From positions 1 to 42,343 of IMG/VR virus record IMGVR_UViG_3300044731_000784: 42,343 nt of DNA, one strand, 5' to 3'. Positions 1 to 42,343 of the stretch are shown piece after piece. Position 1 is the stretch's first letter, and each line of letters opens with the position of its first letter. This stretch comes from a virus. Under the pieces are notes generated by a model. It saw nothing but the letters and a program-made list of their open reading frames with translations, ran no database searches and was not told the DNA's origin. The position numbers were made by a program, and so were the translations under genes.

Positions 1-127
1 AGGAAGTACCAAAAAGTAGATTTAATAGAACTAATATATCAAGTGGAGTAGGTCAATACTTAACTTATATATTTAATAAAAAAAATGTAAAGATATTCAC
101 TCCAATAAGCTCATTAGCTTTTCATGG
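1..127. repeat. Terminal direct repeat, left copy (assembly overlap)
   Basis: Bases 1-127 are identical to bases 42217-42343. An exact 127-base end overlap is what a de Bruijn assembler with k=127 leaves on a circular contig, so this is read as closure of a circular (or circularly permuted) genome, not as a biological terminal repeat. It lies within the glycosyltransferase-like gene that spans the join. Confidence 0.93.
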
Positions 128-188
128 TGAGCATGAAAGTTTAATGCACCCAGAGGAACGAATTAAAACACCATTAATAAGTAAATGA
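1..188 (+). CDS. Glycosyltransferase-like protein, 3' part (gene spans the circle join)
   Basis: This is the C-terminal part of the gene that starts at 41775; joined across the overlap it encodes 209 residues. The reading frame here has codons at 3-5 and onward and stops with TGA at 186-188. The stop overlaps the next start in an ATGA arrangement, so translation is probably coupled to the small gene at 185. See the entry at 41775 for the N-terminal features. Confidence 0.8.
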   Translation, partial: EVPKSRFNRTNISSGVGQYLTYIFNKKNVKIFTPISSLAFHGEHESLMHPEERIKTPLISK

Positions 189-427
189 AAAAAAGAGATT
201 TAAAAGAAATAAAAAAACTTGCCGATAATTTACCACCTAGTAAATCATTGCAAAAATTTTCTGTAATTTTAAATGGGAAAAAAGAATATAAGTTTAGGCT
301 TGTAGATATAGACCATTATAGTAGATTAAAACATGCTCATTCTAAAAACAAAGAAACTGGCATGAAAGATTACATAGTTTGGTTAAAATCTAATAACGAA
401 AAAGTAAATAAAATGTTTAATCAATGA
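185..427 (+). CDS. Small hypothetical protein between two glycosyltransferase-like genes
   Basis: Eighty residues, very basic (rich in Lys, many in the first 20 residues), with no membrane segment or recognised motif. The start overlaps the stop of the preceding gene (ATGA) and its own stop overlaps the start of the next gene (424), so the three genes form a tightly coupled set. A role together with the flanking glycosyltransferases is inferred from position only; the family is not recognised. Confidence 0.75.
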   Translation: MKKRDLKEIKKLADNLPPSKSLQKFSVILNGKKEYKFRLVDIDHYSRLKHAHSKNKETGMKDYIVWLKSNNEKVNKMFNQ

Positions 428-1050
428 AAATAATAGTAGGAATAGCAACCATGAACGGACGCGAAGAACAATTAAAAAATACATTTGATAGCCTTTGCCC
501 TTATGTAGATGAAATAAACATTTACCACAACGGAATAGAAGCAATAGACTATACCGATAATGCTAAGTTTGAAAGCCTACAAAGATACAATGAACCGATT
601 TATTTCTTTTCATGTGATGATGATATAATATATCCAAAAGACTATATAAGCAAAACTATTGAATTAATAGAAGAGTATAAATGTATCATAACTTATCATG
701 GCAGGATTTTAAAAGGTAAAGGATTGAATTATTACAAAGGACACCAAGCATTTCATTGCAAAGGTGCTAATTATGTAAATAGATATATTGATGTAGCAGG
801 CACTGGTGTAACGGCTTTTAGAAATGATTATTTTAATCCAACAAAATTTTATAAAAGTGAATATAAAAGAATGTTTGACTTAGTATTTAGTTTAGAAGCT
901 AAAAAACAAGGCAAAAAAATATTATTAGGTAAGCACGATGCAAATTGGATTAAAGTCCAAAATATTCCACTAGAAAATACTATATATGGTATGGAAGTCA
1001 AAGACTGCTCAATTCAAAATAGTCTAGCAGATGAAATTCTTAGCTATTAA
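424..1050 (+). CDS. Glycosyltransferase-like protein (GT-A type, DDD motif)
   Basis: 208 residues. The N-terminus reads as a beta-strand plus nucleotide-binding start (MKIIVGIATMNGRE), followed at residues 61-67 by FFSCDDD, an acidic DxD-type motif after a beta-strand as in GT-A glycosyltransferases, where it binds the metal and nucleotide sugar. The rest lacks membrane segments, suggesting a cytoplasmic enzyme. It is coupled by a 4-base overlap to the small gene upstream and converges on the tail-fibre gene at 1047, whose 3' end overlaps it by 4 bases. The acceptor (virion protein, phage DNA or host glycan) cannot be told from sequence. Confidence 0.72.
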   Translation: MKIIVGIATMNGREEQLKNTFDSLCPYVDEINIYHNGIEAIDYTDNAKFESLQRYNEPIYFFSCDDDIIYPKDYISKTIELIEEYKCIITYHGRILKGKGLNYYKGHQAFHCKGANYVNRYIDVAGTGVTAFRNDYFNPTKFYKSEYKRMFDLVFSLEAKKQGKKILLGKHDANWIKVQNIPLENTIYGMEVKDCSIQNSLADEILSY

Positions 1051-2066
1051 ACTGAATAATATTGTATAACTGCTCTAGCTGACCTATAACCTGCTGAACC
1101 TCTATAAATCTTAATTTCATAACCAGTACCTCCACTATTTATTTTTAATTCTGATATACCACCATTCACACTAGGCGACATTCCATCACCTACTACTGCT
1201 GTTGCTAATGTACCACTTCCGTTATATAAAGCAGACCCATTTGCAGTTGAACCAGAAGGTATCTCTGGAACAGGACAATCTGGTGGCAATCCACAAGTAA
1301 CTGATGTTACAGATACTCCTGCATTTGCATAAATTAATGTAAGTCTTAAAGTAACTAATTTACCTACTTGCGACCATCTATAAGAATGATTAGTTGCACC
1401 AGATGGAGCTGTTGTTGCAGTCCATGTTATTGAACCACTATATACTTGTTCTGCAATATCTTTAAATGTATTATCTGTACCGTTTGCAGTTGTATTTGTA
1501 TTATTAGCTCTAAATGAGTAAGCAGATAATGATGTGCTTTGATATATCGTATCAAAATAAGTTTTTAGAAACGATTTAACATTTGCAAAAGTAACTTTCT
1601 TTTGTTTATTAGTGTCTGCTGTATCTACAATATTTATTAAGTCTGCATCTAATGGAGTCGTTTTTCCTGTTAATCCGTTTGCAAAAGCTCCAAAATTAAC
1701 ATCTGTTAAATCATCTTGCTTACCATCTAAAGCAGTTTGTAAATCTGTTTGGTCTGATAAATCTCCTGTAATATCACCCCATATAGCAGAACCACCTCCA
1801 CCTCCACCACATTCACACCTGCAATCTGTTCTTAATCCTACTAAATAAGTATATAATAAATCAAATGTAGTGTAAATACCACCATTAATCAAAGTAACAT
1901 CATCTAATTTTATTTCATAGGTATTTCTATAATCCTTAATAGTAAATGTATATTCACTATATGCAAATGTTGTTTCAGTTGCATTAAATTCAGCAATTAC
2001 ATTACCACTACTATCCTTTAAAACTAAAAGACAATCCGATTTACTTATGTTGGTTACAATGCACAT
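1047..2066 (-). CDS. Tail-fibre/receptor-binding-like protein with Gly-rich hinge
   Basis: 339 residues in modules. Residues 1-88 are an N-terminal domain also found, diverged, in the protein at 2878-3885; it probably docks to the virion. A Cys-containing stretch and six glycines (about 88-93) form a hinge. After this comes a segment with GDLSDQTDLQTALDGKQDDL, a pattern common in phage fibre shafts, then a Ser/Thr/Gly-rich C-terminal domain ending in YYSV, typical of receptor-binding tips. The gene follows the holin-like gene with a TAATG overlap. The virion role is inference from domain style and position. Confidence 0.7.
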   Translation of the reverse strand: MCIVTNISKSDCLLVLKDSSGNVIAEFNATETTFAYSEYTFTIKDYRNTYEIKLDDVTLINGGIYTTFDLLYTYLVGLRTDCRCECGGGGGGSAIWGDITGDLSDQTDLQTALDGKQDDLTDVNFGAFANGLTGKTTPLDADLINIVDTADTNKQKKVTFANVKSFLKTYFDTIYQSTSLSAYSFRANNTNTTANGTDNTFKDIAEQVYSGSITWTATTAPSGATNHSYRWSQVGKLVTLRLTLIYANAGVSVTSVTCGLPPDCPVPEIPSGSTANGSALYNGSGTLATAVVGDGMSPSVNGGISELKINSGGTGYEIKIYRGSAGYRSARAVIQYYSV

Positions 2067-2242
2067 TATTTACCTGAAACATTAAAATCTTTTGCAACTA
2101 CTCCTAATACTGCAATTGATACAGCTATTATTAATTGTGCTACTTGTTCTTTGCTACCTGTAAATCCTTCCGAAATAAATGTTTGAGCTACTAATAAGCC
2201 TGATGCTATTGCACCTATTAATGTCGTTTTCCAATTTTTCAT
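2066..2242 (-). CDS. Holin-like small membrane protein
   Basis: 58 residues starting MKNWKTTLIGAIASGLL. Two hydrophobic segments are visible: about residues 6-22 and 36-50 (LIIAVSIAVLGVVA), ending in AKDFNVSGK. Short proteins of this plan, with an N-terminal KNWKTT-type start and a C-terminal AKD-N motif, are common in Bacteroidota phages and often called holins. The start overlaps the stop of the gene at 2239-2607 (ATGA) and its stop overlaps the fibre gene start (TAATG). Function is inferred, not proven. Confidence 0.65.
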   Translation of the reverse strand: MKNWKTTLIGAIASGLLVAQTFISEGFTGSKEQVAQLIIAVSIAVLGVVAKDFNVSGK

Positions 2243-2607
2243 AATTTATTTTTTTTAATGTTATTAAATGATTTTAACCTTTTTTTATTTTCTTTTAAAT
2301 TTTCAAATTCACTATTTACAATTTGTTCAACTTGTTCAGCATTGTAATCATCTTTTAATATTAATATATATTGATTAATTACATCTTTTTGAGAATATTT
2401 TTTTAAATCAGTTCTTATGTTTTTTCTTATTAAATTATCTTTTTTTATTTCTTTTCTAGTTGCATCTTTTTCCGCTTCTACAATTTGAACTGGAGTACGA
2501 ATTTCTTGCTTTTTTTCTATAACTGGCACTAATTCCTTAGTCGTGTCTGAAACGCTAGAAATTGACTTAAAAAACTGCATTATTAATTCAATAATTGATT
2601 GCCACAT
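2239..2607 (-). CDS. Hypothetical protein, charged helical, possible lysis accessory
   Basis: 122 residues. A short hydrophobic start (MWQSIIELIMQFF) is followed by a long Lys/Glu-rich, probably helical body with a Lys-rich tail. It overlaps the membrane-protein gene upstream by 25 bases and the holin-like gene downstream by 4 bases. That placement, and a layout of membrane-near start plus long helix, would fit a spanin-like or other lysis accessory protein, but no family is recognised. Confidence 0.6.
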   Translation of the reverse strand: MWQSIIELIMQFFKSISSVSDTTKELVPVIEKKQEIRTPVQIVEAEKDATRKEIKKDNLIRKNIRTDLKKYSQKDVINQYILILKDDYNAEQVEQIVNSEFENLKENKKRLKSFNNIKKNKL

Positions 2608-2852
2608 TGTTTTTCTTCTTTTAATTCAGGTTCTTCACTTTTATTTATGAAAAGATAGCTAAAAAAATTAATTGGATTAATGTCATCTTTTGCAATGCCA
2701 AGTTTATTATTTATTACTGCAACTTGACTTTCTAGCTTATTTGTCTTTTCTACATATTTGTCAATTTTGAAATAAGTTTGACTTGTAAAAAAGCAAACAA
2801 TAGTAAACATTATTCCTGTTATTGTCTTATAAAAAAAATCTTGGTTTTTCAT
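2583..2852 (-). CDS. Hypothetical single-pass membrane protein
   Basis: 89 residues. One clear membrane segment at about residues 10-25 (TITGIMFTIVCFFTSQ) is followed by a coiled-coil-like stretch (KIDKYVEKTNKLESQVAVINNKL) and an acidic Lys/Glu tail. The short cytosolic N-terminus and long outer part resemble an inner-membrane spanin or antiholin topology. It is next to the holin-like gene, so a lysis role is plausible but unproven. Confidence 0.6.
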   Translation of the reverse strand: MKNQDFFYKTITGIMFTIVCFFTSQTYFKIDKYVEKTNKLESQVAVINNKLGIAKDDINPINFFSYLFINKSEEPELKEEKQCGNQLLN

Positions 2853-2877
2853 ACAAAATTAAAAATATTTTATGGTT

Positions 2878-3885
2878 TTAAAGTTTATACCATTTAGCTC
2901 CGTCTGTTACAAATTCAAACGCTACATCATTACCTGTGTAATCATAATGAGTATCACCATCAATATTGCTCCCAGATTGTGGATTAATTGTAATATTATG
3001 ATTTTTTGATTTTCTTTTAATTATTATTCTTGCAGTCATGCCATTAAAAAACATTTCAGATGCAATTGGCAAAATTATAGTTTTGCTTGATGCAGAATTA
3101 TCAACTATTATAATTGATGCACATGTAGAAGCATCTAATGTAGTATTAGAGTTTATAACCTCAATAGATGTTGCATAGAATCCATTTACTTGTAATTTTG
3201 CTTTGTTTGTAGTAGTTTCAAAGTTATCTATGTCAATACCTACTTTTGCATTTTTAAGGATTGTAAAAGCATCTGATGTAGCCCCATTACCATTCCCTAC
3301 TACTATAAGTCTATCAGTTGAATCAAATGCTATTGTATTATTAGGAGTATAATCTGTATTTTGAAACCCAAATGAAGTTTCTACATAAGATTTTGCAGTT
3401 GTTTCATATCCAGTTGCCATTGAAGATTTGCCACTTGCAATATTTCCAATACCTATTGATATTGACACTTCTCCACTTGCAGTATTACCACCACCAATAG
3501 CAGTAGAATAATCCCCACTAGCAGTATTTGCAACCCCAATAGAAACTGCATTTAATCCTGTAACTGTACTAGCATAAAAACTTCCTGCATCATAGTTTTC
3601 AGAGTATAGGTAGTAAGAACCTCCTCCACCTCCACTATCACAACCTACGATACTAGCATCTATTAAATCCGCTAAATCTTGCATAGTAGTTAATCCACTA
3701 ATAGGAAAAGCGGTAGAATATAATTGCCAACTAGTTTCCGTATCTCGTATAAATATTCTATCTGAAAATAAAGTGTAAGTAGTATTACCAAGTAAAAATT
3801 GAGCAACTATTTCACTATCTTGATTAGTTAATGTCAATCTGCAATTATCTACCGAAATATCTGTTATTATGTTACAACCTGACAT
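2878..3885 (-). CDS. Tail-fibre-like protein with YadA-head-like repeats
   Basis: 335 residues. Residues 1-85 resemble the N-terminal domain of the protein at 1047-2066 (similar spacing of an NITDIS/NISKSDC start and a TTYTLF/TTFAYS strand), followed by five glycines. Residues about 113-160 contain degenerate 14-residue repeats of the form ASG-(Y/E/K)-S-x-(A/S)-x-G, as in trimeric autotransporter adhesin heads (Hep_Hag/YadA type). The C-terminal 90 residues look like a beta-rich tip with SASSKTIILP and a final WYKL. It is probably a trimeric receptor-binding fibre. It lies downstream of the capsid gene terminator and no separate promoter was seen. Confidence 0.72.
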   Translation of the reverse strand: MSGCNIITDISVDNCRLTLTNQDSEIVAQFLLGNTTYTLFSDRIFIRDTETSWQLYSTAFPISGLTTMQDLADLIDASIVGCDSGGGGGSYYLYSENYDAGSFYASTVTGLNAVSIGVANTASGDYSTAIGGGNTASGEVSISIGIGNIASGKSSMATGYETTAKSYVETSFGFQNTDYTPNNTIAFDSTDRLIVVGNGNGATSDAFTILKNAKVGIDIDNFETTTNKAKLQVNGFYATSIEVINSNTTLDASTCASIIIVDNSASSKTIILPIASEMFFNGMTARIIIKRKSKNHNITINPQSGSNIDGDTHYDYTGNDVAFEFVTDGAKWYKL

Positions 3886-3901
3886 ATTTAATATTTATTT
3901 T

Positions 3902-3930
3902 AAAAAATAGGCTGTGATTAACACAGCCTA
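3902..3930 (-). terminator. Intrinsic terminator after the capsid gene
   Basis: A perfect 9-bp inverted repeat (TAGGCTGTG / CACAGCCTA, loop of 5) is followed, in the minus-strand direction, by TTTTTT. It lies 30 bases after the capsid-protein stop codon and should end most capsid mRNA before the fibre gene. Confidence 0.88.
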
Positions 3931-3959
3931 ATATAAACAAAACAAACGAACTCTTTTTA

Positions 3960-5051
3960 TTATGATACTACTGCTGGACAGAAATTGAAATCTGAACAAC
4001 TAATATCGCCACAACCTAAAAGGTATTTTAATTTGAAATTACCCTCACCACCTGTACAAGTGTACTTAGCAGTAGGTATGTAGAACAAATCAAAATGTTT
4101 AGATAAGGTTACAGTCCATTGTCCACCATCTACACAGGTATCAAACTCCATTGCATAATCATATTTAATTCCATTGATTACCATTGTAGTTCTTACTGAA
4201 TTTTCTTTGAACCACTCCCAATTACCTGTATATCTGTAAGGCTCTATAATTTGGATAGCTCCTTTTGCCCATGTAAGCGCCGCACATTCATTTAAAACTG
4301 CATCACTATTTGAATCATAGTAATATTGTAAGTCTGGTAATTGTGTTGCATCTAATCCTATTGCAGTATTTCCGATTGATAATTTCAATAATTGATTGTA
4401 CATTTTTAACCAACGACCACCTACTACCATATAGCCATCATTCGCACCGATACCATCATATTCAGCATCTACAAGTGGAAATGTTGCTACATTCACAGCT
4501 CCAGAACTATTTACTAAGTTCAATGTTTTAGGACTTGTCAAAGATGAAGTTCCATCTGTGTAATTACCCATCAAAGCATTTGCTCTTGATATTAATTCTT
4601 TGTCCATATCTCTTAAAACTGCTTTACTAGCTCTTTCAAGCTCTTTAGCTAAATAAGGGTCTTTGTTATAACAAACGTCCTCAAATTGAGCATTACTTAA
4701 AGTAAATTTCTTAGCTATATAGCCTGTTACAGTTACATCTATTTGTTCATATTGCGCTCCACCCTCTGCAACTGGTGTACATGGGTTAGTATATGAATCA
4801 CTTGTAGTATCTGTACAAAATGATTTTGGTATATTTACTCTTATTTTTGGGAATGAAGTATTAGGAAGTGCCTTATCTCTAAGTTCTTGCTCCATTTTCA
4901 TCAAAATATCTTCGTAACCATTTCTGTTTTGATTACTTATTAAAGCGAAATATGCGCCTGAAGCATCTACATAATTTTCAGGCATACTTGGTTTTGCATT
5001 TAAGTCATATATTAGACTATTGCAAAGCGTTGCTACTGGTGTTACAGCCAT
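3960..5051 (-). CDS. Probable major capsid protein
   Basis: 363 residues, preceded by its own strong promoter and leader and followed by an intrinsic terminator, the arrangement expected for a highly expressed virion protein. The N-terminal third holds a charged helix (YEDILMKMEQELRDKAL) like the delta/N-arm region of HK97-fold capsid proteins. A helix KELERASKAVLRDMDKELISRANALM is followed by beta-rich domains (VVGGRWLKMYNQLLKL, GAIQIIEPYRYTG). The last 40 residues are Cys-rich. No family signature could be checked; the call rests on composition, size and genetic setting. The gene is unusually far from the portal and scaffold genes, with an opposite-strand block between them. Confidence 0.68.
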   Translation of the reverse strand: MAVTPVATLCNSLIYDLNAKPSMPENYVDASGAYFALISNQNRNGYEDILMKMEQELRDKALPNTSFPKIRVNIPKSFCTDTTSDSYTNPCTPVAEGGAQYEQIDVTVTGYIAKKFTLSNAQFEDVCYNKDPYLAKELERASKAVLRDMDKELISRANALMGNYTDGTSSLTSPKTLNLVNSSGAVNVATFPLVDAEYDGIGANDGYMVVGGRWLKMYNQLLKLSIGNTAIGLDATQLPDLQYYYDSNSDAVLNECAALTWAKGAIQIIEPYRYTGNWEWFKENSVRTTMVINGIKYDYAMEFDTCVDGGQWTVTLSKHFDLFYIPTAKYTCTGGEGNFKLKYLLGCGDISCSDFNFCPAVVS

Positions 5052-5098
5052 TGTTTTTATATTTAAAAATTTGAATAATAATTTTTTTGTGTAATTGC

Positions 5099-5144
5099 AA
5101 AGGCTACAACCTCGAAAGTTATTTTAGAAAGGATAACCAACCTC
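5099..5144 (-). promoter_or_regulatory. Direct repeats in the capsid mRNA leader
   Basis: In plus-strand terms, AAAGG-N3-CAACCTC (5099-5113) is followed by AAAGG-N5-CAACCTC (5128-5144). Both lie in the roughly 120-base untranslated leader between the capsid promoter and its start codon. The remaining leader is almost pure A/T, so the repeated GAGGTTG...CCTTT on the mRNA strand stands out as a possible protein-binding or stability element. Confidence 0.5.
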
Positions 5145-5173
5145 AAAAAGATTTCATATTTCTATGATAAAAT

Positions 5174-5203
5174 TAAATATAATTGTTTTTTTTTAATTTG
5201 CAA
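5174..5203 (-). promoter_or_regulatory. Late-type promoter of the capsid gene
   Basis: On the minus strand: TTG (5203-5201), 19-base spacer, TATATTTA (5181-5174). The same TTG-N19-TATATTTA layout precedes the genes at 11131, 14547 and 21876, which strengthens the call. It fits the Bacteroidota consensus TTG-N19-TAnnTTTG apart from the final A. Confidence 0.72.
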
Positions 5204-5243
5204 GTTTTATTTAAAATATTTTTATTTTTTAAATATTTATTAA

Positions 5244-5252
5244 TATATTTGC
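5244..5252 (+). promoter_or_regulatory. Promoter -7 element of the 5256 gene
   Basis: TATATTTGC ends four bases before the ATG at 5256. Transcription starting 4-7 bases after the element would begin at or just next to the start codon, giving a leaderless or almost leaderless mRNA. Confidence 0.65.
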
Positions 5253-5255
5253 AAT

Positions 5256-5831
5256 ATGTTTAAATTCATAAAAAAATACTTTAAAAAAGATAGAAAAGAA
5301 TTAATAGGAAACAAAGATGTAATTCTTAAGTTAGTTTATACGGATGTGTTTAATAACAAATGGTATGCACCAGAAGAACTTAGCGATTATCCATTTATAA
5401 GGCTTAACCAAATACAAACATATTCAAGATATACAGAATTAAAACTTGATAATTCAAGGCTTGTTAAAATTGCAGATACTTGCATGGAAGCATTAAAAGA
5501 GGGTCGCAATCAAGATGCAATGATATTGATTAATGAGATTAAAGTAGCAGAGCAGTTGTTTTGTGAAAAGAACACGTTATTAAAATTAGCAAGTTCAATG
5601 TTCTTGCTAAATGATGAACGAGCGAATAGTTTAAATGAGCAAATAGAAGCACAAAAGATTGAAATAATGCTCAATGATGCAGATGCAATGGCTTTTTTTT
5701 TGCCCATTGCTTACCAAACCTTACAAGGCTACAAAAACAACTCGGACTTGCAGGTAGTAGAATATTTACAAAAGACACTTCCAATTATAGAAAGATTGAA
5801 TTATCTTATATCGAATACTTCAATAGAGTAG
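5256..5831 (+). CDS. Conserved phage protein with candidate -1 frameshift site (tail-chaperone-like arrangement)
   Basis: 191 residues with a basic start (MFKFIKKYFKKDRKE), then VYTDVFNNKWYAPEEL and a helical body with CEKNTLLKLASSMFLLNDE, ending ADAMAFFLPIAYQTL. Proteins of this pattern occur in Bacteroidota phages, but the function is not known to me. At 5693-5701 a run of nine T lies in frame as GCT-TTT-TTT-TTG, and the -1 frame is open from 5678 to 5998. A slip would make a longer protein of about 248 residues, the logic of gpG/gpGT tail-assembly chaperones. It is the first gene of a plus-strand block wedged between capsid and tail genes. Confidence 0.72.
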   Translation: MFKFIKKYFKKDRKELIGNKDVILKLVYTDVFNNKWYAPEELSDYPFIRLNQIQTYSRYTELKLDNSRLVKIADTCMEALKEGRNQDAMILINEIKVAEQLFCEKNTLLKLASSMFLLNDERANSLNEQIEAQKIEIMLNDADAMAFFLPIAYQTLQGYKNNSDLQVVEYLQKTLPIIERLNYLISNTSIE

Positions 5832-6001
5832 TAGATGAAGTAAATATGAGCTTATTATCTATAAGTGAACACTCAAATATGAGTATAAGTGATTTGACAT
5901 ATAATGTTACTACTTTAGAGTTGTTTAGCTTATGGAATAGTATAATACATAAAGTAGAATTACAAAATAAGGCTATAGAGGAACAAAATAATAAATTATA
6001 A
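5678..6001 (+). CDS. Frameshifted C-terminal extension (-1 frame after T9 run), or separate short ORF
   Basis: The -1 frame opens right after a TGA at 5675-5677 and runs to TAA at 5999-6001. After the T9 run it reads like real protein: LQKQLGLAGSRIFTKDTS, then IELSYIEYFNRVVDEVN, then a helical end with LELFSLWNSIIHK and EEQNNKL. No ATG, GTG or TTG occurs in this frame before ATG 5846, where only 51 residues remain, so most of the coding-like sequence could be reached only by frameshifting (or slippage of RNA polymerase on T9). A homopolymer sequencing error is the main alternative. Confidence 0.6.
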   Translation, partial: CRCNGFFFAHCLPNLTRLQKQLGLAGSRIFTKDTSNYRKIELSYIEYFNRVVDEVNMSLLSISEHSNMSISDLTYNVTTLELFSLWNSIIHKVELQNKAIEEQNNKL

Positions 6002-6003
6002 TT

Positions 6004-6032
6004 TTGTTTTTTCAAAAAGTTTATTATATTTA
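6004..6032 (+). promoter_or_regulatory. Late-type promoter upstream of 6038
   Basis: TTG at 6004-6006, an 18-base spacer and TATATTTA at 6025-6032, six bases before the ATG at 6038. It matches the four minus-strand late-type promoters except for one base less in the spacer. Confidence 0.6.
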
Positions 6033-6037
6033 ATACT

Positions 6038-6865
6038 ATGATAAATTGCTTTGAAAATATTATTGGTGTCATCGGATGCAAAGGAGCTGAATCTACTAGT
6101 GGACTTTATTTGAATGGAACGGAAGGAATCGAAGGTATTAGTATAAAAACGGCTTCACTAAGTGCAGATAGTGAAACTATTACAGGACATGACCTATTAA
6201 AAGGATGTATAAAAAAAGCATCTACTGAAATAATTTTACAAGCAAGTGAAAAGCTAAGTAGGTACTTTCAATTTAATACAATACTTGATAACTATACTTA
6301 TTTGAATAACGGAGTAGCTACAACCAACCCACCTGCATTATTATTTCCGTTTGATAGCTATAATCTTTATTCATGCTATTATATAGATACATTAGTATTT
6401 AAAAGCTCAGATAGTCAAACTGCAATACTCACAATAAATGGAGTTAATCAAAATCTTACATTAGTTGCAAATACTGATTATGTTTTGCAAGTAAACAAAG
6501 AGTATTACGATAGCTTAACTATTCAAATAACAGGAACTAACATATATACAAATACATCATTCTTTAATGGTATCATACAAAAAAGATGTAGTGAGGATAA
6601 ATTTTGGTGTATGTATAAAAAGGAATTAGCTATGCCTATAAAGTATTTAGCTGGTTCAATGTTCTTTGCAGAAGTCATCAATAGTGATAGATATAACCTA
6701 GTTACTTTTACAAATAAAGAATTGGCTAGTGATAACTATACTCGATGTGATGCAATGGCTAAAAAATATTTGACATCTGCTATTGAAAAAATAAAAAATT
6801 CAATTCCAAATAGTTGTGGATGTTTGAAATGTACTGATATTAATTATTCATACGCTAAACCATAA
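6038..6865 (+). CDS. Putative virion structural protein
   Basis: 275 residues. The N-terminus MINCFENIIGVIGCKG...SGLYLNGTEGIEGIS is a pattern I associate with a family of structural or connector proteins in Bacteroidota phages. Next come a helical region (LKGCIKKASTEIILQASEKLSRYF), a beta-rich middle and a helical C-terminus with SCGCLKCTD near the end. It has its own late-type promoter and sits in a block of virion genes. The exact role (neck, connector or tail) cannot be fixed from sequence. Confidence 0.6.
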   Translation: MINCFENIIGVIGCKGAESTSGLYLNGTEGIEGISIKTASLSADSETITGHDLLKGCIKKASTEIILQASEKLSRYFQFNTILDNYTYLNNGVATTNPPALLFPFDSYNLYSCYYIDTLVFKSSDSQTAILTINGVNQNLTLVANTDYVLQVNKEYYDSLTIQITGTNIYTNTSFFNGIIQKRCSEDKFWCMYKKELAMPIKYLAGSMFFAEVINSDRYNLVTFTNKELASDNYTRCDAMAKKYLTSAIEKIKNSIPNSCGCLKCTDINYSYAKP

Positions 6866-6868
6866 GAT

Positions 6869-7138
6869 ATGATTTGTTGCGGAACATATGCGAATTTAGG
6901 ATGTAGAAATCCATGTTTACCTTTTGACTTTGGTGAAAACCATATGGCAGGAACTTATATATTTGAAGTAGGTTACAATGATGCAGTTGCTCATTACGAA
7001 ATTGATTTGTTATTAAGTGAACCTATTATTTTCGATATTCCATTGAATGAGAATTATTCATATACAGCAAGGCTTATATTTCCAAATGGTGATATAATGT
7101 GTTATAAATTCAAAACACAAGTATATGTTGTTTCTTAG
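6869..7138 (+). CDS. Hypothetical Cys-rich protein, probable virion-associated
   Basis: 89 residues starting MICCGTYANLGCRNPCLPFDFG (five Cys in the first 16), then a likely beta-sandwich with GTYIFEVGYNDAVAHYEIDLL and SYTARLIFPNGD. It follows the 6038 gene after 3 bases and overlaps the membrane-protein gene at 7125, so it is co-transcribed with them. No family function is known to me. Confidence 0.62.
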   Translation: MICCGTYANLGCRNPCLPFDFGENHMAGTYIFEVGYNDAVAHYEIDLLLSEPIIFDIPLNENYSYTARLIFPNGDIMCYKFKTQVYVVS

Positions 7139-7439
7139 CTTAATCCTTATACTATTCACTTATTGTCTATCTACTATCATTGATGAGTTTATGAACCCAA
7201 ACATGATATTAAATTGGTATTACACATGGCTTACTAAAATAGGCAATGTAATAAATGATGAGTTAGGAAATGTTATAAGTGCTAAATGGTTTATTTATCC
7301 TATTGGATTTTGTAAGATTTGCACGAATGTTTGGCTAACTTTCTTTATATGCTTATTCGCTTGTTTATTTGGCTATATCGAGCCTTTTTATATACTACCT
7401 ATATTAGTATTTAGTAATTATCTTACTATTAAATTTTAG
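7125..7439 (+). CDS. Membrane protein of unknown function
   Basis: 104 residues with an N-terminal membrane segment (MLFLSLILILFTYCLSTII), a soluble loop with GFCKIC, and a long hydrophobic C-terminal half (WLTFFICLFACLFGYIEPFYILPILVF) that can span the membrane once or twice. The start lies inside the preceding gene (14-base overlap). A holin or superinfection-exclusion role is possible but not shown. Confidence 0.6.
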   Translation: MLFLSLILILFTYCLSTIIDEFMNPNMILNWYYTWLTKIGNVINDELGNVISAKWFIYPIGFCKICTNVWLTFFICLFACLFGYIEPFYILPILVFSNYLTIKF

Positions 7440-7478
7440 ATTTATTTAATTTTATTTTTATATTTATGTAATTATATG

Positions 7479-7486
7479 TATTTTTG
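7479..7486 (+). promoter_or_regulatory. Promoter -7 element before the cytosine methyltransferase
   Basis: TATTTTTG matches TAnnTTTG and ends 14 bases before the ATG at 7501. No clear TTG lies at the expected -33 distance, so this is a moderate call. Confidence 0.45.
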
Positions 7487-7500
7487 CATTAAATATATTT

Positions 7501-8583
7501 ATGGAAAATAATAAACATAACTTCCCCTACAAATGGACTTTGAAGGATGCAGTATTTACAAAAGACAAAGGAAAAGTATTTAGTTGCTTTGCTTGTGGTG
7601 GGGGCAGTTCGTTTGGCTATAAATTAGCTGGATTTGATGTGTTAGGATGTAATGAAATTGACCCTAAAATGATTGAAGCATACAAAGCTAATCATAATCC
7701 AAAATATGCTTATTTAGAGCCAATACAAACCTTTAAATTAAGAACTGATTTGCCTGATGAATTATACAATTTGGATATTTTAGATGGTTCGCCACCTTGT
7801 AGCAGTTTTTCAATGGCTGGAAATAGAGAAAAGGATTGGGGAGAAGAAAAGCAATTTAGAGAGGGACAAGCAATGCAAGTATTAGATACTTTGTTCTTTG
7901 ACTTTATTGATTTGGCTAAAAAGTTACAGCCTAAAGTTGTGATTGCTGAAAATGTAAAGGGATTGCTTTTAGGCGATGCAAAGCAATATGTAAGGCAGAT
8001 TTATAGAGAATTTGATTTAGCTGGTTATTATTGCCAACATTGGCTTTTAGATGCTTCAAAAATGGGTGTGCCACAACGCAGAGAAAGGGTATTTTTTATA
8101 GCAATGAGAAAAGATTTAGCCGAACCATTTTTGTATCAATCAGATATGTTTTCCGTATTGCCAAAACTAAAACTTGATTTTAATGAAAAAGAAATAATAT
8201 TTAAAGAAATATATCAAAAAGGAGTATCTCACACAAAACACACAAATAATACAAGACTTCATAATTATTGGAAAAATCGTATTGAATCAGATAAAACTAT
8301 GGGAGATATAGTAAAAAGATTAGAGGATAGATTATCTATGTTGGCGGTTATGTTAATAAACAACAATGATGTTGCGCCAACATTTACAAGACAAGATAGA
8401 ACAATATTATATGAGGAGTATAGGAGTATAAATAAAAATGAGGCTTGTATGATACAAACGTATCCGCAAGATTATAATTTTATAACAAAACAATGGGGGT
8501 ATATAATCGGAATGAGTGTTCCACCTGTAATGACTGCACAAATAGCAAAACAAGTATATGAACAATGGTTAAGTAAGATTTAA
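7501..8583 (+). CDS. DNA (cytosine-5-) methyltransferase
   Basis: 360 residues, the usual size for a small C5-MTase. It transfers a methyl group from S-adenosylmethionine to cytosine C5. Motif I is FSCFACGGGSSFG (about 28-39), motif IV is GSPPCSSFS with the catalytic Cys at about 100, motif VI is AENVKGL (Glu 150) and motif VIII is QRRERVFFI (192-200). A C-terminal part with GYIIGMSVPPVM resembles motif X. All catalytic residues are present, so it should be active. It probably protects phage DNA from host restriction. Its 3' end overlaps the convergent lipoprotein gene by 4 bases. Confidence 0.93.
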   Translation: MENNKHNFPYKWTLKDAVFTKDKGKVFSCFACGGGSSFGYKLAGFDVLGCNEIDPKMIEAYKANHNPKYAYLEPIQTFKLRTDLPDELYNLDILDGSPPCSSFSMAGNREKDWGEEKQFREGQAMQVLDTLFFDFIDLAKKLQPKVVIAENVKGLLLGDAKQYVRQIYREFDLAGYYCQHWLLDASKMGVPQRRERVFFIAMRKDLAEPFLYQSDMFSVLPKLKLDFNEKEIIFKEIYQKGVSHTKHTNNTRLHNYWKNRIESDKTMGDIVKRLEDRLSMLAVMLINNNDVAPTFTRQDRTILYEEYRSINKNEACMIQTYPQDYNFITKQWGYIIGMSVPPVMTAQIAKQVYEQWLSKI

Positions 8584-8819
8584 GGACATTTATAAGCCTT
8601 GCATAATTGCTTTGGAGTGTAATAAGTCTTTTTAATTACAGCCACTCCATTATTATCTGTGAATGTTTCTGTGTATGGATATGTAATTTTATACAATCCG
8701 TTATCTTTCATATTTTTATATGTACACTCATCACAATCTTTTGAGCATGAACATAAATAAACTATCAAAACAAATAAGAATAAAAAATGAATAACCAAAG
8801 TAATAAATAATCGTTTCAT
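8580..8819 (-). CDS. Small lipoprotein with its own promoter
   Basis: 79 residues from ATG 8819. A GTG further up (8837) would lie inside the -7 promoter element and is rejected. The sequence has a basic start (MKRLF), a hydrophobic stretch (residues 5-22) and a lipobox-like LCSC with Cys 25, followed by SKDCDECTYK and a small Cys-containing domain. It should be secreted and lipid-anchored. It ends the long minus-strand run but has an independent consensus promoter, which suggests separate timing. Candidates are a superinfection-exclusion lipoprotein or an outer spanin. Confidence 0.68.
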   Translation of the reverse strand: MKRLFITLVIHFLFLFVLIVYLCSCSKDCDECTYKNMKDNGLYKITYPYTETFTDNNGVAVIKKTYYTPKQLCKAYKCP

Positions 8820-8836
8820 ATTGTTTAATATTTTCA

Positions 8837-8866
8837 CAAATATATAAAGATTTTCATTAACAACAA
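8837..8866 (-). promoter_or_regulatory. Promoter of the lipoprotein gene
   Basis: On the minus strand TTG (8866-8864), 19-base spacer, TATATTTG (8844-8837): a full match to the Bacteroidota consensus. It lies 18 bases upstream of ATG 8819 and overlaps the 3' end of the preceding gene. Confidence 0.72.
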
Positions 8867-9282
8867 CATGGTTTTTCTATTTCACAATTATTAAAGTGTC
8901 CAAACAAGTTAAACTCAAAAGTATTTACTATTAGATTTGTTCTAATATATTCCTCTGTAAAATTAGTTATAATAAATTTAGCATTGCTTATACTTCCAGT
9001 ATCTTGTAGTTTAGTATCTAAGAATGCACGTAGCAACCAAGCTGTATAAGAACATTGAGTAATAAATTTAAAAGTATAATTTTGATTTACTTTATTTATA
9101 TCACAACTAATTTGCTCAAATTCTGCATCACTTTTAATAGCAAAAAAATAGTTGCCTTTGCCATCCTCAATTCCTACTTCATCGAGCGACTTTTCTTTGT
9201 AGTATCTTCCATCTTTTTCAAATACAACTCCGTAATTATCAAAGTCCTCAATTACTATTTTATCAATAATTTCTCCAAACAT
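8857..9282 (-). CDS. Hypothetical protein, probable head-tail/tail completion
   Basis: 141 residues, mixed alpha/beta, with no membrane segment, ending in KPCCC. The start codon is 12 bases after the end of the tail-completion-like gene at 9295-9768. Its place after scaffold and tail-completion candidates suggests a head-tail joining protein. No family is recognised. Confidence 0.6.
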   Translation of the reverse strand: MFGEIIDKIVIEDFDNYGVVFEKDGRYYKEKSLDEVGIEDGKGNYFFAIKSDAEFEQISCDINKVNQNYTFKFITQCSYTAWLLRAFLDTKLQDTGSISNAKFIITNFTEEYIRTNLIVNTFEFNLFGHFNNCEIEKPCCC

Positions 9283-9294
9283 GATTCTATAATT

Positions 9295-9768
9295 TTATTT
9301 GCTAGTAAATTCTGCAACTTTTCTATTGATGAATTTTGTACCAATCTCAATTGCTTTTTGTTTTTCGCTTTCTTTTGGTGAAAATGTTTCTCCATATTGT
9401 TTATCTAGGTATTCAGAAACTTTAACTGTATTTTCTCCTGTTGGATATTTAACATCTGAAATTGCTATATATGTATTACCTTTATCTTGTACTTGTTTTG
9501 TGCTTCCGAATAATGTACCACTTGCATATAAATTTACTTTTGATGCTAATTTAGCTCCATACTTTTTTTCTTTTGCCTTTGCATAAGCTGGTGTATAAGT
9601 TCCTAAATTAGCACCAAAACTATTCTCACTACCTTGTTGATTATTGAATATTCTTTTTGTCATAGTTCCAAGCATTGCACCACTCACAAGAACTTGCATT
9701 TCTTGTTGGCTTTCTTGAATGAACTTTGCCATTTTATTAAGATATTCAATTACATCATCTGGTTTCAT
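9295..9768 (-). CDS. Tail-completion / virion morphogenesis-like protein
   Basis: 157 residues. The middle reads PAYAKAKEKKYGAKLASKVNLYASGTLFGST, a pattern (basic helix followed by L-x-x-SG-x-L-x-x-S) found in HK97 gp10-like and Mu gpG-like tail-completion proteins. It follows a 37-residue gene with an ATGA overlap, in a run from portal to tail-completion genes. The specific role (tail terminator or neck) is inference. Confidence 0.55.
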   Translation of the reverse strand: MKPDDVIEYLNKMAKFIQESQQEMQVLVSGAMLGTMTKRIFNNQQGSENSFGANLGTYTPAYAKAKEKKYGAKLASKVNLYASGTLFGSTKQVQDKGNTYIAISDVKYPTGENTVKVSEYLDKQYGETFSPKESEKQKAIEIGTKFINRKVAEFTSK

Positions 9769-9878
9769 TTGATACTTATTACAATAGTATTTGCATTAGG
9801 TTTTACCACTCCTAAGCTATTTGTTTTAATTTGCTTAGGTGTGCTTACTACATTTTTATTCGTTCCACAACATCCCAT
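9765..9878 (-). CDS. Very small protein starting MGCCGTN
   Basis: 37 residues: MGCCGTNKN followed by a Lys/Val/Thr-rich tail. The stop overlaps the next start (ATGA), and the gene fills the gap after the scaffold candidate exactly. Short proteins with a Met-Gly-Cys-Cys-Gly start recur in Bacteroidota phage structural operons. The function is unknown. Confidence 0.6.
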   Translation of the reverse strand: MGCCGTNKNVVSTPKQIKTNSLGVVKPNANTIVISIK

Positions 9879-9880
9879 AT

Positions 9881-10666
9881 TTATTGATTTGTTTTAGCTT
9901 CTAATTCTTTTATTCTAGCTTCAGCAATAGGATTAAGTTTTACTGCTCCTGCTGGTGGTGTAAATGGTTGTCCATTGTTTGCAGGTGGATTTTGTCCGCC
10001 CCCATTTGACTTTTGATTATATGGTTCTAGTACTGCCGAAAACACTCCATCTAAATCATTTAATTGATATGTTTTATCACCTATTTGTGGTAATAATCCT
10101 GTTTCTTTTTGCTTTACTATTACAGATTTCTTTTCACCATCATATCCTAATTCCAAACCCATTGACTGCAGTTTACTTTTACCAATTAATATTCTATCTT
10201 CTATTGGTAATATAGATTTTTCTAATTTAGATGCACTAGTATTTAAAGCCAAATCTATGTAAACTTGATTTACTTTGCTTTGTTCTTCAAGTCTTATTGC
10301 AGGGATTATTTCCTTTTCAAATTGAATTAATTTACCCTCTGCATCTGCTAGTTTTGTTTGTAATTCTTGAGCAGTTAATTCACTATTACTTATTAATTGC
10401 TTTCTGCCTTTTTCAAGTAAACTATCTACATTGTCAGTATCTTCAATAGTTACTCCAAGTATCTTAGCTATTTTCTTTTCAGCTACTTTTATAGCTCCTA
10501 ATTTTTCTTTATCTGCTATTGCTTTGTAATTTGCTGGATTGTTTATTACGGATTCTTTTATTGAATCTTTGTAAGTGTCTGCAATTTCTTGTTGTTCTTC
10601 AGCCGTTCCACTTGTTGCCTTTGTAATTTGGTCTTCACTTAGACCTAATAGTTTTAAAAATTCCAT
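9881..10666 (-). CDS. Candidate scaffold / GP20-like minor structural protein
   Basis: 261 residues. A helical, strongly charged protein: N-terminal MEFLKLLGLSEDQITKATSG, long coiled-coil-like stretch (about 85-150), a short conserved-looking part (DLALNTSASKL and LGYDGEKKSVIV), then a Gly/Asn/Pro-rich linker (NGGGQNPPANNGQ) and a final helix. This plan matches phage scaffolding proteins of the GP20 type, which assemble with capsid protein and leave before packaging. It sits between portal/MuF and tail-completion genes, the normal scaffold position, although the capsid gene itself is elsewhere. Confidence 0.62.
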   Translation of the reverse strand: MEFLKLLGLSEDQITKATSGTAEEQQEIADTYKDSIKESVINNPANYKAIADKEKLGAIKVAEKKIAKILGVTIEDTDNVDSLLEKGRKQLISNSELTAQELQTKLADAEGKLIQFEKEIIPAIRLEEQSKVNQVYIDLALNTSASKLEKSILPIEDRILIGKSKLQSMGLELGYDGEKKSVIVKQKETGLLPQIGDKTYQLNDLDGVFSAVLEPYNQKSNGGGQNPPANNGQPFTPPAGAVKLNPIAEARIKELEAKTNQ

Positions 10667-10693
10667 TTGTTTTTTTTGTTTATGATTAAAAAA

Positions 10694-11131
10694 TTATTTT
10701 TTAGCTGGTCTGCCTGATTTCTTTTTAGGTGTTATTGTTTCTTCTTTGGATTCTTTTATTGCATCTTCTATCGATTGATTCCTGTCTATGCCTCGTGTAC
10801 CTTTAAAATGGTTGTCAAAACCAATAGGCTTTCTTTTTTCCAACTCTTCTAAAATATCATTAATAGGTTCTTCTGTAGTTTCAATAGGTGATTCTACTTC
10901 ATCTAAATTGATGCCTTTAGTAGCTAAATATTCTCTTACTCCTTGCTCATCTAAGTACTCCCAATCATTTGTATTGAATTTTACAACCTTATCAAATTGA
11001 ATTGTTTTAGGATAACTTACAATAGCTATCACATTTTTACGCTTGTCAAATAATACCTTTTCGTTTCCTTTGATTTCATCAACTTGGTTCGGATTTTCAA
11101 GTGTCTTTAATTTTCTTAATAGTTCTATCAT
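10694..11131 (-). CDS. Hypothetical structural-operon protein with Lys-rich tail
   Basis: 145 residues. The N-terminal 75 residues look globular (VLFDKRKNVIAIVSYPKTI). The rest is acidic and probably disordered (PIETTEEPINDILEELEKRK), ending in a basic tail (TPKKKSGRPAKK). It is the first gene after a late-type promoter and precedes the scaffold candidate by 27 bases. The function is not recognised. Confidence 0.6.
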   Translation of the reverse strand: MIELLRKLKTLENPNQVDEIKGNEKVLFDKRKNVIAIVSYPKTIQFDKVVKFNTNDWEYLDEQGVREYLATKGINLDEVESPIETTEEPINDILEELEKRKPIGFDNHFKGTRGIDRNQSIEDAIKESKEETITPKKKSGRPAKK

Positions 11132-11153
11132 TGTGTTTTATTTATGAGTTTTT

Positions 11154-11183
11154 TAAATATAACATTTTAAAAACAAAATGCAA
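11154..11183 (-). promoter_or_regulatory. Late-type promoter upstream of 11131
   Basis: On the minus strand TTG (11183-11181) in ATTTGCAT, 19-base spacer, TATATTTA (11161-11154). It has the same layout as at 5174, 14553 and 21882 and lies in a 74-base gap between the MuF-like gene and the next gene. Confidence 0.66.
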
Positions 11184-11205
11184 ATATTTTTTATAGTTTA
11201 TAAAA

Positions 11206-12036
11206 TTATATCAAAGTGCCATAAGCCTTATGAATGCAATTATAACCACCTCTATTACGGATAAATTCGCTTACTGTTTTAGTTGGTACTATCATACCTT
11301 GTCCGAAGCCTTTTGGGTCTTTATCTGCTTTATTGAGTAATAACAATAACTCCTCATTACTTATTTCAGCTTTGTAAGTGTCTATTATTTTTGTGCATAT
11401 AGGTCTTGAACGCTCAATTAAAATGTTTGGAGTGTATATAATTCCATTTAATCCTAATTCATCGTAAATACCTGCGTTTAACTCACCAGTGTATTGATAT
11501 AAACTATCCTGTGCGACTTGTTTAGTGTATTTGTATAAGTCGCCTGTATCATCTGTTGCATCAAAGTACTTTTCTAAATTAGCTTTTAACTCTAATACTG
11601 ATACATTATTTTTTAATGAATTATATATTAAACTTTGCACTCGATTAACCACATTTACTTCATAACCTCCTGCCGTTAAACCCTCGTAAAATATTCCTGT
11701 ATTGTTTAGTAGTTTATTCGTTACATTGGATGCAACTTTATTCCCTAACTCTTTATTGATTGTAATATCCTTACCTGCTACTCCCTTAGAATTATCTACA
11801 AACTTTAAAACATTTGCTTTGTAGTTTGTTTTAATTGTTGCTTGTATAACGTATTCTCTTATAAGATTAACTAAGTTGTCATTGTATTGAACTTGTCCAT
11901 CTTTTACATCAATTTTACCTAATATCTTTTTGTAAACTTCATCGTAGACCTCGTTAAAATCCCCTACGATTGATTTTAAAAAGTCTTTGATTACATCACT
12001 AGATTCTTGTTGGCTCTCTTGGAATAATTTTTTCAT
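11206..12036 (-). CDS. MuF-like (SPP1 gp7-type) minor head protein
   Basis: 276 residues. The C-terminal third carries the hallmarks of Mu gpF/SPP1 gp7 domains: RSRPICTKIIDTY (about 208-220), a Gly-rich turn, and a final GGYNCIHKAYGTLI where the usual PxxHPNCRC-type end is reduced. The N-terminal part is helical. These proteins sit inside the head near the portal and are ejected or help head assembly. It overlaps the portal gene by 38 bases, matching the usual portal-MuF order. Confidence 0.75.
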   Translation of the reverse strand: MKKLFQESQQESSDVIKDFLKSIVGDFNEVYDEVYKKILGKIDVKDGQVQYNDNLVNLIREYVIQATIKTNYKANVLKFVDNSKGVAGKDITINKELGNKVASNVTNKLLNNTGIFYEGLTAGGYEVNVVNRVQSLIYNSLKNNVSVLELKANLEKYFDATDDTGDLYKYTKQVAQDSLYQYTGELNAGIYDELGLNGIIYTPNILIERSRPICTKIIDTYKAEISNEELLLLLNKADKDPKGFGQGMIVPTKTVSEFIRNRGGYNCIHKAYGTLI

Positions 12037-13702
12037 AAGCCAAAGTTACAAGTTCTGAATTTGTTTTGCTCATATTACTTTCAACTTCTAGTAATTCACT
12101 TAACCATTTGTAGCCGTTCATGTGAAATTCAAAAGCATTATTATCTAATCTTTGCATAGCTTGTAGTGTAGATAAATCTTGTAATGAATAATCATAGTAA
12201 ATATCATTCTCGATAAGTATTTCTAATATTCTTTTTTCATTACCATCATACTCCATTTCTACATACTCCAGTGATAATGGCTTTGCAAGGCTTTTATTTA
12301 CTGCATTTAATTCAGTTATTTCTTTTACTACACTTTCTTTATTTCGTATTTCATAACGTATAGGCTCAATTACTCTTACTTGAGTATCATCAAATTTATA
12401 CTTAGAAATACATTTAACTGAAAACTCTAATAAACTAAATAAATTATTACCTATTACAGAAATAAAATCACGTTTTTGTTCTCTATCAATTTCTTTTGCA
12501 ACTCCACTTTGATTATCAAATGACTGATAAATAGATATTGACTGCTCTGCTTTATCCATCATTTCATACCAATACTCTTTATTTATAGCTATTGCATCCA
12601 TTGGTGGTGAATAGTATCTTATTGTTGGTATATCGGTTGCAACTTCCCCATTGATAGGATTTGGTGGTGATTTTAATATCTCACTATAAGGGGATAAAGC
12701 TATCTCAACTCCTAACCCATTGCAATTAGGACATCTTATGTCTTTGCAATCGTTATTATTACAATTTGGCTCTGGTATTTCTTTTCTACCTTTACAAGTA
12801 TTACAAACGGTTGCTAATCTTTCTGTAACTGGGAAACCATATCTAACTTTAACTGCATCTGTTTCACTTGATGCAATTATAGCTTTATTTGCCCATGAAT
12901 TATATGCTGTAAAGTAAGTATCAAATAATCTATATTCTTTATTTACTTTTTTATTTTTTTCTTTTACTTCTGCACTTTTAATAGTGTCTAATCCACCTAA
13001 AACTCTAAATGGTATAAATCCAAAATTGTGATTATAGTATGGTCTTAACTCATAGATTAATTCATTTTTATCATTGAATTTTGTAGGGTGGTATATCCAA
13101 ATATCTGTATCGTTTACTATTTTGTAAACTATACATTCTACTTCATCTACATAAGTTGTTTTATAATTATAGACTAAGATATTTTCATCTATGTATCGAA
13201 TATTTTTGCTTGGTATATATTTGATTTCAATATCTACTTCTTCAGTTTTAAGTCTATTATTAGGGATGTCATTTTTATCTGTTGGGTGTTGAGCTTCAAC
13301 AAATATTACAGCGTTTGGGTCTTCCGTATTTAATTGCAAAAAAGACTTAAATATCAAATCATAAATATTTAATTTATTGATTGATACAACGCTTTCAAAT
13401 TTCTTTTCTTTTAGATATTCTTTGATGTTATCGCTACAAATTAACTTATAATCACTTTGTTTAATTAAGTGATAAGTTGAATTTAAAGCCTTTAAAATAG
13501 GGTCTTTTGTAATAGGAAAATAAGTATCAACTCGATACTTAATTATTTCTTTTGGCTCGTTTGGTCTATTGATTTCTAGTAGTTCTTTTGGTTGCTCACC
13601 TCTAGTGTGAACTATCATACTATTATAGATAGAAACCCACAACTTTCTCAATTGTGGGTCTACCTCTAAATTTGTATATTTTAATAGTTCCTCAACTAGC
13701 AT
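11999..13702 (-). CDS. Portal protein with inserted DnaJ-like zinc motif
   Basis: 567 residues, the size of SPP1/HK97-type portals. The N-terminal half has alternating helices and strands (KYIPSKNIRYIDENILVYNY, WIYHPTKFND) typical of portal wings. A C-terminal half with helices such as YWYEMMDKAEQSISIYQSF and the following QSGVAKEIDREQKRDF matches portal stem/crown regions. At about residues 300-331 six Cys are arranged as CNTCKG-N10-C-N4-C-N4-CPNCNGLG, resembling the CxxCxGxG zinc module of DnaJ. It is followed at once by the MuF-like gene. The portal forms the dodecameric DNA channel at the head vertex. Confidence 0.8.
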   Translation of the reverse strand: MLVEELLKYTNLEVDPQLRKLWVSIYNSMIVHTRGEQPKELLEINRPNEPKEIIKYRVDTYFPITKDPILKALNSTYHLIKQSDYKLICSDNIKEYLKEKKFESVVSINKLNIYDLIFKSFLQLNTEDPNAVIFVEAQHPTDKNDIPNNRLKTEEVDIEIKYIPSKNIRYIDENILVYNYKTTYVDEVECIVYKIVNDTDIWIYHPTKFNDKNELIYELRPYYNHNFGFIPFRVLGGLDTIKSAEVKEKNKKVNKEYRLFDTYFTAYNSWANKAIIASSETDAVKVRYGFPVTERLATVCNTCKGRKEIPEPNCNNNDCKDIRCPNCNGLGVEIALSPYSEILKSPPNPINGEVATDIPTIRYYSPPMDAIAINKEYWYEMMDKAEQSISIYQSFDNQSGVAKEIDREQKRDFISVIGNNLFSLLEFSVKCISKYKFDDTQVRVIEPIRYEIRNKESVVKEITELNAVNKSLAKPLSLEYVEMEYDGNEKRILEILIENDIYYDYSLQDLSTLQAMQRLDNNAFEFHMNGYKWLSELLEVESNMSKTNSELVTLAYEKIIPREPTRI

Positions 13703-13703
13703 A

Positions 13704-14306
13704 TTAAGATACTACTGTGTCAAACAATGCTGAATCCATACCTGCTACATAACGTCCTATTATTACAGGCTCATCATAAACAAATGTAAAAGCAAGTTTA
13801 TATGTTTGTAGTTCTTTGATTGCATCTGTTGTAATATCTAAACCACCACTTACTACCATTTGCAAACCACTTTGAATAGTAGATGAACCTGTTGTATAGT
13901 GATTGTTATAGTATATCAATCCGTTACAATCTACATAAAACCATCTATATCCTAATGGATTTTTTAATATTTTATTGTAGTATTCAAAATCTGTATTTAA
14001 TGTTTTATCTACAAATGAACTTTCAAAAGTAGCAGTATGTGTCCATACACCTATTGGCATATCTGGAAGACATGAAGCTAATTTTTTATTCTCGCTTGAC
14101 GGAACTGGTTTTGCACCAATACCTATAGGCAACATTTGGATTATTCCATTTGCTACAGCAGTAGTAACGTCTGCAACATCTGTTAAATCTATATTTTCGT
14201 TACATGGAAAAAATCCATAACTTTTTATACCTGCACTTCTAGTTTCATTTTTACATGAAGTAAATGGAGTTGGCATATCTGGAGCGCACAATGAATTACA
14301 AATCAT
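13704..14306 (-). CDS. Virion structural protein, possible tail-tube protein
   Basis: 200 residues, beta-rich, with Cys scattered in the first half (ICNSLCAPDMPTPFTSCKNE). A long central region (PIGVWTHTATFESSFVDKTL, YRWFYVDCNGLIYYNNHY) and an end YKLAFTFVYDEPVIIGRYV resemble a single-domain tube or baseplate fold. It sits immediately before the portal gene (one base between stop and start) and overlaps the upstream gene by 11 bases. A tail-tube role is a low-confidence suggestion. Confidence 0.5.
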   Translation of the reverse strand: MICNSLCAPDMPTPFTSCKNETRSAGIKSYGFFPCNENIDLTDVADVTTAVANGIIQMLPIGIGAKPVPSSENKKLASCLPDMPIGVWTHTATFESSFVDKTLNTDFEYYNKILKNPLGYRWFYVDCNGLIYYNNHYTTGSSTIQSGLQMVVSGGLDITTDAIKELQTYKLAFTFVYDEPVIIGRYVAGMDSALFDTVVS

Positions 14307-14547
14307 CTTTTTTCTTTTTTTTAGTGTTAATTAATGGCTCGTCTGTTTTGTTTATAGTATCTTCAGGCGTTTCGTAATCGCCATTTAATTTTTCTTTTAG
14401 CTCATCTTCAAGTTCAGTAACTAATTTCTTAGTATCTACAACCCTAGTATAATTAGGAAATGTTTGCCCTAAACTAACCATTTTATTATACTGCTTTTCG
14501 TTCATGTTGTGAACTTTACCAGTAATATTATGCTTTAATTGTACCAT
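14296..14547 (-). CDS. Small hypothetical protein of the structural operon
   Basis: 83 residues. The N-terminus (MVQLKHNITGKVHNMNEKQYNKMVSLG) looks like a short strand-helix unit; the C-terminal half is highly charged and probably disordered (LEDELKEKL, final KKKKKDDL). It is the first gene after a late-type promoter and overlaps the next gene by 11 bases. The function is unknown. Confidence 0.58.
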   Translation of the reverse strand: MVQLKHNITGKVHNMNEKQYNKMVSLGQTFPNYTRVVDTKKLVTELEDELKEKLNGDYETPEDTINKTDEPLINTKKKKKDDL

Positions 14548-14552
14548 ACTTT

Positions 14553-14582
14553 TAAATATAATATTTATTTTTATAAATGCAA
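14553..14582 (-). promoter_or_regulatory. Late-type promoter upstream of 14547
   Basis: On the minus strand TTG (14582-14580) in ATTTGCAT, 19-base spacer, TATATTTA (14560-14553), then AAAGTATGG with the start codon. The same TATATTTAAAAGTATGG string occurs before the tape-measure gene. Confidence 0.68.
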
Positions 14583-14604
14583 ATAATATTTAAAATAAAT
14601 TTGA

Positions 14605-15474
14605 TTAACAATTTTTATTAATAATCTCGCAACTTTTTTCAAGTTTAACAATAGGAAACCAAAGCGAACCCTTTTCATTGCCCTTTTCAAATCCACTCTT
14701 AACTTGTAGTGTATAAATTCTACCATTTGTAGCTGTAATTGTCAAGTTTTTACCTGCTAAAACTGCCTTAATTCTATCAACTTGCCACTCTGGAATACCC
14801 CATATTCTCAATTCATATTGGTCTATTGTTTTGCTTTTAGTGTGTACTATTCTAGTTGATAGACTTGTATTTACTTCATCATAAGTATTTTCCTCTGCTA
14901 TTCCTTTACGTTCTATTACTGCTTTTAACCTCATGCAATTAGAATAAACAACTGCAGGTAGTGAACTTGCATTGTGAATTACTGAATAATTATATATAGT
15001 TCCATTACAATCTTTTTTAGTGTAATCACTACAAAATAACAATGTTGGTTCTTCACATTGTACTTTACAAAAACCACCACTCATATAAGTTGTATCTCCA
15101 TAAGTTACTTGTACTTTGAAACAATCTACACCTGCTAAAGTACTATATGTACTCATATCAAATTCTAAATTGGTAAAAGCTCCAAACTCTGTTAGTAATG
15201 AAGTTGCATCGAATAATGGGACGTTTGCAATAAATACTTCATCAAGTGTATATAAATCTACACTATCAACAACATCATAACTTTCTAATGGTATTTGAAA
15301 TATAAATTTATCGCCATCAATAAATGGTTGGCAATAACAAGCACCACACTCATCTACTTCATTAAACCCTAATAGTCTGGCACAATCACCAAATATTAAT
15401 TGCAATCTTTCAGTTCTTGAATCGTTACTTGTTTCCGTACCTGCTAAACATAAAGGATATGTATATATTATCAT
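14605..15474 (-). CDS. Tail-tip/baseplate-like structural protein
   Basis: 289 residues, Cys-rich, beta-rich. Visible parts include DCARLLGFNEVDECGACYCQPF near the start, paired strands in the middle and a C-terminal domain with YELRIWGIPEWQVDRIKAVLAG and SLWFPIVKLEKS. It is next to two other large tail-tip candidates in the same reading direction. The specific fold is not recognised; the virion role is inferred from the operon. Confidence 0.6.
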   Translation of the reverse strand: MIIYTYPLCLAGTETSNDSRTERLQLIFGDCARLLGFNEVDECGACYCQPFIDGDKFIFQIPLESYDVVDSVDLYTLDEVFIANVPLFDATSLLTEFGAFTNLEFDMSTYSTLAGVDCFKVQVTYGDTTYMSGGFCKVQCEEPTLLFCSDYTKKDCNGTIYNYSVIHNASSLPAVVYSNCMRLKAVIERKGIAEENTYDEVNTSLSTRIVHTKSKTIDQYELRIWGIPEWQVDRIKAVLAGKNLTITATNGRIYTLQVKSGFEKGNEKGSLWFPIVKLEKSCEIINKNC

Positions 15475-15475
15475 C

Positions 15476-17218
15476 TTATACTTTTTTAATTATTACTTCT
15501 AAACTCCATGATAAAGTCTTATCTAAACTACTTGTATCTAAATAAAACTCTGCACAACTAGAACCTGCAAATGTAGAAGGGACTCCCACGAAATAACTAT
15601 TGGTTAATTGTGTCATAACTGCACTACTATAAGGGTCGTATTCAAAGCTATTAACACCTTGTTTTAATACTGGTATTATATTAAATTCATCTGTATCTAT
15701 TTTACAAATCTTTACTTTAAAATAATCTAAACAAGTTGAATTTAAACTTACTATATTGTCAATTATTGAAGTTATTACACCGCCCGTATCTGGATTAATT
15801 AATTCGATGCTATGAATTTTTGGAACTGCTAAAGCCATATCATAATTTAATATATGATTTAACGAACTACATTGTATTGTTTCAGTATGTGTAGTTGAAT
15901 AAATAATATCTAACTCAAACTCTGCTAATATATATTCCCCTAACCATTCATTTCTCATTGTAAATAAAAATTGATACGATAAAGCCGTTGTGTTTATAGT
16001 CATTGAGCCTGTGCCAAATACTGGTACTGCTGTCCACGTTCCCAAACTATAAAATGCTATTGATTCATGCACTACTACACCTGTGCTTTGAATACTTAAT
16101 TTTAATCTTGCTACTTTGTCATAATTTTCATATCCTAAAGGAAAACAATCTGGAGTTAATACATCTATCTTATTAAAATCTGTTCTACTTACCCTAAACC
16201 CATATAAAACCCTTTCACTCATTGTAGATTCTAAACAAGCACCAATATAAGGATTATTGTAATCACCATATCTAGGTTCAATAGTTGGATAACATCCATA
16301 TATTACTTCTGGTGCATTCAATTTTGCACTATAAACAAGTGAACCTGCATCATCATAAACTATTGCTAATATATCTTTTGTAGATGGAGTTAATGCAGTT
16401 AAATCAGCTTCTAATGTGTAACTACTACCTACATTTGACATTGTGGCAATCTGTGAATCTTCAATTATCGAATCATTAAAACTTCCTGTACTTTCACCAT
16501 TCTTATTTATTAACATTATTTTTGCACTACTCGGAGTTGTAGCTCCACTATCAAATTCTATAGTAGTTGTAACTGGTGTATTAATTATTAATTGTTGAGG
16601 TGCAATTAAAGTCCAACCATCTGTAACAAATGTAGTTGATTCGTTTTCATAAAACTTAGCATAGGCAATATCATAATCTAAATACCTTTCATTTGCATTT
16701 GTGTTTATTCCCTCAATACTAAGAAACTTAGTAAAATACTTAGTACTATCATATACGCTTGTTTGATTGTTATTATTAGCACTTGTAGATTTATTTTGCA
16801 ACCAATTACTAAAACTATTAGCACCATTTTGACCTATGAAAGTATTTGTATCATCTGTTATATAAAATTTATGTCTGATTGTAAAAGTATTTAAACTATC
16901 TTTTGTAAAATAGACTTCATAATTTTTTCCTTGATAGTAATTGCTATCTTGCGAACTGCCATCAACTTCTAAGCTCATGGGATATTCAACTCCTGTAGTT
17001 AGGTTTGTAGTGGATATTTTCCAACTATTATCTGTTGTAGGTTCTATTGGTACATCTAAAGCAAATGCACTATTATATTTGACAATGACATTATCTAAAC
17101 AAGTGTCACAACCATATTGTGCTTCCATTTGCTTAAACTCACCTATTGCACAAATTAAATCAGTACTTGAAGTTAATCCGCTTATATCATCAGTATATGC
17201 TATGCTTATTCTTTTCAT
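15476..17218 (-). CDS. Large tail-tip/baseplate-like structural protein
   Basis: 580 residues, rich in Ser, Thr, Asn and beta-strand patterns, with several likely Ig-like or jelly-roll units (TTTIEFDSGATTPSSAKIML, YTLEADLTALTPSTKDILA). The start overlaps the stop of the preceding gene by one base, and the next gene follows after one base, so it is translated together with its neighbours. It is probably exposed at the tail tip. No enzymatic motif is visible. Confidence 0.6.
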   Translation of the reverse strand: MKRISIAYTDDISGLTSSTDLICAIGEFKQMEAQYGCDTCLDNVIVKYNSAFALDVPIEPTTDNSWKISTTNLTTGVEYPMSLEVDGSSQDSNYYQGKNYEVYFTKDSLNTFTIRHKFYITDDTNTFIGQNGANSFSNWLQNKSTSANNNNQTSVYDSTKYFTKFLSIEGINTNANERYLDYDIAYAKFYENESTTFVTDGWTLIAPQQLIINTPVTTTIEFDSGATTPSSAKIMLINKNGESTGSFNDSIIEDSQIATMSNVGSSYTLEADLTALTPSTKDILAIVYDDAGSLVYSAKLNAPEVIYGCYPTIEPRYGDYNNPYIGACLESTMSERVLYGFRVSRTDFNKIDVLTPDCFPLGYENYDKVARLKLSIQSTGVVVHESIAFYSLGTWTAVPVFGTGSMTINTTALSYQFLFTMRNEWLGEYILAEFELDIIYSTTHTETIQCSSLNHILNYDMALAVPKIHSIELINPDTGGVITSIIDNIVSLNSTCLDYFKVKICKIDTDEFNIIPVLKQGVNSFEYDPYSSAVMTQLTNSYFVGVPSTFAGSSCAEFYLDTSSLDKTLSWSLEVIIKKV

Positions 17219-18882
17219 TATATTATTCCTGTTATTCTAGCTGTTCTATCTTTAAAATTAAATTCTATACTTTCTATTATTGCTTTTGTTGGAGTTCCAA
17301 ATACATTAATCATTATTGCACTATCATTTTGATATGATAAATATTCTGCACAACTAAAATCAATAGTTAGTGAGTATTTTAACCATTTTCTTTGATACTT
17401 GCCATACACTCCTCTATGGTTTGGTACATTTCTAGGATTTTCAATAAAATGAAAATTATCATACAAATTACAATCTTCATAATTTGCTATATTGTTTGGG
17501 AATATAGAAGTAGTTGAACCAAATGAGCTATACCCTGTATCTAAACTAGCTTGTGCATAATTACCATTAAACCATAATGCACTATTAGCTTTATGAACCG
17601 CAGTAGCATATAATGAAGCATCATAATGACCTACATTAATAGGAGTATATTCTCCACCTGAATAAACCCCATTAAATCCTGCAATACATATTGTAGGAGT
17701 AGAAATTAATGTTTTCTTTTTCATATCTAAACAATCTTCTAAACTTCCAACTGCATAATCTGAAAATCCAAATAATGGTATCCACGCTAAAGAACAATAA
17801 GCTCCATATTCATCTTTTTGAATTGGATTCATTGGATTATTCCATTCTACAATATCATTGTACAATTCTTTATACAAAGATACGTCTGGTTGCTCTTCAC
17901 CAAATGGTAAAGTAGACCATTGCATATTTGCATAAGCATACATATTCCTATTATCAATCTCAAAGCATAATTGATAATCTGTGCAATCCTTCCAAATTGT
18001 AGAATTATAATAAAAATAATCTTTACGTTCAAATATGAATTGAACTACACCTCCTACACTTTTCAATAGATAATCAGCATTGAAAATAGGTTTTAGTTGT
18101 TCTAAGAATTGCTTTGTCGTTTTAATATACCTATTCTCCCATCTTATTTTATTGCCTATTTCAGATTCTTTTAATGGTTTTGCTATATCAGAGTTAAGCA
18201 AATAAGCATGATAATAAGGGTTTAAATTACTTTGAAAGCTCGAAGTTGCAGGAGTGTAATTGTAATTATCTCCTGTCCATCCATTTAATAAATTTGTACT
18301 ATTTAATATTCCAGATGCAAATATAAAGTTTGGTTGGTTGGCTATTGTAGCACTTAATAAACCACCTATTCTAGCACCCTCTACGTATCTAAAATTAGGA
18401 CTTACTCCTGTTGAAAATCTAATTGGGAAATTCAAAAAATGCTCACCTATTATTTTATAAGCATCATAATCTAATACATTATTTAAACTTAGGTAAGCAT
18501 CTGTAACCTCATCATATTCTGTTGCTCTAGCTATTATAAAACAATTTTCTGTACACCATTCTATCTTATCTCTTGTAATTTGTCCTTTGAATATCCATAC
18601 TCCGCATTCACAATCATAAAACCGCACCCACATATATTGAGCGTTATTATCATAGAAATTAGTAAGTAGTAAGTCTTTAGTTCCGTTTTTGAACTTAATA
18701 TCACCACTCATTTTTCGCATTACTTGGTTACCATCTTGACGCTCACAATTCAATGTAAGCTCTTCAAGTCCTTCAACATCTTGCTCTGGAACATCAAACC
18801 ATGTAACTGGCAATGAAGCTAAGTTATAGACTGGCTTTGCTGTAACTGGTTGTACTGATTGATATGCTAATTGTAACTTCAT
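17218..18882 (-). CDS. Tail-hub/distal-tail-like structural protein
   Basis: 554 residues. The first 140 residues (VTWFDVPEQDVEGLEELTLN, MSGDIKFKNGTKDLLLTNFY, WIFKGQITRDKIEWC) resemble a beta-rich tail-hub domain as found next to tape-measure genes. The rest is Tyr/Asn-rich with large aromatic patches. It begins directly after the tape-measure stop codon, the usual slot for distal-tail or tail-associated proteins. The hub role is inferred from this order. Confidence 0.62.
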   Translation of the reverse strand: MKLQLAYQSVQPVTAKPVYNLASLPVTWFDVPEQDVEGLEELTLNCERQDGNQVMRKMSGDIKFKNGTKDLLLTNFYDNNAQYMWVRFYDCECGVWIFKGQITRDKIEWCTENCFIIARATEYDEVTDAYLSLNNVLDYDAYKIIGEHFLNFPIRFSTGVSPNFRYVEGARIGGLLSATIANQPNFIFASGILNSTNLLNGWTGDNYNYTPATSSFQSNLNPYYHAYLLNSDIAKPLKESEIGNKIRWENRYIKTTKQFLEQLKPIFNADYLLKSVGGVVQFIFERKDYFYYNSTIWKDCTDYQLCFEIDNRNMYAYANMQWSTLPFGEEQPDVSLYKELYNDIVEWNNPMNPIQKDEYGAYCSLAWIPLFGFSDYAVGSLEDCLDMKKKTLISTPTICIAGFNGVYSGGEYTPINVGHYDASLYATAVHKANSALWFNGNYAQASLDTGYSSFGSTTSIFPNNIANYEDCNLYDNFHFIENPRNVPNHRGVYGKYQRKWLKYSLTIDFSCAEYLSYQNDSAIMINVFGTPTKAIIESIEFNFKDRTARITGII

Positions 18883-21876
18883 TTATCTTTTCCAAGCTTG
18901 GTTTTTTTCTATAATTTTAGTTACTCTTGCAACTAATCCATTCACATCTAAATTTAGATTTGTTTGTGGCATTCTATCTGGTAAATTTATTATAGCCTTT
19001 TCAACTTGTTTTAGTCTGTCTTCTAATTGCCCATTTTGATTTACAAATGTAGTGGATAATATTGGATTTAATTGCATTGAATCTAATCTTACACTAGCTA
19101 ATAAATTATCCAAATCTATTTTTTCATTGTTAATCTTATCAAACCACTTTTGATTCTTTAATGAAGTTTCACGATTGAAAATAAACTCATCTCCTTCCAT
19201 TTCGTACAACTCATTTCTACCTTGCACACCAAACTTAATACCGCCTTGCTCATGTGATGCACCTTTCATCATCCCTGTTGGTACTTTACCACCTTTTCTG
19301 AATTGTTGACTTGCAACCACTCCAATTTGCACCGCAGTAAGCGCCGCTAAAAGTCCAGTTAGTACTCCTGCTATTGCTGGTCCAGCAGGAAATTGTGAAC
19401 CCCATTGCGCCCATATATTAGCTATACCAACCGCATTATTAATAAGTATTTCAGCTATTGCAATAGCTTTCTTTTTACGTGCTTGTTCACGTCTTAATTC
19501 CTCTAACTTAGCTTCTTTTTTTAATTCAGCATCGTATAATTGTGAGTTGCCTTTATCCGCTATTTGTTTAGCCTCTGCTACATTTACTTTTTGTTTTTCA
19601 ATTAGCTTATCTAGGTTTGCAATATTCCTATCTATTGAGTTAGATATTATTTGAGTGAATCCTAAAAATATATCGCCAACATATTTTGCTATTTGTCCAG
19701 ATGCTTTTTTTAATCCATCTTCTAATGTTAATAATGTACTTTCTTGCTTACCTATATTAGATTCTTGGTCTTGTACGCTCTTATCATACTCTTGTTTTAA
19801 TTTATCTGCTGTTTTTTTAGCTTCTCTAATCCTTTCTTCATTGCCATCTTTTTCAGCGTCTGCTAATTGTTTATTAGCTTCTTTCATCTTATTATTAAAA
19901 TCTATTTTTGTAGATTCTAATTGTTTGTATGCAAATTCTACAACTAATCTTTGTTCTTGAATAGCTTTTTTAGTTGCATTTAAGTCAAATAAACTTGTAG
20001 TTAATCCACCTAAGCCACTAGTTACACCGCTAAAATCTCCGCCTATACTTCCTGTAGCGCTTAAAAATGCGCTTTTAAGTCTATCTGTATAATCTAATAC
20101 ATCATCAATATTTACATCTTCTAATCTTAATGGAACGCTTAAATCAATTTCTTTTAAAGTTTCTTGTAAAAATTCTATTTCTTTTGTAAATCCACCACTT
20201 AAATTTAATAATGAACCTGCACTTGTATCTACTTCTATTTTTTCGGGTTTTACTTTTAGTGTTTTAGTTTTGATGCCACCACTGCCTTTGCCTTCTATTT
20301 TAGTATCTGCTAATCCAAAGGCTTCAATAAGTGCCTTAATCTGTGCATCTGCATTTAAAACTCTATTTCTAGTGGCATTTTCAATATCACTATTTGCCTT
20401 AGATATTTCTTTGAGGTTTTTAAGTTCCTCACTAGTCATTGTTTTAGTAGTGATTTCTAAATCCTTATAGCTTTTATTTCGTGCTTCGACTGCTTTTTTA
20501 TCAATTTCAATAAGTGCCAATCTATCTTTTAATGTAGATTCTGCAATTCTAGTTATTTCATTTTCAGCCGCCTTAATTGATGCACGTCGTATAATTGCTT
20601 GGTATTGCCTTTCAATAGCCTGTGTAACTAAATCTGTATTATTGATTTGAGTTTCATCTATTTTATTGCCCTCACTAGCTAATTCATTGTATTGTTTAAC
20701 TGCTTTTAAACGCTCACTTAATGGCAAATTTTGGTCTTTAATTGCTATACCTAACTTAATTACGTTTGCTAATTCTTTACTTGAATTTTCAACCGATTTT
20801 GTTTGAACTTCATTTAGTGCTTCATTGATAGCTATTTGTTTTTTTTGTTCATCTGTTAGTTTTGTAGATACTCCTAAATACTCACCAACTGCTTTGCCTA
20901 ATTCTTCGTAATTAAAAGCTAAATATATAATTCCTGCAACCAATACACTTAATCCTAAAGTTGCAACCGCCCAACTTTGAGCAATAGTTAATCCTGTAAT
21001 TCTCGATATATTAGCTACTACTGTACTTGCAACTCCATAAGCCTGTAAAGCATAAGTTTTAGCACTTATTACAAATCCACTTTCCTTATCTAAAGTATTT
21101 TGTATTTGTTGCAATCCTTGAAGTACTGCCATTGCACCATTAACTTTTAATAATGCTTGTTGTACCTTTTCATTTTCACCACCAAATAATGCAGATGCAC
21201 CTTGCAATGATGCAAATATCCCAACACCCAAAGATAAGCCTTGCATTGCAGTATCTAAAGCTCTAGTATCACTACCTAATATCTTAGTTTGATTAGCCAA
21301 ATCACCTGCCGTGTCTTTCATTTCGGCAAGTCTTTGTTTAGCTATTACAAGCTCATCACCTTTTAACTTTCCACTCTTCAAAGCTTCGCTAAGCTGTAGC
21401 ATTTCTTGTTTGAATGACATGGTTTTTTTAGTAATGTCTTCCGTACGATTGCTTAACTCCTTAACACTCAAAACTCCTTTGTTAATTGCATCTTCTAAGA
21501 TTTCAAAAGCCTGTGCATTGCTTATTGCGCCTTTTTCAACTGCTTTTGCCACCTCACCTGCTACTTTCATAAACTCCTTATCTTTCATTAAGACGTTTTG
21601 AAGCTCATTTGCTAATTCTTTTACTTCCTTAGTGCTTGATGCAATAGAAATGTCATTGAATTGCTTTTTAGCCTGTGCTAAGTTTTTTAATCCATCCGCT
21701 CCACCTTTAACATTCTTATCAAATTCAGATAATTCTTTTTGAGTTGTGTTAAGTGATACGTTAAGGTCATCAGTAGCCTTGCTAGTGGTCTGCATAACCT
21801 TATCAAGATTCTTTGCACTTGATACCGCTTCCGATGTATCGAATAAAACTTTTAAAACTACATTCTCATTTGCCAT
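18883..21876 (-). CDS. Tail tape-measure protein
   Basis: 997 residues, the largest protein of the genome. The N-terminal 220 residues are coiled-coil-rich (VLKVLFDTSEAVSSAKNLDK start, repeated Lys/Glu/Leu heptads). Hydrophobic segments lie near residues 215-235, 295-320 (SWAVATLGLSVLVAGIIYLA) and 800-850 (GPAIAGVLTGLLAALTAVQI). Another coiled-coil stretch covers about 630-720. This is the classic tape-measure plan; the protein sets tail length and may act in the membrane during DNA entry. By the usual rule of about 1.5 angstrom per residue the tail would be roughly 150 nm. It has its own late-type promoter. Confidence 0.85.
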   Translation of the reverse strand: MANENVVLKVLFDTSEAVSSAKNLDKVMQTTSKATDDLNVSLNTTQKELSEFDKNVKGGADGLKNLAQAKKQFNDISIASSTKEVKELANELQNVLMKDKEFMKVAGEVAKAVEKGAISNAQAFEILEDAINKGVLSVKELSNRTEDITKKTMSFKQEMLQLSEALKSGKLKGDELVIAKQRLAEMKDTAGDLANQTKILGSDTRALDTAMQGLSLGVGIFASLQGASALFGGENEKVQQALLKVNGAMAVLQGLQQIQNTLDKESGFVISAKTYALQAYGVASTVVANISRITGLTIAQSWAVATLGLSVLVAGIIYLAFNYEELGKAVGEYLGVSTKLTDEQKKQIAINEALNEVQTKSVENSSKELANVIKLGIAIKDQNLPLSERLKAVKQYNELASEGNKIDETQINNTDLVTQAIERQYQAIIRRASIKAAENEITRIAESTLKDRLALIEIDKKAVEARNKSYKDLEITTKTMTSEELKNLKEISKANSDIENATRNRVLNADAQIKALIEAFGLADTKIEGKGSGGIKTKTLKVKPEKIEVDTSAGSLLNLSGGFTKEIEFLQETLKEIDLSVPLRLEDVNIDDVLDYTDRLKSAFLSATGSIGGDFSGVTSGLGGLTTSLFDLNATKKAIQEQRLVVEFAYKQLESTKIDFNNKMKEANKQLADAEKDGNEERIREAKKTADKLKQEYDKSVQDQESNIGKQESTLLTLEDGLKKASGQIAKYVGDIFLGFTQIISNSIDRNIANLDKLIEKQKVNVAEAKQIADKGNSQLYDAELKKEAKLEELRREQARKKKAIAIAEILINNAVGIANIWAQWGSQFPAGPAIAGVLTGLLAALTAVQIGVVASQQFRKGGKVPTGMMKGASHEQGGIKFGVQGRNELYEMEGDEFIFNRETSLKNQKWFDKINNEKIDLDNLLASVRLDSMQLNPILSTTFVNQNGQLEDRLKQVEKAIINLPDRMPQTNLNLDVNGLVARVTKIIEKNQAWKR

Positions 21877-21881
21877 ACTTT

Positions 21882-21911
21882 TAAATATAGTAAATTATTT
21901 GATTTATGCAA
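21882..21911 (-). promoter_or_regulatory. Late-type promoter of the tape-measure gene
   Basis: On the minus strand TTG (21911-21909) in ATTTGCAT, 19-base spacer, TATATTTA (21889-21882), in the 48-base gap after the terminase gene. It allows tail genes to be expressed apart from the terminase. Confidence 0.68.
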
Positions 21912-21924
21912 ATTTTAAAGTCTA

Positions 21925-23214
21925 TTAATTAAAATCTAACTTATCCTTAAAATTATTGATTAAAAGATACTTCAAACAATCCATTAAGTGTGAAAGTTCA
22001 GAGCCTGTTCCTGTGGTTTTCTTTAATAATTTGCCATCACTACCAACTTCACAATAAGTCAAGTCATTTATCATAAGTTTGCAATTCGGATTGATATAAC
22101 ACAAATTAGTATGGAACGCCCTGCTAATTAACTCCCTGCTATTCAAATTAGAATGATTAACATTAGGTATTACAAATTGATAACCAGATAGTTTTAATTT
22201 GTCTGCAATTACTTGATAATAAGTTATTCCACCCTTACTAATTGCTTGTCTATTTTTACCTGTGGCATCACCGGTTACCATGATGTTGTTAGATTTTGGC
22301 AATTTCATTCTTATATGGTCGCATAGTTCGTAAATATCACTATCTCTTAATACGAACTCTTCAATTACTACAATCTTATTGCCTTGTAATTGCCCTGCGA
22401 TACAAGTCATAGGGTTTACGTTAAAGTCAAATGATAAGTAAATAGTTCCATTATTATATTCACAATCTTGTACGTGCTTTTCTTTTCTGAATGTTGGGAT
22501 AAATGGTTTATCTACTTCGGCTTTGCCCCACTTACCATATAAATTGACATCGAGTAAATTTTGATTATGTGAATAATTGAGCCTTAATGTTTCTTCATAT
22601 TTTTCTCTATCTATAAATTCGTTATTGGCAAATGTAGAATGATTAACATAAGAATCTAAGAAATCAACTTTTATTTTACTATCATCATTTTCATCAAAAA
22701 AATAAGTCCTTAACCAACTATTGACATCAACTGGATTAAAGCTAATTATAAATTGATGATTCTTATTTAATGGAGTTCTTAAAAGTGCATTCAAAGTAGT
22801 AAAATCATCTTGACTACCTTTGTTTATCTCATCCCACCATATAATAGTAGGGTCTGAAAGTCCTTTGGTATTTTCAGCGTTATCCATACCTAGTGCAGTA
22901 AATTCAGTACCTGTTATTAAGTTTTTAAAGCCGTAATTTGTTTTATTAATACTAAAATACTTAGTCAATCCAAGTGCTTTTAGTACCTTAATTATATCTT
23001 TGAATTGATTTTTACGTATATCCCCAAATACCTTATTAACGTAAACTATATGATTATACTCCTGTAGAAATGATATTGCAATGAGTTTAAGTATAATATT
23101 ATGTGTTTTACCACCACCTCGACCGCCCCACAATATTTGATACCTATTTTTAGAAGCTAAAAAAGATTTGAAGTGTAAACTATACCATTCTCTTTTTATC
23201 TTGAATTTCTGCAT
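21925..23214 (-). CDS. terL: Terminase large subunit
   Basis: 429 residues, normal for PBSX/SPP1-type large terminases. Walker A is GGRGGGKT (30-37), Walker B IIWWDE (124-129). The C-terminal nuclease has its acidic residues in YLSFDFNVNPM (about 250), VTGDATGKNR (about 305) and SHLMDCLKYLL (about 410). It uses ATP to pump DNA into the head through the portal and cuts the concatemer. The start overlaps the small-subunit stop by one base (TAATG). All key residues are present. Confidence 0.95.
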   Translation of the reverse strand: MQKFKIKREWYSLHFKSFLASKNRYQILWGGRGGGKTHNIILKLIAISFLQEYNHIVYVNKVFGDIRKNQFKDIIKVLKALGLTKYFSINKTNYGFKNLITGTEFTALGMDNAENTKGLSDPTIIWWDEINKGSQDDFTTLNALLRTPLNKNHQFIISFNPVDVNSWLRTYFFDENDDSKIKVDFLDSYVNHSTFANNEFIDREKYEETLRLNYSHNQNLLDVNLYGKWGKAEVDKPFIPTFRKEKHVQDCEYNNGTIYLSFDFNVNPMTCIAGQLQGNKIVVIEEFVLRDSDIYELCDHIRMKLPKSNNIMVTGDATGKNRQAISKGGITYYQVIADKLKLSGYQFVIPNVNHSNLNSRELISRAFHTNLCYINPNCKLMINDLTYCEVGSDGKLLKKTTGTGSELSHLMDCLKYLLINNFKDKLDFN

Positions 23215-23537
23215 TATTCCTCAATGAATAAATCATCTGCACCTTTTAATATTGTGATGTCTTGTTTTGTAGAAGCATTCCACCCGAATACATCAATTAG
23301 TAGTTTTATTGCTTGTAAGTCGCCTTTATTTGCCTTATCCATTAATACATAAGCGATATTGCTTTCTAGTGTTAATTCAGTACCTCCAACATTACTTTTA
23401 ACCACTTCTCCAAAGTGATTTAAAGCATCTTTAAACCTAGTTATTCTTTTAGGAACTCTTTTAGCTTCATTTGGTGGTTGATTTGTGCTACTGAATAACT
23501 TACCCCCCTTACCTTTTAAATTCTCTCCTTTTGGCAT
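23214..23537 (-). CDS. terS: Terminase small subunit (candidate)
   Basis: 107 residues: basic Gly/Lys-rich start (MPKGENLKGKGGKLFSS), central helices (RFKDALNHFGEVV, NIAYVLMDKANKGDLQAIKLLIDVFG) and a short acidic tail. It directly precedes terL with a one-base overlap, the normal place for the DNA-recognition subunit. The sequence is too divergent to assign by motif, so the call rests mainly on position, size and composition. Confidence 0.72.
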   Translation of the reverse strand: MPKGENLKGKGGKLFSSTNQPPNEAKRVPKRITRFKDALNHFGEVVKSNVGGTELTLESNIAYVLMDKANKGDLQAIKLLIDVFGWNASTKQDITILKGADDLFIEE

Positions 23538-23560
23538 TTTATATCGTTTTTACATGGTTT

Positions 23561-24208
23561 TTATGATACAATATATTTAAACTTATAAGTTTCATAATTT
23601 TCACATATTATTCTTTTAGCTTCAATTTTTGTAATATCAATTCCATTTATCATTATAGGATTTACTGCGAATTTTCTAATTACATTAAGAACCATATTAA
23701 CACGTTCTGTTATTCCTAAAATATTAACTGGATGTATATTCCCTATTTTAGGAAAATTTTTAAACATATTAATTAACTTGTAAATTGGATATTCACTAAC
23801 TCCTTTATTATAAATAACATTACATAATTTAAAATTCAAACTATTGCATCTAATTATTAATTCCTTTTCAATTTTATATGCTTGTAATTCATTATTGGTA
23901 GTATAAAGAATTGAATAAGTTATTATATTTTCATTTTGAGCTAATTCATTATTTATGCTATTATTTGAACTTTTATAAAAATGTGTTAATACTCTATTTT
24001 TTTTACCTTTACCTATATACCATATTTTATTATTTTTAAATATGCCATAAATATAATAACCTCTTTGTGGTATAGATTTATCAAAATTAGCATTAGATTT
24101 TTGTATGTTTGAAATTATTATATCTATATCTTTTTGATAGCTTTTTATAGCGTCATTTGTGAGTATATACTCGTCTGCAAATATTTGATGTTTGTTATTA
24201 GTTATCAT
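23561..24208 (-). CDS. GIY-YIG homing-type endonuclease
   Basis: 215 residues from ATG 24208. The GIY-YIG core is seen as YYIYGIFKNNKIWYIGKGKKNR (YIYG at 52-55, YIGKG at 64-68), with the catalytic Arg just after and a later Glu-rich helix (LQAYKIEKELII) that can hold the metal-binding Glu. The C-terminal half probably binds DNA. It overlaps the methylase gene by 11 bases and separates it from the terminase genes. The gene is even more AT-rich than its neighbours (many ATA/ATT/AAT codons), consistent with a mobile free-standing endonuclease gene. Confidence 0.82.
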   Translation of the reverse strand: MITNNKHQIFADEYILTNDAIKSYQKDIDIIISNIQKSNANFDKSIPQRGYYIYGIFKNNKIWYIGKGKKNRVLTHFYKSSNNSINNELAQNENIITYSILYTTNNELQAYKIEKELIIRCNSLNFKLCNVIYNKGVSEYPIYKLINMFKNFPKIGNIHPVNILGITERVNMVLNVIRKFAVNPIMINGIDITKIEAKRIICENYETYKFKYIVS

Positions 24209-25421
24209 CAAATTCTTTTTTATCTATTAATACTCCGTTACGTTTAATTACTAATGTAGGGTCAAGTTTAACCATTCTCTTTACAATTACATCGCAGTAT
24301 TTAGGGTCTAATTCCATTCCGTAACATTTGCGCTTAAGTTGGTGTGAAGCAACCATAGTTGAGCCTGAACCACCAAAGTAATCTAAAACTAAATCGTCTT
24401 TTTTACTTGAATTATTAATTGCTCTTGAAGGTACACCTAAAGGTTTTTGTGTTCCGTGAACATAATCTTGTCCGTTATCTCTGCTAATTGACCACAAATC
24501 AAAATCTGAATTATCTCCTTTTTTAAATGCACCGCCTTTGATAAATAAAATAAATTCACATTGTCTTCTATAAGCCATATAACCAAGTCCTGGTTGTTTT
24601 TTATCCCAAACAATTACTGCATCAATTACTTTGTTACTATTTTCAATAAAATCTAAAAAAGGTTTTTGCATCTTAGGAGAAACGCAAATATAAACATCAG
24701 CCTCTTGTTTGTTAAATAAAAAAACGTTTGAAATTAAATCCCCTAATTCGACTCCTTGCAAATCATCGTTCATTAATTTACCATAGGATTTGGTTTCTAC
24801 TACTTGTGTTCGTCCTCCACTATAATCAATTCCATATGGCGGGTCGGTAAATACCATATCCGCTTTACTTCCATTCATCAACAAAGCAACTAAATCTGAA
24901 TCCGTACTATCCCCACAAAGCAAACGATGTTCTCCAATTTCGTAAAGGTCTCCTAAAACGGTTATTGCTTCTTTTGGTGGTGTTGCATCAAAGTCGTCTT
25001 CGGTTGCTTCTAAAACTTCATCCACTTCAACATCTACAAAAACCTCACTAACTTCAAACTCAAACTCATCTGCAAGTACTTCTACTAATTCAACATCAAT
25101 ATTTTGATTTTTTTGTGCGACCGTATTAGCTAATATAGAAGCCTTATGAAATTCTTTTGTACCACTTTCAATATCCGTTCTTTTTATTACAACTGGAGTA
25201 GTTCCATCTGTTTCTACTATTATAGCATCATTTGTGAATTTTTGCCCTATTTTCTCGTGCCTAGCATTTCCGCTTATAATTACATTATCATTGCTAATTG
25301 TCACACTTTCAATTATTCCTACTTGTTCTAGTGAATTATCTAGTGTGTGCATACCATACTCGGTGTGCTTGTTTGTATTCCTGCTATCAGGTTTTATATC
25401 TTTAAATTTTATTTTTGCCAT
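24198..25421 (-). CDS. ParB/Srx-domain plus DNA methylase fusion (adenine-N6 or cytosine-N4)
   Basis: 407 residues from ATG 25421 (a GTG three bases upstream is possible). Residues 1-110 form a ParB/sulfiredoxin-like domain (KPDSRNTNKHTE, LDNSLEQVGIIESV, IISGNARHEK). A very acidic linker follows (about 110-150). The methylase has GDLYEIGEHRLLCGDS, then DPPYG at 193-197, HGTQKP at 322-327 and FGGSGS (SAM site) at 349-354, so the catalytic motif precedes the SAM motif as in beta-class enzymes. Such fusions are common next to phage terminase genes. It probably modifies phage DNA before or during packaging. Confidence 0.9.
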   Translation of the reverse strand: MAKIKFKDIKPDSRNTNKHTEYGMHTLDNSLEQVGIIESVTISNDNVIISGNARHEKIGQKFTNDAIIVETDGTTPVVIKRTDIESGTKEFHKASILANTVAQKNQNIDVELVEVLADEFEFEVSEVFVDVEVDEVLEATEDDFDATPPKEAITVLGDLYEIGEHRLLCGDSTDSDLVALLMNGSKADMVFTDPPYGIDYSGGRTQVVETKSYGKLMNDDLQGVELGDLISNVFLFNKQEADVYICVSPKMQKPFLDFIENSNKVIDAVIVWDKKQPGLGYMAYRRQCEFILFIKGGAFKKGDNSDFDLWSISRDNGQDYVHGTQKPLGVPSRAINNSSKKDDLVLDYFGGSGSTMVASHQLKRKCYGMELDPKYCDVIVKRMVKLDPTLVIKRNGVLIDKKEFDDN

Positions 25422-25429
25422 CACTTAAT

Positions 25430-25522
25430 CTATTTTGAGCCATAATCAAATATAGTGCTTTTTAATCTATTACAATTAACACTATCCCACACTTCATCAC
25501 CTACTTTAAATTTTGTTTGCAT
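25430..25522 (-). CDS. Very small hypothetical protein (KVGDEVWD)
   Basis: 30 residues, MQTKFKVGDEVWDSVNC followed by a short tail. It begins after a poly-purine AAACAAAC stretch typical of gene gaps in this genome and ends eight bases before the methylase start. The KFKVGDEVWD string recurs in small phage proteins. The function is unknown and the size leaves some doubt. Confidence 0.5.
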   Translation of the reverse strand: MQTKFKVGDEVWDSVNCNRLKSTIFDYGSK

Positions 25523-25546
25523 TTTGTTTGTTTTTAGTTTGTTTGT

Positions 25547-25843
25547 TTAAAATGGCAATCCATCCTCTATTTCGCTTTTAGTTGGTTCAGCTGGTGCTTT
25601 GGCAGTTCAGTTGCTATCCTTACTTTTTGGCTCGTATGTATTTAATACTAAGCTCAAAGCGTTTTCATCTTTCTTTTGCTTTAATATATCAAAGTTCACA
25701 TAACCACTACTATTTGCATTTTCTTTTAAGAATTTAATAGCATCTTCTACCTTGATATTCAAAGTACCTAATACATATTCAGGTGCGCCTTGTCTAGGAA
25801 GCTTACCATAAAATCCTTTGCCATATACTTTTTCGTTTGCCAT
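25547..25843 (-). pseudogene. Small gene with in-frame TGA before an SSB-like DGLPF tail
   Basis: The first 78 codons (25843-25610) encode MANEKVYGKGFYGKLPRQGAPEY... with IKVEDAIKFLKENA and a beta-rich end (SLVLNTYEPKS). A TGA at 25609-25607 stops translation, but the same frame continues for 19 codons with a Lys/Pro/Glu linker and ends ...EDGLPF before TAA at 25547. Acidic ...DLPF-type ends are typical of this small phage family and recall the C-terminal tip of single-strand-binding proteins. The product would therefore lose its tail unless the TGA is read through or is a consensus error. Confidence 0.68.
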
Positions 25844-25853
25844 TGTTTATTTT

Positions 25854-26195
25854 TTATAAGTTAAAAATTCGTTCTATTAAGTTTTTGTTTTGATATGTTT
25901 TAATTAAGTTTTTATCAAATATAGAGTGCATTTCTAAAATTTGCAATTTATTTTTTAAATCCTCATAATTTGATTTTAATTGTAAATAGTCTAATTCTAA
26001 TTTATCTAATTTTTGATTTTGTTTTTCTATTATTTCATTTTCAAAAGTATCGTTATCTGAATAAAAATGTATTTTTTTTTCAAAACCACAACCATTTAAA
26101 GAATATACAATTTTAAATCTTTTATTAAAATTCTTTTCAATTTCTACTAAGTTTAAATATCTATCTAAACTTATGTTTGTTGTGTTAATTTCCAT
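25854..26195 (-). CDS. Hypothetical coiled-coil protein
   Basis: 113 residues. After a start with two short strands (RFKIVYSLNGCGFEKKIHFY), residues about 50-95 form a clear heptad pattern (NEIIEKQNQKLDKLELDYLQ) and should be a coiled coil. It overlaps the upstream gene by 11 bases. The family is not recognised. Confidence 0.6.
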   Translation of the reverse strand: MEINTTNISLDRYLNLVEIEKNFNKRFKIVYSLNGCGFEKKIHFYSDNDTFENEIIEKQNQKLDKLELDYLQLKSNYEDLKNKLQILEMHSIFDKNLIKTYQNKNLIERIFNL

Positions 26196-26556
26196 TTAAT
26201 CGTTCTTTTAATTTAATATTGTCTATTTTTATTATATTTAGTAAGTGTTCTGGTAAATTTGAATTTATAATACAACTTGTATTATGTGATTCATTTTCGT
26301 ATTTACCACTCCTGCAACCTATTAATTCTAATTTTATGTCATCTATTGTCATACCTTTAATTGTCAATAAACTACCATCTATTACAAGTGAAGCACCTAT
26401 ATCGTTATTTTCAAACACTAGATTTTTACCAGTATGAAAGTAATTTACAGGGCAATTTATAAACTGCCTTATCTTGTTATCATAGATTGCATACACTCTA
26501 CAAAATGCAGTTTTTCTAGTATTTATAATCTGTAAGACCTCTAAATGATATTGCAT
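26185..26556 (-). CDS. Hypothetical protein, first gene of the minus-strand run
   Basis: 123 residues from ATG 26556 (MQYHLEVLQIINTRKTAFCR); an upstream extension in the same frame would place coding sequence over the promoter and is rejected. Likely beta-rich with FENNDIGASLVIDGSLLTIKG and a Cys-containing middle. The start codon lies four bases from the -7 element, so the mRNA is nearly leaderless. The function is unknown. Confidence 0.62.
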   Translation of the reverse strand: MQYHLEVLQIINTRKTAFCRVYAIYDNKIRQFINCPVNYFHTGKNLVFENNDIGASLVIDGSLLTIKGMTIDDIKLELIGCRSGKYENESHNTSCIINSNLPEHLLNIIKIDNIKLKERLNGN

Positions 26557-26559
26557 AAT

Positions 26560-26590
26560 GCAAAAATAGTACTTTTTTATTAATTTACAA
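26560..26590 (-). promoter_or_regulatory. Promoter of the leftward early/late run
   Basis: On the minus strand TTG (26590-26588), 19-base spacer, TATTTTTG (26568-26561) then C. This is a full match to the Bacteroidota consensus. It faces left toward 18 kb of co-directional genes and is back-to-back with the rightward promoter at 26701. Confidence 0.7.
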
Positions 26591-26627
26591 ATTAAATTAT
26601 ATGAATTATTTAAACTAAATTTTATTG

Positions 26628-26709
26628 CCTTAATTATCAATGTATTACACTTTATTTTGCATATTTGTAAAAATAAATTTTTATTTTCGTAAAAAGGTTA
26701 TATATTTGC
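26628..26709 (+). promoter_or_regulatory. Rightward early promoter module, copy 1
   Basis: TATATTTG at 26701-26708 preceded by TTCGTAAAAAGGTT (26686-26699), TTTGTAAAAATAAATTT (26664-26680) and ATTATCAAT (26633-26641). The same blocks in the same order are found at 37512-37606. The usual TTG is degenerate here (TTT), so the shared upstream blocks may be activator sites. Confidence 0.62.
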
Positions 26710-26733
26710 ATATAATTTAAAACAAACAATATT

Positions 26734-26892
26734 ATGACAACTAAATTAAATCAATCAGCACCTATTTTTTGGAAAGGAAAACTTTGCAAGTTTATTAAAT
26801 GGGAAACATTAAACTTTGGTGGTAAACTTAAAATCAAAATTGATAAAAAGTTTATTGAGGCGGATATTTCAGAATTAACTAATAAAAACTAA
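26734..26892 (+). CDS. Small hypothetical protein
   Basis: 52 residues (MTTKLNQSAPIFWKGKLCKF...), rich in Lys and aromatic residues, first gene of the rightward operon, 25 bases after the promoter and following an AAACAAACAA stretch. No family recognised. Confidence 0.58.
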   Translation: MTTKLNQSAPIFWKGKLCKFIKWETLNFGGKLKIKIDKKFIEADISELTNKN

Positions 26893-26898
26893 AAAATC

Positions 26899-27108
26899 AT
26901 GCTAACATACTACACACTAGAATATTATCCCACTACTTCAAATATTGGAGTTAGAAATATAAGTAGCACAGGAATATTTAAAGGCTCATTTGAACCTTTA
27001 AAACCTTATAATCTTAGCAATTCAGATTATGTTAGATTACCTCATATTGATTATGAGCTATTAGGTAGAGTGCTGGAAGCTAAAAAAAATAAACTAAATA
27101 ATAATTAA
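26899..27108 (+). CDS. Small hypothetical protein
   Basis: 69 residues with many Tyr and Asn (MLTYYTLEYYPTTSNIGVRN), no membrane segment. The stop overlaps the methylase start by one base (TAATG), so it is coupled to that gene. The function is unknown. Confidence 0.6.
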   Translation: MLTYYTLEYYPTTSNIGVRNISSTGIFKGSFEPLKPYNLSNSDYVRLPHIDYELLGRVLEAKKNKLNNN

Positions 27109-27758
27109 TGCAAACACCTAATTCAATAGTATATTTAGAAGATTGCGTACAAGGAATGAAAAAATATCCTGATAACCATTTTGATTTGGCAATAGTTGAC
27201 CCGCCTTATGGAATTGGTGAGGCAAGTGCTAAAATACACACAAGACATCATTCGCAAAAGAAATACACTATTAAAGATTGGGATAATGAACCACCAAGCG
27301 AAGAGTATTTTAGAGAATTGATAAGAGTATCTAAAAATCAAATCATTTGGGGTGCAAATCACTTTATTGAACGGATAAATAAAAATAGTAGTTGCTGGAT
27401 TGTGTGGGATAAAGACGGATTTGGCGACCAAGCTGATTGTGAAATTGCGTGGACATCATTTAAAACTGCAGTAAGAAAGTTTAAATATACTTGGAATGGT
27501 TTTAGACAACAGGATATGAAAAATAAAGAGGTACGATTTCATCCCACACAAAAGCCTGTGGCATTATACGACTGGCTTTTGTCAAGCTATGCCAAAGAAG
27601 GCGATTTGATTTTAGATACCCATTTAGGAAGTGGAAGCAGTAGGATTGCATCGTATAAAGGCGGGTTTAACTTTGTAGGATTTGAAATTGATGCAGAATA
27701 TTATGAGAAACAAGAAAAGCGTTTTAATGACTTTAAATCGCAATTAACCTTATTTTAA
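27108..27758 (+). CDS. DNA methylase (adenine-N6 or cytosine-N4), beta class
   Basis: 216 residues, a compact methylase. DPPYG is at 31-35, a target-recognition region follows, HPTQKP is at 145-150 and the SAM-binding DTHLGSGSS at 170-178. The catalytic motif thus precedes the SAM motif. All core motifs are present, so it should be active. It is expressed early (promoter at 26701), which would protect incoming or newly made phage DNA. Confidence 0.92.
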   Translation: MQTPNSIVYLEDCVQGMKKYPDNHFDLAIVDPPYGIGEASAKIHTRHHSQKKYTIKDWDNEPPSEEYFRELIRVSKNQIIWGANHFIERINKNSSCWIVWDKDGFGDQADCEIAWTSFKTAVRKFKYTWNGFRQQDMKNKEVRFHPTQKPVALYDWLLSSYAKEGDLILDTHLGSGSSRIASYKGGFNFVGFEIDAEYYEKQEKRFNDFKSQLTLF

Positions 27759-27759
27759 T

Positions 27760-27790
27760 TTGCAAAATCAAATATTATTTATTACTTTTG
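27760..27790 (+). promoter_or_regulatory. Promoter of the replication-initiator operon
   Basis: TTG at 27760-27762, a 20-base spacer and TACTTTTG at 27783-27790: a full consensus match. Transcription would start near 27795 and give a leader of about 115 bases before the ATG at 27912. Confidence 0.72.
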
Positions 27791-27795
27791 CAGTA

Positions 27796-27911
27796 AATCC
27801 ACAAATCAATGTACAATTTTATTAAAAATATAGCACCTGAAAACACATATCTCTGTATGTGGGTTAGTGGATTATCCAGAGGGTGCTTTTTTTCTTTAAA
27901 AAATCCACTAA
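27796..27911 (+). ncRNA. Structured leader with terminator and switch-like pairing
   Basis: AGCACC (27832-27837) pairs with GGTGCT (27882-27887), closing two inner hairpins, CACATA/TATGTG (27844-27861) and TGGA/TCCA (27868-27878), and is followed by TTTTTTT (27887-27893): a branched intrinsic terminator. TTAGTGGATT (27864-27873), inside it, is a perfect complement of AATCCACTAA (27902-27911), which abuts the ATG. The core GTGGATT can also pair with AATCCAC at 27796-27802, the very 5' end. The three elements allow mutually exclusive folds, as in attenuators or riboswitches. Confidence 0.62.
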
Positions 27912-28679
27912 ATGGCTAAAAGATTTACAGATACTGAATTATGGGATAAAGAATGGTTTATGACCTTATCTTTAAAGCAAAAATGTATAGTCAAATTTAT
28001 TCGAGATAAAGCTGATTTATGCGGTGTTTGGTCGCCTAATTTTGTTATTGCATCTGCTTATATAGGTGAAAAAATAACTGAAAAAGACATATTAACAATA
28101 GATAAAGGAAATCAATTTAGAAAATTAGATAATGGTAAAATTTATTGTATTGGATTTGTTGAATTTCAGTATGGAAATATTTTGAGTGAAAAAAGTCCAA
28201 TTCATAAAAAAATTATTGGATTATTAGAAAATAATGGAATTTTAGAAAATTACAAGAAAGACTATTTATACCCTATCAATAGGGTATCAAATACCCTGCA
28301 AGAAGAAGAAGAAGTAAAAGAAGAATATAAAGTAATGGTAAAAGAAGAAAAAAAAGTAAAAGAAATTGCAAAAATTGAAAAAAATGAAATTGAATTACTT
28401 TTTGATGAATTTTTAAAAATGAGAGTTAAGATAAAAAAACCTGCTACTGATAAAGCTATTCAATTATTAAAAAAGAAACTTAATGAATTATCTGGTGGAA
28501 ATGAATACAAGGCTATAAAAATAATTGAGCAGTCAATAGTTGGTGGATGGCAGGATTTTTATGAATTAAAAAATCATACTAATACTGAAAGTAAAATAAG
28601 TAAGCTCAAATCAGTTTCAGACGAACTAGACATAAGATTAGGAATTAACCAAAATAACAATAATGAAATATCAAATTAA
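27912..28679 (+). CDS. Replication initiator / helicase-loader-like protein
   Basis: 255 residues. It starts MAKRFTDTELWDKEWFMTLSL, the N-terminal pattern of a family of phage replication proteins with a winged-helix domain (about 1-110). A Lys/Glu-rich linker follows (about 128-155). The C-terminal domain (LFDEFLKMRVKIKKPATDKA to IIEQSIVGGWQDFYEL) resembles DnaD/replisome-organiser C-terminal regions, ending in the W-x-x-F/Y motif. It sits behind a structured leader and a possible origin. Its role would be to load the host helicase at the phage origin. Confidence 0.7.
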   Translation: MAKRFTDTELWDKEWFMTLSLKQKCIVKFIRDKADLCGVWSPNFVIASAYIGEKITEKDILTIDKGNQFRKLDNGKIYCIGFVEFQYGNILSEKSPIHKKIIGLLENNGILENYKKDYLYPINRVSNTLQEEEEVKEEYKVMVKEEKKVKEIAKIEKNEIELLFDEFLKMRVKIKKPATDKAIQLLKKKLNELSGGNEYKAIKIIEQSIVGGWQDFYELKNHTNTESKISKLKSVSDELDIRLGINQNNNNEISN

Positions 28680-29403
28680 AGAAATCAAAGAATTTATTTT
28701 AAGATGCTATGCAAGTGCAGGGCAAAATTCAAATAGTGAGGATGCAGCACTTTTAATAAATCTATTTTGTAGAGAGGTTGAAACGAATTGGAAAAGACAC
28801 ATAAGAATTACAAACAAAGGTCAAGAAAATGAAAGTTGGAATTTGAATGAGATATTTTATTTTATTGATTTAGGACTGTCTAAAGTGTTTGGGGATTACT
28901 TTGGGATTAATTTAATCACGTTTAAGCAATTTGAACACGCTTATTCTAAAAATGAAAATAACTATTACAGAAAGCAATATTTACTTAAAAACCCATTGCC
29001 ACAACTAGAATCTTTAGCACAACATACAGAAAGTGGGAAAGATGAAATAGTAATTGACGCAATGATAAGCAAGTTAAAATCAAAGAATTACACAGATGCA
29101 GATTTGAACGTATGGTATGATTTTCTCGAGCAAAAAGGAGCAATAAAATTAGATAGATGGAAACAATATGAAACGGATGGAGCTGGAAAATACACAAAAG
29201 AGCTACACAAACGCTCAAATTTCGCACAACATAATAATTTAAAGGATTTATATAATGAAATAAAAAAAGCATTAGATTTGGCAAAAGAATTAAAATATGA
29301 TGCATTAGAATTAACTTATCACTCAAAGGTGCATTTTATGGAATTAACTTTTTGCACAGATGAAAATATTAATAAATTAGAAACTTTTTTAAAAAATAAA
29401 TAA
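28663..29403 (+). CDS. Hypothetical protein paired with the replication initiator
   Basis: 246 residues, mainly helical, with ETNWKRHIRITNKGQ and IFYFIDLGLSKVFGDYFGIN near the start and a charged helical C-terminus. The start lies within the end of the initiator gene (17-base overlap), so the two are translated together. That coupling suggests a replication role, such as loader partner. No motif of a known enzyme is seen. Confidence 0.6.
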   Translation: MKYQIKEIKEFILRCYASAGQNSNSEDAALLINLFCREVETNWKRHIRITNKGQENESWNLNEIFYFIDLGLSKVFGDYFGINLITFKQFEHAYSKNENNYYRKQYLLKNPLPQLESLAQHTESGKDEIVIDAMISKLKSKNYTDADLNVWYDFLEQKGAIKLDRWKQYETDGAGKYTKELHKRSNFAQHNNLKDLYNEIKKALDLAKELKYDALELTYHSKVHFMELTFCTDENINKLETFLKNK

Positions 29404-29408
29404 ACTAA

Positions 29409-29588
29409 ATGGAAAAAGAACTTAAAGAACTTTTAAAACTCAAAGAAAACGTAGTGAGGTGGAATATGTGCGCTGAACTCGATGAAAGGCTAGGAGTAGA
29501 CCCAACTAAATCAAATGAAAGTGCATTGTTTTACGAGCAGGAATTGAATAGTAAATTGAAAAAGATTATTGAAACTTATGGGAAATAA
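29409..29588 (+). CDS. Small hypothetical protein ending in the first attC-like site
   Basis: 59 residues, helical and acidic/basic (MEKELKELLKLKENVVRWNM). The TAA stop is part of the ATAAC box that begins the first attC-like hairpin. It could be the last ordinary phage gene before the cassette-like array, or itself a cassette gene; no start boundary matching its end box was found upstream. Confidence 0.6.
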   Translation: MEKELKELLKLKENVVRWNMCAELDERLGVDPTKSNESALFYEQELNSKLKKIIETYGK

Positions 29589-29712
29589 CGTTTCCACGCT
29601 TGGCGAAGAAGCGGACTTGAAAGCACATACTTTCAGTTTAGTAAAAAAGCCAATAGGAAGCACGAATGTTCAATTTAGCACTAAAACCGCTTTTTTGCCA
29701 AGCGTGTGTTAT
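29585..29712 (+). mobile_element. attC-like recombination hairpin A
   Basis: Order: ATAAC (29585-29589), five unpaired bases, arm CACGCTTGGCGAAGAAGCGG (29595-29614), 72-base loop, arm CCGCTTTTTTGCCAAGCGTG (29687-29706), one base, GTTAT (29708-29712). The arms pair over 20 positions, 18 exact and two G-T. The layout (outer R-type boxes AAC/GTT, unequal spacers, long inner arms, variable loop) is that of an integron attC site. The inner strings GCTTGGCGAAG and TTTTGCCAA recur in site B. Confidence 0.66.
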
Positions 29713-29755
29713 AACCAGTGCTTTTTGCGAATTATAAACTTAAAAAATAAACACA

Positions 29756-30040
29756 ATGTCAAAATTAAACAGAGAATTTGATTACAAAGATTACAAATTC
29801 AACACATCAGTTGAGTTAAACACCAAAGTCGAAAAAAGACTAAATGGTAAAAGGTTGCACACAATTATAACTAATTGTATGGGTGGCAACAATTACTACC
29901 AAAAAGACGAAATAGAAACTTTCCAAATTGAGGAATATGTTGAAAAACACAAACAGTTAGCAATTGACTACATAGACAAATTGACCTATAAGCCACAAAG
30001 TTTTGAAGAACAATTATTGTCTGGACTTGGGTTCTCGTAG
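29756..30040 (+). CDS. Hypothetical protein in a cassette-like unit
   Basis: 94 residues: REFDYKDYKFNTSVELNTKV...RLNGKRLHTIITNCMGGNNYY, then a helical end with VEKHKQLAIDYIDKL and a final LLSGLGFS. The pattern resembles small proteins found in Bacteroidota phages, function unknown. It is the only gene between attC-like sites A and B, starts 48 bases after the left boundary and stops next to the right box, as in a one-gene integron cassette. Confidence 0.68.
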   Translation: MSKLNREFDYKDYKFNTSVELNTKVEKRLNGKRLHTIITNCMGGNNYYQKDEIETFQIEEYVEKHKQLAIDYIDKLTYKPQSFEEQLLSGLGFS

Positions 30041-30177
30041 CATTGGTTATAACGCCTACGGCTTGGCGAAGTGGGGGAATTTAACCCACAAAAGCCGATT
30101 AGAATTACTAATGTTTAATAACAGATAAAAGATGATAGAAAGCAGTCAGCCCCCATTTTGCCAAACCGATGTTACCA
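30040..30177 (+). mobile_element. attC-like recombination hairpin B
   Basis: Order: GCATTGGTTATAAC (30040-30053), five unpaired bases, arm CGGCTTGGCGAAGTGGGGG (30059-30077), 72-base loop, arm CCCCCATTTTGCCAAACCG (30150-30168), AT, GTTACCA (30171-30177). The arms match at 16 of 19 positions, two of the others being G-T. Its left box is the reverse complement (13 of 14) of GTTATAACCAGTGC at 29708-29721, the start of the same unit, exactly as expected for an integron cassette whose attC was split on insertion. Confidence 0.68.
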
Positions 30178-30833
30178 GCAGTACGGTTAAATTAAAGGTA
30201 CTAAATCTTTATGCCGGTATCGGTGGCAATAGAAAACTTTGGGAAGATGTAGAAGTAACAGCCGTTGAATATAACGAAGCTATTGCAACTACTTATCAAA
30301 AATTCCACCCAAATGACAAAGTAGTAGTAGGTGATGCACACCAATATTTACTTGACCATTACGAAGAATTTGATTTTATATGGGCTTCACCGCCTTGCCC
30401 TACACATAGCAAAATATCAATAAACTTTGCTAATGCAGAAGGCGAAAGAAGAAGAAAGCCAAAATATCCTGATATGAAATTGTATCAAGAAATAATCTTT
30501 TTAGATGCTTTTTTTAAAGGCAAATGGGTAGTTGAAAATGTAACGCCTTACTATGAGCCATTGATACCTGCAAAGAAAGTAGGTAGGCATTTATTTTGGT
30601 CAAATTTCAATATTGGTAGCGTTGCACATAAAATGAGTGATAAGATTTTAAGAGGTGAGCAAAGTGAAAAGTATGCAATAAAAGGATTTGACTTATCAAA
30701 CGAAAAAGGGTTTAGAAAAGACCAGGTTATTAATAACTGTGTACTTCCAGAAACAGGGCTTTATATTTTGGATTGTGCAAGGGAAATAATAAGAAAGTCA
30801 AGTAATAGTCAGCCGTCATTGTTTGATGTCTGA
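30132..30833 (+). CDS. C5-cytosine methyltransferase-like protein in a cassette-like unit
   Basis: 233 residues. Motif I is VLNLYAGIGGN (23-33), motif IV WASPPCPTHS with the Cys at 89, motif VI VVENV (133-137); RRRKP and VGRHLFWSNF stand where motif VIII is expected, as in a divergent small C5-MTase group. The first 20 residues (MIESSQPPFCQTDVTSSTVK) are encoded by the right arm of attC-like site B, so either the ATG at 30132 is a by-product of cassette insertion or this fusion is the natural start. No other ATG lies before motif I. It would modify cytosine in phage or host DNA. Confidence 0.8.
   Translation: MIESSQPPFCQTDVTSSTVKLKVLNLYAGIGGNRKLWEDVEVTAVEYNEAIATTYQKFHPNDKVVVGDAHQYLLDHYEEFDFIWASPPCPTHSKISINFANAEGERRRKPKYPDMKLYQEIIFLDAFFKGKWVVENVTPYYEPLIPAKKVGRHLFWSNFNIGSVAHKMSDKILRGEQSEKYAIKGFDLSNEKGFRKDQVINNCVLPETGLYILDCAREIIRKSSNSQPSLFDV
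30171..30184. repeat. Left boundary repeat of the methyltransferase unit
   Basis: GTTACCAGCAGTAC is the reverse complement, at 13 of 14 positions, of GTATTGCTGGTAAC at 30836-30849. Its first bases are the R-type box of hairpin B. Confidence 0.68.
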
Positions 30834-30835
30834 TA

Positions 30836-30849
30836 GTATTGCTGGTAAC
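30836..30849. repeat. Right boundary repeat of the methyltransferase unit
   Basis: GTATTGCTGGTAAC closes the unit three bases after the methyltransferase stop codon. It is followed by TAGTAGATTG and no hairpin arms, so the expected third attC-like structure is missing or deleted. Confidence 0.65.
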
Positions 30850-30940
30850 TAGTAGATTGTAGAAATTAATTGTACAATAAAACATTAATTATCAATGCAA
30901 ATTTATACAAAATTTCTATGGTTTTATAAAACAATATTTA

Positions 30941-30949
30941 TATATTTGC
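30941..30949 (+). promoter_or_regulatory. Promoter -7 element before 30970
   Basis: TATATTTGC followed by ATATAATTGATAAT and the ATG at 30970. It is a good -7 element; no clear TTG at the right distance. Confidence 0.5.
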
Positions 30950-30969
30950 ATATAATTGATAATAATAAT

Positions 30970-31188
30970 ATGACAATTTATACAAAGTGGATAGCTTATT
31001 ATGGATTAGTAGGAGTAACTGAAAATTATGAATACTATGATTTAACAAGTTGCAAAAGATTAATTAAAGAAGTGCATCAAGGCTCAATTTACTATAGAGA
31101 AAATGGAAGTAAAAAAAGGTATTCTTTTAACAAAATAAATAAAACTAAAAAATTAGAAAAAATTGAAATTATTAATTTACCATTTTAA
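30970..31188 (+). CDS. Small hypothetical protein
   Basis: 72 residues from ATG 30970 (MTIYTKWIAYYGLVGVTENY). An in-frame ATG at 30895 lies upstream of the promoter and is rejected. The protein is Tyr- and Lys-rich, ending IEIINLPF. It restarts the phage operon after the cassette-like array. No family recognised. Confidence 0.6.
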   Translation: MTIYTKWIAYYGLVGVTENYEYYDLTSCKRLIKEVHQGSIYYRENGSKKRYSFNKINKTKKLEKIEIINLPF

Positions 31189-31199
31189 AATAAATAAAA

Positions 31200-31556
31200 A
31201 TGAAACTGAAAAACCCAACAACAGCACTAACAGAGGTGCTTTATGAACTGCTCACAAAAAAAGCTATTAGCAATGCAGATTTGCCTTATATGTGGGGATT
31301 CCGTTCAAGAATAAGCAATTTAACTACTAAGTATGGTATTCAGCTAAATTCTACTATGGTAACATCTAAAAACAAACATGGTAGAGCTTATTCATACGTA
31401 CAACATCAACTACTGAAAAGAAAAGATGCTTTAAAAACCTACAATAAATTGATAGGGAATGAAAAAAAAGACAAGTGTAGTCATTATTTTGAACGCAGAA
31501 AAGATGGCTCATTAAATCCATGCGAATTATGTGGAAAATCAGCATTTAAAAATTAG
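31200..31556 (+). CDS. Putative helix-turn-helix protein with C-terminal Cys pair
   Basis: 118 residues. Residues about 8-55 (TEVLYELLTKKAISNADLPY followed by MWGFRSRISNLTTKYGIQL) read as a winged-helix or HTH fold seen in small phage proteins. A basic middle follows, and the end carries CELCGKSAF with an earlier Cys/His (KCSHYF), which could form a zinc knuckle. A DNA-binding regulatory role is likely but unproven. Confidence 0.6.
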   Translation: MKLKNPTTALTEVLYELLTKKAISNADLPYMWGFRSRISNLTTKYGIQLNSTMVTSKNKHGRAYSYVQHQLLKRKDALKTYNKLIGNEKKDKCSHYFERRKDGSLNPCELCGKSAFKN

Positions 31557-31560
31557 AAAT

Positions 31561-31761
31561 ATGAAAAGTAAACTAGTAAAATATGAGCAAAGGCTTAAAA
31601 CGAATATCAATAATCACATGGATAACTTTAGGCAAAACATGACTAAACAATTTAATAACTATTTAAGTAGTTATGATTATTTTGGATTTTCAATTTATGA
31701 TGAATTAACTAAAAAAACTAAACTAAAAATAAAAAGAAATGATAGAACAAGAAATATGTAA
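31561..31761 (+). CDS. Small hypothetical protein
   Basis: 66 residues from ATG 31561, basic (MKSKLVKYEQRLKTNINNHM), with a central Tyr-rich patch. The upstream gene stops five bases earlier, so this start is preferred over one inside that gene. The end overlaps the next gene by 23 bases. The function is unknown. Confidence 0.55.
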   Translation: MKSKLVKYEQRLKTNINNHMDNFRQNMTKQFNNYLSSYDYFGFSIYDELTKKTKLKIKRNDRTRNM

Positions 31762-32044
31762 TAGCTGTGGTAAATCATTAAGAGAGCAAATGAAAGGATG
31801 TAATAAAATTACTTGTTATAGACAGTTTTTAAATAAACAAGAAACACTTGAAGAAGTTGCTGAGAGATTATATCCTTTTATAGATGAACTACATTTAAAA
31901 AGAGCTTTCAAGCATGGTGCTAAATGGCAACAAGAAAATATCAGCAACTCAATAGAACAAGTAATTAAGGAAATCTGCAAAGACAATACTCATTTGCTAG
32001 ACACTCCAGAGATACAAGAAATAATTAAATATTTTAAAAAATAA
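31739..32044 (+). CDS. Small phage protein with N-terminal CxxC and AERLYP...GAKWQQE pattern
   Basis: 101 residues. CNSCGKSLREQMKGCNKITC (8-27) has four Cys and may bind zinc. The middle ETLEEVAERLYP...RAFKHGAKWQQE is a widespread pattern in phage proteins of Bacteroidota, function unknown. The stop overlaps the next start by one base (TAATG). Confidence 0.62.
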   Translation: MIEQEICNSCGKSLREQMKGCNKITCYRQFLNKQETLEEVAERLYPFIDELHLKRAFKHGAKWQQENISNSIEQVIKEICKDNTHLLDTPEIQEIIKYFKK

Positions 32045-32712
32045 TGGAAACAAAAGAAATATTTGAATATTATGATATGTTTGATGAAAATATTAATTTA
32101 TTAAGAAATAAAATAGATAATTTAGTACAACAAAGAATAGATTTTACTAGAGAAAATTCAAAGCATATAAAGAAAATATTCCCAATTAAAAATAAAATAT
32201 ATGAAATAATAGACATAAATACATTTAGAACTTATGGATATGATTTTACTGATGAAAAATATTATTTTAAAGTTATAAGCAATATTTTAGACCCTATAAG
32301 ACAATTTAATCGTTATGATTGTAAATATCCTATAGTTAAAGGGGATATTTTAGATATAAATCTTAATAAAGTTTATTATTCAGATATGAAAATTGATATA
32401 AATAATTTAAAAGAAATAACAAAAGAAAATTCTCCAGATAAATTTATAAATTCTTTTACTTATGTATATGTTTTAATAGATAAAAATACTAGATATTATA
32501 AAATAGGTAGGTCAAAAAATCCATTAAGAAGAGAAAAAACATTGCAATCTGAAAAACCAACTATTGAAATGATATATAGTTATGATGCAAGAATTAAAGA
32601 TGAAAAAGTACTACATGATTATTTTAAATCAAAAAGAGTTCGTGGAGAATGGTTTGATTTAAGTGGCAGTGATTTACAATATATAAAAGAATATTTTAAT
32701 AAAACAAACTAA
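32044..32712 (+). CDS. T5orf172/GIY-YIG superfamily nuclease-like protein
   Basis: 222 residues. The N-terminal 130 residues are helical and not recognised. The C-terminal part is a T5orf172 (Mug113-like) domain: YVYVLIDKNTRYYKIGRSKN (140-159) gives the YVYV...YKIG pair equivalent to GIY-YIG, then RREKTL, a Glu in DEKVLHDYFKSKR and GEWFDL. The key residues are present. It might cut or nick DNA during recombination, defend against other phages or act as a homing enzyme. The gene is more AT-rich than its neighbours. Confidence 0.75.
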   Translation: METKEIFEYYDMFDENINLLRNKIDNLVQQRIDFTRENSKHIKKIFPIKNKIYEIIDINTFRTYGYDFTDEKYYFKVISNILDPIRQFNRYDCKYPIVKGDILDINLNKVYYSDMKIDINNLKEITKENSPDKFINSFTYVYVLIDKNTRYYKIGRSKNPLRREKTLQSEKPTIEMIYSYDARIKDEKVLHDYFKSKRVRGEWFDLSGSDLQYIKEYFNKTN

Positions 32713-32717
32713 AACAA

Positions 32718-33368
32718 ATGAAACAAGAAAATTACTCACAAATTAAAATGATAGGGGAATGGCTTATCAGAGGTCGTAAGAATGGACAAGAATATAACAT
32801 AGACCACTTTATAAATGATGTACACTTAGTATTCAATAACAAATTAAGTCCAGATATACTAGTTTTTGAACAACATATAGACTATCTTATACATCTATGT
32901 TGTATTGAATTTAATTGCACTATTGATGAAATAAAAGGTAAAACAAGGCTAAGACACATAGTATTAGCTAGACATATTGCAATGTATATACTAAAAATGA
33001 ATAGAGCAGGAACGCTTTATGCTATTGGTAAAATGTTTGGAATGCGTGACCACTCGACTGTTATTCATGCTTGTAATCAAATAGAAGTATTATTAGACTT
33101 AAAAGATACTGGGTACTTGCATTATTTGAATATATTAGAAAAATTCAATGCTTATATAGGACAAGAACAAATTCAAGTAGATGAGAATACTGAAATACAA
33201 AAACCTGTTGTAGCGTTCCCTATTGATAATTTAAAGTATGATATTATGGATAAAATTCAGTATATCGAAAATCTAAATACAAAAGATGCTGAAATCAAAA
33301 GAATGACTGGTGTTGAAAAATCTACCTATGAAAATGTACTTGAAATGATTAAAAGTAATGAACAATAG
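32718..33368 (+). CDS. DnaA domain IV-like DNA-binding protein
   Basis: 216 residues. Residues about 62-125 match the C-terminal DNA-binding domain of DnaA: IEFNCTIDEIKGKTRLRH, then VLARHIAMYILKMNRAG and the signature region IGKMFGMRDHSTVIHACNQI (103-122). No AAA+ domain is present, so it can bind DnaA-box DNA but not form ATP-driven filaments. The C-terminal 70 residues carry a second helical part (AEIKRMTGVEKSTYENVLEM). Likely roles are recognition of a phage origin or competition with host DnaA. Confidence 0.88.
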   Translation: MKQENYSQIKMIGEWLIRGRKNGQEYNIDHFINDVHLVFNNKLSPDILVFEQHIDYLIHLCCIEFNCTIDEIKGKTRLRHIVLARHIAMYILKMNRAGTLYAIGKMFGMRDHSTVIHACNQIEVLLDLKDTGYLHYLNILEKFNAYIGQEQIQVDENTEIQKPVVAFPIDNLKYDIMDKIQYIENLNTKDAEIKRMTGVEKSTYENVLEMIKSNEQ

Positions 33369-33612
33369 GCAACTATACTACCAAGCTAATAAAGAACGAA
33401 TAAAAGCAAAGCAAAAGGAATGGAGAGCTAAAAATCCAGACTTAGTATATGCAAGTAAAGTACATTTTAGAGCTAAATATCAAAAAGAATTGCACGATAT
33501 TTACATTAAGGAAGTGCTAGTGAATAGAAAAGGATACAAACGCTCTGAAATAACTCCAGAACTTATCGAAATTCAAAGAAATATTATAAAACTAAGTAGA
33601 TATGTTAAATGA
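33358..33612 (+). CDS. Small basic helical protein
   Basis: 84 residues. It begins MNNRQLYYQANKERIKAKQK, a YYQANKERI-type repeat found in many short phage proteins, followed by ELHDIYIKEVLVNRKGYKRS and a last helix. It overlaps the DnaA-like gene by 11 bases and the next gene by 11 bases. The function is unknown. Confidence 0.6.
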   Translation: MNNRQLYYQANKERIKAKQKEWRAKNPDLVYASKVHFRAKYQKELHDIYIKEVLVNRKGYKRSEITPELIEIQRNIIKLSRYVK

Positions 33613-33805
33613 ACTAAATAAAGCCTTATTAGGGCAAATAAAGAAAATTGAATCTGAAAAGAATTTAGATACAGAGGTGTTAAAATCAAAAGAAATTTGT
33701 AGATTGAGCAATCAAGTTATAAATTTGCATAAGCTAAATTTAGAAGCGCAAAAGCTGGAAAATTTGGGAGATGTGAAAGTATTGCATGAATTTTTTAAAA
33801 AGTAA
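33602..33805 (+). CDS. Small helical hypothetical protein
   Basis: 67 residues (MLNELNKALLGQIKKIESEK...), an amphipathic, probably coiled-coil protein. It is the last gene of the rightward operon before a convergent junction. The function is unknown. Confidence 0.55.
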   Translation: MLNELNKALLGQIKKIESEKNLDTEVLKSKEICRLSNQVINLHKLNLEAQKLENLGDVKVLHEFFKK

Positions 33806-33829
33806 ATTCGTGATTCGCGAATTGCGAAT

Positions 33830-33847
33830 TGTAGATTAATATCTACA
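33830..33847. terminator. Inverted repeat at a convergent gene junction
   Basis: TGTAGAT/ATCTACA with a 4-base loop, preceded by TTCGCGAA-type palindromic DNA (33815-33822). It lies between genes that end toward each other (33805 and 33910). There is no T-run, so it is only a possible weak terminator or a protein site. Confidence 0.35.
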
Positions 33848-33909
33848 TAAAGGTAAATATAGTAAGTAATAATCAACATTATAACCTGCTCGATAAGTTG
33901 CATTATAAA

Positions 33910-34338
33910 TTATTTTATATCTATAAATATCTTTTCAGTTTTACCAACCTTTTTAAGTGTTGTCATAAATTCATTATATGCTAGATTGCTTACTCCTATG
34001 AAGTCTTTGCTTTTAGATTTTCCAAGTAAAATGCAACCATGTGTATGTTCAGCAGTATTGCCTTTGTGTATTCTAATACCTTCAAATCCTTTTACATTTA
34101 AAAGCAATGGCATTTGTTGTTTGAATCTATTTGAGTAATTGATTATTACTTCATATTTGCCTTTTGGTATTGCAGTTTTGCCATATACTTTCGTTTCTCC
34201 TACATCGTCTAGGTCGCCATCATCGTTTTTATCTCTAACTACATCTTCAAGTGTGTAGCAGAAAAATACATTATTAATAAATAATTCTCCGATAGTAGAT
34301 GTACTTGTAAATTCTTTTCTATTTAATTTTATTTCCAT
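33910..34338 (-). CDS. DUF5675-like putative cell-wall lysis enzyme
   Basis: 142 residues. The pattern FTSTSTIGELFINNVFFCYT, TAIPKGKYEVIIN and GIRIHKGNTAEHTHGCILLG (87-106) is that of the DUF5675 family, whose conserved His and Cys (His 91, His 98-100, Cys 102) recall an L,D-transpeptidase-type active site. Members are found in phages and are suspected endolysins. No other lysin candidate is visible in this genome. It sits in a leftward four-gene operon apart from the holin-like gene and has an inverted repeat over its own promoter. Confidence 0.72.
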   Translation of the reverse strand: MEIKLNRKEFTSTSTIGELFINNVFFCYTLEDVVRDKNDDGDLDDVGETKVYGKTAIPKGKYEVIINYSNRFKQQMPLLLNVKGFEGIRIHKGNTAEHTHGCILLGKSKSKDFIGVSNLAYNEFMTTLKKVGKTEKIFIDIK

Positions 34339-34351
34339 TTGATTTTATTTT

Positions 34352-34378
34352 GTAACAAATTTAGCACATATTTGTTAC
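34352..34378 (-). promoter_or_regulatory. Promoter overlapped by a 9-bp inverted repeat (operator candidate)
   Basis: GTAACAAAT (34352-34360) and ATTTGTTAC (34370-34378) form a perfect inverted repeat with a 9-base spacer. On the minus strand TAAATTTG (34363-34356), a -7 element, overlaps one half-site. A dimeric regulator bound here would block transcription of the lysin candidate. Confidence 0.5.
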
Positions 34379-34533
34379 TAATTTTTAATATTTTTCAATT
34401 CTAATAAGCACTTTTGTAAGTTTAATTTTGAACGCTCCATAGCTTCATAGTCATTCTTTTCTTCAAACATTTCTATTAATTGCTTATAGGTTGCAATATC
34501 CTTTTCAATTTCTTTTTTAGTTCTTTTTTTCAT
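34378..34533 (-). CDS. Small helical hypothetical protein
   Basis: 51 residues from ATG 34533 (MKKRTKKEIEKDIATYKQLI). A TTG further upstream (34563) is possible but less likely. Highly charged two-helix protein with KNDYEAMERSKLNLQKCLLEL. The function is unknown. Confidence 0.55.
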   Translation of the reverse strand: MKKRTKKEIEKDIATYKQLIEMFEEKNDYEAMERSKLNLQKCLLELKNIKN

Positions 34534-34563
34534 GTATCGTGAACAGATATTAATAGTGAACAA

Positions 34564-34746
34564 TTACTTCATTCCAAACATATTCTTTAAATTCTCAAGT
34601 ACATCATCATCATTTACTCCCTCATTAATTTTGATAATACTTATCTTGTTTTTCAATTTATTTATAGCATCATTTTTGCTTTCAGCTTCTACTTCGTACT
34701 TCATCTTTTTGCCAAAAATTTCAAAGTAAATTTTATATGTTTTCAT
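34564..34746 (-). CDS. Small hypothetical protein
   Basis: 60 residues. An N-terminal beta hairpin (YKIYFEIFGKKMKYEVEAES) followed by a helix (KNDAINKLKNKI) is a plan common in small phage proteins of the DUF1508/DpnD-like shape, but no family can be named. It lies in the leftward operon ten bases after the upstream gene. Confidence 0.55.
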   Translation of the reverse strand: MKTYKIYFEIFGKKMKYEVEAESKNDAINKLKNKISIIKINEGVNDDDVLENLKNMFGMK

Positions 34747-34756
34747 TTTACATAAT

Positions 34757-35026
34757 TTAAGCGTAAATACTACCGATTACTTCTATTTTACTCATTACTT
34801 TGCTGTCCTCTACTATTATCTTATTCATAACCTCATCTATTCCATATTCACTCCATAAGTAGTGATACAAGTACTTAATAAATTCAATACTGCATTGACT
34901 ATTATTCAATTTTAAATAAATCCTATCGTATGAGTTATAAATAGTGCTTATTCCGTTAAATAATTCAACTGAATCTAATTTGTTAAGCATCCCAGTTTTG
35001 AAGTATTTTATTTTTATAATTTTCAC
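34757..35026 (-). CDS. Hypothetical protein, likely leaderless with GTG start
   Basis: 89 residues starting at GTG 35026 (MKIIKIKYFKTGMLNKLDS), with FIKYLYHYLWSEYGIDEVMN in the middle. The GTG is four bases after TATATTTGC on the minus strand, so the mRNA probably begins at or near the start codon. The function is unknown. Confidence 0.55.
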   Translation of the reverse strand: MKIIKIKYFKTGMLNKLDSVELFNGISTIYNSYDRIYLKLNNSQCSIEFIKYLYHYLWSEYGIDEVMNKIIVEDSKVMSKIEVIGSIYA

Positions 35027-35029
35027 AAA

Positions 35030-35038
35030 GCAAATATA
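35030..35038 (-). promoter_or_regulatory. Leftward promoter -7 element
   Basis: TATATTTGC on the minus strand (35038-35030), four bases before the GTG at 35026. It drives the four-gene leftward operon ending with the lysin candidate. Confidence 0.55.
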
Positions 35039-35085
35039 AATATTAATTATTATATTTACACGTTCATTTTTATTGTTTTGGTTTG

Positions 35086-35103
35086 GGGAGTATTTATACT
35101 CCC
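35086..35103 (+). terminator. Hairpin GGGAGTA/TACTCCC followed by T-rich DNA
   Basis: A perfect 7-bp stem with loop TTTA, followed by TATTTTGTTTTT. As the flanking genes diverge, there is no gene for it to terminate unless transcription starts near 35050; it may instead be an operator just upstream of the rightward promoter. Confidence 0.5.
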
Positions 35104-35107
35104 TATT

Positions 35108-35136
35108 TTGTTTTTAATAAATAATGTTTATATTTG
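35108..35136 (+). promoter_or_regulatory. Rightward promoter of the metallophosphoesterase operon
   Basis: TTG (35108-35110), 18-base spacer, TATATTTG (35129-35136). It lies 20 bases before the ATG at 35157 and argues against the in-frame ATG at 35124, which is inside the promoter. Confidence 0.6.
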
Positions 35137-35156
35137 CGAAACCAATAGTCAAAAAA

Positions 35157-36131
35157 ATGACAAAAACAGATATATGTAGAAGTTATTTAAAGAAATTTCC
35201 AAATTTTCCAAACGCTAAATTGGCGAGGATTATAGTCAAAGATAATCCGTTAATGTTTGATAGTGTAGAAGCTACTAGAAGCATAATTAGAGGAATAACA
35301 GGCAATATTGGTAAGCGAGTTGTAAAAATAGATGCTGAAAATAAAACTCCACCAAAACCAATGAATCCATATAAACTTCCTGCATCCGATGAAACAAGTT
35401 TTACTCCATTTGTTATTAAAGCTAGTAAAGTATTAGTACTTTCTGATATTCACATACCATACCACTCTATTAGTGCATTAACTGCCGTATTTGACTATAC
35501 AAAGAAAATAAAAATTGATGCTATTCTACTTAATGGTGATGTCCTAGATTTCTTTGGTTTAAGTAGGTATTGCAAAGACCCTAAGAAAAGAAATTTTGCA
35601 GAGGAGTTAAAAGCATTTGAAGAATTTATGAAAATCTTAAATGATATTTATAAATGCAAAATTTATTTAAAAATTGGAAATCATGAAGAAAGATATAATC
35701 ATTTCCTTTGGCAAAAAGCAGGAGAAATAGCTGATGTGGAGGAGTTTCAACTTGAAGAAATAATTAAAAAACGTGCCAAAAATGTAACAATAATTGGTGA
35801 AAAAAGAATTATAAAATTAGGACATTTGAACGTGTTGCATGGACACGAATTTGCAGGGGGTGTATTTAGTCCAGTAAACATTGCAAGGGGTTTATTTTTA
35901 AAAGCTAAGGTATCAGCTATGCAAGGACACAACCACCAAACAAGCGAACATTCAGAAAGTAATTTAGAGGGCAAATTAACGACCACATTTAGTTTAGGCT
36001 GCCTTTCCGAGTTAAACCCGAGCTATATGCCTATAAATAAATGGAATCACGGCTTTGCAATAGTAGATATAGATGCTAAAGGCAATTTTGAAGTTCAAAA
36101 CAAAAGAATATTAAAAGGTAAAGTACTATAA
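35157..36131 (+). CDS. Calcineurin-like metallophosphoesterase with N-terminal DNA-binding-like domain
   Basis: 324 residues from ATG 35157. Residues 1-55 (TKTDICRSYLKKFPNFPNAK...VEATRSIIRGITG) look like a helical domain of resolvase/HTH type. The metal-binding motifs follow in order: SDIH (96-99), GDVLDF (127-132), GNHE (174-177), HGHEF and GHNHQTSEH near 225-265. All metal ligands are present, so phosphodiesterase or phosphatase activity is likely. Such enzymes are frequent in Bacteroidota phages; the substrate is unknown (nucleic-acid ends or a signalling nucleotide are possible). Confidence 0.85.
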   Translation: MTKTDICRSYLKKFPNFPNAKLARIIVKDNPLMFDSVEATRSIIRGITGNIGKRVVKIDAENKTPPKPMNPYKLPASDETSFTPFVIKASKVLVLSDIHIPYHSISALTAVFDYTKKIKIDAILLNGDVLDFFGLSRYCKDPKKRNFAEELKAFEEFMKILNDIYKCKIYLKIGNHEERYNHFLWQKAGEIADVEEFQLEEIIKKRAKNVTIIGEKRIIKLGHLNVLHGHEFAGGVFSPVNIARGLFLKAKVSAMQGHNHQTSEHSESNLEGKLTTTFSLGCLSELNPSYMPINKWNHGFAIVDIDAKGNFEVQNKRILKGKVL

Positions 36132-36463
36132 TGATACTATCATTAATAATATTATCTATTTGGGTTTTAGGGCTAACTTACTTTATATTTACTAAAAAAT
36201 ATCAAGATGACGAGGTTATTGACGAAGAGTTGGAAGAAGATATAGATTTTGAATTTGAAGCTCCTACTAGAGCTGAAAATATGCAAGTAATATCTTTGGC
36301 ACATGAATTATTTGAGCAAAGCGACCCTATGATTAAAAGCCAACAAGCTACTAAGGAACGCACTATCAAGAAGTGTAAGAAAATTGCAAAAAGGTATGTA
36401 GATGAGATTTATGATGAAACTTTTTATGTAGAAAAAACAGAAGAAAATGGAACAGAAAGCTAA
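36131..36463 (+). CDS. Small membrane-anchored acidic protein
   Basis: 110 residues. A single N-terminal membrane segment (ILSLIILSIWVLGLTYFIF) is followed by a very acidic stretch (DDEVIDEELEEDIDFEFE) and a basic helix. It starts on the last base of the preceding gene and overlaps the next by 17 bases. The function is unknown. Confidence 0.6.
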   Translation: MILSLIILSIWVLGLTYFIFTKKYQDDEVIDEELEEDIDFEFEAPTRAENMQVISLAHELFEQSDPMIKSQQATKERTIKKCKKIAKRYVDEIYDETFYVEKTEENGTES

Positions 36464-36809
36464 AACAAAAGAAAAAGAATTAATTGCTTTTAGGAAGCAT
36501 AAATTATTCGCAGGTAGGTTAATTTCATTTTCAAAGAGTGGCTATAGAAAAGCATACCCAAATAATGAAGTTATATTTAACTCATTTATTTACACTCCTA
36601 AAGGTAGAGTAGTGTGGTATGGCGATATTGATTTAACTAGAAGTTGGAAGCAAGTATGGAAAGCTATGCAAGATTTAGGACTTAAAGAATTGCACATACA
36701 GTATGAAAATAGCGAATATCAAAAAGAAGCATCAATGTATATAATACGTGAGAATAAATTATTTAAGTACGTGCGAGTAGCGAGTAATTTTACATATAGA
36801 ATATTTTAA
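36447..36809 (+). CDS. Hypothetical protein with WYGDIDLT pattern
   Basis: 120 residues: a basic helical start, then a beta-rich part with GRVVWYGDIDLTRSWKQVWK and KELHIQYENSEY, ending VRVASNFTYRIF. The WYGDIDLT pattern occurs in small phage proteins, function unknown. Last gene of the operon. Confidence 0.6.
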   Translation: MEQKAKTKEKELIAFRKHKLFAGRLISFSKSGYRKAYPNNEVIFNSFIYTPKGRVVWYGDIDLTRSWKQVWKAMQDLGLKELHIQYENSEYQKEASMYIIRENKLFKYVRVASNFTYRIF

Positions 36810-36811
36810 TT

Positions 36812-36839
36812 TTGATTTAAGAATATTTGTATATATTTG
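36812..36839 (+). promoter_or_regulatory. Orphan rightward promoter
   Basis: TTG (36812-36814), 17-base spacer, TATATTTG (36832-36839). No plus-strand gene follows; an intrinsic terminator lies about 60 bases on. Confidence 0.5.
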
Positions 36840-36844
36840 CAATA

Positions 36845-36928
36845 TTATTCACCAGTTTTTGGGTAATTCTGGGAGAGTTTTCATTTTATTGTTTGGTTTA
36901 AAGGTGCTATTAATTAGCACCTTTTTTA
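36845..36928 (+). ncRNA. Candidate small RNA between promoter and terminator
   Basis: A transcript from the promoter at 36832 to the terminator at 36901-36928 would be about 80 bases with no reading frame of note. It has a possible 5' stem (CCAG near 36853 with CTGG near 36868) and ends in a strong hairpin plus T-run. Its 3' end is antisense to the end of the HNH gene. Confidence 0.45.
36901..36928. terminator. Bidirectional intrinsic terminator
   Basis: AAGGTGCTA/TAGCACCTT, a perfect 9-bp stem with a 5-base loop, followed by TTTTTT on the plus strand and by TTT after A-rich flanks on the minus strand. It serves the rightward transcripts and overlaps the 3' end of the leftward HNH gene. Confidence 0.85.
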
Positions 36929-37161
36929 TTTTTCAAAGATTGGTTAAATTCTTTATTATTATGTGCCTTATCATGGCATATCCTACATAGTGCAATTAAA
37001 TTACTATGATGGTCTTGCTCATCTTTTTTATTCTTACCAAACTTACTTCTAAATTCTATGTGGTGTATATCAACTGCCTTGCATCCGCAGACCTCACAGG
37101 CTATAAATTCAAAACCAGTATATCCATGATGACTAAGATAATTTTTGATATGTTTTTGCAT
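36910..37161 (-). CDS. HNH endonuclease
   Basis: 83 residues. Zinc ligands CEVC (22-25) and CRIC (59-62) frame the HNH core: DIHHIEF (31-37), Asn 54 in HSNLIAL and HDKAH (63-67). All key residues are present. Small HNH proteins may act in DNA packaging or as homing enzymes; here it follows the RusA-like gene with a 29-base overlap, suggesting a joint role in DNA processing. The terminator hairpin lies in its last codons. Confidence 0.88.
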   Translation of the reverse strand: MQKHIKNYLSHHGYTGFEFIACEVCGCKAVDIHHIEFRSKFGKNKKDEQDHHSNLIALCRICHDKAHNNKEFNQSLKNKKGAN

Positions 37162-37465
37162 TTATTTCTATAAATTCTTTTCCTTTATTTACAATTTCTT
37201 TTGTCAAAATTAACTCAAAAATATCTTTATCATTGAATTTATATTTTTTCTGCATTATATCAATTACTAATTTAGTAGGATTATCAATATCACTCAATGG
37301 ACTGCTAAACCCATAATGAATAGACAAGCTAATAGGTGCTTCTGGTATCTTAAATTTAGGCAACAATAACAACATATCACGCTCAAATTTTAAATATTCT
37401 TTTGTCTTAAACCTCTTGCCCTGCCATGCTTTATTCACCGATAATGGCACTATATTTATTCTCAT
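37133..37465 (-). CDS. RusA-family Holliday-junction resolvase
   Basis: 110 residues, a typical length. The start VPLSVNKAWQGKRFKTKEYL matches the RusA N-terminal pattern, and the acidic residues Asp 59, Asp 61 (LSDIDNPTKLVID), Asp 69 and Asp 79 (FNDKDIFE) fit the catalytic Asp set. It resolves four-way junctions made by the ERF/YqaJ recombination system encoded to the right. It starts within seven bases of a TAAATTTG element, so the mRNA is nearly leaderless. Confidence 0.85.
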   Translation of the reverse strand: MRINIVPLSVNKAWQGKRFKTKEYLKFERDMLLLLPKFKIPEAPISLSIHYGFSSPLSDIDNPTKLVIDIMQKKYKFNDKDIFELILTKEIVNKGKEFIEINAKTYQKLS

Positions 37466-37469
37466 TTTA

Positions 37470-37477
37470 CAAATTTA
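37470..37477 (-). promoter_or_regulatory. Leftward -7 element of the RusA-HNH operon
   Basis: TAAATTTG on the minus strand, four bases upstream of the ATG at 37465. A TTG lies 23 bases further upstream, longer than usual. Confidence 0.42.
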
Positions 37478-37511
37478 CTATAAAATTATCACTTTTTATG
37501 CAATTTTTTAG

Positions 37512-37606
37512 GCTTGATTATCAATACTTTATAAAAATAATGCTTTTTTATTTGCATTTTTGTACAAATAAATTTGCATATTCGTAAAAAGGTTGTATAT
37601 TTGCAT
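37512..37606 (+). promoter_or_regulatory. Rightward early promoter module, copy 2
   Basis: TTG (37574-37576), 19-base spacer and TATATTTG (37596-37603), with TTCGTAAAAAGGTT (37581-37594) in the spacer and TTTGTACAAATAAATTT (37559-37575) upstream. These blocks repeat those at 26628-26709 in the same order. Confidence 0.7.
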
Positions 37607-37632
37607 CATAAATTAAACAAACAAAATAAAAA

Positions 37633-37851
37633 ATGAAAAATTCAATAAGTATATCAGATTTTAATTTAAAAAGAGTAGGTTATGGACAATATAATGTAAC
37701 ATATATTAGTCCAACTACAGGCAAAGAGTACACATCAAGAACCACAGATAGCAGTTTAATAGACGCTACATTTAATTCAGATAGTCCGAAAATAAAAGAC
37801 TTAAATTTATTAAAAAAGATAGCAAAATATAGTTGCACACATAATTGGTAA
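37633..37851 (+). CDS. Small hypothetical protein (DF-GYG-Y-VTY-SP-TGK family)
   Basis: 72 residues: VGYGQYNVTYISPTTGKEYT and SSLIDATFNSDSPKIKDLNL followed by a basic end. The pattern is common in small early proteins of Bacteroidota phages and hosts, with no known function. It is the first gene of the recombination operon, 30 bases after a strong promoter. Confidence 0.65.
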   Translation: MKNSISISDFNLKRVGYGQYNVTYISPTTGKEYTSRTTDSSLIDATFNSDSPKIKDLNLLKKIAKYSCTHNW

Positions 37852-37862
37852 TACTCACACTT

Positions 37863-37879
37863 AAATTTCAATAATTAAA
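37863..37879 (+). repeat. 17-bp direct repeat, left copy
   Basis: AAATTTCAATAATTAAA occurs here and at 38537-38553, flanking the DUF3560 gene. It may mark insertion or duplication of that gene. Confidence 0.6.
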
Positions 37880-37896
37880 CAAACAAAACAAAAAAA

Positions 37897-38538
37897 ATGA
37901 ATACTTACACTAAATATTGCCCAAATGTATGGGTTGCAAAATGCACACAAAAACATCAAAAAGATGATATAATTATATTAACAACAAAATATGGTAAAGA
38001 AAATGAGTGTTATGTGCATAATCTTTTATTTGAAAAAGATGGTTTTTTTTATTATTCAATTACTAGAGTAGATGGTTTAAACTCTCAAGAAAGAGCAAAA
38101 CAAAAAGCAAAAAAATTACAAAATTGGGCTAATAATGCAGAAAAAAGAAGTACATCATATTGGGAAGCATCACAAGAAGGCAAAGATTTTTTAGTATTAG
38201 CTGAACCTATAAAAATAGGACATCACAGCGAAAAAAAACATAGGTCTTTAATCGAACGTAACCATAATCGAATGAAAAAGTGTGTAGAAGAAAGTAATAA
38301 GTCAAAAGAATACGAATCAAGAGCAGAATATTGGGCAAAACTCGAAAATAAAATAGATTTATCAATGCCAGAAAGTTTAGAATATTTAGAATATAAACTA
38401 GAAAATGCTATCGAAAAACACGCAGAATATAAAAATGGCAAACGTAATCAAGAACATTCTTTTTCAATTACTTACGCAAAAAAAGAAGTAAATGAATTAA
38501 CAAAGAAACTTGAAATAGCTAAAAAACTTTGGTTATAA
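37897..38538 (+). CDS. DUF3560-like protein
   Basis: 213 residues. The core EPIKIGHHSEKKHRSLIERN (103-122), preceded by an Arg/Lys-rich helical part and followed by KSKEYESRAEYWAKLENKID, is the signature of DUF3560 proteins found on plasmids and phages. Their function is unknown. The N-terminal 60 residues are a small beta-rich domain. It is flanked by 17-bp direct repeats. Confidence 0.78.
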   Translation: MNTYTKYCPNVWVAKCTQKHQKDDIIILTTKYGKENECYVHNLLFEKDGFFYYSITRVDGLNSQERAKQKAKKLQNWANNAEKRSTSYWEASQEGKDFLVLAEPIKIGHHSEKKHRSLIERNHNRMKKCVEESNKSKEYESRAEYWAKLENKIDLSMPESLEYLEYKLENAIEKHAEYKNGKRNQEHSFSITYAKKEVNELTKKLEIAKKLWL

Positions 38539-38553
38539 ATTTCAATAATTAAA
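38537..38553 (+). repeat. 17-bp direct repeat, right copy
   Basis: Same as 37863-37879. It starts inside the stop region of the DUF3560 gene. Confidence 0.6.
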
Positions 38554-38563
38554 TAAAATTAAT

Positions 38564-38571
38564 TATATTTG
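38564..38571 (+). promoter_or_regulatory. Promoter -7 element before 38590
   Basis: TATATTTG followed by CATTAAAA, 18 bases before the ATG at 38590. No matching TTG was seen. Confidence 0.5.
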
Positions 38572-38589
38572 CATTAAAATAAAATTACA

Positions 38590-38805
38590 ATGATAAGAAA
38601 AGAATTAAGTAAACTAGACAAACAAAAATTAGCAATATTTGTTCACATGAGGAATAAATTAAAGCTAGGTAATACTTTAAAACGTAAAGGTATAAGCATC
38701 TACAAGCAAAATCAAATAGTTGAAACTGGATTGTGTGATGATATAGAATTAAATATTATTAATGATGTGTGGGAAACTGTACAACATCCAGAAGGAGTAG
38801 AATAA
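38590..38805 (+). CDS. Small hypothetical protein
   Basis: 71 residues, basic N-terminal helix (MIRKELSKLDKQKLAIFVHM), then LKRKGISIYKQNQIVETG and an acidic end. The stop overlaps the next start by one base (TAATG). The function is unknown. Confidence 0.58.
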   Translation: MIRKELSKLDKQKLAIFVHMRNKLKLGNTLKRKGISIYKQNQIVETGLCDDIELNIINDVWETVQHPEGVE

Positions 38806-39089
38806 TGAATAAATTTGTACAAATCGAGTATGATGCAGTCGAGGAATTGCTTACATACTACCTAAATACAGAGGATAGCGAACAACAAAGTTTCCATATA
38901 AGTAAACAAGAAATAATTGAAGAACTAGGGTATGAAACTAGAAATAGGTTTGATGAAATTGAGTTTACGGATGGTTCAGTAATTGATAAATTCAATGGTG
39001 AACACTCACAAGATGAATGTTGGCAAATACTATCTGAATACGAGCCTACTGATGAAGAACTTTATAAAATAATCGAATTAAAACACTAA
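38805..39089 (+). CDS. Small acidic hypothetical protein
   Basis: 94 residues from ATG 38805 (MNKFVQIEYDAVEELLTYYL); an upstream GTG inside the previous gene is rejected. Strongly acidic, which recalls phage proteins that mimic DNA, but no family is recognised. An AAGGAG about ten bases upstream is a rare Shine-Dalgarno-like site in this genome. Confidence 0.6.
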   Translation: MNKFVQIEYDAVEELLTYYLNTEDSEQQSFHISKQEIIEELGYETRNRFDEIEFTDGSVIDKFNGEHSQDECWQILSEYEPTDEELYKIIELKH

Positions 39090-39093
39090 ACAA

Positions 39094-39297
39094 ATGAAAG
39101 AACTAATATCAAACAAAATAGAATTATTATTAATAACTCAAGCGACTTTATTTTCTTGTAGGAATATAGCAAGCGACAAAGATTATTTAAAAATAGATTC
39201 TACTTCATCATGGCAAGAAGTAGAATTGTATGAAGCTAAATTAGAAGAAATCAAGTTAGAAATTATAAATTTAGTATCAGATGAAGCAAACAATTAA
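39094..39297 (+). CDS. Small hypothetical protein
   Basis: 67 residues (MKELISNKIELLLITQATLF...), two likely helices with WQEVELYEAKLEEIKLEII. It starts four bases after the previous stop and overlaps the next small gene by 17 bases. The function is unknown. Confidence 0.55.
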   Translation: MKELISNKIELLLITQATLFSCRNIASDKDYLKIDSTSSWQEVELYEAKLEEIKLEIINLVSDEANN

Positions 39298-39400
39298 CCT
39301 ACTAATAGACTTTATAAAGTCTATAGATTTTTACAAAGTATTTATTTATAGTGCATTTACAATAGGTGCATTAATAGTATTATATAAATTATTTAACTAA
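39281..39400 (+). CDS. Very small membrane protein
   Basis: 39 residues with one membrane segment (YKVFIYSAFTIGALIVLYKL, about 18-37). It overlaps the previous gene by 17 bases and ends 16 bases before the ERF gene. A perfect 20-bp palindrome lies in its coding sequence (39305-39324). The function is unknown. Confidence 0.5.
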   Translation: MKQTINLLIDFIKSIDFYKVFIYSAFTIGALIVLYKLFN

Positions 39401-39416
39401 ACAAACAAACGAACAA

Positions 39417-39950
39417 ATGAAAAACCTAGTAAACATTCAAAACGAACTCAAAGTACCCAAAGGGAATCTAAACAAATTTGGTAATTATAAGTATAGAAGT
39501 GCAGAGGATATACTTGAAGCAGTAAAACCTATTTTATTAAAATATGGTGCTACATTAACACTTACTGATGACATAGTAAGTATAGGAAATAAAATATTCT
39601 GTAAAGCTACTGCTACACTAATGCTAGATAGTGAAAGTGTATTATGTAACGGATTTGCTGAAACTAGTGAGCATAAAGGAATGAGTGCAGAACAAACAAC
39701 TGGAACTGCATCTAGTTATTCAAGAAAATACGCTCTTAATGGTTTATTCTTAATAGATGAAACTGAATCGGATGCAGATAGCCAAAAAACTATTGAGCTA
39801 ACTAAAAAACTTCCTGAATTAAAGTTTGAAACTCCACAATACAAACAAACGTATGAAAAAATATTAGCTGGTACGGTTACTATCTCAAAAGTAAAAGAAT
39901 TTTACACACTAAGTAGTGAAGTTGAAAATGCTCTAAAATCTATTAAATAA
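39417..39950 (+). CDS. ERF-family single-strand annealing protein
   Basis: 177 residues. The conserved ERF core is visible: KFGNYKYRSAEDILEAVKPI (21-40), then KATATLML and AEQTTGTASSYSRKYALNGL with FLIDETESDAD. It anneals complementary single strands during phage recombination and end joining. The stop overlaps the exonuclease start by one base, a common ERF-exonuclease pairing. The C-terminal 50 residues are a helical tail. Confidence 0.93.
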   Translation: MKNLVNIQNELKVPKGNLNKFGNYKYRSAEDILEAVKPILLKYGATLTLTDDIVSIGNKIFCKATATLMLDSESVLCNGFAETSEHKGMSAEQTTGTASSYSRKYALNGLFLIDETESDADSQKTIELTKKLPELKFETPQYKQTYEKILAGTVTISKVKEFYTLSSEVENALKSIK

Positions 39951-40567
39951 TGTTAGCAGAACAAAGATTTGGAAAATTTACTTCATCTGAAATATGGAAG
40001 TTATTAGTTAATGGTAAAGCAAAAGGTGATATATTTGGTGAAACTGCTAAAACTTACATCAAAGAAAAGGCAGTTGAAATATTAACACAAAGACGAAAAG
40101 AAAGTTTTTCATCACGTGCTACCGATTGGGGCAATGAATATGAATATAAAGCCGTTCAAGAATACAATAGATTTAATTTTGTAGATGTTGAATACTTTGG
40201 AAGTACAAATCCTAAGTTTTTTACTTGTCCTGAATTTGAAAATTACGCTGGTGGAAGTCCTGATTTCATAAATCCTTTAATAGTTGGTGAAGTAAAATGT
40301 CCATACGATAGTGTTAATCACTTAGACAACTTACTACTAAGAAATGTAGATGAATTTAAAAAATTGCATAAAGAATATTACACTCAAATACAATTTAACA
40401 TCCATTGCACAGGCTCGGAAGTAGGACACTTTGTAAGCTATGATTGGAGATTTCAAGATGAAAAGCAACTATTTATATTAGAGATACCAAAAGACAAAGA
40501 ACACATAGAATTGATACTAGATAGGCTTAAAATAGCTATTGATAATTTGAATGAATTGATAAATTGA
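39950..40567 (+). CDS. YqaJ/lambda-exonuclease-like nuclease
   Basis: 205 residues. The PD-(D/E)xK nuclease motifs are SRATDWGNEYEYKAVQEY (55-72), GGSPDF (101-106), GEVKCP (113-118) and YYTQIQFNIHCTG (about 142-154). All acidic and Lys residues are in place. It degrades one strand to expose single-stranded DNA for the ERF protein just upstream. Confidence 0.92.
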   Translation: MLAEQRFGKFTSSEIWKLLVNGKAKGDIFGETAKTYIKEKAVEILTQRRKESFSSRATDWGNEYEYKAVQEYNRFNFVDVEYFGSTNPKFFTCPEFENYAGGSPDFINPLIVGEVKCPYDSVNHLDNLLLRNVDEFKKLHKEYYTQIQFNIHCTGSEVGHFVSYDWRFQDEKQLFILEIPKDKEHIELILDRLKIAIDNLNELIN

Positions 40568-40995
40568 AATACACATCAACTATAAGATTAGACAATGGAA
40601 TTTTAAAGCTAGTAAATAAGGCTGAAATGCTTAAATTTGCATTATCTTTGAATTGTAAGGAGTTTACATTTACTTTGGAAAAAAAACGAAGTAAACGAAG
40701 CAATGAACAGAATAGATATTATTGGGGTGTAGTAGTTCCACTAGTAAAACAAGGTCTTACAGAATTAGGTAATGTAGTTAGTTTAGAAAGTACGCATGAT
40801 TTTATAAAGTCTGAATTTAACTATAAAGAAATTGTAAATGAAACGACTGGAGAGATTAAAAAGTTGCCTAATAGTACAACACAATTAAACAAAACAGAGT
40901 TTAGTGAAATGATTGAAAGAATTAAAATATGGAGTGCTGAATGGTGCAATATTTATATACCAGATGCAGGTGAACAAATTAGTTTTGAATTATGA
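40564..40995 (+). CDS. NinB-like recombination protein, TTG start
   Basis: 143 residues starting at TTG 40564, four bases inside the end of the exonuclease gene; the next Met would remove the first strand. FTLEKKRSKRSNEQNRYYWG and a C-terminal IKIWSAEWCNIYIPDAGEQI match the NinB (Orf) family, which helps load annealing or recombinase proteins on single-stranded DNA. Position next to ERF and YqaJ supports it. Confidence 0.88.
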   Translation: MKYTSTIRLDNGILKLVNKAEMLKFALSLNCKEFTFTLEKKRSKRSNEQNRYYWGVVVPLVKQGLTELGNVVSLESTHDFIKSEFNYKEIVNETTGEIKKLPNSTTQLNKTEFSEMIERIKIWSAEWCNIYIPDAGEQISFEL

Positions 40996-41567
40996 AAAAT
41001 GTATATGATAAATTTGTTATTCCTTATAGCACACCATTAACTCAATTTGAATATAAAAATACTGAATATTCATTAAATATAAATATAAATATAGGATTTG
41101 ATTATAAAGATTATAAAACAAATAAAATGAACGCAAAAGATTTAAGAATTGGAAATATAATTGGCTATTTGGAAGTAGATTTGAATAATGGTGGTTTAAT
41201 TATTAATCAATACCCATGCACATTAAATGACATAGCAGAAATTCAAAGAGGTAATATATGTAATAGATATTCTAAAGTGCCACTTACAGAAAAATGGTTG
41301 TTGGATTTTGGGTTTAAAGAAGAAATTTATAAAATCAAAAATGAATATAATCTACAAGATGGTGGTTATGAATTTCCACATGGAGCAACTAAATATACTA
41401 AAGATACGTGCAGTATATTAGTATTGAATAATGAATTTTATTATTTACTTGGGTTTTCGCCTGATGAAATTTTAGATGATTATCATTGTAAAAAAATAGA
41501 GTATGTACATCAGTTGCAAAATTTACATTTAGATATTGAAGAAAAAGAACTAACTTTAAATAAATAA
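40992..41567 (+). CDS. Conserved phage protein (LRIGNII...YVHQLQNL), start uncertain
   Basis: 191 residues from ATG 40992. The recognisable domain begins at an internal ATG (41127, MNAKDLRIGNIIGYLE) and ends with KKIEYVHQLQNLHLDIEEKE, a pattern common in Bacteroidota phages, function unknown. The first 45 residues are not part of that pattern, and AAAACAAATAAA just before 41127 looks like a gene-gap sequence of this genome. The true product may therefore be 146 residues, or an upstream mini-gene may have fused in frame. Confidence 0.62.
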   Translation: MKNVYDKFVIPYSTPLTQFEYKNTEYSLNININIGFDYKDYKTNKMNAKDLRIGNIIGYLEVDLNNGGLIINQYPCTLNDIAEIQRGNICNRYSKVPLTEKWLLDFGFKEEIYKIKNEYNLQDGGYEFPHGATKYTKDTCSILVLNNEFYYLLGFSPDEILDDYHCKKIEYVHQLQNLHLDIEEKELTLNK

Positions 41568-41568
41568 A

Positions 41569-41778
41569 ATGACACCAAAAGAATAAGCAGATAAATTATT
41601 AGATATATTTTTAAATGTAGTAAACAAATATGATTGTTATGGATATGAACATGGAATAGCTCTTGATTGTGCAATAACTAGTGTAAATCAAATAATAGAT
41701 AGCAAAAATAATCTTATATCTACATCTGAACAATTAGCTTATTGGAAAGAAGTAAAAACAGAGTTAGAAAAATTATGA
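41569..41778 (+). pseudogene. Small conserved gene interrupted by TAA at codon 6
   Basis: The frame opens with ATG ACA CCA AAA GAA at 41569, reaches TAA (41584-41586), and then stays open for 63 codons to TGA at 41776-41778. It has the pattern ADKLLDIFLN...LDCAITSVNQIID...YWKEVKTELEKL, typical of a small phage family starting MTPKEKA. One base change (AAA to TAA) explains it. The end overlaps the glycosyltransferase start (ATGA), so coupling is kept. No good restart codon follows the stop. Confidence 0.68.
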
Positions 41779-42343
41779 TAACAATATTTTCATACCAACG
41801 TAAAGAAATGCTTACTAATTTACTTAGTGAGTTAGAAAAATATGAACCTATTGTATTAGATGATGGTAGTGATTTTAAATTAGAATCATCAAACTTTCAT
41901 CAATTCGAGCATGGTGGTAAAGAAAATTTCTATAAACTTTGGCAATTTGCATTTAGTAAAGCACAACAAAGCGATGATGACTTTTTTATGTTTTTACCTA
42001 GTGATTTTAGCAATATTGACTTATATAGAATTTATGATTACTACAATCAATTAAGGCATGAACCTTTTGTATGTAACATTATAAATGATAATCGTAAATC
42101 TTGCTGGGGTTCATACCATCCTATAAAACATAATAGCGAATTAAATAGAGTTTTCTTTACTGATTGCGGATTTTTCTGTAATAGATTAGCACTCGAAAAA
42201 ATAGATTTTCACATTAAGGAAGTACCAAAAAGTAGATTTAATAGAACTAATATATCAAGTGGAGTAGGTCAATACTTAACTTATATATTTAATAAAAAAA
42301 ATGTAAAGATATTCACTCCAATAAGCTCATTAGCTTTTCATGG
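41775..42343 (+). CDS. Glycosyltransferase-like protein, 5' part (continues at base 1)
   Basis: The gene continues over the circle join to 188 and encodes 209 residues. The start MITIFSYQRKEMLTNLLSEL is followed by PIVLDDGSDF (DDGS at 29-32), the motif of GT-A glycosyltransferases near the nucleotide-sugar site. DDFFMFLPSDF (about 70-80) may carry the second acidic motif. No membrane segment. It forms a coupled set with the genes at 185 and 424. The acceptor is unknown. Confidence 0.75.
   Translation, partial: MITIFSYQRKEMLTNLLSELEKYEPIVLDDGSDFKLESSNFHQFEHGGKENFYKLWQFAFSKAQQSDDDFFMFLPSDFSNIDLYRIYDYYNQLRHEPFVCNIINDNRKSCWGSYHPIKHNSELNRVFFTDCGFFCNRLALEKIDFHIKEVPKSRFNRTNISSGVGQYLTYIFNKKNVKIFTPISSLAFH
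42217..42343. repeat. Terminal direct repeat, right copy (assembly overlap)
   Basis: Identical to bases 1-127; see the left copy. Confidence 0.93.

Follow-up and report, generated by a model that had tools for sequence, protein, structure and literature searches.

The integron integrase IntI has an extra domain, I2, which is thought to be essential for integrons. How I2 could have been selected before attC sites existed, or attC sites before I2, is a question raised by Escudero et al. in 2016 (PMC4792948), and almost no integrons were reported in Bacteroidetes with IntegronFinder 2.0 (PMC9024848). Using IntegronFinder and HattCI, Qi et al. (2023, PMC9892861) described 21 phages that have attC clusters but no integrase, and noted divergent directions in phage P12002L. 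In the same study IntI1 recombined the bottom, and not the top, strand of P12002L_attC2, a site which may differ from the ones that match the pairing rule given below. Also, the resistance gene aph(3')-IVb was found to enter Riemerella anatipestifer by transformation without homology, together with exactly 27 bp of 5' and 140 bp of 3' flanking sequence (2026, PMC13148043); its authors compared the 3' flank with attC, left the mechanism open and identified no recombinase.

Here we analyse two units with complementary ends in a 42,343 bp IMG/VR virus record (the window, meaning this whole stretch), in which terminase, methyltransferase and replication genes are present. The two units are very probably mobile cassettes of a Bacteroidota integron-type system, carried by a phage without an integrase. 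This reading draws on cassettes composed of a hairpin, a gene and complementary ends, on attI-like array ends, on linkage to a recombinase, on exchange at TAAC and on the Riemerella insertion, which matches a predicted cassette.

Organization of the two units in the window

The features of the array are as follows (a slash within a motif marks the cut).

29409..29588, plus strand: phage gene, 59 aa, ending in a TAA stop codon that forms the left array boundary (TAA/C)
29589..30052, minus strand: cassette 1, putative mobile unit (hairpin A and unit 1), cut at TAA/C, which is G/TT on the minus strand
29590..29707, plus strand: hairpin A, attC-like, 118 nt, DNA fold z = -4.5, with a left spacer of 5 nt, a stem of CACGCTTGGCG... 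and ...GCCAAGCGTG, and a right spacer of 1 nt
29708..30053, plus strand: unit 1, complementary ends, start GTTATAACCAGTGC, end GCATTGGTTATAAC
29756..30040, plus strand: gene of unit 1, 94 aa, without Pfam or PHROGs match
30053..30848, minus strand: cassette 2, putative mobile unit (hairpin B and unit 2), on the same basis as cassette 1
30054..30170, plus strand: hairpin B, attC-like, 117 nt, stem CGG-CTTGGCGAAGTGGGGG with CCCCCATTTTGCCAAACCG, z only -1.5 alone
30132..30833, plus strand: gene of unit 2, C5 DNA methyltransferase, 233 aa (PF00145, 4.7e-9; phrog_363)
30171..30849, plus strand: unit 2, complementary ends, start GTTACCAGCAGTAC, end GTATTGCTGGTAAC
30850..30873, no strand assigned: simple attI-like site, no hairpin, closing the array (TAAC/TAGTAGATTGTAGAAATTAATTGT), by attI motif score

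The boundaries of the two mobile units are set by analogy with the D15/D35 and Riemerella insertions discussed below. As the preliminary description had it, the ends of each unit are complementary over 14 positions save one, a G-T pair that falls at the same place in both and that we locate at position 11 (G in the start, T in the end). Hairpins of 117–118 nt precede each unit and form part of the element, 118 nt being the mode of hairpin length across the whole cassette family. The first ATG of the methyltransferase lies within hairpin B (30132–30170), so that in unit 2 the gene and the site overlap.

Counting loose 13/14 pairs within 4 kb, both readings included, gave 6 in the window, whereas 60 dinucleotide shuffles averaged 1.5 and reached 6 at most. 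Two pairs in the window have the exact form, with 13 matches and a lone G-T at position 11; 300 shuffles yielded 6 such pairs, never two per shuffle. Since loose pairs are not rare in this AT-rich window, it is the survey that carries weight. An exact-pattern search for an empty site of the window phage gave no match, and no relatives were found via the window gene at 32044–32712.

The pairing rule across the family

The survey was run on viral contigs and genome contigs using the hairpin left arm TAACG-N-GCTTGGCGAAG as query, a pattern that favours one type of hairpin, and the named genomes among the matches listed are mostly Bacteroidota. The form GTTA-N6-G-T-NN with its complement accounts for 257 non-overlapping cassettes in 115 loci among the matches listed. 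More generally, a cassette starts with GTT(A/G)-N6-G-T-NN and ends with its complement, having G·T at the eleventh pair and a hairpin between neighbours, with AAC and GTT boxes present around the hairpin. Clearly, the long complementarity is seen in other copies, the point on which the preliminary description had made its proposal depend: with GTTG included, 211 viral and 175 chromosomal cassettes obey the rule among the matches listed. The GTTG/CAAC form occurs in more than 30 chromosomal cassettes, in contig L420 and in the Polaribacter phage P12002L of Qi et al., and as GTTG pairs with CAAC the fourth base covaries. Thus GTTA, which had been taken as kept, is replaced in part of the family, and CAGTRC, likewise taken as kept, is merely a common sequence and not fixed. 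The proposed covariation of the inner bases does hold, yet it extends over six bases and not four, plus three after the wobble. A pyrimidine (T or C) occupies position 5 of the start in 148 of 257 cassettes among the matches listed, outside GTTRRRY. Very short units and hairpins with the common loop TCGTTTTAATG were observed in L420 (6857–6885), L092 and L107, one unit being gene-free at about 29 nt.

When the eleventh position was left free, G/A was found in 265 of 522 cases and the mirror reading in 242 of 522, among the matches listed. Because a rule-based search itself selects for pairing, we have also carried out a blind detection of sites that used the hairpin and TAAC/GTTA only. Under these conditions a cassette's own ends pair at positions 5–10 in 56–78%, as compared to 28–64% with shuffled partners, G·T is present at position 11 in 79%, the pairing ends after position 15, and neighbours across a hairpin pair far less than own ends. 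The hallmarks of the family are the fixed G-T and the pairs beyond position 11.

These observations bear on whether the hairpins act in transcription termination or as RNA elements, the complementarity of the ends being a by-product. The hairpins do sit between genes, but they have no Rfam match even at E 1, and the pairing joins the two ends of one unit across hundreds of bases, neighbouring units pairing far more weakly; as the gain of whole cassettes at TAAC (see below) also contradicts it, we give this explanation a negligible probability.

Array ends and gene polarity

Array ends were defined as those without a following G. On chromosomes, the ends that have no hairpin share a common, attI-like motif, and this site is found some 100 bp beyond the 3' end of the gene for an IntI-related, I2-less recombinase. 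Viral array ends score far above background with this chromosomal motif (p 4e-14), and the window array end at 30850 falls within the top 0.3% of background. In one viral contig (L091) a nearly identical attI-like sequence recurs at three array ends (5720, 7618 and 8337, minus strand), as if this phage had kept several landing sites.

When the G·T is used to orient the site, the cassette genes of 85 of 86 viral loci are directed toward attI and those of 72 of 74 chromosomal loci away from it, with one tie (Fisher p 5e-42; both counts among the matches listed). Viral loci not previously used gave 20 to 0 toward attI, and in both the viral and the chromosomal sets the hairpin arms and the attI-like ends agree on site orientation. 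The few exceptions (L150, L232, L049) may be phage contigs among the genomes or host contigs among the viruses. In the window and in Flavobacterium phages the array is co-directional behind a phage gene whose stop TAA is the junction. On the simplest reading, transcription would reach chromosomal cassettes from attI, as it does in known integrons, and phage arrays from the phage genes at their other end; the opposite polarity points to two pools shaped by the source of transcription.

The associated recombinase

A search with the IntI model detected tyrosine recombinases in 26 of 26 host genomes; their match to IntI is split in two by a stretch that they lack, and the TIGR02249 (IntI) cut-off was exceeded in none of the 26. 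In nearly all array recombinases the spacing from KDR to HxLRH is 61–62 residues, versus 103 in IntI and 69 in Xer, and a stretch of this length indicates that the I2 domain is absent. Many of the recombinases carry an N-terminal extension of about 70–90 residues (as at L281, 5874–6150), for which a Pfam search returned no family, and some open frames reach 450–600 aa.

Arrays that obey the rule are present at 34 of 64 loci around the best recombinases, the strict rule leaving about half of the loci without an array; 18 of the 34 come from 40 loci sampled by recombinase alone. Cassettes were found within 13 kb at none of 16 XerC/D loci of the same genomes, and the constant G·T rule at none of 20 canonical IntI loci. 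These counts strengthen the initial suggestion of a distinct site type, possibly tied to a Bacteroidota recombinase. Among the 31 loci with downstream cassettes, the first cassette is oriented identically in all 31 and lies at most 250 bp from the 3' end of the recombinase gene in 17, mostly at 48–127 bp. From this position we infer that the recombinase acts on the cassette sites. Phylogenetically, array recombinases and IntI form one group separate from the Bacteroidota XerC/D (100/100). The large tree suggests that IntI is nested in the Bacteroidota recombinases (97/94), the AU test on a smaller set giving p 0.37, and we make no claim as to whether IntI is nested in or sister to the array recombinases.

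Host XerC/XerD could alternatively recombine the sites as dif-like sites, the IntI-like recombinase being a bystander. The motif of the attI-like end suggests a similarity to a Xer half site, and XerCD does recombine folded single strands, as in phage CTX (PMC4792948). Nevertheless, the contrast between 0/16 XerC/D loci and 34/64 IntI-like loci, the near-constant distance of the array from the IntI-like gene in many loci and the separate clade formed by the Xer genes make this account improbable. Hairpin transposition of the IS200/IS605 type was dropped, as the array-linked gene appears to encode a tyrosine recombinase.

Of the 296 genomes sampled across the phylum, 95 encode a close relative of the recombinase, as do 72 of 150 Flavobacterium genomes; relatives are also present in 83 of 148 genomes in the family of Planobacterium. 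The complete UKL13-3 genome has 30 IntI-like matches, among them three near-identical array recombinases, and a Chryseobacterium plasmid (L419, 8004–12264) carries a recombinase and three cassettes, being a plasmid-borne integron of the Bacteroidota type.

Cassette gain and exchange

Comparison of near-identical phages evidences moves of whole cassettes with a crossover at G/TT, the breakpoints falling in TAAC(GT). Over 5.7 kb, Flavobacterium phages FPSV-D15 and FPSV-D35 show 100% identity, the one difference being a 390 bp cassette that D35 has at TAACGT, where the array meets attI. Phages 6H and 2A have the same attI end as D15 and D35 (TAACGTATAGATTTC) and other cassettes. Likewise, in relatives of the window (93–97%) both flanks are conserved, GGGAAATAAC on the left and the sequence starting with AAC-TAGTAGATTG on the right, and the cassettes between them differ: L420, L421 and L422 retain ...ACTTATGGGAAATAAC at the left boundary and then carry other cassettes, and the right flank that follows the array end in the window is also found in L420 and L421, behind different cassettes.

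The published insertion in Riemerella provides a further case, on plasmid pRCAD0416RA-1. Its ends are G/TTGGTGGC and CCG/TTATGC, so that, allowing for a repeat of one base, the inserted stretch coincides exactly with the cassette expected from the rule.

Exchange of this kind might also be expected if the units were ordinary phage accessory genes swapped by homologous recombination between similar hairpins. In fact, hairpins are alike between cassettes (82–96% between copies in phages 6H and D15), and homologous exchange could reshuffle them. However, it leaves unexplained the complementary ends with a constant G-T, the attI-like ends and the linkage to a recombinase; moreover, the D35 insertion lies exactly at TAAC and the Riemerella cassette was inserted without flanking homology. 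We thus regard homologous exchange as a highly improbable origin and retain site-specific recombination of mobile cassettes.

The wobble and strand choice

In a circular cassette the ends would come together to fold attC, formed by an arm of 14–15 bp, an unpaired 5/1 nt spacer and the hairpin, on the strand that corresponds to the window plus strand. In the circle, the attC arm contains either G·T or A·C, depending on the strand. Using DNA energy parameters, the arm is predicted to be more stable on the window plus strand in 277 of 277 cassettes among the matches listed (median -1.1 kcal/mol), and an in silico change of G to A at position 11 abolishes this bias. The whole site is predicted to be more stable on the same strand in 95% of the matches listed, and the circular form to be favoured over the array form, the median gain in stability being 8.5 kcal/mol; these energies are expressed as medians and fractions only. 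We hypothesize that the wobble selects the strand: the constant G-T would mark the strand to be folded, the other one having an A-C mismatch. The folded attC would then recombine with a double-stranded attI at G/TT, and in the window phage a host recombinase would act in trans on the cassettes.

Taken in full, we propose a natural integron system in which an I2-less recombinase would act on folded attC with the constant G-T as strand mark, canonical IntI would have arisen within or beside this group by gaining I2, and Bacteroidota phages would keep a gene-reversed pool of their own, exchanged in trans by the host recombinase. To this combined proposal we assign even chances.

Distribution and significance

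The genes tet(X2), ere(D), aadS, tet(X), lnu(I) and aph(3')-IVb each lie alone in a Bacteroidota-type cassette on plasmids. The resistance cassettes are located as follows, on plasmids of Bacteroides, Riemerella and Myroides.

L005, 1652–5522: resistance cassettes
L473, 1089–17365: resistance cassettes
L007, 2652–3859: resistance cassettes

The system to which the two swappable phage cassettes very probably belong is thus also present on resistance plasmids, which bears on the surveillance of resistance. The cassette system is undescribed in the open-licence literature searched, and apparently a widespread integron-like system of Bacteroidota has gone without description; given that recombinase relatives are present in about a third of the phylum genomes sampled and yet few integrons have been reported, a large pool of cassettes has been missed. 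If our reading is correct, the cassette system of an I2-less relative of IntI would answer the problem of the origin of I2 and attC, and would make it testable.

Comparison with known systems

XerC/XerD and dif have in common with the present system the tyrosine recombinase family and an attI-like end that resembles a half site, but the Xer recombinases form a separate clade (100/100) and cassettes are absent near their genes (0/16 loci). The attC clusters of Qi et al. are similar in that they are phage-borne cassettes that include methyltransferases, whereas their study named no Bacteroidota recombinase, pairing rule or systematic opposite polarity. The aph(3')-IVb insertion of Riemerella corresponds to one Bacteroidota-type cassette, cut at G/TT.

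The canonical integron also consists of tandem single-gene cassettes with a hairpin site between AAC and GTT boxes, has an attI that adjoins the recombinase gene and inserts at G/TT. Its cassette ends are complementary as well, over 10–12 bp: class 1 cassettes commonly pair to about 12 bases (GTTAGGCATCAC on both sides; GTTAGACATCAT) and in other IntI loci the complementarity is 10–12, so that the idea that canonical complementarity stops at the 7-base R box was mistaken. A search with strict GTTRRRY boxes and stems detected almost no canonical attC in 20 IntI loci, and consequently this comparison rests on class 1 arrays and generic pairing. The two systems differ in four respects. The Bacteroidota recombinase is without the I2 insertion and falls below the IntI cut-off; the Bacteroidota-type cassettes have a fixed G-T at position 11; their R box lies outside GTTRRRY in over half of the cases among the matches listed; and their attI faces the 3' end of the recombinase gene nearly always.
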